A stretch of 64,000 bases of DNA, taken from the NCBI GenBank assembly GCA_036872755.1, contig JAVHNS010000005.1, positions 2,108,001 to 2,172,000 on the forward strand. The letters run 5' to 3'. Numbering within the stretch: the stretch's first letter is position 1; every line of letters begins with the position of its first letter. The stretch is from Orbilia blumenaviensis (taxonomy: Eukaryota > Ascomycota > Orbiliomycetes > Orbiliales > Orbiliaceae). Positions 1-64,000 of this stretch are shown piece after piece. The position numbers and the translations under genes were made by a program. The notes under the pieces were generated by a model that worked only from the letters and a program-made list of their open reading frames with translations, was not told the origin of the DNA and ran no database searches.

Positions 1-975
1 CATTTCTAGAGACACATCCATCCCGATAAATCTGCTAAGGTTTTGGGGGTTGCCGTGAATTCGAGCTAAAAGCCCAGTTCCACACCCGATGTCTAGCACA
101 AGTCCATCAAAATTGTATGTCTGTACGATTTTCTTAAGAAGTTCTTGGTAATGCCCAGTTGTTCCGGCATCGTAATGGGCAGCGACAAGATCATACCGCC
201 CCGCGATTTTGCGAGAAATGTCAGAAGCCCTGTTACGTTTTAAAAAGTATGAACTTATCGAAGAGTGAATGAACGAACGGTAGCCTCCTGGGAACGACTC
301 ACGGATCGCACAAGCTTCGGGTGTCGGATTTGTTGCATCTGCAGATTGCGTGAATATTGCCTTTGGCATTAGACTTACCTCTAACAATTGCACAGGGTGG
401 GTTGGCTCTTGCTCGCTCCTTGAGAGGATGGTGAATGTACACCAAGGGGAACCATGCAAGTTGTTTGTATAGAAAGCATCTTCGGCCGATTTCCGAATAG
501 CGCTGTGGAGATCCGGATTCACCTTTGGGTCTAAGAGTGTCCCAGTGTTGCAGAAAACCGGAGATAGTGGAATTGGTGTGTTGTCGAGTTCGATAACCGT
601 GCAAGCGTATTCATCCCATTCCGCTGTCGTTGCTTCTGCCCCAGCGACATTTTCGAGCAAAATACGGCCTCGAGCATCCGAAGCACATCTTTCTAAGATC
701 CGACTTGGTAGTCCAATCACAGGGATCGATATATCTTCGATATATTTCGTAGCAAGCACGGCTAGCGCTTTGCGGGGTCCATTGTGCCACTCCCAGGGCA
801 AAAGGTTGAAATAAACGTCAAAGCTCTCTGCGGCAGCGAAGTTTAGGTCTCGTTTGATACGGTCTTCTCCAATAAACCGTTGTTCTATAGTGTGCCTATC
901 CGTATATTTCTCGATATCTGAATAGCCCACATCTTTGCTCCCGGCTACCGACGCTCGGAGAAGGCAAACCCTCAT
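1..975 (-). CDS. Class I SAM-dependent methyltransferase with an ATP-grasp-like N-terminal region (3' end outside window)
   Basis: One uninterrupted reading frame of 325 codons runs from an ATG at 973-975 off the left edge; a TGA lies in frame just upstream, which supports this start. Residues about 305-320 carry the glycine-rich SAM-binding loop (LDIGCGTGLLARI), followed by an acidic end of strand 2 (FIGMD), as in class I methyltransferases. The first about 200 residues are a different module. The segment DVYFNLL followed by IPVIG recalls the N-terminal lobe of D-Ala-D-Ala-ligase-type ATP-grasp proteins, and YACTVIELDNTPIPLSP recalls a strand of the ATP-grasp core, but the stretch between them is much shorter than in an active enzyme. 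The methyltransferase call is seen directly; the ATP-grasp relationship is an inference. The substrate is unknown. The rest of the catalytic domain lies outside the window. Confidence 0.75.
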   Translation of the reverse strand, partial: MRVCLLRASVAGSKDVGYSDIEKYTDRHTIEQRFIGEDRIKRDLNFAAAESFDVYFNLLPWEWHNGPRKALAVLATKYIEDISIPVIGLPSRILERCASDARGRILLENVAGAEATTAEWDEYACTVIELDNTPIPLSPVFCNTGTLLDPKVNPDLHSAIRKSAEDAFYTNNLHGSPWCTFTILSRSEQEPTHPVQLLEVSLMPKAIFTQSADATNPTPEACAIRESFPGGYRSFIHSSISSYFLKRNRASDISRKIAGRYDLVAAHYDAGTTGHYQELLKKIVQTYNFDGLVLDIGCGTGLLARIHGNPQNLSRFIGMDVSLEM

Positions 976-2068
976 CTTTCAAATCCCTTTGTAAGGTGGC
1001 GCCGACGGAAAAAGAGTTTCGCGAGAGCTTTGACACTCCGGGAATTGAAAAAGGCGTGGGGGCACGAAACAGAAGCACACAATTGACGAATTAGAGAACT
1101 CGATCAAGGACGCTTCGAATAAAGTAATTCCTTCCTTCCAGGAGGCCCTTAAGTTAGATGCTAACTAGAGCAATGAGGGATATTTTATTGTACCTTTTCC
1201 ACAAGTCAGATGTTATATATTTGGTTACTGCAATTGAGTTGTCGACTCCGTCCTAAGCACGCGTTTGTGTTCAGAGTACACAAATTCCGGATGTCATGAT
1301 AGTTTTCTCGAGGATTGTCATGTGGGGGTTGTTTAGCTGGTACTGTGTGACTCCGCGCCATGGTATATGCTAATTTATGTATAAAGCACCCCAGATGCAG
1401 CTAAGCTTAGCTAAGTGTTACTCGAAACATTCTTTCCATGGGCGATTCTCTAGGACGCCTGGGTCGTATCCGGGCCATTTTATGCCCGTTATGGAGCCAT
1501 ATCCCGGTTATCCATTTACCATCACCATGGCGGAAAGTTTCCGTATGAGCATGTGCAGTGCTGCCTTTTTCATCAAGCTCAGCTGCGCAGCAATCGGTAG
1601 CTATCTTACGCAATGCAACGTTCTGTCGTCGAACAGACGGTTACAAGCGAACCAATAATACTCGATCATGAGCCTTTCTTGGCGGAGAGCCATGCAGGGA
1701 TCCACCAGATGTACTTGTTAATATTACTAATTGGCCTTTGTAGATATGGCGTGGAAGGCCTGGTGCAAATGGTGGTTCTCTGGGTGCCGTCGTAGATTGC
1801 CGGCTGTACCCCTCAGGAACAATTGATTGACACTGGGTTTCAAATGTGATATTAAGATTCTGCCGGTATGCCATTTCCCATAAATACCAACTTAATTGCC
1901 AGTGTTATAGGCAATATGCCTTTGCAGAAGAAGCGTTAGTTTTCCACATATTTAAACCTCTTGATTTTGCGGGGTTTTCATTACAACCCTTATCGCTACA
2001 ATCATTATTTCCTCCTCAAAACACTTAATTACTGTGTTCCCGACCGAAGGCCTGTCCCAAACGTAAAC
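976..2068. other. Intergenic, divergent promoter region
   Basis: This region separates the methyltransferase (minus) from the aminotransferase-like gene (plus), so it must hold both promoters. Short open frames on both strands at 1377-1874 show no recognisable protein features. I see no repeat or RNA gene. Confidence 0.5.
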
Positions 2069-3432
2069 ATGCAGACTGCTTGGGCAACCGAAGCTCGCTA
2101 CCGTTTCCCATCAGTTGTCGGGACGGGCCAGGTGTATATGGATAATGCCGGCGGTAGCCAAACGTTGGATGTTGTGATTGACTCGTAAGCGCAAGTTTAT
2201 CATAAGTACTTCGCTAGCGTCGTCGAGAGAGGAAGCTCGCGTCTGGTCCCTGCAATGGCTAACATGTGCCTTGGGTCAACAGGATAACACATTATTTGTC
2301 TAACACGAACGTCCAACTTGGAACTTCGTATGTCGTCGGGCAAAAATCAAATGAACTTGTAGCTGCTGGGCTTCTTGCTTCTGCTAAGTTCATCAACGCG
2401 GATCCCGGAGAAGTTGGTGAGTGAATTTTGGTAGCTTCGGTTCTTAATTGTCGTTGTACTAACATATGTTGATATCCAGTCCTCGGAAGTGCTGCGACCC
2501 AGCTTCTACACAACCTCTCCTCCGCTTTGAAATTTCCAAGTGGCAGTGAAATCATCGTCTCAGCCTGTGACCATGAGACCAACGTCGCTCCGTGGCTCCG
2601 ACTAGCCGAAAACCAGGGCCACACAGTCAAGTTTTGGAAACCAAGTCCATCCCACGAATGGACGCTCCAATTGTCCGACCTCGAACCTCTGTTATCGGCA
2701 AAGACTGCGGTTGTAGCATTCACAGCGTGTTCTAACATCACCGGTACGATCCATGATGTGAAAACCTATGCGGAATTCATCAAGGAGAAATACCCAGATA
2801 CTTTGGTAGCCGTTGATGGGGTTGCATATACTCCTCACCGTCCAATTGATGTTAAAGCACTCGGAGTGGACTTTTTCGTCTTTAGTTGGTATAAGGTCTA
2901 TGGCCCACACATTTCACTTCTTTATGCTGCCCCGCGCACGCAGAAGTATATCACTCCACTTACTCACTTTTTTAACCCTACGGAGACCTTGTTCGACAAG
3001 CTTAACCTAGCTGGAGGGAACTATGAGCTCACGGCTTCATTGCCCCCGTTGGTATATTTTTTGACCCCCGAAACGTGGGATGGGATCAAGAAACAAGAAG
3101 AAGTGCTGTCGAAGACGTTTATCGACTGGGTTCTTAGTCGGTCTGACGTAACCCTCTACGGAACTAAAGAGACAAGTAGCGATAAGAGAGTCCCAGTGTT
3201 AAGCTTTTCGGTTAAAGGGTGGGGAAGTAGGGATCTGGTAGAAGCAGTTGAGAAGGAGGACTTGAAATATGGTATCCGCTGGGGCCATGTTTATGCTAAG
3301 AGACTGGTAGATTTGCTTGGACTGGAGAAGCCGGACGAAGGCATTGTGAGAGTTAGCCTGTTGTTTTATAATACTGTCGAGGAGGTAGAGGGCTTGATTA
3401 AAGTCCTCGACAAGGTATTGGGCAAAAAGTAG
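2069..3432 (+). CDS. Aminotransferase class V, cysteine desulfurase-like protein
   Basis: Three exons, 2069-2184, 2283-2416 and 2480-3432, join to 400 codons plus stop. Introns of 98 and 63 nt have donors GTAAGC and GTGAGT and acceptors ACAG and CCAG. The protein is a fold-type I PLP enzyme of aminotransferase class V, closest to the cysteine desulfurase-like (VC1184-type) group. It opens with YMDNAGGSQ, has the co-factor-binding VDGVAYTPHRPIDV stretch near residue 195, and the probable Schiff-base lysine in SWYKVYGPH near residue 222. The usual desulfurase catalytic-cysteine loop is not evident, so the true reaction is uncertain. Length is normal for the family. There is no targeting signal, so the protein is probably cytosolic. 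Confidence 0.9.
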
Positions 3433-4726
3433 GAGTCAATTACGAGCGTTCCGACCAGCCTATTAAACTACTAGATAGTATAAATGTACGTACATGTCAA
3501 TCGTCGGGTGGCCATTTCATCAAATGATGCATGATTTTTGCATAGTTCAGATTCTCAAGTGGTGTTTGTTTCGTGCCCGGATTTCGAAGTCAAAGATATC
3601 GAAATTTCCTAAGTTGACATTTAGCTACATCTCCCTCGATATCGCGATGTTATGAATGTGATAAGTAAAGTAGCTAAGAGTCCTGACTAAGGTTTTTATT
3701 TGGACCGGAGATCGGATTAAAGGGTTCTCTTATAACACCGCCGGCCGCCAAATATTTCAATTGCTGATATGCGTTAAATATCGCAGTTAACCGGTGATTA
3801 AAATTCGAATGAGGTATCTCGGTCTCTGAGTATCGAATGGCTATAAGCGTATTTAAATTACTTTTATGGATTTATATGGAGTCTGAAATAAAGGGCTGGA
3901 GTTTGCAGATGGCACTATCTCCGCCCTTATCTCCCTCCGTCTAAGAAATCCGTGCTGTTTAGTGTGGCGAACACGAGCTGCGCAAAATCCAACAAGAAAG
4001 CCAAGCACAAATCGACAGGGGCTTTTCCCGGTCATTAGACTGTCACACCGACGTCATATCATGCTTGGGTAACTGCGCCCGGCCGTGCACACGTACATTG
4101 TATGCCCGTTCGGGCAGCAATTCGGATCTCGATGTATCCGCTTTGGACTCAAGTGAGCTAGCGCGGATGGGAATGCATCGAATGTCGTATGATAAAATGG
4201 TGCTGTATAGACCTGTTCTAGTCGCGTCCCTTGCGATACAAAGCTATATTAACTACTGCAAGTAACTGCAGCGCAAATGTCACCCTGACTGACGAAATAT
4301 TCGAAATCACTGCTGCTTACAAACTTATTAATTTATATACTATATACCATATGCTACCACGAAAACGGTTGAATTTAATAATTAGAGATTGAACATTCAA
4401 AGCTCAACGACTCTCTAGTTGAAATTACATTTTAAATTTCTGCCTTCTAAATATTTGCCTGCTTTTAGACTTCACAACCGACTCCCTGAGACCGAACCCG
4501 TTTTAACGTTTGGAATTTGCATACTACATTTCTGGTCAATCCCAGCGACAACGACGCTTCCAAAGGAAAAAACCACCAAAAACTAAACAACAACCGATAT
4601 CAAAACCCTCGCTTTCTGGGGGAATCATAAAGGGAAAGCAAAAGTTCCGTTTGAGATCGTCTCAAACCCATTTATACCGGCGGGTCTAGATCTATACCTA
4701 TTGTGCTACAATACAGCCGATCCATC
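3433..4726. other. Intergenic region, AT-rich
   Basis: There is no supported gene in 1.3 kb. Open frames at 3853-4265 are short and without protein character. The last 200 bases before 4727 are presumably the promoter of the Frag1/DRAM gene. Confidence 0.5.
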
Positions 4727-5780
4727 ATGTCGGGCACAGGTCAGGCGGGAACAGGGGTTCGCAGATATTTATCCTGGTACTGGTTCCCGATAATAGGGTC
4801 TATCGTCTGGATTGGTAAGTGGTTGCTTTCGTATTTATTAAAAACCAATTCCCCTTTAACGTGTGAGCATATACGTTGCATATTAATATCTATATCAACA
4901 ATGCATTCAAGTGAGCCTTTGTTTTAATATAGCTAACACCGATACTCTTGAACACAGCTACTCTTCTTAGTCTCTTAATAACATGGATTGCCGACGGAAG
5001 CCCTTACTACGAATCCATGGACCCCTCAGGCCAAACTATTGCCTACATATCCGATATAGGCGCCGACTACCTTAAACCGCTCTTTATCACCGGTTGCTCC
5101 ATAACATCCGTTTGTTTCGTCCTATCGCTCTTTGGTGCGAGATGGCTACGACACCGTGGCAGGATTTTGCCAAATACATCGACTACGCAGAGGGTTTTTA
5201 GCATTGTGGCTATTGTTGGGGCGATAATTGGCAGCGTTGGTCTCATACTACTGGCGATTTTTGATACCAGGAGGTATACGACGCTTCATAGAGTGTTCTT
5301 GACTGTATTTTGTGGAGGAGTTTTAATTAGTGCCCTAGGCACAGTCCGTAAGTTAATTCTCCAAAAAGTCGCAATTAAAAAGATTTTTTATGTGATCGAG
5401 CTCTAACTGATCTTTAAAATGCAGTCGAGTATTGGCGACTACAAAGAAATCACAGAACCTCCCGCGCCATAAACATTAGCATGTGGACAAAGTTTATCTT
5501 CTTTGTTATAGAATTTGCACTCGCAATCGCATTCGGCATTCTTCTTCGTAATAGGAACCATAATGCAGGTGCTGCTGTTGAATGGGGTATGCATATTCAA
5601 AATCAATATTCGATTAAACTTGAAAACCGCTAACGTAGGCTGTTAATGGATTTAGTTCTCGCAATTTTGTTCACGGGATACCTTCTTTCGTTTAATTTCG
5701 ATTTATTGCCGGCAGCGAGATCATATACCGGCCAGTTTAAAGATGTGGAGCTTACACCTCCTGTTTCGTCCCATTATTAA
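4727..5780 (+). CDS. Frag1/DRAM/Sfk1 family membrane protein
   Basis: Four exons, 4727-4814, 4958-5347, 5425-5586 and 5656-5780, add up to 254 codons plus stop. Introns begin GTAAGT, GTAAGT and GTATGC and end ACAG, GCAG and TTAG. The protein has about six hydrophobic segments. The first runs through the exon 1/exon 2 junction (YWFPIIGSIVWI then ATLLSLLITWIADG). The family hallmark I-x-YISDIGA follows near residue 65, and AAVEW with a final membrane segment near the C-terminus. Yeast Sfk1 supports PI4-kinase signalling at the plasma membrane and animal DRAM acts in lysosomes; which role applies here cannot be read from sequence. The start is the only ATG that leaves a normal N-terminus before segment 1. 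Confidence 0.88.
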
Positions 5781-6254
5781 TTGGCCATGGGTTGTGGGCT
5801 ATCTCGTAGTTACCTAATTACCATGTGTTTTTTCGGGAGCCTTATACGTCTCCTGTGCAGGGCTACCTCTTGTCCATATTTCATTGCCGTATTCAGCCTT
5901 CCTCTTGTTTGAAAGAAGCATTTGCCGGCGTTCAGCGATTTTCCTGTTCTCTATTTTCTTTTCTGTTTTTTAAATGCGATCTTGTTCCATGAAGTTACAT
6001 TCAGCCGATCGACGTTAAAATCATTCAGCGATAAAATAGTTGCCTTGCGGCTACTATACTAATAAATTTAAATTATACAGAGGCTCGGTTTCAAATACTA
6101 CGGCTGATTCTCTCATTCTATTAAACGCCTTCGGTGAGTAAACCAATCTGTCACCTAAAATATATAACTGTAAAATACGCCTACATGCAGGGTAATGCCG
6201 CAAACTCCCATCGAATGCATTGTTCAAGCCCCCTAGCTACAAAATTTACGACAA
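5781..6254. other. Short intergenic region between convergent genes
   Basis: The Frag1/DRAM gene (plus) and VHC1 (minus) end here tail to tail. The stretch is AT-rich and likely holds both 3' UTRs. Nothing else is seen. Confidence 0.5.
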
Positions 6255-9200
6255 CTATAAAGCCATTGTAACCGTCATAGAATTGCTGTGAATCAGCAAA
6301 ACAGGTGGTAAGTTCTCACAGAGCACCTAACGACCAACACCATTAGCAAAAAATTTCAATTAACCAAAATAGCAAATTGAGAGGATAAACTCACGTCCAA
6401 TCCGGAAATATACTCCACGCATGCTTCCTCGCTCTTATAAGTCCCCGCCAACGGACTCGGTAGGGTCGTGAAGACCACAGCTGTGTCTTTGCTATGCTTC
6501 TCCACCAACTCATTTAATATCAAATACTGCGCCAAGCTGGGTAAATCGTTAAAGCTCAAAGGTACATCTTGGCCGCCGGGGTATCCGCTTGCCCGTCTAT
6601 GGCTTGGGGGTTCCTGGTCCGCAAACATGATCGTAGGTCCACTATCCTCGTGCTCGGCGACTTGGGTATGTGGTATCTTTTGGGAGGTGAAGGCAGAGGA
6701 GCTAATACTGCGATGATTTAGTCCCGGACGTTTGGATGGAGGGATAGCAGATGCGGGTGTAAGAGTATTGACAGCAGAGGTAGACGCGGAGCTCGGGCCT
6801 GCCACCGAAGACGGAGACGATGTATCAGGTGGATCTATTGGTCCTCTTGTTACTGGCCCATCTGAAGCCCGGGCCCCAGAAGGACCAGCTCTAGATTTTG
6901 CGGGTACCAATTCCTCCACGTTTCGCCCAGTGGATTTCCTCTTCGCATCAAACCTGGCGATTTCTCCAGCACTGAGTAGGACTCCGCCGCCAATACTAGC
7001 TCTTCGAGATACGGGATCTGATCGTTCGAATTTATTCGGTCGCCTTCCTGGCCATCTCTGACTTTCTGGGCTGTCTTCCTCATCGTCGTTATACTCTTCC
7101 ACATCGTTTAAGCTGGCTGCGGACTCAGTGCTGGACGAACTATCCGAATCTGAATCCGACGAATCACTCTCCGTCTCTGTCTCGGAGAGTACATGTGGCT
7201 GTAGCGAATGTGTCGTCATATTCATTGTACCCAATGGGACACCAGGCCCGTGCAACCTTGTCATTGACCTCCCTCTCTTTCGCCTTTTCACGAATCTCTT
7301 AACGCCGTCAAGGAATCTTTCCGTTTTCGTTCCAGGCATAACAGCGCCTTGTTGCATAAAAGTTCCCGCGGGCCACTGTTCAGACCTCAGCAAGTCCGCA
7401 ACTTGCGAGTTCAACGCGCTTTCACTTTCGTGAAGCTCAGCCTGCCTTCTTCGGCGCTGAAGTTCAACCCACCATTCCTGGCTCCCGATAATCTCTTCAA
7501 CGCGTTCGTTCTTTTCATCCTTGCCGTTTACGATGGTTTCATATGTCTTCAAATCACCCTTTGCCAACCAACACACAACCACCTCCGCTTTAATCCGTAA
7601 ATTGTCGAGCAGTGCTTTGACTCGCCCAGCTTCTTCTTCCACGTCGCTTTCATACTCCACGAAGACGATAACGCGGACTGTATATGCGTTTTTCCAAGCC
7701 GGAACCGTATGTAAAATACACCCAAGCTGCAATATCAATGTATAAGTATCAAAATTCGTCGTAAGCACACCGCTCGTGGCGCCGTTTTCACCAGAAACCT
7801 GTGCAGACATCTGAATCGGCCACAGGTCGATATATTTCTTCTTCGGTGTCTGCCCGGGTTTAGGTATCTGTAAGTGTTTGAATCCTTTGGCCAAGGCGAC
7901 ATTGATCTGTAGAGACATTAACATATCCTCAAGCATATTGACCCAGGATGTTACGGTAATAGCTTGCTCGATCCTGCAGGTATCAGTTGGAAGCTGCCCG
8001 CGAGTCTCGTTGGTATCGTCAACATCATCCTTTGCAGTCGCATCGGGGACCGCGATTTCGATCAATGGTTTTCGTTTCTGGTACTCTTCAAGATTGTACA
8101 TTCCCATAATGGCGATGTTGGGTCGCATACCACCAAGCCCGGCGCTCTAGTATTCCTCAAGTTAGCGTAGGCCAAATCAACGAATCTGGGAAATTCTAAA
8201 CCATACCAGGATAATATTCCGCATGCCCCATTCAATAGTTGGGCTGATTGCAAGCTGTGCAAAAGCTTTACATTTCCCAAAATCGATGTACTTCATCCAG
8301 GCTTGTTGTTGCTTCTTTGCCTCCGGGAATGACTCTCTAAAGTCTGGAGTCACGATTACGTGTGCTAGGATATAAAGCCCTCCTTTTTTCAGCGCTAAAG
8401 TGACAGTCAGCATACCGCCTTGACATATTTGTTAGTGAAAAACTTACAATTGCAGAATTGAATTAACTTGTACGACCTTCTTGGATCATTCACAAATAGC
8501 AACAACTGAGGCCTCCAGAACTTGATGTGGTTCTCCTGCTTTAAGCGTAGCAAATACTTCCTAACTTGGTGGTATATCAAACTTTGGCTGACGTCTCCCC
8601 ATGCTTTCGGCGGTGATGTGTAATGGATCAACAAGAACAGAAACAGTAGTAGCAGAACACATGCACTAGCATATACCCCATCGACGAAGAACATCGTAAT
8701 GCCGCTAATAACAGTTCCTATAGCTGCGGTCCACCACCGAAAATAATTGAAACTTGGGCGGAAATTAGGTGCTGCGCTGACCTTCAGGAGAAAACAGGCC
8801 AGATTGATAGCTAAGAAGGTGAGGAGGTATGTCATTGTAACGAATGATGCGATTTGGTTGATATTCGCGAGAAGTGTGAGCTGTGCTATGAGAAACGTGA
8901 AGAGGATAGCGACAATCGGCTCGTCACTGGAAGCGGTGCCCTGAGCAAACATCCCGAACCCTGGTATGAGGTTGTCTCTTGCGAGCGCCTGGAGGAGCTT
9001 TGCGCTACCAACGACGCCCAATAAAGCGGAGAAGAAGGAAGTTGCGAATTCGCCCGCAAATATGAGGACAGCGGAAGCATTCACGTCCTGAATGATGTTG
9101 AGGTTGTCGTACAACGCTGTGCGTTTGATGCTTGCCGCCATAGCAAAGATGACGAACGTATAGGTTATGAAGGTGATCAGAAGACCGTGTAGTGTACCCT

Positions 9201-10412
9201 TTGGGATTGACTTGTTGGGTTTGCGAAGGTCTCCACTCATGGATGCACCGCTGTAGACGCAGATATTTAGTACTGTACTACTACAACGGAGGAAAAAATA
9301 CTCACGCAAAGATCCCACCAGTTGCAGGGAAGAGAATACCGAATAGACTCTGAAAATTCTCTTTCTGGTGCGACTCACTCCCAGCAGCACCTTTAGTGAA
9401 GTGCGGGAGCAGGTTTTCTCTAAAGGTATCCCACGAAAGCCCGGTATACAGTGGTCCATGATCGCCATATATCGGCTTGATGAAAAGTGTGGAGATCGGA
9501 ATAGAGTAAGTTGCAGCCAGGAGAATAATCAAGAGCAGGTTGGACGCCTTGGCGAAAATTCCCGATCCGAGAAGGCATATGATGGTGCAAAAGATAAGGA
9601 TACCTAGAATTATTGTTAGGGATAGGAATCAGGATTGTCGTAAAAACGGAAATGCTCGCACCAGTAGCATATAGATATCTCCAAGCCTAAATACGGTATT
9701 AGTCGTCTTCGAAGTAAATCACTAAGTATGTAGCGTCTCACAAATGAGTCCGGCAGTATACCGGTGCCATCATCAGGCCTTGCCCCATAGTTGTTCATAA
9801 TACAATCCACCAAACCGACAGCATTCATACCCGTATTGAGCACATATCCAAGGTAAAAGACAATGCCGATACTGCCTCCAAATTCTGGTCCAAGGCTTCG
9901 AGATATTAAATAGTAGGCACCACCGCCTCTGACGGTGCCATTCGTTGAAATAGCCGAAATTGAGAGCGTGGTTACGAGGTTTATCATGTAACTGGTCGCC
10001 AGCATGCCTATGTCAATTCTCCGGCATCAGTCCTCAACGTCACTATTATAAAAAAACAAGAACTTGGATCCACAGTACCCATCATTCCCAGCACACCACT
10101 CTGTCCAAGGATAAAGCCAAATCTTAAGAACATAAGAATCGATAGGACGTTCAAAGTGGTCGGCACAAAAACACCATTGAACGTGCCAAGTTTATTCGAC
10201 TTGAGTTTCGACTTCGCCCGTGTCTCCTCATCGTTGGTTATACTCTTTGTCATCCTTGGTAGGTGGCTCGTAGCATCACCGCTCCTTCGACGTCGTGAAA
10301 ACCATCCACTGGAATGCGTATGTCGTTGATCGGGCGGTACCGACCCGCGACGGGTGAGGGCTTCGGTGGCATCGCCGAGAAGTTGAGAGACATATCGCCC
10401 GGCAGCAGCCAT
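6255..10412 (-). CDS. VHC1: Cation-chloride cotransporter, SLC12 family (VHC1 type)
   Basis: Eight exons on the minus strand (10412-10079, 10007-9742, 9686-9662, 9603-9306, 9250-8448, 8394-8207, 8146-6395, 6326-6255) give 1245 codons plus stop with all phases consistent. Exon 3 is only 25 nt. Residues about 75-110 hold the first membrane helix (TFNGVFVPTTLNVLSILMFLRFGFILGQ), then the SLC12 signature TNGTVRGGGAYYLISRSLG, ASMSGDLRKP, and further helices. The soluble C-terminal domain begins near QFCNSLKKGGLYIL and GGMRPNIAIMG. The last 23 residues, in a separate exon, contain LPPVLLIH and VTMAL, the standard family ending. Yeast Vhc1 moves K and Cl across the vacuolar membrane. An acidic, Ser/Asp-rich insert at about residues 959-1000 and a Pro/Ser-rich stretch after it look disordered. 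Confidence 0.95.
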
Positions 10413-11058
10413 GTCAAGGCCTCTAGATGCGTATGTGGTAGAAATTGAGGGTAGTTATCGGAGTCGAAAGATCATTGCTAACGATCCTGGCAGCAGCTGA
10501 GCAGCGAGATCGAACGGTAGCCGCCAGATGAATGCCGGACAACGTCATAGCATGGATGAATTGTTTTAAAAACAGCAGCTGCAATCGAATCGCAAGCTGC
10601 CAACCGCGACAACGCGTCTGAAAATAGCCACAAAGAGTGAAGACCAGTCATATCTGTAGATATTTTGGTAGGATACGGCACCAGAATAACCTAAGTACGA
10701 GCTTATTCACGCTGAGGGACATAAGTAGAAGCCCCCCATGCAATTTGAGATTCCGTCATTGCGCATCGCCTGCGGGCTGCAGGAGAATGAGCGCGTCCTC
10801 TAATTGGTTGGATATAATACAACAAAAGCAACACAATTTGAGAACATCTGAAAACCAGACAGTAATGAAACACTCAATCTCATAACTGATACGAAAGGAG
10901 AGTATATACTCGAAGCAAAGAAGGAGTCCTTAGAATTAAACAAGTGCAATAGCGACTCAATTTAACGGGCGTTCATAAGTAGACAAGAAAGACCTTTTCC
11001 TTGCCAGTCGCTCGATCGACTTGTCTCAAAATAACAAGTACGCCTCTTTCCTGCCACG
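10413..11058. other. Promoter region of VHC1
   Basis: The 646-bp stretch lies upstream of VHC1 and downstream of the next minus-strand gene. No additional gene is supported. Confidence 0.5.
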
Positions 11059-12741
11059 TCAAATAATTTGTAAATCAGCCGGGTTAACTGTCCTATTCTC
11101 ATCCCAGTTATAATTTTCGATTCTTTTGTGGGATAAATCGTCTGGGGCTGATGGAACCGGGGCTTCTGAAGTCGTAGCCGTCGTACCAAATAAAGTGCTT
11201 TCCAACCACTCCAGGTTATCAGGGTGCTCTGGTACTTCATCCTTAGCCTTCAGGAAACACACATCGGGCCCAAAGAACTCCCGTAAGGCACTATCCGAAA
11301 AGTCCAATTCTTGTGGAGGTGGATTAGTAGCGTCTGGGGTTTCTACATGCGTGTGACCATCAGAATGCGGCCGTTGAGGGGGAAATGAGTGGTCAGGCAG
11401 GTGAAAATACTGGGTATCTCCCCGAGGTGAGGAGGAAATCGGGCGCGGCAAAAGAACAGAGGCAGAAGGGGAAGATATTGGCGTAAACGAGAAAAATTCT
11501 GAGATAGAGTTTGGGCCGACATCTTGTCCACGCGTTGGTGGTGCAGTACTTTCTGAAGACGGGGGCCGAGGTCTTAGTGTAGGAATATGAAAAGTCCCGA
11601 ATTCCGGTAGTTCTAGTGCTTCTTCTAGAGTTGGAGCACGAAAGTTGCAAAAGTCCGTACTTTGCATTAGGCTGTGCGGCTTCGGGTACAGATCGGAAGC
11701 ATCTATTGGATCTGGGACCGGGAGCATATCGAAGAACATCGAGCCATCATCAAATGCTTCTGGCAGCTGAGTAGCACCCTGAGAGTTTGCACCATAGATG
11801 TCCCGAGAATATTTGTTAGTCTCTTCTTTAGGTTCGGGCAAAGCGAGGTACTGATTAGTGTCAGCGTCCTGCCGGACCTCGGGAACGCTGCAGTCGTGAC
11901 GCTGCTCCCAAGGCTGTCCTTCGAGACCAGGGTCATTGTACGAAATGCCAGCCCAATAGCCATTATTAGAAAGATCAAGGTAGTGATTAGGGGCGACCGG
12001 ACTAGTGCTATGATGAAGAACGCTGGTTTCGTGAGTGGGAATGCCAGCGCTGTGGGTAGAACCGTCAAACTCGTGTTGAAAACCACCTAGGCCATTATTA
12101 GAAACGTTATGATCGTGATGGGGAACATCAGAAATGTGAGTCGGGGCGCTAGCGTTAGGATTGAAGACATCTGGCCCAGAATAGGGACCGTTGGCATTGT
12201 TATTGGAAACACCAGAACTGTGGTTCAGAACGCTGGACGTAGGACTGAGGTGAGAAAGGCTAGGATCACAGTCTAGAGCACTAAGCCTAGGGCGGCGGCT
12301 GCGACGAGGTGGGTCAATTGAACTATTGTCACCTTGCTGGACAATGCCACTTTGATCATAGTGCGGAAGGCTGTGGCTAGGTTGGGGAAGACGAATGCTT
12401 CGGAGATGGCGAGGGTTACGATACGGGGTACTAGAGCGACGATTTCGATGAGGGGTGCTATAATGTGAAGAAGGAACACCAGGGTCGTGGTGGGACCGAG
12501 TCACCCTTCGAGATGCAGCCGTCTCGCCTTGAGAATAGACGGCTCGATCTCGGAAACCAGGCTCCATGGTGTGTCCTGGGTTGGCCTGCTCTTGCGGTCC
12601 CGTCGCTGTAGAGCCTGGAGGTCTAGGTCGAAGCTCTCGCAGTGGGCGTGGGTGCGAAGCCATCTCATTGCGCCTACTCACAGGCCTCGAGCTCCGCAGA
12701 TAGTATGGCTGATCGGGTGCCTTGTCCTCGGGATTCGCCAT
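11059..12741 (-). CDS. Hypothetical disordered protein, rich in Pro/Ser/Asn/His
   Basis: This is one long intronless frame of 560 codons starting at an ATG (12741). I do not recognise a domain. The N-terminal 60 residues are basic and Pro/Arg-rich. Residues about 170-270 contain degenerate repeats in which Ser-Asn-Asn occurs near-periodically (VSNNNANG, VSNNGLGG, LSNNGYWAG) amid His/Pro/Ser. The C-terminal half alternates acidic and Ser/Pro-rich segments with short hydrophobic patches (FGTFHIP, LREFFGPDV, WLESTLFG). Such a layout is seen in fungal regulatory or scaffold proteins, but no function can be assigned. There is no signal peptide or membrane segment. Confidence 0.65.
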   Translation of the reverse strand: MANPEDKAPDQPYYLRSSRPVSRRNEMASHPRPLRELRPRPPGSTATGPQEQANPGHTMEPGFRDRAVYSQGETAASRRVTRSHHDPGVPSSHYSTPHRNRRSSTPYRNPRHLRSIRLPQPSHSLPHYDQSGIVQQGDNSSIDPPRRSRRPRLSALDCDPSLSHLSPTSSVLNHSSGVSNNNANGPYSGPDVFNPNASAPTHISDVPHHDHNVSNNGLGGFQHEFDGSTHSAGIPTHETSVLHHSTSPVAPNHYLDLSNNGYWAGISYNDPGLEGQPWEQRHDCSVPEVRQDADTNQYLALPEPKEETNKYSRDIYGANSQGATQLPEAFDDGSMFFDMLPVPDPIDASDLYPKPHSLMQSTDFCNFRAPTLEEALELPEFGTFHIPTLRPRPPSSESTAPPTRGQDVGPNSISEFFSFTPISSPSASVLLPRPISSSPRGDTQYFHLPDHSFPPQRPHSDGHTHVETPDATNPPPQELDFSDSALREFFGPDVCFLKAKDEVPEHPDNLEWLESTLFGTTATTSEAPVPSAPDDLSHKRIENYNWDENRTVNPADLQII

Positions 12742-13168
12742 CTCTGTGTCCAGGCTACTATCATGATCTTTTCTAGATACGTAGATTGATGACAGTGCAA
12801 GTGGCTCAAGAGAAGAAGTTTCTGTTTGGATTTGAGAATGGGAGGATGATGCGGTTGACGCCGGAGAAAGGTTAGCTGTATATATGGATAAGTATTAGCA
12901 ATCGAAATCTTCCACCGGCTGCAGATATATGATAGACCGAAAGACGCCGATATCAAGCGTGTTTCTATATGCTTGCAAAAAAAAAAAAAGATGTTCTTAT
13001 ATGCTTATTTACGTTTGTAAATATGGCCAAAAGAGGAGTTATTATATCATTGAATGTATCAGGCGGAAAATGCCATAGAACTCGCAGCCCACAAGCAAAG
13101 CCATGCATGGCAATCAGAAGAAACATCGCAAACGGAATAAACATCAAATAGGGGATCTGTTGAATATA
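12742..13168. other. Intergenic region with a poly(A) run
   Basis: Contains a run of 13 adenines at about 12976-12988. A minus-strand frame near 12965-13147 begins with a hydrophobic stretch (FIPFAMFLLIAMHGFACG) but has no convincing continuation. Otherwise this is promoter space for the 11059-12741 gene. Confidence 0.4.
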
Positions 13169-13417
13169 TTAATAGCTCTCACCTGTGCATTGTTCTTGGA
13201 ATGATGTCGAAATCCTGCGTCTAGATTTTGGTAGATAATAGAAACCATTGTGGAATTTAAACAATTCCATACAACGGAAAATAAGACCTGTAGCTTCCCT
13301 GGGCGTGAGGTTACCAAAGTATGGTCCTATGCCTATAGCTCTAAGATCATCTATGTCAAATCCCAATTCTTCCATCATGGTATTGCCCGGAATATCTTCC
13401 CTTCGTATGGTATCCAT
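13169..13417 (-). CDS. Small hypothetical protein (uncertain)
   Basis: The frame has 82 codons from an ATG. It has a balanced composition with an acidic N-terminal half and a basic C-terminal half (YYLPKSRRR). A GTGAGA donor-like site falls close to its stop, so the gene may continue in another exon that I could not place. It lacks the MPRC start of the neighbouring array. It could be a chance frame. Confidence 0.3.
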   Translation of the reverse strand: MDTIRREDIPGNTMMEELGFDIDDLRAIGIGPYFGNLTPREATGLIFRCMELFKFHNGFYYLPKSRRRISTSFQEQCTGESY

Positions 13418-14471
13418 GATTGACCTGAATTTTGACTTTGGAGGTTTTGAGTAAATTTAAAGATTGTTTGATTTGGTGAATAATTTAGTTATCGTCGTAG
13501 TAGCAGCTACGCAGGAGTCTAGTATAGTATTAGTAGATGCTATGATTAACATGTACTTAGTGTTTAAGTAAATACCTAGACGCTTCAGTGGCTTTTTGGA
13601 GGGTGTATATTCTTTGAACCGAGTTGATAGGGAAACCGTTACCTCAGCCTAAGAAGGGGGTATTTCAGTTGCTTATATATATTTTTAGGGGATATTTTAT
13701 ATACGCTAAAAACTTGTCTCGTAGACCAGACCAGTAGTAGCCCAAAAATGTTTATTTAAATTATTTGATCAACAGGCCAGCCATGATTTCCCTACACCAG
13801 CCTACACACTTAGGTAGATTCGTAGATATATATAGATTTGGATTTTCATTGAGCTGTACCACGTGCTTTTCGACGATCCTACGTATAATTTAAAAGTTAT
13901 ATATCCCTCCACTTTGGTTACTTGGGCAGCCCGTAGATGCGCTCTATAATACAACTTGGGCCATACCTGTAGGGACCTAGGTGTATGTCTAAGTAGCTAT
14001 TTGGCGGTGTGTAACATATCATATTCGAAGACCACAAATTTATAGCTATAGAAGAGTAGGTTTGTACGGATCAGCAATGATAGAGGGTAATTCAGGGTGA
14101 AATATTTCCCATTCGTAAGTGAGAACATTTCGAAATTTCCCATAGTGCTATACCACGTATTGGAATCTATTTATGGCTATTAATCTGGGAGACTTTTTGT
14201 TAACATGTTGCATACGTACACAAATGCCATGGGCCCGTAGACTGACCTCCACAAGATGGATCCGTCAGTTGAAGCAGCCCTGCGTATGTTGGAAGATATT
14301 CCCTTCTGCGGCGGAACATCCCAGTAGATCAGCACTAGGGCCATAGTCATATCATAATAAGGCATGCATCCAATAATAGTTCAGAAAATAATGCATATAA
14401 TTGATACAGCTAACCTTATAGTAAAATAATATTAAATATGACACTCAGATAACTCCTGCCGAGTTCAAGGC
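13418..14471. other. AT-rich intergenic region
   Basis: About 1 kb of AT-rich sequence borders the MPRC array. A 61-codon minus frame at 14180-14365 begins MPYYD; it is too short and divergent to call a family copy. No other structure is seen. Confidence 0.4.
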
Positions 14472-14831
14472 TCAAAACACTATACAATACAAAAATTCAT
14501 TAAACTCGGGCTCCAATTCCCATCCGTCTATGACCAAAACACTAATTCCGAAGGGTCCTTCTGTCTCAAGTTCTTCTTCTCGGGTATATGTGCCAGTATG
14601 ATCAATCCCCGTCGCCTTCCAGAGCCTATTTTGTATCTTCAATGATAGCTTGCGCTTACGAAGAATGATGGCCCTTTGTTGAAGTCTCAATTTCCGGAGA
14701 GGTTTTAAAAGGGGTTCTCGTTCGAACATATGAGGAGGAAGATTCCAGTTTATCTCAGTGCTGAGTTGGGAAATATGGCAATTAATACGGTATTCGAGGT
14801 CCTCGGCGTTGACTTTCATGCATCGAGGCAT
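14472..14831 (-). CDS. MPRC-family small protein, copy 1 (divergent)
   Basis: The intronless frame has 119 codons. The N-terminus MPRCMKVNAEDL matches the family start box, with an acidic residue and a leucine or isoleucine at positions 11-12. The middle is strongly basic (LRKLRLQQRAIILRKRKLSL). The family box G-[SA]-E-I is not visible, and the C-terminus (VLVIDGWELEPEF) differs from the other copies. This is either a distant member or one whose 3' end was replaced. Function is unknown and there is no signal peptide. Confidence 0.55.
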   Translation of the reverse strand: MPRCMKVNAEDLEYRINCHISQLSTEINWNLPPHMFEREPLLKPLRKLRLQQRAIILRKRKLSLKIQNRLWKATGIDHTGTYTREEELETEGPFGISVLVIDGWELEPEFNEFLYCIVF

Positions 14832-15465
14832 TATAAAATGTGCACTATTTTCGATTTGCGTTGAAGGCGTTGGAATGGGGGAGTAACTTGGCCTGGCTGT
14901 TTCGCATTAGATTCGGCCTCTCCGTGTGTTCTTGAGCCTTCATGAGCGTGACAGTACCTATAGGGTTTAACCAGAGAAGGATCTAAAGCTTCAAAGGTAG
15001 GTATTCTCCCAGGTGGAATTCTATTTGATGAATTTTGCTTGGCTTTGTTTGAGATCCTATACCGCCTATCGATTCTGGGGGTTATCTGTATGAGGGTGTT
15101 AATTTGAAGCTCAGCCTGCAGTTGGATCTACTTATATGTTGCCTGAGCTGAGGTACCCAACATTGAAGGTGCGTAAATGTCAAGCCAAGTCACACCAAGT
15201 CATTTGGTGCCAATCAATCCCTACTACACATATGCACAAACAAAGGCCAATAAAACCAGCTGAATACTATAAAATCAAATTATATGCTATGCCTAGGATA
15301 ATTCATTCTTCATTTCATCGACTTAATTCATCTCGGGCTGGGCTTAAAATACGTATATACAGCGAGATATAAATTTAAACCGTAGTTGGAATTTATATGC
15401 ATATATATGTACACTACTAATGTCTACCAATTCATTGGCAACAAAGTGATGCAGCGAATTTTAAA
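14832..15465. other. Spacer between MPRC copies 1 and 2
   Basis: The spacer is 634 bp. It presumably holds the promoter of copy 1 and the 3' end of copy 2. No degenerate copy is recognised. Confidence 0.4.
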
Positions 15466-15786
15466 TCAGAATTTAAATCCATCAACAGACAAAAGGTCAT
15501 CTATATACTCAAGCGCAGCAGCATCTAAGTTTTGGATGTCCCTCCTCGAATACCTCATAATCTCTGACCCATTATACAATCCCATTTCCCCGATTTCCAT
15601 AAAACTATGGAATGTCATATCCAGAACTTTTGACTTCTGTAAAAGTTCGTTTATTTGCCAATCTAAATCCAGACATTGTGGTTCCGGTGTGTTGCTTAAT
15701 GTTATGATCGCGTGACGGAGAAAAGTGCGGCGGATCATGAAATTTTCGTAGATTTCATCTGCGGAGGCTTTGCAGCAGCGAGGCAT
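15466..15786 (-). CDS. MPRC-family small protein, copy 2
   Basis: The 106-codon frame starts ATGCCTCG. The start box reads MPRCCKASADEI, followed by an Arg-rich helix (MIRRTFLRHAII). The second box is YNGSEIMRY near residue 72. The last residues DDLLSVDGFKF closely match the end of copy 6 (EDLLDVNGFKF), which shows that the family shares both ends although the middle varies. No membrane segment or signal peptide is seen. Function is unknown. Confidence 0.72.
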   Translation of the reverse strand: MPRCCKASADEIYENFMIRRTFLRHAIITLSNTPEPQCLDLDWQINELLQKSKVLDMTFHSFMEIGEMGLYNGSEIMRYSRRDIQNLDAAALEYIDDLLSVDGFKF

Positions 15787-16373
15787 GATAGATTATATGT
15801 TTGAAGATGCGCAAAATAGAATTGATGAATGAATGAAGAGCAATGAATAAATCAGACTTATGAGGCCTGAGCGTAGAGAACTGCTAGGGAGGGTCGAGAC
15901 GTCCAGATATAACACCTCAGCTTGTTTGAGGGTGACATGTGGTGACTTGCGTTTACGACTCGCTTCCGAATTCGTACAACCAAGCTTGTTATATACTATA
16001 TCACTTTACGGCGGTATTTGTATTCCGGTCTGGTGGACTATTGGTATTTTTATCGCATACGTATTATATCGCATTTGGCTCGGTTTTCCTTGGACTTTGG
16101 TGGGATGGCAGGGCTTCGGGGCGCAGCTCGCTGCGGGGTAAATTTTCTTTAAACAACAAAAGTGAAAGTAGTAGATTCGTAGAATTTCACTTTGAGTTTG
16201 TGTCTGGAATTGCAGGATATGGTTGTAAAAGAATAAGGTAGACCAGGTTCTAATTAAATATCATTATGATGCATAAGCCTCATACGGACGTGTACTTAGA
16301 ATCTGCGGGACTGGCGCGTCTAGAAACAAATGTGGCAGCCAAGGGCCGGCTGGCTCTGGTGGTTGCGGGAGAA
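15787..16373. other. Spacer between MPRC copies 2 and 3
   Basis: The spacer is 587 bp. Plus-strand frames at 15860-16241 show no family or domain features and are probably chance. Confidence 0.4.
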
Positions 16374-16742
16374 TCAAGCTCGCGACATGTCCTGTATCTT
16401 GAGTGTATAAACTCCAATTTCTTCCATAATCCGAGGAGAATAAATTAAATCCAACAAAAGTAATAAACCAATGCCACCAGAAGGAGATTGATACTCCATG
16501 ATCTCTGAGCCAAAGAATAGAGCCACGTTGGGCCCGAGCGGGTGACGATAAAGGTCGCCAACTCGTGCTTGCCAACGTATAAATGCAAGGTGCTTTTCCT
16601 TCATTTCTTCGAGCGGGATCAGAGGACGTGGCTCGCCAGGTGCGACCGGCAAATAGTTGGCTTGATAGTAGAGCATTATAACCCTTCGGGCCTCCAAATT
16701 CTGAACAACATTTTGAAGTGAAGCTTTAAAGCAGCGGGGCAT
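16374..16742 (-). CDS. MPRC-family small protein, copy 3
   Basis: The 122-codon frame begins MPRCFKASLQNVV and continues with the conserved double arginine (EARRVIML). The second box is FFGSEIMEY near residue 77. The C-terminus after the box is unusual: a hydrophobic GIGLLLLLDLIY stretch replaces the acidic DLLDV-type tail of copies 2 and 6, perhaps through a frameshift. It lies 80 bp downstream of copy 4. Function is unknown. Confidence 0.7.
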   Translation of the reverse strand: MPRCFKASLQNVVQNLEARRVIMLYYQANYLPVAPGEPRPLIPLEEMKEKHLAFIRWQARVGDLYRHPLGPNVALFFGSEIMEYQSPSGGIGLLLLLDLIYSPRIMEEIGVYTLKIQDMSRA

Positions 16743-16822
16743 TATTGATCTTTATTTGTGGGAATATTCGAAATCGCGAGAGTTGTAGTTGCTTGTCTGG
16801 CTAACTAGATCACGAACGTTCG

Positions 16823-17191
16823 CTAGTGACGTCGATAGTTGGTGTTGCGTGGCAGCTCAAGGCCAGACACATCCGCTAGGTCATACACGCTAGCTATCGG
16901 TATGTCACCATCCCTCATCACCTTCCACGTATATTCCAAAATCTCAGCGCCTATGAATACATCCGCATATGGCGCCGTCTCTACTGACCATAAACTCCAC
17001 CCAGTGTTAAACCCGAATAAAATTCTATTGATTACGCCGCGCCCATAGCACAAGCGATCGGTATCGAGCGTATGCGTATCGCCAACTGTGATTCCACCAC
17101 CGTACGTGGAAAGGGCCCTGGATATGTAGCGCCTCCGATAGCTTAACTTCTGGACGATGCTGTTGGTTTCTGTTTTATAGCAGCGCGGCAT
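16823..17191 (-). CDS. MPRC-family small protein, copy 4
   Basis: The 122-codon frame begins MPRCYKTETNSIV, followed by a basic segment (YRRRYISRAL). The second box is FIGAEILEY near residue 79. The tail YDLADVSGLEL aligns with the DLLDVNGF ending of copy 6 and then extends about ten residues. A TATATA element lies about 75 bp upstream of the ATG on the coding strand. Function is unknown. Confidence 0.72.
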   Translation of the reverse strand: MPRCYKTETNSIVQKLSYRRRYISRALSTYGGGITVGDTHTLDTDRLCYGRGVINRILFGFNTGWSLWSVETAPYADVFIGAEILEYTWKVMRDGDIPIASVYDLADVSGLELPRNTNYRRH

Positions 17192-17870
17192 GATTGACTA
17201 TTTTGTCTGACCTTTGCTTGGTGCAAGTACTTGTTGAGGTTGATATTGGCTTGTATAGCTGTATATAAACGACTGATGGTGCCGAATCGAATCGGTTAAA
17301 GGGAATGTTGATAGGAGAAGTCTGTATTAATATTATTGTTAATATGGGCCGAGGATATGTACTAAAAAGGTTCGATGAGTCCTCATGAAGCCTGTTTTTT
17401 GGTGACGGGATTCCAAAAAGGAACAAGAAGCGTAAAGAGATGGATCCCTCAATGGCTCCGCGCCTTAAAGTTTTTTTTATCACAATGACTGTCAGCCAGG
17501 GTTCCAGGGACTGAGACTACTATCATAGACCTATGTCTACAGGGTGGATCTATCCAATTGTTGTGTTAAGCTGAAGAAATCAGTTCTAGACAGTGTATGC
17601 AATGCTTATGCCTGAGCATATTTGCAGGTGACTGTTTCCACGGACATGGCCAATCATATCATATTAAGAAATTATCGATTATCGTATAAATAATTTAAAG
17701 AAAGTAAATTGACCTTTTTTGAGATGTATCCAAACTAGAAATTCCGCCAGGGGCTTACATCTAGAAATTATATGTCTGGTAGTAACCGGACATTTTCTTA
17801 TTCCAGTCTGTATCGCTACCTTCGATATATCAATTTCTAGCTCAACAGAATTGGCCATCTTGACTAAACA
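17192..17870. other. Spacer between MPRC copies 4 and 5
   Basis: The spacer is 679 bp. It holds the putative promoter of copy 4, including the TATATA stretch near 17263. No further copy is recognised. Confidence 0.4.
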
Positions 17871-18209
17871 TCATGCGCTCCTTGATCCCCAACCCCTGAG
17901 ATATACTTGGTCTTCGACCTCCCGGTCGTTTACCAGGCTCTCGTCCATCCAGCACTCATATTCTAAAATCTCAGCCCCCAAAAATACATTATGTCGCGGG
18001 CGGGGGGTCACAGGCGCCAGGCCTAGGCTACTATCCAGAAGTCGCGATGTTACCGCTTCCATTGCCGAGAACTTGCTGAAAAGGATTTCATAGTCGCTCG
18101 AATCAGTCGCGGCGATAGCAAGCTCGCGTAATGCCCTCTTAATGATAGATCGCCTAAAGCTGACGTTTAAGCCGATGTCGCTGTAAGAGGTTTTGTAACA
18201 CCGCGGCAT
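17871..18209 (-). CDS. MPRC-family small protein, copy 5
   Basis: The 112-codon frame starts at the ATG at 18209; the open frame extends further upstream, but the family start box MPRCYKTSYSDI fixes the start. The basic segment FRRSIIKRALREL and the second box VFLGAEILEY (near residue 80) match copy 4 closely, so copies 4 and 5 are the closest pair by eye. The tail is divergent (EDQVYLRGWG). The gene begins only 68 bp after the stop of copy 6, leaving little room for its own promoter. Confidence 0.72.
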   Translation of the reverse strand: MPRCYKTSYSDIGLNVSFRRSIIKRALRELAIAATDSSDYEILFSKFSAMEAVTSRLLDSSLGLAPVTPRPRHNVFLGAEILEYECWMDESLVNDREVEDQVYLRGWGSRSA

Positions 18210-18277
18210 CGTCTCGGGCCGAGTCGTTGTCCTGATTGCCCACCAACACGATCGATGTTGAAGACTCAGACCAAAAA

Positions 18278-18607
18278 TCAAAACTTGAACCCGTTGACAT
18301 CCAGCAAATCTTCCATATGACCTTCAACTGGTATCTGCTCACTCTCTCCCAGCGACCAAAGCAACGTGTGGCCGCTCAAAATTTCCGATCCAAGAAATAT
18401 ATCGCAAGCACCCCAACGCCTATACCTGTAGGTTTTGGCAAACTGACTGCGTTTCAACTCGAGTCGCGCGTACCCTGCCCACCAGTCTGAATATTTGGAA
18501 CTGTTGGGTGATGGAGTGGCGCTGCCAATGACGTTGAGGGTTACCTCTGAGCGTAGTCTTATGCTAGAGCGGATCTCGGATGTTGGAGCTTTGTAGCAGC
18601 GCGGCAT
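18278..18607 (-). CDS. MPRC-family small protein, copy 6
   Basis: The 109-codon frame starts at the ATG at 18607, chosen because it opens the family box MPRCYKAPTSEI; the frame is open further upstream. The second box is IFLGSEILSG near residue 72 and the protein ends EDLLDVNGFKF, as copy 2 does. The middle is Trp/Tyr/Arg-rich (WWAGYARLELKR). It is the first gene of the array in transcription order. No signal peptide is seen and function is unknown. Confidence 0.72.
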   Translation of the reverse strand: MPRCYKAPTSEIRSSIRLRSEVTLNVIGSATPSPNSSKYSDWWAGYARLELKRSQFAKTYRYRRWGACDIFLGSEILSGHTLLWSLGESEQIPVEGHMEDLLDVNGFKF

Positions 18608-20223
18608 TGTGAGCTGAAGAGGAAGGTTGATGTTTAAATGTTTTGTGGGGTTAGCTTGAGGAAGATCCAACCGACGACGAACGTATGCATGGCCATATGA
18701 AAAGGGTGTCCCGTGTTGACTCGCGAACAATCAAACCTGCAAATGAGCTTTTTGAGACTTCTTTAGCAAAGCAAATTCTGGAGAGAAGGGCTGAAAAAAA
18801 AAAAAAAGAAGGGCCGCTGCCAAGCTTTAATTACAAGACCAGGACGCTCATGCGAAACTGTTATATTTTGCTTAGTCATTACCCAGGTAACATTAATCGT
18901 GGGAAGATCATTAACTACTGGATCAAATATTTTCGCCTCGTTTCCAAAAACACACCGGCCCTCGCAATCGTTTGCAAAATGGTTTAATATGCATATATGT
19001 GCGTGGAATATACTAGCTTCGGCTAGCTAGATGTTGCAATGAGATCTGATGCTAGGCTTGGGAGCGCTTTCACTAAAACTATAAATATATATAGAGAAAT
19101 GCCGAATAGATACAGTCGTGCAGTACTCGAGTATACGTATACTTAAATATACATTTTATACTACATCCGGCGCCCGTGATCCATCACAATCTGCTACGTA
19201 GTATATTTTATATCGAGCGATTATTTAATACCAGCCTGGTGGGGCCGCCTGTAGCTCGCCCCTCTAATCTACCTTGAAATCCAAGTGCGCTAGTGATGTA
19301 GAGACTGCATAACAAGGCATGAAAGAGCCTAGAAGAATCTGGCACACCGACTCTCAGGTCGGTGCACAGCTCATCGACTCCAAACGTTTAAACAATCGCG
19401 AGCGGGGCTAACAGGATGTATATACACTAGATATCGTGCATTTCAGTATTATATTACAAGAAACTGAGGACGAGGGAAGGGATTGAGCTTTATGTTTCGA
19501 TAGTAAGCACCTATGTAACTAGAGTGAACAACACAGTTAGCATCACCGCGTTCGAGGTCTCAGAGCTGGATATTATAGGACTGAAGCTTCGCAATTAAAC
19601 AATGCCTTCAAACCCTAGCTTCGCCTATCCCAGGCTTCACTTCGAGGCTACCAGAATCCAGTCTCCGGGCGCGGAGACTGAGTCAACAATCGATAAACAT
19701 GGATAGCAATGGATAGCAATGTCGAGCGCTACCTCGATCCACATAGCACCCTTGACATCGGGATCACATAGGACCAGAGAAATCTCGAGAATGGCTTGAA
19801 GTGGGAAGCAGATGTGGATTCAGACAGGGGAGGGACATGAAATCAACTCCGCTCACAGAGACGTGACACACGATAACTAGGGCCTCTGGACAGCTGAGTC
19901 GGGGCCTACCTGCGTTAGGTGGAGCCGCCAAAATAGGGACAGGGATCTACGTTACACAAGATGCCAACGTTGCATTTTTGCATAACAACACATCTCTTCG
20001 TGCATACAGGGAAGGCCTGATGCACCTATCAACACTGTCGCAAGTTGATAGGCTATAGGACAGTCAAATATTTAAGTAATCGCGAAAAAAAATACCTCCC
20101 CAGCTTCACCTCCAATCAATCACCCACCTACCGTCATCATCAATTGTCATCATCGCCATCGATCATTGATCCTATCCTTCAGCTTCAAATCCATTCACTC
20201 TGCTCCTAGACACTTCTGTCAAG
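18608..20223. other. Intergenic region upstream of the MPRC array
   Basis: In 1.6 kb I see only a short adenine-rich run (about 18795-18808), a small direct repeat ATGGATAGCA near 19698-19718 and AT-rich sequence. No gene is supported. The last about 120 bases before 20224 are C/T-rich, as in a fungal promoter. Confidence 0.45.
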
Positions 20224-21490
20224 ATGTATTCGCATCCTGCTCAGAATCCAGATTGCCAGTCACATACGCTCCCACAACCTCCTTTCCTTCGTCCACCACC
20301 AGGACTCAATCCAACTCCAGGGAGTCTCCCATCACAAGGAGCCAACTCCCGGTCATCGGGCCTTTCCACCCTTCGCCCCCCTCCAGGCCTGTCACGGGTC
20401 CCAGTGACTTCCTATCCTCATGAACATCCGCAGGAGGTAGCTGCTATTCCAGCACAAGGCCCCCCCTACCCTCGGGGCCGACGACTGTTCGAAGTTCCAG
20501 CATCTCGGCCAAGTACCGCCCAACCACCAGGTTATCAGGCCAATCCAACCGCCCCTCCCCCACCATCACCACTACAACGCCCTCTGACACCACTCGAAGT
20601 CAGCCAAAAACGTGTCCAAGACATGATTGAGGCCATGAAAGAAGATAATAAACGACTCAAACGTGACAAAGAGTTTCAAAACATCCTCCTTGCCCATGGT
20701 TTACTCTACACTGCTTGTCCGGATGCATGGATGACCTGCAATTGCGAGTTTTGTGCAGGAGTTCGATATTCTCGACAATACCAGGGTCTTGACTCAATTG
20801 GCGAGCGTCTTTGGAATAATCCTGAGTATAGCTTCTGGAGAGAGTATCAGAGTAAAGGTGATATCAAGGAATGCAAATGCGACTTTTGTACTGGGAAGAG
20901 TAAAGACATCCGTGGTACTTCTTCGATTGAACGCAAACCCGAGAAACACGGCAAAACGGAAGTCGAAGTTCCAGAAAATCTGGCACCAGATTGGAACTTG
21001 TGGTACGGTAACCGCGGTGATGTTGATGCGATCACTGCTCGAAACCGAGCTGCTCTTGAAGAAGCCGAATTCAACAAGAAACTCCCAAAATTTGACGGGT
21101 TACCCGTCGGACCGTTCCCGCCAGAACCAACTATCTTGAGTAACAATGTTGAAAAACCGTTGTTTGAGATGTCTTGTATGTACCAACCCTCTTTTACACA
21201 CATCAGCATCTCTTGTGTTGAAAAAAATCTAACTGTAAACCCATCTAGACGCTGATATCCAGCATTATCACAACCACCTCCAACAATCCCTTGCCAATAA
21301 CTCCAGCAGCGTTGCAACTAGCGTCCCAAGTCTTCAATTCACGGATTTTAGAACTCCAGTGTCCGATATTGACCTCGGCCCACCTTTGAAAACCCACGAT
21401 CCGTCTGCAGGACATTCTTACACTAGTGGAACTGTTGTGAAGCCGAACCTTGGTGGCGAAAATGGACGTTACTTTGGACCTTTAGTTTAA
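20224..21490 (+). CDS. Hypothetical protein with two CxCxxC motifs
   Basis: Two exons, 20224-21175 and 21249-21490, give 397 codons plus stop; the intron has donor GTATGT and acceptor CTAG. The N-terminal 120 residues are Pro-rich and disordered. A predicted helix (EVSQKRVQDMIEAMKEDNKR) leads into residues 165-225, where two similar segments occur 45 residues apart: TCNCEFCAG (Cys 172, 174, 177) and ECKCDFCTG (Cys 217, 219, 222). Together they could bind a metal ion. An aromatic-rich stretch (WNNPEYSFWREYQ) lies between. The C-terminal part is hydrophilic. I do not recognise the family. There is no signal peptide. It ends 317 bp from the convergent vWA/E2 gene. Confidence 0.75.
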
Positions 21491-21807
21491 GCCGCTGCTT
21501 CACGATTGCACTATTCAGTACTTTTCTATCAATCTTTAATTTTTTTTGAACAGCAGAGCAAAGAGCGAATAATGACCTGACATTCATGTAAAATAATCTT
21601 GCTATTCCTGTGAAAGCGTTTCTGTTATTGGGCAAATTTCATAAATTAAACCACTATGGCACACAAAAAGAAATGTACATTAATTACTAATAAATTAATT
21701 GCATCGCAAGGCATTGCTAACCAAGAACCATCGCATCTCAACTAAGGAATTCAACAACGGACCGAAAAAAGTAAGTAATACTAGGCTATTATGAATAGGC
21801 TCGCGAC
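21491..21807. other. Shared 3' region of convergent genes
   Basis: The AT-rich 317 bp lies between two convergent stops. It contains only 3' UTR-like sequence. Confidence 0.5.
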
Positions 21808-24800
21808 CTAGTCGCTGCTCTTCTTGAAAACCTTCTTTAACTTCAACGAGAGCGAAGACCTGTTGCTTGCTGTCGAATGAATCGATGGTGGCCTATGGCT
21901 AACCGGCACCGACGATATAAAGCTAGACATCGGCTGCACCGAGTTCACGACAAAGCTAGTCCCATTGACTGCAGGAGCAGGCACCGGTGCTGCTGTCGGT
22001 GAAACTAGGGGTGCAGGTGTGGGTCTTAGGAAGGGATTTGTCGAGGATTGAGCTGCAGTCGAAGATTGAGCGTTCTGTACTGTGCCAAAGAAGCTACCGC
22101 GGGGCATCGGAGTTGAAACTGATCGCTGAGAAGGGGTTGAGCCTGTAGATGCTGATGATGAAACTGACTTAACAGAGGCGAAACGGTTTACACGTGGCAC
22201 TACCGCTGCAATGGAGCTTGAAGCAGACTCTGTTGTCACATCTGAGCTCGTGGCTGAGAGTGTTGGAGAGGCTGGAGTGGATGGAATAGACGGAGTATAT
22301 GTCTTTTGGGTGGTCGGACGAAGCGGCGGTGAACGAATAGTTGTCGAGGTTGCGGGGACTACGCTGACCTTGGTGGGGGAGGGTGCCTGCGATGACTCGG
22401 CTGTTGAGGATGGGCTTACAGTGGCTGTGGTTTTGGTGAATGAACTGGCATTGTGTGACCATGGTGGCTCAATGGCCTTGATTGCAGGCCGTGAAGGAGC
22501 ACCACGAAGAGACGTTGGGTCGTATTTGTTGGCAAGTCCTCCAGCGCTAGAAGAACTAGCTTCAAGAGTCTCTGAAACTGTAACTCTACGAACTGGGGTT
22601 ACGGTTGTGGCTGCTCACTGTTAGCTTATGGTCGATACCGCCCCATAGGATCCTGGGAAGCTTTTAAAAACTTACTCTTGGTCGGTCCGGCACCAGGAAT
22701 AGCGTCCAAATCAGGCACAATTCTTGCTGCCCAGTCCTTCCTATCCGTGCTGGCGAATTTCTTAATCTATTTATTTGTTAGTTGTACTGAAATAAAAGCC
22801 TACTCAATTATCAGGGGTCCTTACATGCTGGGAAATTTCCGCGCTATAGAGATTTTCATCTTGAGTCCAGTACTTCAGCGTAGCAATAGCATCGACAGGT
22901 TCGTTCCTCTGAACAATATCACGTTAGATACAAATTTTCAAAATTACGGCATGGTGTGAGTCAATTTACTAACCTCTGGTGCCATGAGTAGGCCGTAGAT
23001 GCAACATACGATATCTCGGACCTTCGTCTCCGCCTTCCAGTCTTGATCCAAAATGGCGTGGCAGACGCGGCCATGCTATAGGAAACGTCAGCTCAACACT
23101 CATAATTATTCAATTTCGTCAAGCAACTCGCTTGTATTTAAGGCTAGAATCTCTTACCTTGTTGATATTTGGATGGATGATTGGAGTTATAAACCTGGCC
23201 TGTGGCGCCTTTCTCGGGAAATCGTCCGTCATATCCAAGAACATAACGAAGGTTCCACTAGCATAATTAGACCCTTCGGGGCCCTGCATGACCACCTTCC
23301 AGAACGACATCTCGCTTTCGCTAACGTAGATATCCATGTCCGGATGGGGCTGCTCGGCCATATCTTTAATCTCCAGCAACAAGCGTCGGTTCTTCACAAC
23401 ATCAGAAGCAACACGGACTCCTGTCTTATCAACAACAAGCTGCTTATTCTTGCTAAAGGCCTTATGGGCGTTCGCCAGAGACATGAACTCGTCGTTTTGG
23501 TGTGGGTGATCACGAGCCTCGGGAACGGAGAAAGCGGTAACTGTGAATGGCTCGAGCGGTTGAAGGGCATCGAAGTATGGTAAATACGTCTGCCGAATGA
23601 ATGGTGGCCGCAGAGTTTGGTCTAGCATGGTTTCCATTTCGGCCAGTTGGATGATTTCAGCTGTCGATGCTGGCTTCATGGCGTACCCGCCAGTCGCACC
23701 GCAGATTTTGAACAGAGATTTATGATAATCCGAGCCGATACAGAAAGCATCGAGGACGATGTTGTTGTCCCAGAGGTAGGAATATGTGGTTTTATCTGTT
23801 TGCTTCGAACGGTTGTCGATACCATCTGTAAGAACAATGATACGGAGCTTGGTGTCTGGATTGTCCTCCTTGAAGTCGAGCAGCTGTTCTGCTCCTTCGT
23901 AGATACAATCCCACATAGCTGTCATTCCTGAAGGATTGAGTTTCTCGATTTCCTTTTCAATATCGTCTAGTAACGGTGTGAACTCCTGCATGGTAGAAAC
24001 AGTGGCATTGAATTTCATGACACCGAAGTGAACCGGAAGCTTGTAGTTTGTAGCCGTGCTGGAATAGTGCTTGAACAACATCTTTGCCGCTGTCATTCTG
24101 TTGATCTTTTCTGTATCCTTGAGCTCTTTATCTTCGTCCGTAAACGCAGGATCGAACATACTTGAACTACAATCGACACAGATCATGACAGCTTCTTTTG
24201 GTCTGCGGGTGTCAACTGTGCTGGCATTCAGGCAACCAACGTCCCAGCCATCCAGGGGCCAGGCACCGCTCATTTTACGTGCTTGGATGACGTCTTTTAG
24301 AGTCTTTGCGAGTGCTTGACCTTGGTCATTGGACATGATTTGTTGGACGCCAGCCACTGGATTCCAAATGTTGGCCCACTCCGTAGCGCACTCGCCACCA
24401 AACTCGAATATGGAGACCAAGCCCTCATTGTTAAGCGTCAAGACTGGTGGCTTTGAGCTGGACAAAGACAATGGAGCCACTGTACAGAGTGCGGGCAGAT
24501 TCGTGGTGTTGATGATCTGCTCGTAAAATCCATCCTGGGTTGGGTGGTGAAGAATCCGGTGTTCTAGAACACTTCCTGCATCTTTTGGCATAACGAGATA
24601 GGAGTTACCGTCGAATGAGTACCTATCCCTAAAGCAGAGTACCAACTGCCTCTGATCGGGCTGGTTCTGTGTATTCTTATCCAAAAACTCAACTGTAACC
24701 TTTACAGTTTCCCCGCTCTGCAAGTCAATGTTGGAAATGTTGTTTTCTGTTGTTACTGGATCTCCTTCTCTTCTCTCTGCTACCTTCTTGATGATAGCTT

Positions 24801-25650
24801 TCTTTGTCCATTCTTCCCTTCCAGAACCACCACGCTTGCATGCAATAGCCTGATCGAGCAGCCATCCCAGTAGCTGCCTAGACCCTTCTAGTGCATTTTC
24901 TACCTTGCCTCCAGTAGCCCAGTCAGGTACAGACTTTACACAAAGTGCTTGGAAAGTCTGCACCAGAGCCGCCTTTTCTTCCGGAATGAGCGTCCTACTA
25001 TCGAATAAGCTCGCCAAAGCATATACCGCCGGCAGAAAATGCGTCGTCTGCCAGACTGATGTCAGGAATCTGCGTTGGGTAGGACCATCTGTAACTTTCC
25101 GCTTGAGCATTTCAAGCGAAGCACAAAACGCAGATATTCCCGCTCTTGTCACACCTTCTACAGGATGCCAGGCGTTGGAATTACTGGTCGAACGAAGGTC
25201 TGCGAAGTGCTTTGTGGGTATTCCGATTGTTCCATTGTATCGTAGAACCACGAATAGGTTCAGCGGCGCCCTTGGGGTTCCGACAAGGTCAAGGTCATAG
25301 AGCGTTAGATCGTCAGTCAAAATTGGATGTGCTTGTAGATGTAGGTCAACAACGTATGGCTCATTTAGAGATTTCTGGAAAACCTTCTTCTTTACAATAT
25401 CTTTCAGAGTTGAGATTTTGGTTGATAGATGAATTGGGTCCTTCGAAACTGGTAGTCCGGATAACTTCGGTTCGAGGGCATTTTCTGGAGTTATGAAACG
25501 GATATGAATACTACCAGATGGCGACTTATTCTGACGGGTGGCACCTGGTGTAAGTGTAGCTTGTGAGCCCCCCCATTCGCTAGAAGTTTGCTGACTTGCT
25601 GACGACGAGATCGAGAGCGTGCGGATCAAACTTGCCCGTGGGGACGACAT
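21808..25650 (-). CDS. von Willebrand A domain and ubiquitin-conjugating (E2) domain fusion protein
   Basis: Five exons on the minus strand (25650-23158, 23075-22974, 22908-22825, 22766-22676, 22610-21808) give 1190 codons plus stop. Residues about 45-140 look like a ubiquitin-type beta-grasp region. Residues about 487-680 are a vWA domain with an intact MIDAS motif (D493, S495 and S497 in VDCSSSM, T577 in SGMTAMWD, D609 in LTDGID). Residues about 755-890 are a UBC fold. HPNINKHGRVCHAIL spans the exon 1/exon 2 junction and places a cysteine (C836) at the E2 active-site position, followed by a conserved tryptophan (DQDWKAET). The last about 270 residues are Ser/Thr/Pro-rich and disordered, ending in a basic KLKKVFKKSS. 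It is probably a cytosolic ubiquitin-pathway protein. The vWA/E2 pairing is known in fungi; its substrates are not. Confidence 0.9.
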
Positions 25651-27264
25651 ATTCGTGAGCGAATGAATGTCCGTTTGATTCCACTAATACTCTTCAATCT
25701 TAATTATGAGAGCGTGGGCAAAATGTGTAAATAAAAAAAAAGTTCCAAAAGTTAGGAATGTTGTATTCAGAGTCCGCAATAGAGTTATAGAAACTCAGTA
25801 TACTTTCTAGTTATAACTAAGAGGTGTGAGGTTCTAGGGAAGATAGAATTAATTAGCTGGCACATGCAGCTTTGTAGCTGATTGGGACGTAGAAGGAATT
25901 TCCCTGGTTCTTGTCCTCCCATGCACATGCTTCAAAAATAGTTCAAGGGATTGATCGCACCAATCCATTCGGAACCGGCAATATAGCTTTACCTATGATC
26001 CTCGACAGCCAACAAGCAAAGGTCAAGGCCTCTGATCGTAGAATGGCCCGATTGGACGCCTAGTGCGGTGTGAGGCTGCAGGCATTCTTAAAAATGTAGC
26101 CTTCCATATGGTGACAAATATGATAAGAGTTTCTTGTATGCACGAGCCCGGTAGGCCTTCGAACCGTTAACTCATGATGCACTAACGGCACGATTGTGGT
26201 GCGCTTCACCAACTAAGAAGACCAGGATCCTGGGGGTTTGAGGCGGGCCCTCGCCCGCGTAAACTTTCCCGGTTGTAATCCTGCTATTTTGGAGGATTTC
26301 CCAAACAAGGCTGAACTTTTTGGCCGGCAACCTCCAGGCAACACAGGTGTTGGCCATTGGAATAACGTTACTTTAGCGCGGGGAGGCTGAATGCGAATGA
26401 GTCCTCGATGCATGAACAGGCTGGATGCAGCTTGCTAGCAGGTGCGACATGGTACTAATTCGTTTTCTAGATAACGGCCTGCGGGGTTCGGTGGAGAAAT
26501 TCCGTATCGAGCCGATGCTGCATGCTGCAAAAGATGAGGCTCCTGCTTCAGGCAATATATGGGCAGTGGCACAAAATTGCGCTAATGATCCCGTGGGGCT
26601 GCTTTATTCCCCACCATTGGGCTTCATTTCGGGCCCGTTAAGACGATCAAAGGTTATTTTGGGCGCCACGTAGCTCACCCTGCAACAGTTCCAAGAGTTT
26701 GAGGTCGCTCTCTCGCTTGATCTACGAGACCAGAGGCTTCAGCCTAACAGCCAATGCAATCGGACATAACATTTTTTTTCTGTGTATCCACCATCAAGGA
26801 ACTTGGAAGTGTTGGCTAGTATTGGCGCAACAAAGAGCCTCGGTTCTGTATTGCCACAGCCGTTGTTCCGCAATTGGACAATGGAAGCACAAAAAAGCGT
26901 TTGAAGAGAAATGGGATCGTAATGAATATGCGTATGGATTTCGAATCAAGCAAATTTTCTTCGGGAAGGGGAAGGTTGGTGTGCACGTTTTATCGTTTTA
27001 TGACCGTCTCTAAGTATCAAGATAATCTTCAAGTTAACTACGCATACAAGATATGAATTAAAGCCATTCGTAGGATGTAAAATTAATTAATTAATTTAAT
27101 ACAATTCAATTACTCAAGCTACCTATGCAATCCTGGATTCCAAAAAAAAAAAGACGACTGATATGCAGATATACAAAATCTTAATTGAAATTGCCGATTA
27201 TATTGGCGACAAGGACCGGCAACATAAAAGCAAAATAAAGAAAACTGTATCCCCCCCAAAAATC
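25651..27264. other. Intergenic region, 1.6 kb
   Basis: It holds the promoter of the vWA/E2 gene and the 3' flank of the Hsp70-like gene. Open frames are short and lack protein character. A tRNA-like segment near 26156-26235 is listed separately. An AT-rich repeat of TTAA units lies near 27080-27100. Confidence 0.45.
26156..26235 (-). other. tRNA-like segment, possibly degenerate tRNA or SINE head
   Basis: On the minus strand a hairpin of CTTC, a nine-base loop containing TTGG, and GAAG resembles a D-arm. It is followed by GCAC, seven bases and GTGC like an anticodon arm, and then by GGTTCGAAG, a near match to the pol III box B. The anticodon loop lacks the expected T33 and the T-stem pairs poorly, so this is not a functional tRNA as I read it. 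Confidence 0.25.
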
Positions 27265-29406
27265 CTAGTGAAAAGTCGTCTTTACTTGGCCGTAACAAGT
27301 ATCCTTGAAATACAACTGGAATTTGATCTCTGCGGACTCGAAAGCCATCTCGATTGTGAATTCGGCTGATAGGTATGCTTGGCCGTTAATGTTGACTGCG
27401 TCGAACTCGCTTTCTGGCACCATGCTTAAATCTGCCATGAGAAAACACAGGTCGTGAACGCCTTAAAAGTTTTGTTAGAAATAAGATTATAGGTTGTCTT
27501 GGGAGTCTTTGGAGGGTTGACATACTCTTATCACGATAACTATGAGGCGCGGTATCAAGATCCGAAGCGACCAACGTTGCCCCACGACGTAGTTTCTCGC
27601 CCTTCTGGAATGTTGTACCGCACTTCAACTTAAACCTTGTATTCGAGTCTGTATCTGCCCCTTTCTCGACGATCCACGACACTTGGTTTCTTGCCATCTT
27701 CATACCTGTGTCGGTGGAGTAGAAAGCGTCTTCATCGTGGTGAATTGTAGGGTCGAATACAGTGTTGATTCGGGTACCGTAATTCCTTCGGCATCTTCTG
27801 TTCGTGACTAAGCTGCCTTCAAGGCCACGAAGAACTGCGCCTCTGCTAACGGCGGACCATCTATTTCACTGTCAGATTGCGCCCTAGCAAATTAAAATAT
27901 GGGACACATACGCATCATCTGGATTTATGATTTCGATCTGGCCTGCCTTGGCGAACTTGTGGTCTGATAACCGGTTCAAAAGATAGTCTGATTCACCGAA
28001 ACCACCAACAAGGAAGACATACTATCGTAAGGATCCTGTTAATTAAGCCTCTATGCATGTGTTAAAAGAAAAGTCATACCTTCGGTACTGAGCCAGTGTC
28101 ACAAATTGCGTCGATCTGGCCTTGGATAAGATCAATGATTTGGTCCATTATGGGGTCGAAACATTCTTTCAAATCGGCGCTGCAAAGAAAGGACAAAGAT
28201 TAGACGATTGAATTCGCTAGTACGAACTGAAATGCGTAGACTTACTGTGTTAACTCGAATTGACCTTCGATGATACCAGCAGCGGAATCATTCGCGAATC
28301 CGTGCATTGGTAGGTAGCTGACGGAACCAGGCAGATACGAGGCACCAAAGGATCGCTTGACACCCTCAAATTCGGAAATCATCTTGTTCAGTACCATGCC
28401 ATCCTGCTTTTGACACAGAATCTTAAATCTCTCATCCCCGATCTTTCTTCGTACTAGCTTGAGGAGGTTGCGGTCGACGAATGTTGACCCACATTTGGCG
28501 CCAGATCCAACCGCCACCTCTGATAGTCCTAGCGAAGGTTGTAGTTGACCAACTCTGTACGAGATCAAATCGACAGTTCCGCCACCAGCATCGCACAGAA
28601 CGAAAGTGTCTCCAATCTTCAGCATATTAGGGTCGTTTCTCCGTGTGTTATCTCTTTGGTAGAGCTCAGAGATAGCGTATACTGCCGCCGCCTCAGGTTC
28701 GCTAAGAAGGAATAGTCTGTCCTTCTCACGCTGGCCGATACCAGCACGCGAGGCAGCTTCCTTTGTCAGAGCTTGTGCTTTTTCTGACCACACTGCCGGT
28801 ACAGTCATAACCCAATCGATTGCTGTTCGATTGATAAATTTTTCGCCCTGTGCTCTCCTTAAATTCGACATAATCACATCGTAGAGTGCCGTTAAGTAGT
28901 CCGCTACCACATCAACGGGACTTTTGTTTAAGGGATTATGCCGCATTCCCTCCGCCATTGGGAATTCATCCTCTGCCGGAGCAGGTGCTGGCGCTTCGGC
29001 GAAGGGGTCTTCGAGGTCAACATAATCTTCTAAGTTTTCATCTTGGTTTTCGTAAAAGTTGTCCTCGTCGAGGTCAAGCTTTGCCCATGATAGCCTAGGT
29101 ACACCTGAGGGGATCAAGTAGCCCCATCGGTATGTACCATCCGCGTTGTAGGCAATGTCACTAGGACATTTGACTTCATCACGACGTTCCTTGCCAGGCC
29201 ACCGACGGATAACTTTGATATTATCGATGGACTTCTGAGATGTATCGCCGTGGGAGGTACCTATTCGATGTTAACAAGTTGTCCGCAATTGAATTGATCC
29301 CACATTTGGCATGGAGAGCTGGGTACTTACCACTATACGTTGTTCCGTAATCTAGCCCAACGACAATACGATGTTCTTGTAGAACACTCTCAGACGTTGA
29401 AGCCAT
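27265..29406 (-). CDS. Hsp70-like protein (actin-like ATPase domain)
   Basis: Six exons on the minus strand (29406-29331, 29260-28246, 28179-28080, 28021-27912, 27860-27526, 27461-27265) give 610 codons plus stop. The nucleotide-binding motifs of the Hsp70/actin fold are all present: phosphate 1 (VVGLDYGTTYSG, residues about 15-26), phosphate 2 (DAGGGTVDL, about 249-257) and the adenosine motif (VFLVGGFGESDYL). An acidic, Pro/Ala-rich insert (about 88-130) is characteristic of the expanded fungal group of divergent Hsp70-like proteins. Those lack the canonical substrate-binding domain and C-terminal lid; here too the C-terminal about 200 residues are unlike DnaK. No organelle signal is seen. 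The family is often multi-copy and is annotated mostly without function. Confidence 0.88.
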
Positions 29407-30973
29407 CTTGGGATACGTGCTCTGGATGCAGAAATATGGCCGATAAATTCCAATCAGAGATAACTTGTATAATTCTTGAGTCGTTATTTAGAAAAATTGG
29501 CTATTGTATATATGGAGTTTAGAAGCCGGCTAGGAAAATAATCGTGTAAGAAGCCACCCCACTTTTGAATAAGTAAAATGATATAAGGTAAGGCGAAAGA
29601 TAAGTTTGATTCAAGAGCAACCTATATGAGCGATCAAACGATCGAATACATAACTATCAGCCTGTAAGCTAGCTTGCAAGCTTGGTCGATAATATAATCC
29701 AATAAGCCTGCAGTCTGCGGGAGTTTAGAAAAAGTAATATCGAAAACGAAGGCGGTATGAAAGAACTCGCTTGGGAAACTATCAAAATCCTTCGATCATA
29801 ACTGGAGCCTTGCAACCCTGCTGCTGAACACACCCAGAGCCAGTTATAGCACCAGAGATGCATCTTCGGCGACATTAGCAACCAAAAGTCCCGATACTCC
29901 GGGTGGGTGCATAAACAAGGCGACGATATTTCGACTCATATTTCTCTTTATCCCGTGCCAACCCCGTACGATTTGAAATAGAGCCTGATACACGCGCCTA
30001 TGGTATGCAGCCTGAAGAATTCCCAATGCTAGTCTCCTACATGATCCATGAGCATCGATGGCCCAGCATGGGAACCGACGGCCTTAGCTTAGCTCAGGCA
30101 GCCGAAGTATGTTGGAGCCTCGCGTGTTGACCCACAGTGCCAATCCCTCGTCAAAACCTTCCGTGTTTATACCCACAGGGACCACCCCTGTTAGTCCAAC
30201 GCAAGTCCAACAACAGCCTCGTCTGTGGCAGGACGGGATAGCACCGTCGGATCCTTCGAACATCATGGTCTTGCATGGGTCACAATGCAAAGTTCCGAGA
30301 GCTTGGAATAGCAGCTGAAGTTTAGGTGACGAATCTTTGAATGCGGGGTCGCTTTCGTGCTAGTTCCAGTTCATCGGGCAATAAAAATGTTTCAGACTAA
30401 ATCCTCGCATGAAAGGGTAGGCCTGCGCAGGCGCCTGTTACTTTTTGGACAGAGTGCTTTTTTTCTTATGAAAGATAGCGGATAAAGGATGCCGTGCGAG
30501 GCCGATGTGGGGAGCTTCTAATTGTGATATCATTGTCAGTCCCAGGCAGATAAATTTAGAGATCCAGACGCAAGGCTACGAAATTTGGGAGTTAGGCTCT
30601 CAGCTCAAGCTGGTCGTGAAAAAGTCGCTAAGAACCACATTTCGGGCCGTAGAATCAATAGCAGTGCGACGCTGAGAGCCGCCTTGACAAGGAAGTCAGT
30701 TCAATACATCCATCGATTCTGGCCATTTACATAATTCTCTACTCATTTCGCTGCGTTTATACACTGCACATTCAAAAATATCAAAACCTCGTTGCGTCTC
30801 AGCAATTGGTTCCTAATATACAATCTTTCAGTTCCTCCATCACAATAGAACCACTCAACTTTCTCGTTTATTTATCGAACCAAATTCACAACTTGTACTT
30901 CTACTTACTCATCCTCACTAAAATCACAACTGCGACACTACTTTTTCTTCTCATTTTTCTTGCATACTTTACA
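29407..30973. other. Intergenic region between divergent genes
   Basis: The 1.57 kb holds the promoters of the Hsp70-like gene (minus) and the coiled-coil gene (plus). Complementary open frames at 30084-30318 show no domain. No repeats or RNA genes are recognised. Confidence 0.45.
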
Positions 30974-33788
30974 ATGCCACCGTGGGGAGGTTTGTTCAAT
31001 ACCAGGAAGGATAACGCGAGTGAGCGCTCAATTTCGCCGACGCCAAATTCGAACTCCAAGAGAGATAAGCGAAAGGAGAAGGTATATATAAATCTAAAAA
31101 AACACTCGATGTTATTTTTTGATTTAAAGTCCATAGCTAAGTTCCTATTGAATTTACGAATTATTAGCAAGCCAATTCAGGCCATGGAATGGCGCACCTT
31201 AGAGACTACACGAGCGGTGATGATCCACGAATGTACCGCATCCGTAGTACCGTAGACCCAAGATCGAAGTATGTTGCAACATATACCCAATGCATGTTTA
31301 CTTATTGATAGTTGGTCAATATCTAATATATTTTTGAATTTTATAGTGGCCATTTCATCGACATGCATGGAATGGGCTATGGCTCCCGTCCAGAGCCAGA
31401 GTTTGTCCGCTCCCGCCTTATGAACCAGTTCCAGACTTCACTCAACGCTACTGTTACCGAAAGTATCCGCAAAGCCTGCCTTCACTGGGACGACGAGGTT
31501 TTGAATCTTGAGAACAATTATCACGCTCTCTTGGAAGAGAGGAATGGGCTCAAGAATGAGAATAAGAACCTCTCGAACAGAGTGAAGTCTCTCGAGCAGG
31601 ATGTTAATGCAAAAGTTGCCCTACTGAGAGAGTTCCAATCTGGCCACTTGAAAACTTCAGGTAGCAGAAAGTTGGCACCCTCGAGTAGTGCAATCTCAGA
31701 TGAATACGAAGCCTTGGAGCGCAGTATCAAGAATACAGTATTCGCACGGGTAGCGCGACTAAACATTCGCGACCCCGTCATTGAAGCCCTTTTGCAGCAT
31801 AAGCCTTTCTTGGAGGCAGTGAAGGTCATTATGGTGAACGAAAAAGAAGCTGAAGGAGCCGAGAATCTACCCCGCAATCTCTTGGAGGTAGTAGAAGACC
31901 AAGAAAAGAACGGTCTCTTGAGGTGGATGGTCCAGGGAGTCATTCATGATATCCTATACAAAAGAATTATGAGGATTCAGATGCCGGGTCTGAACCTCGA
32001 GGAGCTAAGAGTAATGGAAAAGATCTACAATGTAATCGCACTGAGTGAGTAGTCATACCTGGCCTCGTAATATCTTGACAGGAGTAAGAAGGGGAATCTA
32101 ATAATCTCACAGGCGAAGAAGGTCAAGGCTTGAAATCTGCGCAAGAATGGAGAGCAGAAACCTACAGGCGCCTTGCATATTGGGCGGAAAACGTCGGTGA
32201 AATCGAGAAGTACCAAGACGTCGCACCAGAGGTCAGCGAGATTGGTGGCGTCTTCGGTGACCTTGTTCTCGCGGCAGAAGTAGGAATCAAGGAAATCCTT
32301 GAGCCCTTCTGTGACGAAACTCCAGAAGGCAAGAATTTTACAGGCTTTATCACAGATATCGTCGATCGAGCTTTCCAATTTAGCATCCTCATCGGATCTC
32401 AGACTTCGAAATATGAGCTCCATAGAGACCTCGAGAAGACAGACGACTTCAAGGCTGTACCAGAGCATCTTGATGACAACTCGAATACTAACAACAACTC
32501 CAATGCGTCGTTATTCTTTGCCGCCCCAGCTTTGGTGAAGACATCAGGTGAAGATGGCGAGTCCTATGACGAATCCGAATTACTAGTTCAAGGCAAGATA
32601 TTCGTCCTATTCGGTTTCGGTGACCCAATTGAAGAAGAGGAGCTTCCCGATGTCCCTGATAAAATTCCAATCAAGATGGCATCCCCAGTCAATGGCGGAG
32701 AAGACGAGATTGGGGCTATCGACGATATATCTAAAGCTGAAGCTCTACAGGGTGGAGCTAAGCCTTTCGATGAGGTATGAAAAAGGTTCAGCTACGATGC
32801 CCATACTGCAATGCTGACAGCATGATATATAGAAAGAAACCGAGCGAAAAGAAGTTAGCGCGGACGCAAATCCGATGTCATCAGGTGCAGACACTCTGCC
32901 AAATGAATCCAATCCAAGTATGACGGAATTTTCTGAGATTATCCCTGAACAGGAACTGATCGTAATATCGACTTGCAAAGACATGACAGAGTCGAGCGAC
33001 CAACCGGCGACGAACGAAGCCAACGACGCCACCGCTATGACGACCTCCAACCCCAGCGGGATCGATATACCCAAGGAGATCCTCAGTACGACGTCCCCGT
33101 CGAGTCCGGAAGCCGAAGGCAGCCACCAAGAAACCTCCACGAAGACGAACCAAGTGGCCTTGGGAGCCGAGCACCCCGAGCCCCAACTTCAAGCTATCCA
33201 GAAGACCCTAAGAGAACCCTTGGAGGTCTCGCCCAGCAGCGAGCACCAATTACCCGAAAGGGAGTCCCAGAGTCTCGAAGCCCGCCTGATAGAAATTCCA
33301 GCCTCCCCAAGCCTCCCCAAGCCTCCATCGATCCCAGAACAGCCCGTCCTACTCCCACAGGCGGTCCCGGTAGCCATCCTCGAACCTCAATGCCCAGCTC
33401 CAGCTCCGGTGGAAACCGAAGCCGTCCTCCCGGTCCAAGCCAGGGAATCGACAACTCTGGCATCGCATATAGCGTCCCTAGTCGGAGCGGCGGAGGGGGA
33501 GGCCCCCCCTCCCCAACCACCAGTCGGAACTCAGCTGGGACCCTCACCCGAACCTTCGATACCGTCAACATCTCACAAGAGCGAGCCAATTTTGCAGAGC
33601 GAGCCAAAGCAACAACTAGAGTCTCAAACCAAATCTCAGCCTTCGAAGAGCAGCAGCGCGAGTTCGCCAACGCTGCAGTCCACGCCGCGCACATTGCCAG
33701 TAGAACTAATCAACTTGAGCAAGAGTTCAGACAACAGCAAGGATACCATGGCAGTCACGATTCAAAGTCAAGAAGGACACAGCGTTGA
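30974..33788 (+). CDS. Hypothetical coiled-coil protein (3' frame uncertain)
   Basis: Exons 30974-31081, 31168-31268, 31347-32044, 32113-32774 and one starting at 32833 join in frame. Introns show GTATAT, GTATGT, GTGAGT and GTATGA donors. The product starts MPPWGGLFNTRK, then HLRDYTSGDDPRMYRIR. A coiled coil (ENNYHALLEERNGLKNENKN and the segment after it) precedes a helical region and an Asn/acidic patch (HLDDNSNTNNNSNA). I do not know the family. The end is ambiguous. Frame 1 stays open to 33801; frame 2 is open from about 32947 to 33788 and encodes a helix-like segment (NISQERANFAERAKATTRVS) with more C-ending codons. Moving to frame 2 would need one more intron, for example a weak GTGCAG donor near 32886 with the acceptor ACAG at about 32953. 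I give the frame-2 stop. Confidence 0.65.
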
Positions 33789-33801
33789 GATTGTTAGTTA
33801 A

Positions 33802-35674
33802 TTGATATTGAGGCAGACGGGTATTTCGTAAATTGTTGTGTTATTAATAAGTGGTTTTGTGTTATATTTTAGCTTTTTGAATAATTTAAATGCTTCTCAA
33901 CATTCAGGCTTGCAAATAATCCTTCATGAACGGATGCGTTGGAGTCGGTCTTGTTGAGGGTTCTTCGCTCACTCATGGATTGACGTCGCGAAATACTGTA
34001 TCTAGTTAGTAGTCAGTTGTCAGTTGTATACACATGTATCAGAGCAAATTCGAAATTGCATGGCAAACGACCACATCTTATTTGCTACCAAGCCTCAAGA
34101 GCTGGTGGCTGCAATTGGCCACTATATCCATTTAATCTGGAAGGTGGTTCAAGAAGGTATATACGCCAGCTGACATTTCTTAGTGCGTGTGCTGTATCAC
34201 GAAACGCAGCAGAGAGCCGATGAACCAGCAGGCAGTAGTAGTTGAACTAGCAGCAGGGATTGTCAGTAGAAGCTGGTGTTTGTTGGAATCTGTAATATAA
34301 AATACCTAATCATTAGAGATCATGTTTGCGCTTATTTTCGAGGCCACCCGACGTCTTGAATCTCGGGCCCGAGTTCCCACTCGTAGTATGACCGCTGTAA
34401 TAATATTACCCATGTTTCTCTTTGAAAACGATGAGAGGTCGATCATAGCTGCCTCATGCCTATATATATTATGAGATGTGTAAACTAGCCTAATTATGCA
34501 GCACCTAGCTACGTACTAGCTTCGGTTCAAGGGTAGTAGCAAGGATCGAGTCGCACAGCGCCAGCGGAAATCCACAAATCCTTCAAATATAAGGCATCTG
34601 TGGCTGTAGAGGCCCGCTGTTCTGTTATAGAACCGGCCGTGATCTGCTTAATAGCTAGCGGACCAACTTGTCTACGTAACGGGAACATTCCTTTGTGTAC
34701 ATGTCTACTTGAATAGGAATTGATTAGTACGTGCGTTGAGGTCGAGAACGTAAGCACTAGTAATACCTATATATGATAATTTTCCTTCAGCTTGGGTTCA
34801 TGTATTGATTTTTGCTGACTATGTTAATATTAATACTCACGATGAATGATTGTCTCGTAGAATAGCACAGCTAATAGATTGCGCCGTAGAATGTTTCTAG
34901 AATTGCGATCACAGGCAACGAATATTATGCCTTGACCAGACCGATGCTTGATATGGTATTTCCTTCGTATGATGACCCAACTGTGCCCCTACAAGCATTT
35001 ATCACTGTTTGACAAAAGCCCCGAACCCCTAGCTTAATGCATCCAAAATTCCGAGGATGCCGTGGGACCCACAAAGACAGAACCTTAAAGGATACCGGAA
35101 AACTCGCTTGCCAAGCATAAATCCGCGATCACTCTGCCAAGCAGCTAGCTCGACGAGATCGCGAATTAATGATTGATGCCCCTTTCTTTCTCTTCGTCGG
35201 CAGGGCCCCAAGCTGGCAGTGTGGGAAGCTGACCTCTATATACGGGTGATTATATTTACAACGCTTGTTGTATTTCTTTGAATCCTGGGGGTCTGGAGTA
35301 AGGCTTCGTCGCGATTACCGTACGTGTTGGTGCTGTACCATGGGTCGACGGCATGGATGAACGGTTTCCTAGAATTGGTGGCGTCGTTTGTGTGAAGCTC
35401 CTGATATTAGCGTTGCACAGTTGGGATAAAAGGAAAGATGTGTCCGCGTCCTCGAAAATTTAAACAGAGAAATGCTAAACTATCCTATACACTCCCTTAA
35501 ATTTTGAGATACACTGCCTCTCTTTTTTATTCTTTCGTTTCATGGGTATGGTGGGGGTTTTAAATTTTGAGGGTCATTTCAAGATAATCGTTCATTTTAA
35601 CCTCGAAGTTAGCGGAAATTAAGTACATGGCACACCTACGATATATAAAGTGTACTGCATAGAGACATATAGAT
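33802..35674. other. Intergenic region, 1.9 kb
   Basis: No gene is supported. A TATATAAA element at about 35642-35649 lies roughly 25 bp before the ATG of the acyltransferase gene, close for a TATA box. Elsewhere the sequence is AT-rich without repeats I can recognise. Confidence 0.45.
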
Positions 35675-37367
35675 ATGACAACGTCTGAAAGTTCTTCCAT
35701 GGCTCGATTAGAGATCGCAGCACGACGCTATTCACAGGAGACACTGCTAGGTTCAGATAACGACTTAGATGCACAACTCACTGAAAAGCTGTCCGTCGTG
35801 TCATCAGCCCCTAGTGCACTACAGTGGACTGAGGTTACATACCGCGAAGCTAGGAAGCACATCGGGATCCCCCGCTTCTCAACATTGTTAAAATTGTCAA
35901 AAAACGCCCTCTACTTTCTGATACCGAGTTACTTGGCGTCAAATACGAGTTTTGAGTTTAAGGAATACAAACCCGGGTCAACAGAATGGCTGGATGGGCT
36001 TCGAGGGATTGCGGCATTCTTCGTCTTTGTGTACCACCACGTAGTCGCGTACACAGGTCAGGAACATGATTATGCGTGGGATCCACAGAGACATCCGCAC
36101 TGGGTCCATTTACCAATTCTGCGATTGTTCTATTCCGGGACACCGATGGTTAAGATTTTCTTCGTCATCTCGGGGTTTGCCTTGACGTACAAGCCCGTCA
36201 AGTTGATGAGGAGGCCCGGGTCTCAGGGAAAATTGATAAAAACACTCGCTAGCTCGGTTTTCAGAAGGTATCAAAGGTTGTTCTTGCCCTGCGCTGCGGT
36301 ATTCTTGATGATACATTGTTGGAGGATATGGGGCGCTTTCGATTGGTTTGAGGCAAAATATCTAGAGAATGCTAAGATATTACCTGGAGATATCGAAAAA
36401 TATCCATTGAAATCGCCAGACGGGTTCCTTGGGCAGATGGGGATCATGCTTGCTGAGTTCTGGCTTTTCGCGATCGGGAACCCGATTCTGGATCAGGAAT
36501 ATGACTTTGATACCGACGTGAGTTTACATCTGTGCCAAAAGAAACAACTGGTAGAGCTAAGATGCTAATAAAACCTGGTAGAAACATATGTGGACTATTC
36601 CTACGGAGTATATTCAATCAATGGCTCTGTTTCTTCTGGTTGCCATGGTCGCTCATCTTCGCCGTGGCTTTCGAGTATACTTTGTCCTTCCAGCCTGCTA
36701 CCTGTTTTGGACCTACTACCAGGAATATGACCATTCTCTCTTCATCTTTGGGTTCTTTTGCGCCGAAGTGCACGCCGCTATGGAAGTATCAGCGCTTCTT
36801 CCCAGTTCCAGTCACGACGGCGCAGGAAAAAAGGAACGCTCATTCAAGATTCTCAAAACGATATTCTTTTCGTTTGTGTCCTTCGTTGGGTTATGGCTCC
36901 TGTCGTTTCCTACTCGAGATGGCGATAACACTTGGGGTTATATAACTTTGTGCAAGATTATGAATCCCAACGGGTATTACACGAAACGTGTCGCCTACCA
37001 TTCACTCGGAGCCTCGATTCTTGTCTGGTCACTGCTTTACCTTCCACGTCTACAACGATATCTCACACTTCCACTGTTCCAGTACCTTGGCCGAATATCT
37101 TTCAGTCTGTATCTTATACATGGGGCTGTCATTAGGACACTGGGCCATCGACTGGTCCTTGAAGCGTGGAGTCACTACGAGCCGGATGCTTATGGCAGTC
37201 GAATGTTTATTGTTGTAATAGCGTTCCTATTCGCAGTTTTTCCTGTCGTTATGTGGTTGAGTGATATCTTTTGGAGATCGGTAGAGGCTCCCTGTGCTAG
37301 TTTTGTGAGATGGTCGGAGCAGATAGTGGTGTCTAAGGAGGAAGTAATGAAAGAGCAGAGTGAGTAG
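35675..37367 (+). CDS. Acyltransferase 3 family membrane protein
   Basis: Two exons, 35675-36517 and 36582-37367, give 542 codons plus stop; the intron has donor GTGAGT and acceptor GTAG. The hallmark opening of the acyltransferase-3 (OafA/NodX-like) domain is present: LDGLRGIAAFFVFVYHH at residues about 108-124, with the catalytic-type histidines in VYHH. FFVISGFALTYKP follows, then about ten hydrophobic helices. The C-terminal half keeps LGRISFSLYLIHG. Such enzymes transfer acyl groups to sugars or other acceptors on a membrane. The acceptor is unknown. In fungi they are common both as stand-alone genes and in secondary-metabolite clusters; no other biosynthetic gene sits beside it here. 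Confidence 0.92.
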
Positions 37368-38930
37368 ATTAATACGGCACATAATAGAGTTACTAGGGTG
37401 TTTTTGGTGAGGCTGGTTTACGAGACCAGGTGGTTTTGTATATATAGATAGATATATATCCGGTTTTTACCTATAATTGACAGAATGTGATAGACCAACT
37501 CTAGAAAAGCGATCGTTTTCCTTCTATGAGGTCCTTTTCATGAATTCAGGTACTGTAATTTGGACGTTTAAAATTGGGTACCCATTAGTCCAATGACACT
37601 GGCTATGTAATACTTCGGCAATCTGTAACCTTTGGAAATAGAAAAAAATATCCCCGCTTGGGCCTTAGTTTAACTCTCTATCACAAGGGAGGCCTGTGTG
37701 GCTGAATTTCCTTAATATGTTCTGAGTATATGCAATGGGGAGACGGGCATACACCGTTGCCACGAAACTCTTAGGATATATTCCGATTCAATTTGCGATA
37801 TAGTTTTACTACTAAAGATTTAGTTACCGATACAACCGATACTCTTTAGTTAACAATAGACTGAAATTAAACAAGTGGCCATGGAATGCAGCTCTAGGCT
37901 AGTCGACTAGCCAGGAGGAAAACGGCGGGATCCAGTCCAGGGGTCTATAAGATCTGCGCTTACCCCATGCAGCGTCATGTTCCACAAGGGCGATAGCACG
38001 AGAGCTGGTTAGATATAACTTGTGCGACCAATATCAATACACAATATAACCAGATGAAGACGATTTTATTCCAATTCTGTTTTAAGATGGTGTCGTTGGG
38101 TTTAAGTGGAGAACTGCGGGTGGAGAAATGCGTTGTGGGCGCGGAATGCAACAAAATGTGACAGGCTGTCGTGAACTGGAAAAGGATCCTGATGATGTGA
38201 AAGGAACGGCCGAAGCCACAGCTGGTTGACAGCAGCAGCAGCATCTGCATCTGCATCGAACCCCAAACCAACCACCTCTAGATGGGAAAATAGTTCATCC
38301 GATGGCATCAAACATATCTCCCTCCTGCTCACCCCGCCGGTATCATTCTGTATGTGCTATATATAAGTAAAACAACCCTTCAAGTGAGGTCCTCAGCTGA
38401 CTGTGCGTAGGCCAAGCCTTTCACAATGAATGTCCCTGGTCATCCGCCAAATGTCCGACGGCCGATTCTGTGCGAGCAAAGCAAACAAGCCCTGTGATCT
38501 CAGCGCTGGCACTTTCCATCCTCAGCCTCCTTCTTTCTTTTTCTCGGTCTGACTCTCTTTCAAAGCATCTACACTTCGTGGATTCGACTTCATTCTATCG
38601 TCTTTCCTGCTACCCAACCAGCGTAATCGATCGATCCCCGTCGCCGTCGCCGTTGCCGTTGCGGAACCAGACTTGCTCAGACTTGTACTTTCCTTAAAAG
38701 GCCTGGCTGGGTTTCCCCAAAACCCTGAATTGCAAACCTCCCATTGGGCCGTTCCATCGTCGTAAATACAACCTTCACCGGCCATCGCGATCGAATTGTC
38801 TTCCATGAACTTGCGATAACACCGGTTCTCTGCAAATTAACGAAAGGCCATTGATAGGAGATAATCCTCACCGCAGTAGGACGACCGTCTGTCGCCCTTC
38901 CCAACCGATAATCCCATCAGAGTCACAACC
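37368..38930. other. Intergenic region and AVT3 promoter
   Basis: A short imperfect GCA/GCATCT repeat lies at about 38226-38256 and an imperfect CGTCGC/CGTTGC repeat at about 38638-38665. No gene is supported. Confidence 0.45.
38515..38590 (+). promoter_or_regulatory. Pyrimidine-rich tract upstream of AVT3
   Basis: A CT-rich stretch (CCTCCTTCTTTCTTTTTCTC and flanks) lies about 350-410 bp before the AVT3 start. Such tracts mark many filamentous-fungal promoters near transcription start points; here that is an inference from composition only. Confidence 0.35.
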
Positions 38931-41374
38931 ATGGCATCCCCTTCACGGAGCATCCCCCAACGGCCACGCCGGGGGTCCGGTGCATCATCCTCAGCAAACG
39001 GCACACCCTCAAGTTTCGCTCGATATGCTTCCACACAACGTCTCGGCAGTCCTATCCGGGGCAGCAATCTCAATATTGTTCAAATGGGCGGTGGACCTCA
39101 GCCGAACGGTGATGGTACTTCGATGAGCTATCTTTCACAAGCCCTTAACGGTCCTGGTGCTGGCACTCCACCACGCTTTGGCACTCCTTCTAGACTGGCG
39201 GCGGAGACTCCACCACGAAGCCGTACCGGTTCGCCACCCGTCGAATCTTCACATCCAGCCAGTGTATCCGAATCCGTCGATAACCGAAATGGTCTCGAAA
39301 ACCCCGAAGTTGTTCGGCGGCATCTCGTTCGCGAGGCCGTTTACGACGGTGACCTCGGTCCTCCCCGTGGAACACTTGGTGGTGCCGGTTTGGATGACGA
39401 TAGCAACACGGACGAAGAATTTTCATCGCTGCAACTACAGGGTGGTGACATCACGCGCCAGATCTACCAATGGGACGCACAGCAACGAGATCAAGCCCGA
39501 AAATTACGGTCGAAGAGTTTTGTGCTCCCACGGCCAGATCCACCCGATGAGGCGACCGATATTTCGAACATCAAGGTTCCTGGCGGTTTCAGGAGGAACT
39601 TTCTCAGGAGGACACAAGGACCCAGCCCCGGGCCGGATGGAAGGGTAGGAACTGGTCAACCAGAGTTGTTGACGTCAAACTTCATTGAGTTTCTCAGTAT
39701 TTATGGACATTTCGCTGGTGAAGAGCTTGAGGAGGAGGAATACGATCCTGGTGCATTAACTCAGGAAGACGAAGAGGGGGCGCCTGCTGATGAGAGAACT
39801 AGCCTGCTACCAAGAGATAGAGGTGGTAAGAAGCCGACTAAGAGTGAAATAGCCCAAGGAAAGGGCAGCGTTAAGAGCGCAGTCCTGTTACTGCTGAAGA
39901 GCTTTGTTGGAACTGGGGTCTTATTCTTACCAAAAGCGTATGTAAAACACACCCTTAAACGTATAAAATTTACATCCAGCTACTGATGTCGGAACAGGTT
40001 CAAAAACGGTGGCATGCTATTTTGCATCCTGCTACTTCTTGCAGTCGCTGGAATCTCATATTGGTGCTTCGTCCTATTGGTCAGAACGAGGATGGCTGTT
40101 AATGGAAGTTTCGGTGATATCGGTGGAGTGCTATACGGAAAATACATGCGTATAGCCATCCTAAGCTCTATCGTCATATCCCAGATTGGTTTCGCCAGTG
40201 CATATATCGGTAAGTCTTGGATAGCACGTTGTCCTCAATCTCATTACTAACCAATCGATTGTCAGTTTTCGTATCGGAAAACCTGCAAGCCTTTATCCGT
40301 AAGTCGCCTGCCTATTTCACGATAGTTGACAATAACTAATGATTCTCATAGTCGCCGTCTCTAATTGCAAGACGAAGATTGAAATATACTGGCTTATTTT
40401 GATGCAAATGATCGTCTTCTTACCATTTTCCATGATCCGTGATATTTCCAAACTGGGTGGGACTGCTCTTGTCGCCGATGCCTTCATCCTCCTGGGCCTC
40501 ATCTACCTTTACTACTATGACCTATGGGAAATCGCCAGCAAAGGTGTTGCGGATATTGTCCATTTCAACTCGCAAGATTGGACGCTATTCATCGGAACGG
40601 CAATCTTTACCTTCGAGGGTATCGGATTAATTATCCCCATCCAAGAGTCGATGAAAAAGCCTGAGAAGTTTCCAAAGGTTCTTGGAGGTGTTATGATTCT
40701 CATCACTGCCGTTTTCGTCAGCGCTGGTGCGTTAGGATATGCTGCCTGGGGTAGCAAGACAAAAACCGTTGTTCTCCTAAATTTGCCGCAAGACGACAAG
40801 TTTGTCAATGGGTAAGTTGATATTGTGGTTGATCCCCTGCCATGCGACTTGTCTGACTTGGAAATTCTAGTGTCCAATTCCTGTATTCTCTGGCCATCCT
40901 TTTGTCCACGCCTTTACAGCTTTTCCCGGCCATCCGTATCATGGAAAACGGCCTTTTCTCCAAGTCCGGGAAATACAGTAACAAGGTCAAATGGGAGAAG
41001 AACATTTTCCGATTTATCACGGTCATGGTGACTGCACTCATCGCCTGGGGAGGAGCGGATGATTTGGATAAGTTCGTCGCTTTGATCGGAAGTTTTGCAT
41101 GCATCCCCTTGGTTTACATGTATCCGGTAAGTTTTCTAACCCATAGCAAGACGGCTTCGAATTCTTTATGATAAATGTCTAACTTTTGTTATGCCTAAAA
41201 CAGCCCATGCTGCATTTCAAAGCAGTCGCAAGAACAACGATCTCTAAAGTAGGAGATGTAATTTTGGGAATATTTGGAGCGGGTGTCATGATTTACACGA
41301 CCCAACAGACCATTAGAAGCTGGTATGATGGGTCCGGAAAGCCACCTTCTGAGGGTTTCTGCACTCCAACATAG
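38931..41374 (+). CDS. AVT3: Vacuolar amino acid transporter, AAAP family (AVT3/AVT4 type)
   Basis: Six exons (38931-39937, 39998-40209, 40266-40298, 40352-40811, 40871-41126, 41204-41374) give 712 codons plus stop. Exon 3 is only 33 nt. The N-terminal about 300 residues are hydrophilic, Ser/Pro- and acidic-rich, as in yeast Avt3/Avt4. The transport domain starts at KSAVLLLLKSFVGTGVLFLPKA and has about eleven membrane helices, including FEGIGLIIPIQESMKKPEKFP, the conserved central motif of the family. Known members export neutral amino acids from the vacuole lumen. The length matches the family. The start ATG lies in an ACAACC context, and the region upstream is CT-rich. Confidence 0.94.
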
Positions 41375-42307
41375 CATGGGTCTTATTTTCGAGGAATAAA
41401 GAACTTGAAAGAACTTAAGAGTTGTATACAACTTGTACCACGCGGTATAGATGAAGATACACATGGCATAGGTGCCCGAGAAAAGGTATCAAGACATAGA
41501 TGCTTGGTTTTAAGAAGTATTTAGCGAAGGAATATTAACATTTAACGTTACGGTCTGTTTTTTTTCTTTGTTTTTTTGTTTTTCCTTTTCCTTTTTCATT
41601 GGTTCAACTTGTCTATCCTTCTCCTTATTCATGTTTATGTTTTCACACAGTTCAGATGGGTTTCGATATTTGAAGTTCTTGCATCATTTTCATTGCTACT
41701 CTTTCATCACAAATTTGGCTGAATTGGATTTTCGCGTCGGTTTCTATTCAGATTTTAGGCGGTATTTACGAGATGCTGATGTGATTATCTCACCACTTTT
41801 CGGTTATCGGGGAGTCGGGGTTTCTCAAGGGAAAAGGTTGATACCTTACACAAGATGGTAGTCATGTATTTACCTATTAGTTAGATGTTCGATACGCCTG
41901 CATGGCGACAGATTGGCCTCGAGGCTACCCTCATGGTAGAAATAGATGCAGATATGCTTTGTTATATATGAATTTATGTTCCCTATCAATTTTGTTATCT
42001 ACCCCCTGGTTGTAATTAACCCATGGAATTTACAATAACTGAAGTTGTTCCACTATTATCCCAGGCAAAACAAAGCCCCGAATCTGTCCAAGGTTATTTA
42101 ATAAGAAGCGCCATTCTGTTAAAACCTCGTTATTATCTCGGTCTTCTGACAGAGTTTTATCATGGAGTGCAGGGAAATATCCATGGGTATACCGTGGGTC
42201 GACCAATTGAGGCACTTCGAAGCCGGCATTATAAAGGTTCGTATAAACAGTAAATTTAAACCCGCCTCGAAGGACTATTTATAATTGATATGGACTGAAG
42301 ACCAGGC
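41375..42307. other. Intergenic region between convergent genes
   Basis: T-rich sequence at about 41555-41600 is probably 3' flank of AVT3. A 76-codon plus-strand frame at 42023-42253 has reasonable composition but no partner exon, domain or signal peptide; I do not call it. Confidence 0.4.
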
Positions 42308-43456
42308 CTATTCAGCCGACGGCGGCAGTCCCATCAGTACCGAGTAATCCGGATTCTTAGGATCTACTTCTCCCCAGATAAATTCGCTTTTAGATTCCTC
42401 CATCCAAGGTACAAGAGCCTTCCTCAGAGTTCTCAATTTGATACGCAGGCTCCAAAATAACATCATATAATCAGCGATGAACTTCCGCAAATGCTCATGA
42501 TCGCGCTTCAAAGCAACCCAAAATGGCGCCGTGGTTACAAACTCTTCGGTTAGTAGATTGTAACCTGAGTCGATACCGAACCAGTCTCTATCGCTAATGA
42601 AGAGGTCTATAGCATTTGCTATACTATCAAACCCTACTTCAAGTACTATGAGATCCGCAGTGGTAAAGGTAAAGCGCTCTTCATGTCCAGGTGGCATTCT
42701 GATCCCACGGGCATTGATAAGGTACGCTACCAGGGACTGGACTTTGTAGATTTTAATAGGACCCGCTGGTCTAGACACTGCGATATACTCAATAAAGTCA
42801 TATATTATATCCCATATCCTCACGACTTCTGCCTTATGTGGCCTAGGCCCGCCGTACGAGTAATAAAACTTAGGCGGTATCTCAGTAGTCCAAAACGGTA
42901 TCCTTCGGATCTCGTCGAGGTATTTGTTTGCGATCGCAATGCGGTCCTCGAAGTACTCTGGAGCGATTTGGGAAAGCGCTGCGATGCTGTCCCGGTCGAA
43001 ACCGTAATATTCTAGTTTTTCGTCGTCGGCCCAAAGGTTTGGGTCCCGAAGGTCGTCGATGAGGCCCTTGACGTGGCCGTATACCCCTGCTATTGCCCAA
43101 CTTAAGGGCATTTCATTTTCACCGTCAGGGAGATGGCGGTCTGGGAACCCTAGAGGTCTGGTTTTGGTAACCCATCTTATGAGGCTGGTAAGGTTATAAG
43201 AGATCTGCATAATGTTGTCAGGGTTGAGTTCGTAAATATCTGAGAGTAGTGTGGCTCTTCCTGCAGCAAGAAGCTCTGCTGATATCCTATATAAAGTATT
43301 TAAAGATGATTAATATCCGAATATGCTAGGATGACCATATCAAAGGCTTGCAGAGAAGCATTTTTGATTAACATTGGCATACCCCGTGAAGATAGTGAGG
43401 GAAAAGAGCACGAAGGCGAAGTACCCGGCTCCCGAGCCGGGCGTCCAACACTTCAT
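42308..43456 (-). CDS. Predicted secreted protein, orphan (secreted block member 1)
   Basis: Two exons on the minus strand, 43456-43383 and 43286-42308, give 350 codons plus stop; the intron (donor GTATGC, acceptor ATAG) is in phase 2. Exon 1 encodes a signal peptide: a short polar start (MKCWTPGSGAG), then YFAFVLFSLTIFTG, with probable cleavage after ISA just past the intron. The mature part is mostly helical, with several Trp/Tyr-rich segments (FWTTEIPPKFYYSYGG, RIWDIIYDFIEYI) and few cysteines. I recognise no domain. The long continuous frame alone would give a start at an internal ATG; the spliced exon 1 supplies the missing signal peptide. It is an effector-like or extracellular protein by inference only. 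Confidence 0.7.
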
Positions 43457-44572
43457 GATCTTGTATGTGCAGTGCAGCCTTTTAAATATTCGTCAATCCA
43501 TATCATGTTTTACTTTTTAAATTTGGTAATCTGAGCTTGCAGCCTAGGGTATAGAATTTGCATGCTGCCCGACCCCGTGCACTACACGAACCGGATCATG
43601 ATGCCGTGTGTCGAACGTGGCGTTGGATTTCTGCGGGCAAAATTAACTGGCTCTATATCTCTAATATCCAGACAAACTTACTCGCGTTCCAACTGAACCG
43701 TCGTAATGAGACATCAAAGAATGCACAAATATGTAACATATGGTTGGGGGTGTCCTGGTTGCCTAGGCGTAAGTATATTCTATAATACTAAACAGAATGC
43801 CTGTAATGATAAATGGAAACTTTATTTATATCCCCTTTGAGAATGGTAGACATATGTACATGGTCACTTGACCTCATTTCCCCGGTCTGTAGATAACCAG
43901 ATGCGCTGGTGTCTACCCACCAACTTCGACTTCCAGACGACGGGTACAGGTAGGTACCTACCTAAAAGATTTTATCTCCAATTAATATACGCCACCCAGG
44001 TCATCTTTCAAATTTTCAGCAAAACGTTGCCGTGAGGTGATAAGGTGGCCATTGATCAATTGACTTACTGGAAGATTGTGAATGCAACAACAACGGAAAT
44101 CGGGAGTACATGCATTGCTTACGCTGGTCACAGTAATTTGTATCCTTAGGCCCCGTATAACAGTACAAACATATCTGATTTCGTGATGAGATCCACGATG
44201 TTATCAGGAAAAGTAGCTAGTGGCTAGGGGAGCCGAGCCAAGCATCATCTGAACTAGCCCATCTCCAATACCTCCACTAGGTGCCTCTAGGTGTTGCTGT
44301 TTCCCTTATTTGCAAGCAGGCCTAGGCTGATATTATTTACTCAAATCTAGCCATAATTCTCAATCACGGGGAAAGTTAAAATTGTTTAAGCTTGCTTGAG
44401 TTTGTGAAACTCATTGCTCGATAGATGAAGATGTCTATATCAATAGAAATAACAGTGTGGTACTAGTTCATTTTGAACAAGAAGTATACTCGGGAAAGTC
44501 TAGAGAGTGTAAGTACTCCAAATATTGCTCCAGGTACCTAGGTACGTATATATACATATAAAGCATGTCCTT
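43457..44572. other. Intergenic region
   Basis: The 1.1 kb is AT-rich with no supported gene. It carries the promoter of secreted block member 1 and the 3' flank of member 2. Confidence 0.45.
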
Positions 44573-46032
44573 TTACATTTCGTCCAGTTGGTTGTTTTGA
44601 TTTAATTGCCTTAGTTGCTGAGCGAAGTCCTCCTGATTTGGAGGGTTACCAGCATTCTGCTGGTTGAACTGATTCAATACATTTACCTGGTTTTGTTGAT
44701 TCATCTGATTTAATAGCTCTAGACCATTTCCTTGAGCTAATTCCATTCGCTGCGCTTCCCTCATTGCAAAGTGCTGCTGATCTACTGTTTCCCCGAACCG
44801 CCGATCTGCCATACCTTTTACATTTCGGTGGAATATTGTAAGAAATCTGTGATAAAAGTCAAGAATCTGGGTTATACCTTCAGCAATTGCCAATGCTGCC
44901 GGGATGGATGGCCCAGTCCTGATTCTAGGAAGATATTTGAAAGCGGCACGCAATTCCGCCTTGAATTCAGCAGCATATCCTGCAAGCCCTGCACTCAATA
45001 TTTCCAGATTTTCCGCATACTCCGATGCCCCATTCAGGTTAATCAAAACGTAGTTGCTATCGTCTTGGCGTGCCCGGCCTCCACGAGGCTCGTAAGGTAG
45101 GATAGAATATATGTAAGCGAATATAGTCCCAAGGTCGTTTTCGACTACCCATGACTGATTAATCTCCAAAATCAATCTTTCGAGCATGTAGAGAAGGGTA
45201 TGCGGCTCCATCCTGCCATTAATCCGCAGATGGTAATCTTCTGATGCGAAATTCTCGTTGATTAGGATTTCTCTGCCATCTGCACCATCTTCGGCTAGTA
45301 TCTGTAGTCTCTCTAGCGCGTTAATGGTCCCCGTTTTTGCTGCGGGGTTCAGTAATCGGTAATTCCATTCGTCCTCAGACTGTAGCCTTTGTGTCTCAGG
45401 TATGAATGGAACTGTGTCGTAGTTAACCTCAAGGAGTGAGTCTATGATAGCCTCTAGCGCGGGGGTAAAATTGTCGAGTAGTGTTGTAAGAGATGGTCCT
45501 GGTCCGTCGTCATCGTCGTCATCATCATCATCATCGTCATCATCAGACTCTTCCATCAAATCCTCAAATCGTCGGCCCTGCAAATTGTTTTCTTCGGCCT
45601 CTTGCTCAGGTTGCTGGTCTCTACCCCCTCCTCCGCCGCCTACTGCTCCCTGGGCCGCTCTGAGTGCTCTGTTAGCTCTTCTTCTAAGGAATTGTGCCTC
45701 GATATCATCATCCCAACCAACGCGAAAACCCCTTGAAGCTTCATTGTGAGACCAGTGGATAATTGGGGTGATCCCTCGAAGATATTTGGCCTGGAAGCGC
45801 ACGTAACCATCAACAGCACTTCGCTCTAGTTTATGTAGTTTTCCACAGGCAGGGTTGGTCCTAGGGTTTTGTTAATTCAAGGTATGTAATATTCATGGTA
45901 TGTGAGCAGCAGAGTAGATCCGGTCTCGTAATAGTAGATTCAATCTTTTCTCATAGTTCCAAGGCAGAGGACATACCATAGGACGAATAAGAGGGAGGCC
46001 GTCACGCCGGAAGAGCCCCAATGAAAGCGCAT
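44573..46032 (-). CDS. Predicted secreted protein with poly-Asp tract, orphan (secreted block member 2)
   Basis: Two exons on the minus strand, 46032-45977 and 45860-44573, give 447 codons plus stop, joined by a phase-2 intron (donor GTATGT, acceptor CTAG). Exon 1 encodes MRFHWGSSGVTASLLFVLW, and the signal peptide probably ends after TNPACG in exon 2. Near residue 105 a Gly run is followed by an acidic linker with about 13 consecutive Asp residues. The middle is helical. The C-terminal about 60 residues are Asn/Gln-rich with repeats of the type LNQ-x-NQQN. No known domain is seen. The frame lacks an ATG near its beginning unless this exon 1 is used, which supports the spliced model. Confidence 0.68.
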
Positions 46033-46597
46033 ACTTATACCTATTTGTACGCTTTTTCCTTCAATGGGAAACTAGAACTCATAGAGCTTACATGTACCTA
46101 ATATTTGAGCTCAGTACGTCTTAGATATCTGACGATGTAGGTTTCGAATGTACGCAATAAAGTTGTGGTTATCTCGTCTTAGAAGAATATGTGTAGCGTT
46201 CAATTGGTGGCTAACAGCAAAAAGTGTAGTAGCACAACCATTGGTTGCAGCTTTCAAAGGCAACTGGTCTAGTGTCGAGACTGTTTAGAAGTAAGCAGAG
46301 TTTAACTAAAATTACATATACTATTCGCCGGTGTCAGCCAAGTTAAGAGCTCAAATATCATATTACAGCTTAACAGCTCACAGGTATGTACCGTGAGGGT
46401 TTGCGGCTTGGTTGCGTTCCAACGTAAAGTATGTGTTTGCGTATCGTGTTGCCTGTGTGGTATAATTTTTCTGTCACGTGATATGCATCGATTTCTCAAT
46501 TGGGGATTTTGAACTTCAACTTCAACCATTTTTGACAAACTTTCTTTAGTACCTGCTTCATGACATAACCACCCCGACGCCGACCGATACCGACCCA
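46033..46597. other. Divergent promoter region
   Basis: The 565 bp lies between secreted block member 2 (minus) and the mL59 gene (plus). No other feature is seen. Confidence 0.45.
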
Positions 46598-47159
46598 ATG
46601 GCTGCCACGGCGAGCTCATCTTACGTCGCTCTCGCCAAAACGCTGCCTCCGCGGCTCCTCCGATTCTTCAGAAGATGGCCACCCGGCACGGCGGATACTC
46701 CAAAACTAAATCCATTCACAAGTACCGTTAACCCGGCTACCGGCAAATGGCAGGACCCAATCTTTTCGCTTAGGCGCCAGGCCGATATTTGCAAAATGGC
46801 GCGGAAATTTGGGGTAGAGCAATTACTACCACCGACACCTAAAAGCGCAATGAGCCGGGAGAAGAGAGCGTTAGAAGTGAAGAAGGTTACATCGAAGAAG
46901 GTCAAGGGTCAGATCTGGGAGAGAACATTGATGGAGAAGTACGTCTAATTGAGCTTTGTCTGTTTTTTGTTTTTTTTGGGGATGTAATACTAAAATCGGT
47001 GTGCAGGGTCAACAAGCGGAAGAAGGCGATGTTGAACATGCCGGCCTTGATCAAGGAATGGAAGCTGGTATGTATTGCGCTTTTTGGTCTTTATTCGATA
47101 TTTTGCTGACCCCTCTATAGAAAGGACATGGCCGTGGATGGAAGGATTGGCCCAAATAA
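46598..47159 (+). CDS. MRPL25: Mitochondrial large-subunit ribosomal protein mL59 (Mrpl25)
   Basis: Three exons, 46598-46938, 47007-47067 and 47121-47159, give 146 codons plus stop. Donors are GTACGT and GTATGT; acceptors GCAG and ATAG. The protein shows the fungal Mrpl25/mL59 signature: LPPRLLRFFRRWPP near residue 18, NPFTSTVNPATGKWQDPIFSLRRQAD, KVKGQIWERTLMEK and the C-terminal LIKEWKLKGHGRGWKDWPK. Strong basic charge and a short N-terminal presequence-like region fit import into mitochondria. It is a single-copy housekeeping gene here set between effector-like genes. Confidence 0.93.
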
Positions 47160-47398
47160 ACCTCATAGACCAGGCTTTGACATCAACTTGAACTGTATAT
47201 ACTTATCACGTGTATTTTGTACGATATATTATGACGGGGCATACAAGAAGAACTTAACTTCTGAGCATTTTAGAAATATGGTCTGATAGAGTATCAATTC
47301 CGATCTAGGCTACCCTACTACTTAGGTAATTGCGTGTACAGGGGCTAGAACCACCATGTGTGACTAACTAAATTCAAAGGAGTATACATTCGGAATAA

Positions 47399-48638
47399 TC
47401 AGCCTTCTATTCCAACAGGGAGCTTAATTCCGTCGTCTATAACCTTAAACAATTGCGCAAAATTCACTCTGTATGCCCATATGAATATCTGGAGATCAAT
47501 CACTTGTTGCCTCACAAAATTGATATTCTCTTTGACCTGCAATACTCGTTCCAGGTTCCGAAGCCATCTTCCAAGACGCTGGTCCATAGAGTCAAATGTC
47601 TTCACCATAGCTTCAAATGCATTTCTGATGTCATCTTTCGCTTTTGTGTTATAATTGACTAGTACCCGACCTTCAATGTCTGTAGTCAGCGAGTTGGCTT
47701 TATAAAGCCAAAAAGATATTGCCTTGGGGTCTGTCAATGGCACTTGGTCGTGAACTGCCTTGTATAAATTGATAACAGCGACAAATATCTCTGTTTTGAA
47801 TAGATGGCCGGTTCTTTCGCCCCAGATATCTGTCTTTAGTTCCACTGGGCTGTTGATAATTTGGTCTATTAAAACCTCAAATTCGCGATACACCGACCCC
47901 TGCCTCCCCTCGATCTTATCGAATAATTTTTTCTCGAGAATACTATCATCAAGTACTTCTGAGATTAGATTATGACTTCTTTGCGTCACTCCAAATATCG
48001 GCCCTTCAGAATCTAAAGCTTGGTTCAATGCCCGATCTAAAGCTTCTTCGGACGGAACATAAGCATGCGGCATCGGGATTTTGTAGCTCCCTTCGAAGTC
48101 AGATGCTACACTCTTGTCGGTGAACATCCTTATAGAGTCTCCTAATGTCACAAATTCGTTTGCCTCGCTGTCTAGGACATTAGCTTCATCCATTCCTTCT
48201 TCGGCTTTGCGTAATTCGCGCATGCCATCGATGATTTCGATGTTCAAGGTTGCTAAGTCCTTCGGTTTATTCTTTGTAAGTCCTTCGTCGATCTGTTTCA
48301 CGGAAGTATGAAGTGGGTGTGTTTTCTCAATCTTTTTGATAAGATCAATGAGGCTCCCTCCGAGTCCTTTTAAATACCAGGCTGGGCTGTTTTTGTAGTC
48401 TAACCAGTAGCCATTGTTGATCGGCTGTAGGGAATCCAGCCACTTCTGCCATCTTGCGAGTGTAACCGTGCCTTTGTAGCCATTTCTTTATGCATATACG
48501 TTAGTCGATAGGCTTTTGATGTCTCTTGGAAAGGCTTGGAAGTTTTCTCTAACTCGAATTTACGTACACTTCGATTATGACCATCCCCCACAACCACAAC
48601 ACTATTCCATTCCATTTATCGGTGCCTCTTAACCTCAT
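47399..48638 (-). CDS. Predicted secreted protein (secreted block member 3, paralogue of member 4)
   Basis: Two exons on the minus strand, 48638-48568 and 48485-47399, give 385 codons plus stop. The 82-nt intron has donor GTACGT, branch-like GACTAAC and acceptor AAAG, in phase 2 within a Val codon. Exon 1 (MRLRGTDKWNGIVLWLWGM and a few residues more) resembles a signal peptide or signal anchor. Exon 2 starts NGYKG. The C-terminal third aligns with member 4: PLTDPKAISFW, VLVNYNT and IRNAFEAM match DLTDPIAVAMW, VVISYNT and LRAAFKSV. The mature part is helical and cysteine-poor, and no domain is recognised. The gene stands head to head with member 4. Confidence 0.7.
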
Positions 48639-48986
48639 ATTATCTGATGGGCATTGATCATCGTGCCTCCTACTCGCAGAATCAGTTTCATTTTGATTCC
48701 AATGTGATCGGTAAACTCTGTTTAAGGAATGAACTGAGAGATTTATGTTATGAGGCTTCCACAGACGTGGCAAAAGTCGCTTTAACGCTCTCACTCACGC
48801 TCAACTGTGTACCTCAAATCTCTCCACATTCAAATTGCACGTGGAGGGAAAGTTATTCCGTCTAGTTTATACAATTATATAGATTTTCGAAGATATTAAA
48901 CACAATACGGGCAATGCAATCCTGGATTTAACGATAAAGTATTTATTCTGGTCCTCAGTTTATATATAGAGAGACGTTCCGTCGAG
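48639..48986. promoter_or_regulatory. Shared divergent promoter of the paralogous secreted-protein pair
   Basis: Only 348 bp separate the two start codons of block members 3 and 4, so both promoters lie here. A TATATATAG element at about 48961-48969 lies about 20 bp upstream of the plus-strand ATG. Co-expression of the pair is a reasonable inference. Confidence 0.5.
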
Positions 48987-50118
48987 ATGAAGTTCCGAGC
49001 GGTGGTCCAGTGCCTGGCAGTTGGGCTTTCGGTATTCCCTATTACTTTTGTGTAAGCCTTTCACCCTTCTTTTCACTTAATGGACTTTCTTCAATGCGCC
49101 TTCATTTGGTGCACGGACTCAGGTATTTCCGTCGTTATAGACGGAAAGATTCGGAGAGAATTTGAAAGCAGCTACTTCTGCTGCACTAGGCATAAGGGCT
49201 AATATCCCATGATTACTGGGGCAGAAATGCATTTCAGGGATACATGACTATCGAAAACTTTGAAGCCTGGGTCCATGACAACGAAGAAGCATTCTTGATT
49301 GTCGGCGAGGACCTTAGATGGTTAATTTACCTCGCCAATATAGACAGGCCATTAAGTAACAATCCGGGCCCAGATGCCGAGGTTACGAGGTCTTTGTCTA
49401 GAACTCTGCAAGATGTCACCAATGTATTTGAAAACCTTCAGGCACGAGTGAACGTAAGTTGTACTAATCGTCTTTACCCACACTCTTTCCCTCGGGCCTA
49501 AACAGTGTACTCGGATTAATAACTATATATTTATACCCATCGAAGCAACGAGCTGACGATTTATTTTCGCAAACTCAGGAAGGAGGCCTAACTACCCCGC
49601 CGGAGCGCGACGGCTCACCAGATATGTTTTTCGAGAGGGAGTTGATGAATCTGAAGAGTATGATGGACGACTTTAAAATCAACCTTCGTCGGAATGTCTG
49701 GGAAAACCGAGTAGTCGATGAACTAATAGAGCAGATTACCCCAATCGACGCTACGAGGGAACTCGTTCAGCGGCTAGAACATAATGGACTTGACTTAACT
49801 GACCCTATTGCGGTTGCAATGTGGGCTCTCGATGCTCAAGATGTTACGGATCAGCAAATTTCGGATACCGTGGTTATCTCGTACAATACCAACTCTCTCA
49901 AGAGACTGAGGGCAGCGTTTAAGTCCGTCCATGACGGGTACAAAGCGATTGCTGAGGTCATAAATAGAGTTTACACTGCTGCCATAGATCGGTATCCTAA
50001 TCCTCTAGATCGAGATCTTGTCTTTGCGATTGAAACGCCACTGAGGCGGTTTCAGAACCTCATCTTTAGTTATCAAGGGGTGTTTTCGGACAAGATCTCG
50101 GGAAAAAAGTCAGCCTAG
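48987..50118 (+). CDS. Predicted secreted protein (secreted block member 4, paralogue of member 3)
   Basis: Three exons, 48987-49051, 49225-49453 and 49579-50118, give 277 codons plus stop. Intron 1 (173 nt, donor GTAAGC, acceptor GCAG) is in phase 2 within a Val codon, at the same place as in member 3; intron 2 has GTAAGT and TCAG. Exon 1 encodes a typical signal peptide (MKFRAVVQCLAVGLSVFPIT then FVNA), with likely cleavage before FQGY. The mature protein is about 255 residues, acidic to neutral and helical. The segment LTDPIAVAMW with VVISYNT and LRAAFK is shared with member 3. No known domain is seen. The combination of small size, signal peptide, local paralogue and no homology I recognise is effector-like, which is an inference. 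Confidence 0.75.
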
Positions 50119-50751
50119 GATAGAGCGTTTCGGGAAGTCCTGTTTAGTGATATACATACACAAATTTTTGAGTTCTTGATCAGACCTGGGAACTTACCTT
50201 TTCCCTTTAAAATGTCCACTCTTTGGAATATATGTATTGGCTGTATAAAGAATTTAGATATAGCATACGACAAAAAGCCACCAATTCGCATCCTAGGAAT
50301 GGATGGATAACAAGTTTCTCATTAACTACGACACTAGTTCTCATTAAATCTGAACGTTGCGGCGCATTCAACATCACGAACGACAATGAATTCCGAAGTT
50401 AACATTAGTTGGCGAGGTAGATCAACACATCTTCTACTGTTGCATTCCGTCCTCTCACTATTCACCAGCCAAGACTTGCAATTCCATCCCAGTCCGTGCG
50501 GCCGCCAAACGAGTTATGCCGCTGCGCTGCAGTTGCTTGCTTGTGCGGGGCACCCATTTTCCCCCGCGATATCCCGCCCTCAACCTTTACACTCCTTTTG
50601 AGCATAACACAAATTTGAGGTACTCTTTCGATATCTATCACTGCCCCGCCCCTATTAGAACATCAATTGGCTCTCCTAAAGACGGGAAATTAAATACATA
50701 TAATCCAATATAGAAATAAGATACACGGAACTTAAAGGAACATCGAAAAAC
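50119..50751. other. Intergenic region and RIB4 promoter
   Basis: The 633 bp has no supported gene. A 71-codon frame at 50386-50601 is open but uncharacteristic. Confidence 0.45.
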
Positions 50752-51650
<899 letters not shown>

Positions 51651-51793
51651 GCAACATCTACTTCCTCCCCATACAGCTAGAGATATTCCAACATCTAGAC
51701 TTTTTTATTGATTGTACTCTATCGGGGAAAAGTCATGTATCTACGTATGTACAAGTACTCAATGGATCAAAGAAGGAAGTGAGCGAGTGTGGC

Positions 51794-53025
51794 CTATTTA
51801 AAGGCCTGATGCATCGGAAACACCCCGTCCGCATTCTTCTCAACCACCCCGTTCTCCGTCACAATAGCATCTATCAAGGCAGCAGGTGTGACGTCAAAAC
51901 TCGGGTTGAAAACTCCAATCCCATTAGCCGCCTGCTTCACACTCCTCACGTCATGCACATTGACTTCAACATTGCTGCTATCGTTCCCAGGGTTATTAGT
52001 AACCGTCGGTCCAGACACAACCAGAACCTCCCACCCAGGTCGGTGCTCAATCTTAATCCCAGCTCCGTTTTCCGTATTCAAATCAACGCTAGTCGTAGGC
52101 GCCGCAACAACAAACTTCACGCCAAAGTGCCTGGCCACAATAGCCAGCTGAAAAGTTCCAATCTTATTTGCCGTATCACCGTTAGCAGCGACACGGTCAG
52201 CACCAACGATCACAGCTGCGATATTTTGGGATGAGAACAGCGAGGCAGCCATAGAGTCGGTGATAAGTGTGGCGGGGATCTGTTCGTGCACAAGCTCATA
52301 GGCGGTTAGACGGGAGCCTTGGTTGTAAGGGCGGGTTTCAGTGCAGTAGGCGTGAGAGAGTGAGTTGTTGGCATGGAGGGATCGGATGATCCCCAGCGCA
52401 GTGCCGTATGAGGCTGTTGCCAGGCTCCTGTTTAATTACATCATTATTAACAGATCGGTACAATACAGAGGTGGAAGAGTGTAGGGTCCGGTGGGAGGGT
52501 GGTCGCATACCCAGTGTTACAATGGGTGAGGACCCTAATGTCAGATGTCTTTGAAACTGCATTCTGGATCCAGAGTGCGCCATGGCGACCGATTGCTTTG
52601 TTGTCCTCGACGTCTTGCAAGAGCATATGCTCTGCCGCCTCAATGAAGGCAGCCACGACGGACTCGGAAGTGGCACTTTCGGTGGCTGTGGCGGCCTTCT
52701 CGGTAAGAGTTTTAAGCTTGTTGGCAGCATCACCGAGGTTGACGGCTGTTGGGCGAGAGGTTACGAGGTAGTCCAATTTAGAGTGGATCTCTGTTAGAAT
52801 GCTGGGCGCCGATTGGGAAGCATTATCATTGTTGTGAAGCTCAACAGCGAGAGCAAGAACAGCGACGATGGCGATGGCAGGCGCACCACGGACCTGCATG
52901 GTCTTTATGGCGTTCCAGGCGGTAGAGACATCGGGAACGTCGATGTAAATGGACTGGTGAGGGAGAAGTAGCTGGTCTAGGATGGACAGCGAGCCTCGCT
53001 CGTACCGGATAGCCTGGAGGGCCAT
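51794..53025 (-). CDS. MRI1: Methylthioribose-1-phosphate isomerase
   Basis: Two exons on the minus strand, 53025-52511 and 52427-51794, give 382 codons plus stop; the intron has donor GTATGC, acceptor ACAG and is in phase 2. The enzyme turns methylthioribose-1-phosphate into methylthioribulose-1-phosphate in the methionine salvage pathway. Visible family features are the substrate loop [12 protein letters not shown] near residue 45, the catalytic cysteine in LTHCNTG (C169), [16 protein letters not shown] and the catalytic aspartate in [19 protein letters not shown]. Related eIF2B subunits lack the cysteine and the aspartate, so the isomerase call is firm. The gene converges with RIB4, with 143 bp between stops. 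Confidence 0.96.
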
Positions 53026-54055
53026 TGATTCTATCTTTTAAATGGTTTTACAACTACCTTTCTTCCTTAAATTTCACCTGATCTTACTATCGGGTTGGCG
53101 AGGCTGTAGTCTCGGTGCGAGGCTGATGGTTTTGGGAGGTTATTGATTAAATTTGAGATGGTGGGATGTTGTGCCATGGAGGGGCAGCATGCATATATCG
53201 ATAGAGCCATTGTGCATTGCGCGATTTGCCATCTCGGCTGGCAGCAAGCAAGCTTAAGTCAGCCCAGCCAACTTAAATTTCGGAACCGACTAATCCTAAC
53301 CGGGTAACTACCTCTTTTGCTCTGCTGCCTCTCTTAGCATGCCCTATATCACCGGGAACATCTGCAGACAGCCACCGACAGCATTGCCGCTGTAGCTATA
53401 ACTGTAGCTTCCTCAAGAATTGGTGGAGGTTCGAAGTGAAGCAAGAGGTAGCTTTATAAGCAAAAGCTGCAGGCCGGCCTTGGCAGTGTCCTGAAATCTT
53501 GGCATAAGATCCCTCCCTCCCCAGAATAACGCTAACAATAGCTTGTTACACGTTACCCAGCTGCTGCTCGCGTATGCTTTCGGCCCAGCGTTGGTCCGGG
53601 CTGCCGAACGAAGATCACCGCAATCAATGTCAATCATTCCAACTGATAGATGATAGAATATACCGAACTAATATAACGTTGGACCCGGGGGGTTTATCTC
53701 CGGGTACTCCGCGTGGTCCCTCCTTTCCCCTCCCCAGCCAACGTCATGCCATCAAGCAACCTGCTTTGTAACAGCAACTGGGTCCGGCCTTAGTCAGGGT
53801 ATCCGCTCGTTCCCGTCGGTCGGTTGGTCCACACACACATCACATCCCGTTCATTCCAATGGCATGACCAGCCTCTTCTCTATTCATAACTGCCAATACC
53901 TCTCTCTATTTCTCTCTCTCCACTCACTCGTTTACCTTCTCCTCTGCTTCATTCATCTCCTGTTTAATTACCACCAACAAATCATACCAATAGTAGAGGT
54001 GTTAGTGAAAGCGGCAGTTATTGGTGATAGGACCCTGGTTTGGTACTAAAATATA
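53026..54055. other. Divergent promoter region of MRI1 and the dipeptidase
   Basis: The 1.03 kb lies between two divergent start codons. No gene is supported in it. Confidence 0.5.
53868..53960 (+). promoter_or_regulatory. Pyrimidine-rich tract upstream of the dipeptidase gene
   Basis: A strongly CT-rich stretch (for example CCTCTCTCTATTTCTCTCTC) ends about 95 bp before the ATG. This fits a fungal core promoter or transcription start region; it is judged from composition alone. Confidence 0.4.
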
Positions 54056-55697
54056 ATGAAAGACGAGGAAGCCGCGCTCATGTCCACCGGGATGGAGAAG
54101 CACGAGACCGAACAGCCACCTGTCGGGCGACACCACCACAACCACGCTCCAGAGCCTTTCCTCCAGCGATATTTAGGGAATCCCAAATACCTGCTTCCGC
54201 TTATCGGTGGCATATTCCTACTTGCAGGTCACTTCAATGGCTTTCTTTCGAAACGTGCAGATGTCGATCTTACAAATGCCTACGAGGTCTTCAAACCACA
54301 TGCTCCGGCTCTCTCACTTGATGAGCGGGCGGACCGCATTTTTACCTCTATCCCTCTTATCGGTCAGTTCTATAATACACCTTAGCGTTCCGTTACATCC
54401 GAAAACCAGTTGAATTCTTTGTTACAAGTAATTCTGGTTGGTTGGGTGTTGGTTGTAATCATTAAAGAAATTGCCCTTACTTACTAACGAGGATTCCCAT
54501 TTTTACCCATAGACACGCATATTGACCTCCCCATCCTAGCCCGCGCTCTCTACCAAAATCACATATATTCTCCAAATTTCACTGTTCCCTTTAAGACCGG
54601 TGGCCTTCCGGGTCAGGTCGACCTACCAAGACTCAAATCCTCAAAACTTGGTGGCGTTTTCTGGTCCGTCTTCACGCCATGCCCACCCACTAGCCCAACG
54701 GCCAATATCGAGGACCCAGCGCCATTCCAAGATGAAATATACTACAAATCAATCCACGACACTATTCAACAGATTGATCTCATGAAGAGAATTATCAGAA
54801 ATTTTCCACAAGATTTTGGCTTTGCAAAGTCGGTTGACGAATTTGAAGACGTGTTTTATAAAAGTGGTGGCAAGAGGATTGCTAGTGTCCTAGGAATCGA
54901 AGGGTTACACCAAATTGGGAATTCGCCTGCTGCTATAAGACTGTTCCATGAACTTGGAGTTCGGTATATTACTTTGACGCATAATTGTAACAACCTTTAT
55001 GCCGATGGCGCCGTAAGTTACTTTCCTCCTTTTAAACACCGCCACCGCTTAAGATACTGTCAATAAGGAATGTACTAACGAGAAAAATTAATAGATTGTA
55101 CCAGCACCATACTGGAATGGTCTAAACCCGGACCTCGGCCCGGCGCTGATCCGCGAATTCAACCGCCTAGGAATGATAATTGACCTTTCCCACGTCTCCG
55201 CTGCTACTATGCGAGATGTACTCTCCATCTCTCAATCTCCAGTCATCTTTTCACACTCCTCAGCATTCTCACTGACCCCTCACCCACGCAATGTTCCTGA
55301 CGACGTCCTACAACTTGTGAAGAAGAATAAGGGCGTCGTACAGATCAACTTCGTACCAGATTTCGTGACTCAGTCGGGAGATGGCAAGGCTTCATTGGAG
55401 GATGTGGCAGATCATGTTGTGTATATTGGCGAAAAGATAGGCTGGGAATATGTTGGGTTTGGAAGTGATTATGATGGGAGCGAGACCATGCCTGAAGGGC
55501 TGGAAGATGTGGAGAAATACCCGCAGTTGGTGAAGGAATTGTTGAGGAGAGGGGTTAAAGATGAGGATGTAAAGAAGGCGACTGGAGGGAATGTTTTAAG
55601 GGTTTGGAGGGAGGTTGAAAGGGTTGCGGAAAAGTTGCAAGCTGAAGGGGAAAGGGAGTTGGAGGATGAAGTTGAGAGAATGAGGTTTGAGCTATAA
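54056..55697 (+). CDS. Membrane dipeptidase, peptidase family M19
   Basis: Three exons, 54056-54362, 54513-55012 and 55095-55697, give 469 codons plus stop. Residues about 40-60 form a single membrane anchor (KYLLPLIGGIFLLAGHFNGF) after a His-rich cytosolic tail, so the enzyme is probably a type II membrane protein. The catalytic domain shows the zinc ligands of renal-dipeptidase-type enzymes: the HxD pair in DTHIDLP, the bridging Glu in LGIEGLHQ, the LTHNCNN motif, and later histidines in IIDLSHVS and IFSHSSA. GFGSDYDGSE near the C-terminus is also typical. It hydrolyses dipeptides. The start ATG was chosen as the first in frame after a CT-rich leader. Confidence 0.94.
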
Positions 55698-58600
55698 CAG
55701 TGATATCTTATGACTTCCTTTCCATCTTGCTTTTGGTCTGTATTATTTTTTGTTTTCTTTTAACGGCGATGCGGCGCTACTCTGCTTTTTTGTGATGATG
55801 CTTTGGGTTTTTTTTCCTTCCTTCCTTTTTGGCCTCCCGTTTTCGGTGCCAGATTGTTGACGAGTTTATGGTTCTTCTAAATGCTTGAAGTGATGCGAAG
55901 CGTGCTGTGGGGGTGTATGCTCTATGTAGTATGTACGATATAAAAGCGGTCTGTTGGGAAAAGCAAGATGTCAATTTATATCTTCGGGTAGCGACGACAG
56001 ACATCTTGCGAAGGGAAGAATAGGAAGGATAAAAGCCGGGCTTACGATTACTAGTAACCTGATAACTAGTCTTACCGTTTATAGGCGGACCCGTATATGG
56101 AATATATGACTGTGACATCGTAAACTTGTCTTCGTGAACTGGCCGGAGTGCATCTTTTTTTTGTTCCATGCTTGCTTAAGCTTAATGACAAAACGACACT
56201 TGGAGAAATTCCTATTGTCTTGCAGGCTTCCTGATGGTTGAGGGCAATTTTATGGCGCTCAAGCAGGTAGTCAGTGAATATATACTCACAAACGCTCCGA
56301 AGGACGGCATCTACAGAATTTTTTTATACCTGCTACTCTGCGCATTGACATCAGCGCCCCTACTCAGCAGTATACTAATAACTTGGATTCGTCCCTGCGT
56401 GAACACTGTCTTCGGTACTTCCGTGGGGGCGGCCGGCCGGCGTAAGTCATAGCAGCAATTTACACCAAGGCCCTCTGCAATGACACATTGCGGAGCGTCG
56501 CTAAGATATTGCCCCTGGGAGTCGCCATCCACACTTGAAGCATATCAATAATTTCTATTATCAATGCATTGTCGAATAAAAGTCCGAATGGTGCTGGCAG
56601 AATGATATATGATGGTAACGTGTCTGACACTTTCCTTGATGTAGCGGATCGAAGTGCCAAGTCCTGAGCATTGATATTCCAGAGTTCGCAACGAAGTTAG
56701 AAATTCGGAAAGGTTAGGGTGATGGTATGAAATTAGATACTACTGAAGAGGATTGGAAGTGTGAATTCTCGGAATTGACGAGAGCAGAGTGATGGCTATC
56801 GTAGAGACGGGAGGGGAAGCCAGGAAAGTATGGAAAGTTTGAGCTCAGGCGTAAGACCTTCCACGGATTTCGCGACGGGCAATATACCCGAGGGGTCTGA
56901 ATTGAAGTATCCATAGCCACTTAAGGATATAGTCTGCTCTGTATGCCAACTATAGTTGGAAGACTAATTCGAAATGATAAGCTAGCGTCATTTTTGCTAA
57001 CGTCTTATATCTGACACCTTAGTTAATCAGCCAAAACCCAGATTTACAGAAATATTGAGATACAGCTTAAGTGCGCATGTAATGCTGCAGCGCTTCAGCC
57101 TATTTTCGGTTCGTATTAAAAGCGTACCCTACTCTTGAGTCGACTATTAAAGTTAAGGGTCGATATTGCACTTGAGTTTGCTGCTTTATGTCGCCCCCGA
57201 CTCAACTGACCATGCGTCACACCCCTCCCCGATCAATGCAATTAGATAATCTATATACCATCGTATGACCCGATGCAATATGCATCGAAGAGGCACATTT
57301 AAGTACGTGATTATGGAAACACATGCCATACACATTAAGTTATAGCTTTGTTCAGAGCTGGGTAACAAAAGCAATTATTCTTGTAGGTCACCGTGTTTTT
57401 GAGTTCGATACGAAGTTTAGGTTGTCTTCGGCCTTAATCAATGTACTCAGCTGTTGTGTTCTAAAGCCTTTGAATTTACCTTGCTCCTGGTCTTGTACTT
57501 GCCCCCAATACCACACATCCAGCTGGCTCCGTAATAGCGTTACCCGCAAAGTCATGCAATGGCTACCACGTGTACATGGCAGCGCATTTGTGCTGCCGGT
57601 GCGGGTGCTCTCGAGCTAACAAATCCAATCAAGGCTTTAGGTTTTCGGCATGATATCAGGTCAACGTAATTAGCCTACCTTACGTATACAACCCCAAGTA
57701 CTTCGTTCTCATTAACTCCTGTAAACTTTAGCCAATGCAATTATATGTCCCGACGCGGCGCAACCATTTAATTGTTTTGATAATGGGCTGAGAAGCTGAT
57801 TTTTTGCGGTACCAGCCAGCGCATTTTTTCTTTGCCACCACCCTACCGGCCAGGATCCATTTATTGCGTACATAAGAACCTACTAGAGTCTAGAACATGC
57901 TTACTAGCTGCCTACCATTGGCGATTACTCGAACATAGCTTTCTCCACAACCATGCATAAGTTGTATTATCTAGTAAACTGGCTTAGGCCAAGAAAAATA
58001 TTGATTCGAATTATGGCTGGGATACCTAAATTCCCGCACGTTTTCTGTGTGACGAACCGGGTAAGCCATACAAGTCTATCATCAAGGATCAGTTAATCAA
58101 TTATTATTTATGTGAGTCTCAAACTTTCGATTTCTCCCCAAATCCAAGCCGCGAATTAAGCGGCCGATATCAAATTCTATGGTTGGTTATGATCAACGTG
58201 TCTCGAGCTCGTAGGAAAACATTGAAATAACAGATAATGAGGTACGCAATAAAACAGAGTTATGCATATATGCTTCCAGTTGAATTCATAGCTGGATCGG
58301 TCACAAGCGCACAACGAATGGTGCTACCCCAGAAAAATGAGCTATACTTTTATGAAGCTGACGAAAAGTGACTCCATAGTGTATCCTAGCCCAATCTAGC
58401 AAAGCCAGGCGAGTTATGCCCAATAGGTTTAGATCAAATGCAAACCTATGCTCTTGATCGCGAGGCATACACCAAGAGCCACCGACCTTGATATTTGCGG
58501 CCATACATATAACATACATGACCGAAGCAATGGAAGCCCGTGGCCTGGGCCTAAAATAGACTTACTTTGGCCCCCAGGAAAATGGAGGCTGGTTTGTGAT

Positions 58601-60350
58601 ACGGCTCTACAAATACATCAAGCCGTCGATCCGATTAGATACCTCTGAATATGCATGCTACTTCAGCTGGCAGGGCCTTGGCCGCGAATCAGGCCATATC
58701 ATCACGCCGACATGCGCAAGCCAATGCATAGCACGCAAGGTAATCCCTACATGTATATACACCGGCGCTACAGCTGGACTGGACTCGCTTTTTAGGGCAA
58801 AGCATAGTTACACGCACAGCCCGACAGGGAAACGATAGTTATTTTGCCTCGGCGGTAGTTCTCTACATTATTTGAATTTGGAAGAGGTTAGATCGATTGT
58901 TGAGGCAAGCTACCTCTACTACGATACGGGGTAGTGAAACCTAAAAACAAATAACGAAACAATTTAAACGATATAGAATACGCTAGAATGAGTTCGCGAT
59001 CTCTACGCATGATTTAGAATCCATTCGACATCTGTCAATACTTGACACCGACACTGCATCGGACTATGCGCTAATGCTAACATGGCATACATCTACTATA
59101 TGCGCACCTCCACGATATGAAATGACATATCCGGTATCCAGGACTCGAAATACTTGTTATTTTAACAACTCTCCGTTCCTCTCGTATTTTTTCCATTGAG
59201 GGATGTGTGGGGTCGCTAAACATCACAAATACCGCCAAACTAGTTGTCGCTAGCTTGAATGCCGCAATTTGAAGCTACGAATGCGGCAGCCTGGTGGGGC
59301 AAGCTAACTTAACTTAGCGCCCAAATGTGGGGCCCTGTTCAAATCCTGTAGTTTCCGACGAAACGCGCTCGCGCTCCCGAGTAGACCGGATATTTTCTTG
59401 TGAGAAAGGAGAATCGAATGGCCCGATAATTGGTTTCTCAGCTTGTTCCCCTACTGTGGTAAGAAGGTCACGGTAGAGAAAGGGGGAGCTGTGCGTTCGA
59501 TTTTCATCTGTTTCGTTTGCACTGTAAAAATCCGATTCATCTCGGAATTTCCTGTCATATGTCTGTGGATATGAAAATTCCAGGGATTAACATCTTAAGC
59601 TGGCAAGCAACTTGAGCGTCGCCAGATTTACAGATGGGAAGCCCGTAAGCGCAGTAATTACTTGTTAGATAGTTTTACATCACAGAGTCCAAGGCAAAAC
59701 GCTGTGCCTGGCTTGGGCATTGCAAATCGTATTTGAGGAGGCTGGACTGCTAAACGCTAATACTAGGGACCTGAGCTGTATCCGCGACGTTCAAAATTAA
59801 GGTATTTAAACCGTTTCTAACTAAAAATGGAGTAAGCAAGTCCACCTAGTCTTAGGAGGAGCAGGCCTAGCCAGCCCTCGGACCGAGCGCACATGAATGC
59901 ACAACGTCGAAGGCGGGATGGAACACAATATCTGAGACACCTTGCAGATGCCCTCCAGGAACCACTGACCAAAATTCTCTTGCGGAGAATGTTTCCTATT
60001 AGGTCTATAAACTCATAAAATAGATTTTAAATCCGCAGGTGGCGATAAATCGTAGAGCTGACGGCGATTGATGCAACAGCTTCTTAATTTAACAAAATGC
60101 TTTCTTGGGAGGGCCGCCGGAGGATGCCGTCTGCACGTCGAAACCGAGCCTAGGAGAATATGCAGGCAAATTTTCGCGAGACCAGAATCCATGATGTACT
60201 CATATATCAAAAGAGATACGGCTGGGTGGAACGAACATTATAAAAAACCAGAAAAAAGAACACTAACCTCCCATTTAACAACGGGATAAAATCACGGCTT
60301 GCATCTTCTCGGGGCCTACGAATCGAGGACATTGTTCTGTGGGATCATCA
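55698..60350. other. Gene-poor region, 4.7 kb
   Basis: No intact gene is recognised. Frames on both strands are short and interrupted. An ankyrin-like scrap is listed separately at 56311-56391. The sequence is AT-rich in patches. Homopolymer T runs near 55800-55830 belong to the 3' flank of the dipeptidase gene. Confidence 0.45.
56311..56391 (-). pseudogene. Ankyrin-repeat-like fragment
   Basis: A 26-codon minus-strand stretch reads IQVISILLSRGADVNAQ and then SSRYKKIL. This fits the second half of an ankyrin repeat and the start of the next, in the style of fungal NACHT/ankyrin proteins. It ends in TAG, where such repeats commonly have CTG CAG (Leu-Gln), so one C-to-T change would explain the stop. 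Sequence before it does not continue the repeat in any frame I could follow. Confidence 0.35.
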
Positions 60351-60870
60351 TCACGGCAAGATGCCAAGGGTATCAAGAGCTACTGATTGAGCTACCTTCT
60401 TAATAGCGGCTTCTGGTTCAGAAGTTACGATAACCGCATTTGGAGAGATAACCGTCCGAACCTGACCGGCGTTGTAGAAGCAACCTAAATTTGGGCTGAA
60501 AACTTCGCTTTGACTAATTAATGCATTGGTCGCAGAAAGACTCTCTGTAATACCTTTCTCCCAGCCTTGAGGTGCGCTTTGTGTCGTTGATCCGACGGGT
60601 TACAGAATACTGACGTCGATATACGACTTATCCAGCGTGATCTTGTAGTGGGTGTAGACCAGGCCAGGAACAGAAATGATCCTTTGAAGCGCAAAAACCC
60701 AGTCGCTATGCAACGCGAGCCCGCTTGTGGTATTTTGCTGCTCAACACAAACCTCGTTTGACGACCAACTCTCTGGAGCTGCGAGCTGCGACTGCTGGCT
60801 GCTATGGCGCGCGCTCGGTTTTAAATTTTGTTAATTGCGTTTTGAAGAAAAGGAGGTTGATAGAAGCCAT
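60351..60870 (-). pseudogene. Decayed gene for a possibly secreted small protein
   Basis: On the minus strand one frame encodes a protein-like sequence over about 0.45 kb: SGLALHSDWVFALQRI, GLVYTHYKITLDKSYIDV, then an in-frame TAA at 60600-60602. The same frame resumes with GWEKGITESLSATNALI, FSPNLGCFYNAGQVRTVI and AIKKVAQSVALDTLGILP before TGA at 60351-60353. No intron of normal size can remove the TAA. A hydrophobic start (MASINLLFF) at 60870 lies in another frame, implying a frameshift or lost splice site near the 5' end. CAA to TAA is a C-to-T change, as repeat-induced point mutation makes. I do not recognise the family. Confidence 0.45.
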
Positions 60871-61331
60871 ATTGTATCGGTTAGACACAGGAATTATTTT
60901 TCTTTTTCCTATAACGTTCTCCCTACTGAGATGCCAGCGACTCTGTGCAGGAGACATGCCGCATCCAACCTGCACTATTTTGAGTTATGCGTGGCGTAAG
61001 CCATGGTCCAACCCACTAATCCCGAATCAATAGGGAGAATAGAACTTGATACTGTCGAGATTCGACTACAGATCCGCTTACCCCTCGTGCATTCACAAAG
61101 CCAGGCAAAATCTCTAGCGGCTGACCGAGACTGACAATTTGTGGAAATGAGTTTGACTTGAGTATAATCCTGATATTCCGCGCGGACTAATCAGTAAGTA
61201 GTCTGGTCGGGAACATATAAAGAAAGCTTGCCTTCACCAGAGAACTCATTCTTTTCGGCACACTCAAGGAAATTTTCCATCAACAGTTTATCTTAGCATT
61301 TCTTTGAGTAGTTGATCATACAGTCGTCAAG
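60871..61331. other. Upstream region of the Thr/Ala-rich secreted-protein gene
   Basis: It lies between the decayed gene and the start at 61332. Apart from the TATA-like element listed separately, nothing is recognised. Confidence 0.45.
61216..61221 (+). promoter_or_regulatory. TATA-like element
   Basis: TATAAA occurs 110 bp before the ATG at 61332, leaving room for a leader of about 80 nt. This is a positional inference only. Confidence 0.35.
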
Positions 61332-62493
61332 ATGAAGTATTTTATTACCTTTGCAGGTCTCGCGGCTACTGCCTCCGCAGTTGGGGTCACCACTGTCAAT
61401 CCAAAATGCAACTTTGATTACTGTCTTAGAAGTACGTATAATGTTTTTTTTTTATCATTATTCATTTACTGTACAAGTTTAACCAGAAGTGTGCTATTTA
61501 GACGTCATCGCTAGCAATCTCCCAACTCGCTCTGGATATGCGGATTGCGTCGCTTTTCTTCAAACAACCGTGATACCTGCTCCAGCGTATGAATATCATG
61601 CTACCTACATCTTGCTACACAAGTAGATTTCAACTCACTAACGGATGCGAAATAGCACTTCATGGTCTACTACATACACCACCGGGACAACTACCGCCCC
61701 CGTGAGCACGATCACGACCAGTGCCGACTATGTCCCACCTATAGTGGATAAACGTTACTTCGACTTCGTCCAAGATTTCCAGAATGGCGGCTTTCGGATG
61801 GTCAGGCGTGACGAAGCTACAGGTCCTGTTACAATCACGAACACTATGCCAGATTATATGATTAAGAGCTGTACCAGCCTTAATGGCGTGGAGGCTACCG
61901 CTCGATATGCCAGCGCTTGTTCCTGCGTGGGAGCTACCCCGGGCGAACCTAATAACGCGCCACAGCCTACCATCACCAAAACATCTACGCTAGAAGATCC
62001 AACTGCTACATCGGCAACGACCCCTCTAACCACAGTCACAGTCTTGACCTTCAAGGCTGAGGTTACCGGTGCGCCAACTGCAGCGGCCAACAAATTCCTT
62101 TCGACCTCCGTTATCAGTGGCAATACGCATATTGTCGCCGCTGCAGTTGCGACAGCCGCCCCCAACTTCGTCCTGTATCCCAACGGCAAAATTCTCGTTG
62201 GCGGAAAGCGCCTTATTGCAAAAGTATCTGGTCCCTACCCAGACAGCAGGTACCTAGATTTTATCGATGATAACCTCGTTACTCCCGGAACTGCTTTCGA
62301 TGTAGTCTGCGAGATAGGAGGCACTGGCCTCTTCACCTGCAAGTCAGCACCCCCTACCAACGATCACACTAAATGGATACTACTTGATATGGGCGGTGGG
62401 GCCTACACCTTGCGGTTGCTTAAGACTAGTGCTGCAGTCCCTGCACCCAATTTTGATGGGTTTACTATTAAAGCACTTGCTCCAAATGTTTAA
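61332..62493 (+). CDS. Predicted secreted Thr/Ala-rich protein
   Basis: Three exons, 61332-61431, 61502-61586 and 61656-62493, give 340 codons plus stop. Donors are GTACGT and GTATGA; acceptors TTAG and ATAG. The protein begins with a clear signal peptide (MKYFITFAGLAATASA, cleavage before VGVTT). A short cysteine-containing module follows (NPKCNFDYCLRNVIAS with YADCVAFLQTT), as at the start of many fungal wall-associated proteins. Next comes a Thr/Ser-rich linker suited to O-glycosylation (TSWSTTYTTGTTTAPVSTI). A C-terminal region of about 180 residues has hydrophobic strands and cysteines (DVVCEIGGTGLFTCKS). I do not recognise a catalytic domain. It is likely a cell-surface or extracellular protein. 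Confidence 0.82.
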
Positions 62494-64000
62494 ATGTACC
62501 TTTTGCTAGATAACCCTCTCGGGCTATACAAGCATATTCGAAGGGCTTAGCTGCAAGAATTTTATGATGATAGGCCGGTATACTACACCACACCTTTGGC
62601 CGGGGAATTAATCTGGGTTAATGTATTTTTAATGGCTCGAATAAATATAATATATATGAAGTTCTACATGTTACCTCATACAAAGGTCTCGGGTCTGCTT
62701 GGTTACAGCCGTTCATATCCCTATATCCATATCTCACCATGAATATTGGTCAACAACATAAATCCGATCCCATAAATATCGAGTTGTCAGTTTGAGGCAA
62801 AATATGCTTCTATACGCAATTTCTGGCTCTGATAAATCTGCATTCTGGTATCCGAAATCATGTTGGGTACGACTTTCAAATGCATCGCTATTAGATTCCG
62901 AGATTAGGATGGTATGACACCTCGAAATCCGTGTGACTACCTAGTTTCAACTACAAGGCTGGCGAATCGCCCGGGGCAATTAGTTTATTTTAAAATCATG
63001 TAAAATCCAAGGCAACACCATTCCAGTTCATTGCATTCTAATTATGAAGTTTGCTTTTTAATTAATAACCGTTCTTCGGAAATTTTCTCATAAGTCTACA
63101 ACTTATGTTTGAGTACTCGCAGACAAATCCCGGGTATATCCATGCCTAAACGAGCTTGGCATCGCATAGGAATATCAAATTAGTGTGCGGTAAGTCTGGA
63201 CAAGATTGTAGATCTATTAAGCGATCAATGCAAAATAGGCTCTTAAGCTAAGATTTGTAGTGCAATATCATTCTGGATACACCAATGGCGACGCGGATGT
63301 TGTAACTGCAGGATGTGTTGCGCCATGTAGAATTTCTGCCAGAGGCTATATATGATTCAGCCTCGACTAAGCTAATCGCGGTTTTGCTTGGATGTTTCCA
63401 TATGATAGCTAAAGACGCGTATAATATGGAGAAAATTATGGTATCTCCAGTTCTCCTCTTTCACCTGTTCGTATATTCGTTTTCGACCGCGAATATTCGG
63501 CTTGTAAACCAGGCCCCAGCGACAAGGAAACTGGGAAGTGCATAGATTAATATTTTGTATCTGTCAGGATGGTCGTGTTAGAAATATCCTAAGCTTTGGG
63601 CCTTGCTGATTAGCTTACTAAAACTAGACTACGGAAAATACACACCGCTGAACTAATTCCTCTTAGAAGTTTTGGAAGCCGTAACAGGATATCACCCACT
63701 AATACCAAATTTTTTGTACCCCGCACAATACATAGTCTGCCAGCTGTCCTACATGATGCTTCCAGTCAAGAATGAGGATTTTGCTGCATTGTTCTACCTT
63801 CAAACAGGGCTGATAAAAGGACTTCGAGCGGGGTAAGGCTGTCGAATTTCAAAAGGTGCGATATATGAAGCGAGGTGTTGGCACAAGTTGTGCAGTAATA
63901 ATTGACTGTATTTATCCCAACAGCTACATATCATATATACTCATCCAGAACGGAATCGACTGCTTTAGTGCGTTCTCTTCGCCCAAGCTGATAGCCGGCC
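62494..64000. other. Terminal intergenic region
   Basis: In the last 1.5 kb I see no supported gene; the 76-codon frame at 63315-63545 lacks recognisable features. The sequence is AT-rich. Confidence 0.45.

Follow-up and report, generated by a model that had tools for sequence, protein, structure and literature searches.

Orphans account for 71-76% of the species-specific genes in two trapping fungi, according to one study (PMC3828140), and the small secreted orphans of nematode-trapping fungi presented there resemble the proteins reported here in being short, lineage-specific and without homologues or Pfam domains. The two sets differ in other respects: that study describes its orphans as secreted, with 12 conserved cysteines in their largest cluster, whereas the proteins encoded by the six-gene cluster that we analysed in Orbilia blumenaviensis have one to three cysteines each and no signal-peptide core. 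A literature search (titles and abstract starts among the matches listed, and a word search of PMC11481490) returned no description of a family with the MPRCxK start that these six proteins have in common.

Six small genes with a common start

The cluster consists of six intronless minus-strand ORFs of 106-122 codons, all beginning with MPRCxK, as the preliminary description had reported (Table 1). They are real protein-coding genes, and are probably unannotated since none of the six proteins appears in the protein lists that we searched. Gene 2 begins 68 nt beyond the stop codon of gene 1, and gene 4 begins 80 nt beyond that of gene 3. They are the only ORFs with an MPRC start on either strand of the window, i.e., the whole stretch of DNA that was analysed (64 kb), for which chance would give 0.025 MPRCxK sites (mean of 40 Markov-1 sequences). 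Only 0.46% of random ATGs (110/23,669) open at least 106 codons.

Table 1. The cluster genes, with the expectation value (E) of each in a leave-one-out HMM search, before and after removal of the motif.
Gene	Length (aa)	Position	Strand	ATG	Landmarks	E	E without motif	Other
1	109	18278..18607	-	18607	MPRCYK...IFLGSEIL...EDLLDVNGFKF	6e-9	0.004	
2	112	17871..18209	-	18209	MPRCYK...VFLGAEILEY	1.4e-12	4e-6	
3	122	16823..17191	-	17191	MPRCYK...VFIGAEILEY...DLADVSGLEL	1.8e-11	1.7e-6	
4	122	16374..16742	-	16742	MPRCFK...LFFGSEIMEY	6e-7	0.27	z 8.1 against P0006
5	106	15466..15786	-	15786	MPRCCK...LYNGSEIMRY...DDLLSVDGFKF	9.5e-11	3e-6	
6	119	14472..14831	-	14831	MPRCMK; no GSEI box			member by start and position only

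Genome-wide, the MPRCxK pattern gave 19 matches against 6 in the control. We kept 10, after dropping eight matches with ORFs of at most 55 codons and one that does not encode the motif; among those dropped, L004 (16 codons) may be a remnant, as it carries I12 and F16. Besides the cluster genes, the kept members comprise four further ORFs of 73-92 aa that end in hydrophobic-Trp-hydrophobic (short forms hereafter), three of them within 40 kb on one 265-kb contig. The idea that this contig (C20) is a dispensable chromosome is unsupported: in the 30 of 265 kb covered, the flanks carry ordinary genes, among them one for a glycerol-3-phosphate acyltransferase and one for a UbiA prenyltransferase. 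In the flanks read, the member loci have no partner gene common to all of them. Variants starting with MPRCxR were rejected as members: the pattern gave 19 matches, whereas the reversed control gave 26, and none of the nine matches truly encoding MPRCxR looks family-like in translation.

Within the hexapeptide, the genome members use four codons for Pro, three for Arg and two for Cys. As synonymous codons vary, the peptide itself is what is kept. The codon of Lys6 is AAA in every member (p 0.001), which makes some constraint at the RNA level possible. Upstream, an A occupies position -3 in nine of the ten members, and the 7-mers common to them show no excess over shuffles.

The ten members were picked by hexapeptide and ORF length alone, yet they also agree further on. 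Residue 7 is A, T, L or V in all ten, residue 11 is D or E in eight (p 6e-6; exceptions genes 3 and 4), residue 12 is I, L or V in nine (p 2e-5; the exception is the A-type described below) and residue 16 is always hydrophobic (p 5e-5), these p values being too small because the six cluster genes are related. Judged from the residues, this largely common pattern would be that of a capped amphipathic helix.

Behind the start, the sequences vary much as had been claimed. Across genes 1-5 and the Arthrobotrys megalospora protein P0006 (six sequences, gene 6 omitted), mean pairwise identity is 0.90 in residues 1-6, drops to 0.26 in residues 7-25 and 0.13 in residues 26-75, reaches 0.41 around the GSEI box and is 0.28 for the tail. 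The second box of the preliminary description, [FY]xG[SA]EI[LM], is indeed common to five of the six genes, and its five sites in the window all lie inside these ORFs. The near-identical tails reported for genes 5 and 1 exist as well, and related tails are found in gene 3 and in P0006 (DQADVSGLKL). The DxxxVxG tail does not occur in every copy: by eye, genes 1, 3 and 5 and P0006 clearly have it, gene 2 matches it in part (DQVYLRGW) and genes 4 and 6 lack it. Further GSEI boxes were sought genome-wide, with 26 matches where the control had 13. Four of the matches are cluster genes (the box of gene 5 falls outside the pattern used); the remaining 22 were inspected by eye in their reading frames and are non-members. 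A weak match to gene 2 on C4 (29% identity, E 0.029) was set aside; searches with the family profiles did not recover it at E up to 10.

Genes 1-5 thus hold as members of the proposed six-member family, but gene 6 has no detectable similarity beyond MPRCxK in the leave-one-out HMM or in pairwise shuffles. Its residues 10-12, E-D-L, agree with the helix pattern, and its body may be unrelated to the rest. Gene 4 scores weakly in the HMM once the motif is removed but strongly against P0006 (Table 1). The paralogues are 15-31% identical to gene 3; the cluster copies are old, not recent, and the amplification is modest.

Relatives in Orbiliaceae and predicted structure

All 12 named homologues are from Orbiliaceae. 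Genes 1-5 form one family with the A. megalospora protein (up to 42% identity). The latter (TWF281_008979, P0006) is a full-length relative with the start, a GAEI box and the tail, 42% identical to gene 3; it is the sole annotated protein of the cluster type that we found, and the frame is open in this other species. At E up to 0.001, 4.7 kb of cluster DNA has no match in the genome other than itself. The preliminary description had considered that the frames might be antisense shadows or fragments of a transposon; the profile search found protein relatives in the same frame, and these relatives, together with the self-only DNA match, indicate that the frames are neither.

Two kinds of short form have annotated relatives. 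The A-type (TWF506_007579, i.e., P0007, with relatives P0005 and P0008-P0013) is likewise small, starts with MPRCHK and has no Pfam domain in P0007, but differs from the cluster genes in its length (77 aa in P0007-P0009), its ILWVR end, the absence of a GSEI box and a body that the cluster profile does not match. One copy was found in O. blumenaviensis (L006, C1:2976073). Five of the relatives (P0005, P0010, P0011, P0012 and P0013) are annotated with ends other than the A-type end, and P0011 and P0013, both from O. oligospora, agree for 20 residues and differ in the rest, which looks like a gene-model error. The B-type (P0001, P0003, P0004 and P0014; L022 here) starts with MPRC[HY]K and resembles the cluster proteins in residues 7-16 and in its predicted helical hairpin; it differs from them in having 92-103 aa, no GSEI box and the end IW[LI][VI], except in P0014, which ends differently. 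We considered whether the short forms hide a GSEI exon past the Trp, behind an intron, and read 700 bases at each of the four. The idea was rejected because an in-frame stop lies at most 2-3 codons past the Trp and the 77-aa A-type has the same end in P0007-P0009, which come from three other species. Once the start is removed, the cluster profile does not match the short-form bodies, and among pairs of short forms and cluster genes two reach only z 3.3 in pairwise shuffles; we infer that short and long forms nevertheless descend from a common ancestor.

The search for more distant relatives gave none: 23 pattern matches in viral contigs with gene 2 as query, 13 in genomes of bacteria and archaea, where a single narrow B-type pattern was used, and a best E of 1 in the PDB by sequence. 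As had been stated, there is no known domain, none of the six genes matching a Pfam family at E up to 10; P0004, P0002 and P0006 gave sub-threshold matches only. The family is undescribed and, as far as databases reach, confined to Orbiliaceae.

The models suggest a helical hairpin, at low to moderate confidence. AlphaFold predicts helices at residues 9-31 and 38-62 in the cluster form (mean pLDDT 51.6), and at 3-39, 48-76 and 79-97 in the short B form (mean pLDDT 67.9). A fold search with both models gave no match at E <0.001, a search that low-confidence hairpins make uninformative. Judged by hydropathy only, and in agreement with the preliminary description, the six proteins lack both transmembrane segments and signal-peptide cores: over their first 32 residues, 8-residue hydropathy peaks at values from 0.28 to 1.41.

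A candidate docking module and its alternatives

Our preferred reading, with a probability of about 0.35, is a lineage-restricted intracellular family of helical hairpins in which an N-terminal docking arm is constant and the body varies. The initiator Met would be cut off before Pro, leaving a mature N-terminus PRCxK that, with the capped amphipathic helix behind it, would form the constant module. A helical hairpin free to drift in sequence would follow. The short forms stop at a hydrophobic-Trp-hydrophobic C-terminus, while the long forms extend to the [FY]-x-G-[SA]-E-I box in five of six cases and to the D-x-x-x-V-x-G-hydrophobic tail in three (and P0006). The arm and first helix may dock on one constant cellular partner or surface, a role suggested by conservation alone, and the divergent hairpin and tail may carry paralogue-specific contacts. 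The cluster would stem from old tandem duplication, and the proteins would be intracellular adaptor or assembly subunits rather than secreted effectors. We also weighed whether the N-terminal Pro might be a catalytic base or a degron.

From fixed ends, a variable core and local amplification, the preliminary description had proposed a rapidly evolving lineage-specific system; the lineage-specific distribution, fixed start, variable middle and local clustering were borne out. Divergence is fast in the cluster form but not in the A-type, which is 84-92% identical across four species; between the members of one species pair, identity is 90% for the A-type, 64% for the B-type and no more than 42% for the cluster form. 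These contrasts, the variable middle and the clustering would fit a family in conflict or recognition, as the preliminary description had suggested, whose body evolves under diversifying selection, for self/non-self recognition or against a genomic parasite, and is coupled to a common output by the fixed start. We think this rather unlikely: relaxed constraint gives the same pattern, the A-type is conserved, short-form bodies are unmatched by the cluster profile without the start, and no HET, NLR or toxin domain was found at E up to 0.01 in 10 of the 57 window ORFs and in nine ORFs near other members.

A common setting for acylation is a Cys close to the N-terminus with basic residues nearby. 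The members might thus be peripheral membrane proteins in which Cys4, between Arg3 and Lys6, is S-acylated and the first amphipathic helix is held on the membrane. This is consistent with the helix directly after the start, with MPRCxR being no commoner than in the control and with the presence of Cys4, Arg3 and Lys6 in all ten members, the latter by choice of the search pattern. Such an anchor is doubtful, however, as it leaves Pro2 without a role.

More speculatively, PRCxK and the capped helix could be an unrecognised N-terminal address in carnivorous fungi, read by one constant intracellular receptor or surface. The unrelated or fast-changing helical bodies behind it would then be interchangeable adaptors, and the six-gene cluster their fastest-diverging branch.

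It is very unlikely that the proteins are secreted or translocated effectors that leave the cell by an unconventional exit and act on nematode prey. In PMC3828140, many of the transcripts that a related trapping fungus strongly upregulates during infection encode species-specific small secreted proteins, but those proteins are secreted, whereas the six here lack a signal-peptide core and nothing points to export. Finally, although the proteins are apparently unannotated and a composite index of 0.05 makes the flank at 13400-14470 mildly RIP-like, non-functional ORFs are so improbable that we set them aside, since the rare start, invariant despite free synonymous change, and the same-frame relative in another species exclude antisense or chance frames, and the self-only match of the cluster DNA and its RIP-free windows (0/10 pass thresholds, against 15/118 elsewhere) exclude a transposon or RIP product.

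The MPRCxK proteins make up an orphan family that is undescribed, apparently intracellular and fixed in its first six residues. Most of the family seems to escape gene prediction: the protein lists searched lack nine of the ten genome members and give the tenth (P0005) an extended C-terminus. Because the start is fixed, one pattern, ATGCCNMGNTGYNNNAAR, can find the family in any Orbiliaceae genome. As one form is conserved and the cluster form diverges fast, simple gene removal could test the family's role.

The minus-strand gene cluster

Six open reading frames on the minus strand of the window all start with MPRCxK, as the preliminary description had it (expected under the model: 0.025 MPRCxK sites per window), and no other MPRC start occurs there; the window corresponds to C5:2108001-2172000 in an assembly that comprises 42.46 Mb in 23 contigs. 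Successive genes are separated by 68, 679, 80, 587 and 634 nt, so that genes 1-2 and genes 3-4 form tight pairs. The middle of the proteins had been called hypervariable, which agrees with a mean identity of 0.13 at residues 26-75 (genes 1-5 and P0006, see below); identity is 0.41 in the region of the GSEI box ([FY]xG[SA]EI). The six products were also said to lack known domains, membrane segments and signal peptides, and this was supported: no Pfam family reached its cut-off, and in hydropathy profiles neither a transmembrane segment (highest 19-residue mean 1.29) nor a signal-peptide core is apparent.

We scored each gene against a profile HMM of the remaining ones plus P0006 (the cluster-form relative TWF281_008979 of A. 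megalospora), with E values scaled to 5000 sequences. Genes 1-5 gave 6e-9, 1.4e-12, 1.8e-11, 6e-7 and 9.5e-11, and gene 6 gave 1. When the first six residues were left out, the values for genes 1-5 were 0.004, 4e-6, 1.7e-6, 0.27 and 3e-6, and gene 6 had no match. Pairwise alignments scored against shuffles, again leaving out these residues (91 pairs in all), gave z values of 17.8 (gene 3/P0006), 11.3 (gene 3/gene 2), 8.1 (gene 4/P0006 and gene 1/gene 3) and 5.9 (gene 5/gene 1), and none above 3 for gene 6. Within the proposed six-gene family, genes 1-5 thus recognise one another, whereas gene 6 is a member by its start and position only.

RIP is reported as active in a related species (PMC3828140). 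It was detected in 0/10 windows within the cluster versus 15/118 elsewhere, with mild RIP-like character in the flanking stretch 13400-14470.

Two other features of the window deserve mention. The neighbouring hypothetical genes 47399-48301 (-) and 49624-50118 (+) share a similar stretch of 63 residues (18 identical, E 1e-7 for a single comparison), making another local family; a Pfam scan of the former at an E limit of 0.01 detected no domain. The 843-aa open reading frame 23119-25650 (-) combines a von Willebrand A domain and a ubiquitin-conjugating enzyme domain in one protein.

Short forms and relatives

A genome-wide search with the MPRCxK pattern returned 19 matches, against 6 in the reversed control. 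Six are the window genes. The remaining 13 comprise one that does not code for the motif, eight whose frame stays open for at most 55 codons, and four with 73-92 open codons. The latter were kept as members, by hexapeptide and frame length only.

Short MPRCxK forms outside the window and neighbouring 2EXR-like genes
Feature	Contig or stretch	Coordinates	Strand	Description	Source
L006	C1			A-type, 77 aa	genome pattern search
L020	C20			82 aa	genome pattern search
L021	C20			73 aa	genome pattern search
L022	C20			92 aa	genome pattern search
2EXR-like gene	L069 (C20)	5510-5893	same as member		Pfam scan
2EXR-like gene	L070 (C20)	1843-2835	same as member		Pfam scan

The three members on C20 are spread over 98,727 to 138,364 of this 264,560-base contig. 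Two of them have a 2EXR-like gene downstream, at ~0.35 and ~2.25 kb; both genes score under the Pfam cut-off for 2EXR, the one in L069 scores over the cut-off for DUF7730, and the proximity is possibly due to chance.

All four short forms carry a C-terminal hydrophobic-Trp-hydrophobic motif (ILWVR, QLWLV, EIWVL, QIWIV). In the shuffle test L020/L022 reached a z of 4.6 among the short forms, and the best value between a short form and a cluster gene was 3.3, in two of the 91 pairs tested. A cluster profile including the start matched L022 (E 9e-5), L020 (0.003), L021 (0.02) and L006 (2.7) in a small sequence set; without the start it matched 0/4, and the short forms are therefore tied to the cluster through the N-terminal module. 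Single-protein searches revealed no further copies in the genome, bar one weak, unsupported match on C4.

Profile searches of databases retained 13 proteins from 544 candidates and 13 from 588, i.e., 14 distinct relatives (P0001 only in the first list, P0014 only in the second). The 12 with an organism name are all from Orbilia or Arthrobotrys (P0002 and P0003 carry none), and the seven candidates found with the A-type query alone are all from Orbiliaceae. Viral contigs searched with gene 2 yielded no relative, nor did bacterial and archaeal genomes when a single narrow B-type pattern was the query. The literature searched seems to contain no description of the family. The six window proteins, L020, L021 and L022 are missing from the lists, and P0005 (TWF730_000842), from the same genome, is present; we read this absence, which is not proof, as a lack of annotation. 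The opening 77 residues of P0005 are identical to L006. This 77-aa A-type gene is annotated with differing C-terminal ends in P0005, P0010, P0011, P0012 and P0013 (P0011 and P0013 agree in part), which are probably gene-model errors.

The constant N-terminal module

Across the ten genes, four codons are used for Pro2, three for Arg3 and two for Cys4, which argues that the peptide is what is conserved, the lack of replacements in the hexapeptide being partly due to selection by a search pattern that required those residues. Lys6 is always AAA, though the pattern permitted AAG (other lysines: 17 AAA, 17 AAG; p 0.001), and Arg3 is CGN in 10/10 genes versus 47/78 elsewhere (p 0.006).

Since members were picked by hexapeptide and frame length, residues 7-16 provide an independent check. 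Residue 7 is [ATLV] in 10/10 members and residue 8 is S/T/P/N in 8/10. Residue 11 is D/E in 8/10 (p 6e-6), residue 12 is I/L/V in 9/10 (p 2e-5) and residue 16 is hydrophobic in all ten (p 5e-5), p values that are too small because the six cluster genes are related. Counted by five lineages (cluster, A, B, C, L020), the D/E-I/L/V pair is found in 4/5 (p 7e-6); within the cluster, genes 3 and 4 lack its acidic residue.

S/T-x-x-E/D is a classic helix N-cap box. For gene 3, modelled with the help of six relatives, helices are predicted at 9-31 and 38-62 (mean pLDDT 51.6; residues 65-122 below 50). For the B-type P0004, with five relatives including L020, they are predicted at 3-39, 48-76 and 79-97 (mean pLDDT 67.9). 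Foldseek gave no match in the PDB at E <0.001 for either model. Together, the pattern of residues 7-16 and the gene 3 helix from residue 9 point to a constant module of ~16 residues, predicted to consist of a PRCxK arm and a capped amphipathic helix.

Between O. blumenaviensis and A. megalospora, 69/77 residues are identical in the A-type (90%), 59/92 in the B-type (64%) and at most 47/111 in the cluster form (42%; gene 3 versus P0006, possible orthologues). Diversifying selection and relaxed constraint would explain the fast divergence of the cluster form equally well.

The most likely working model, to which we give roughly one chance in three, is that MPRCxK proteins are intracellular docking-arm adaptors; the earlier reading of a role in conflict seems less likely. 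The docking role is a step that we infer from the anatomy of the module, whose arm would do the docking.
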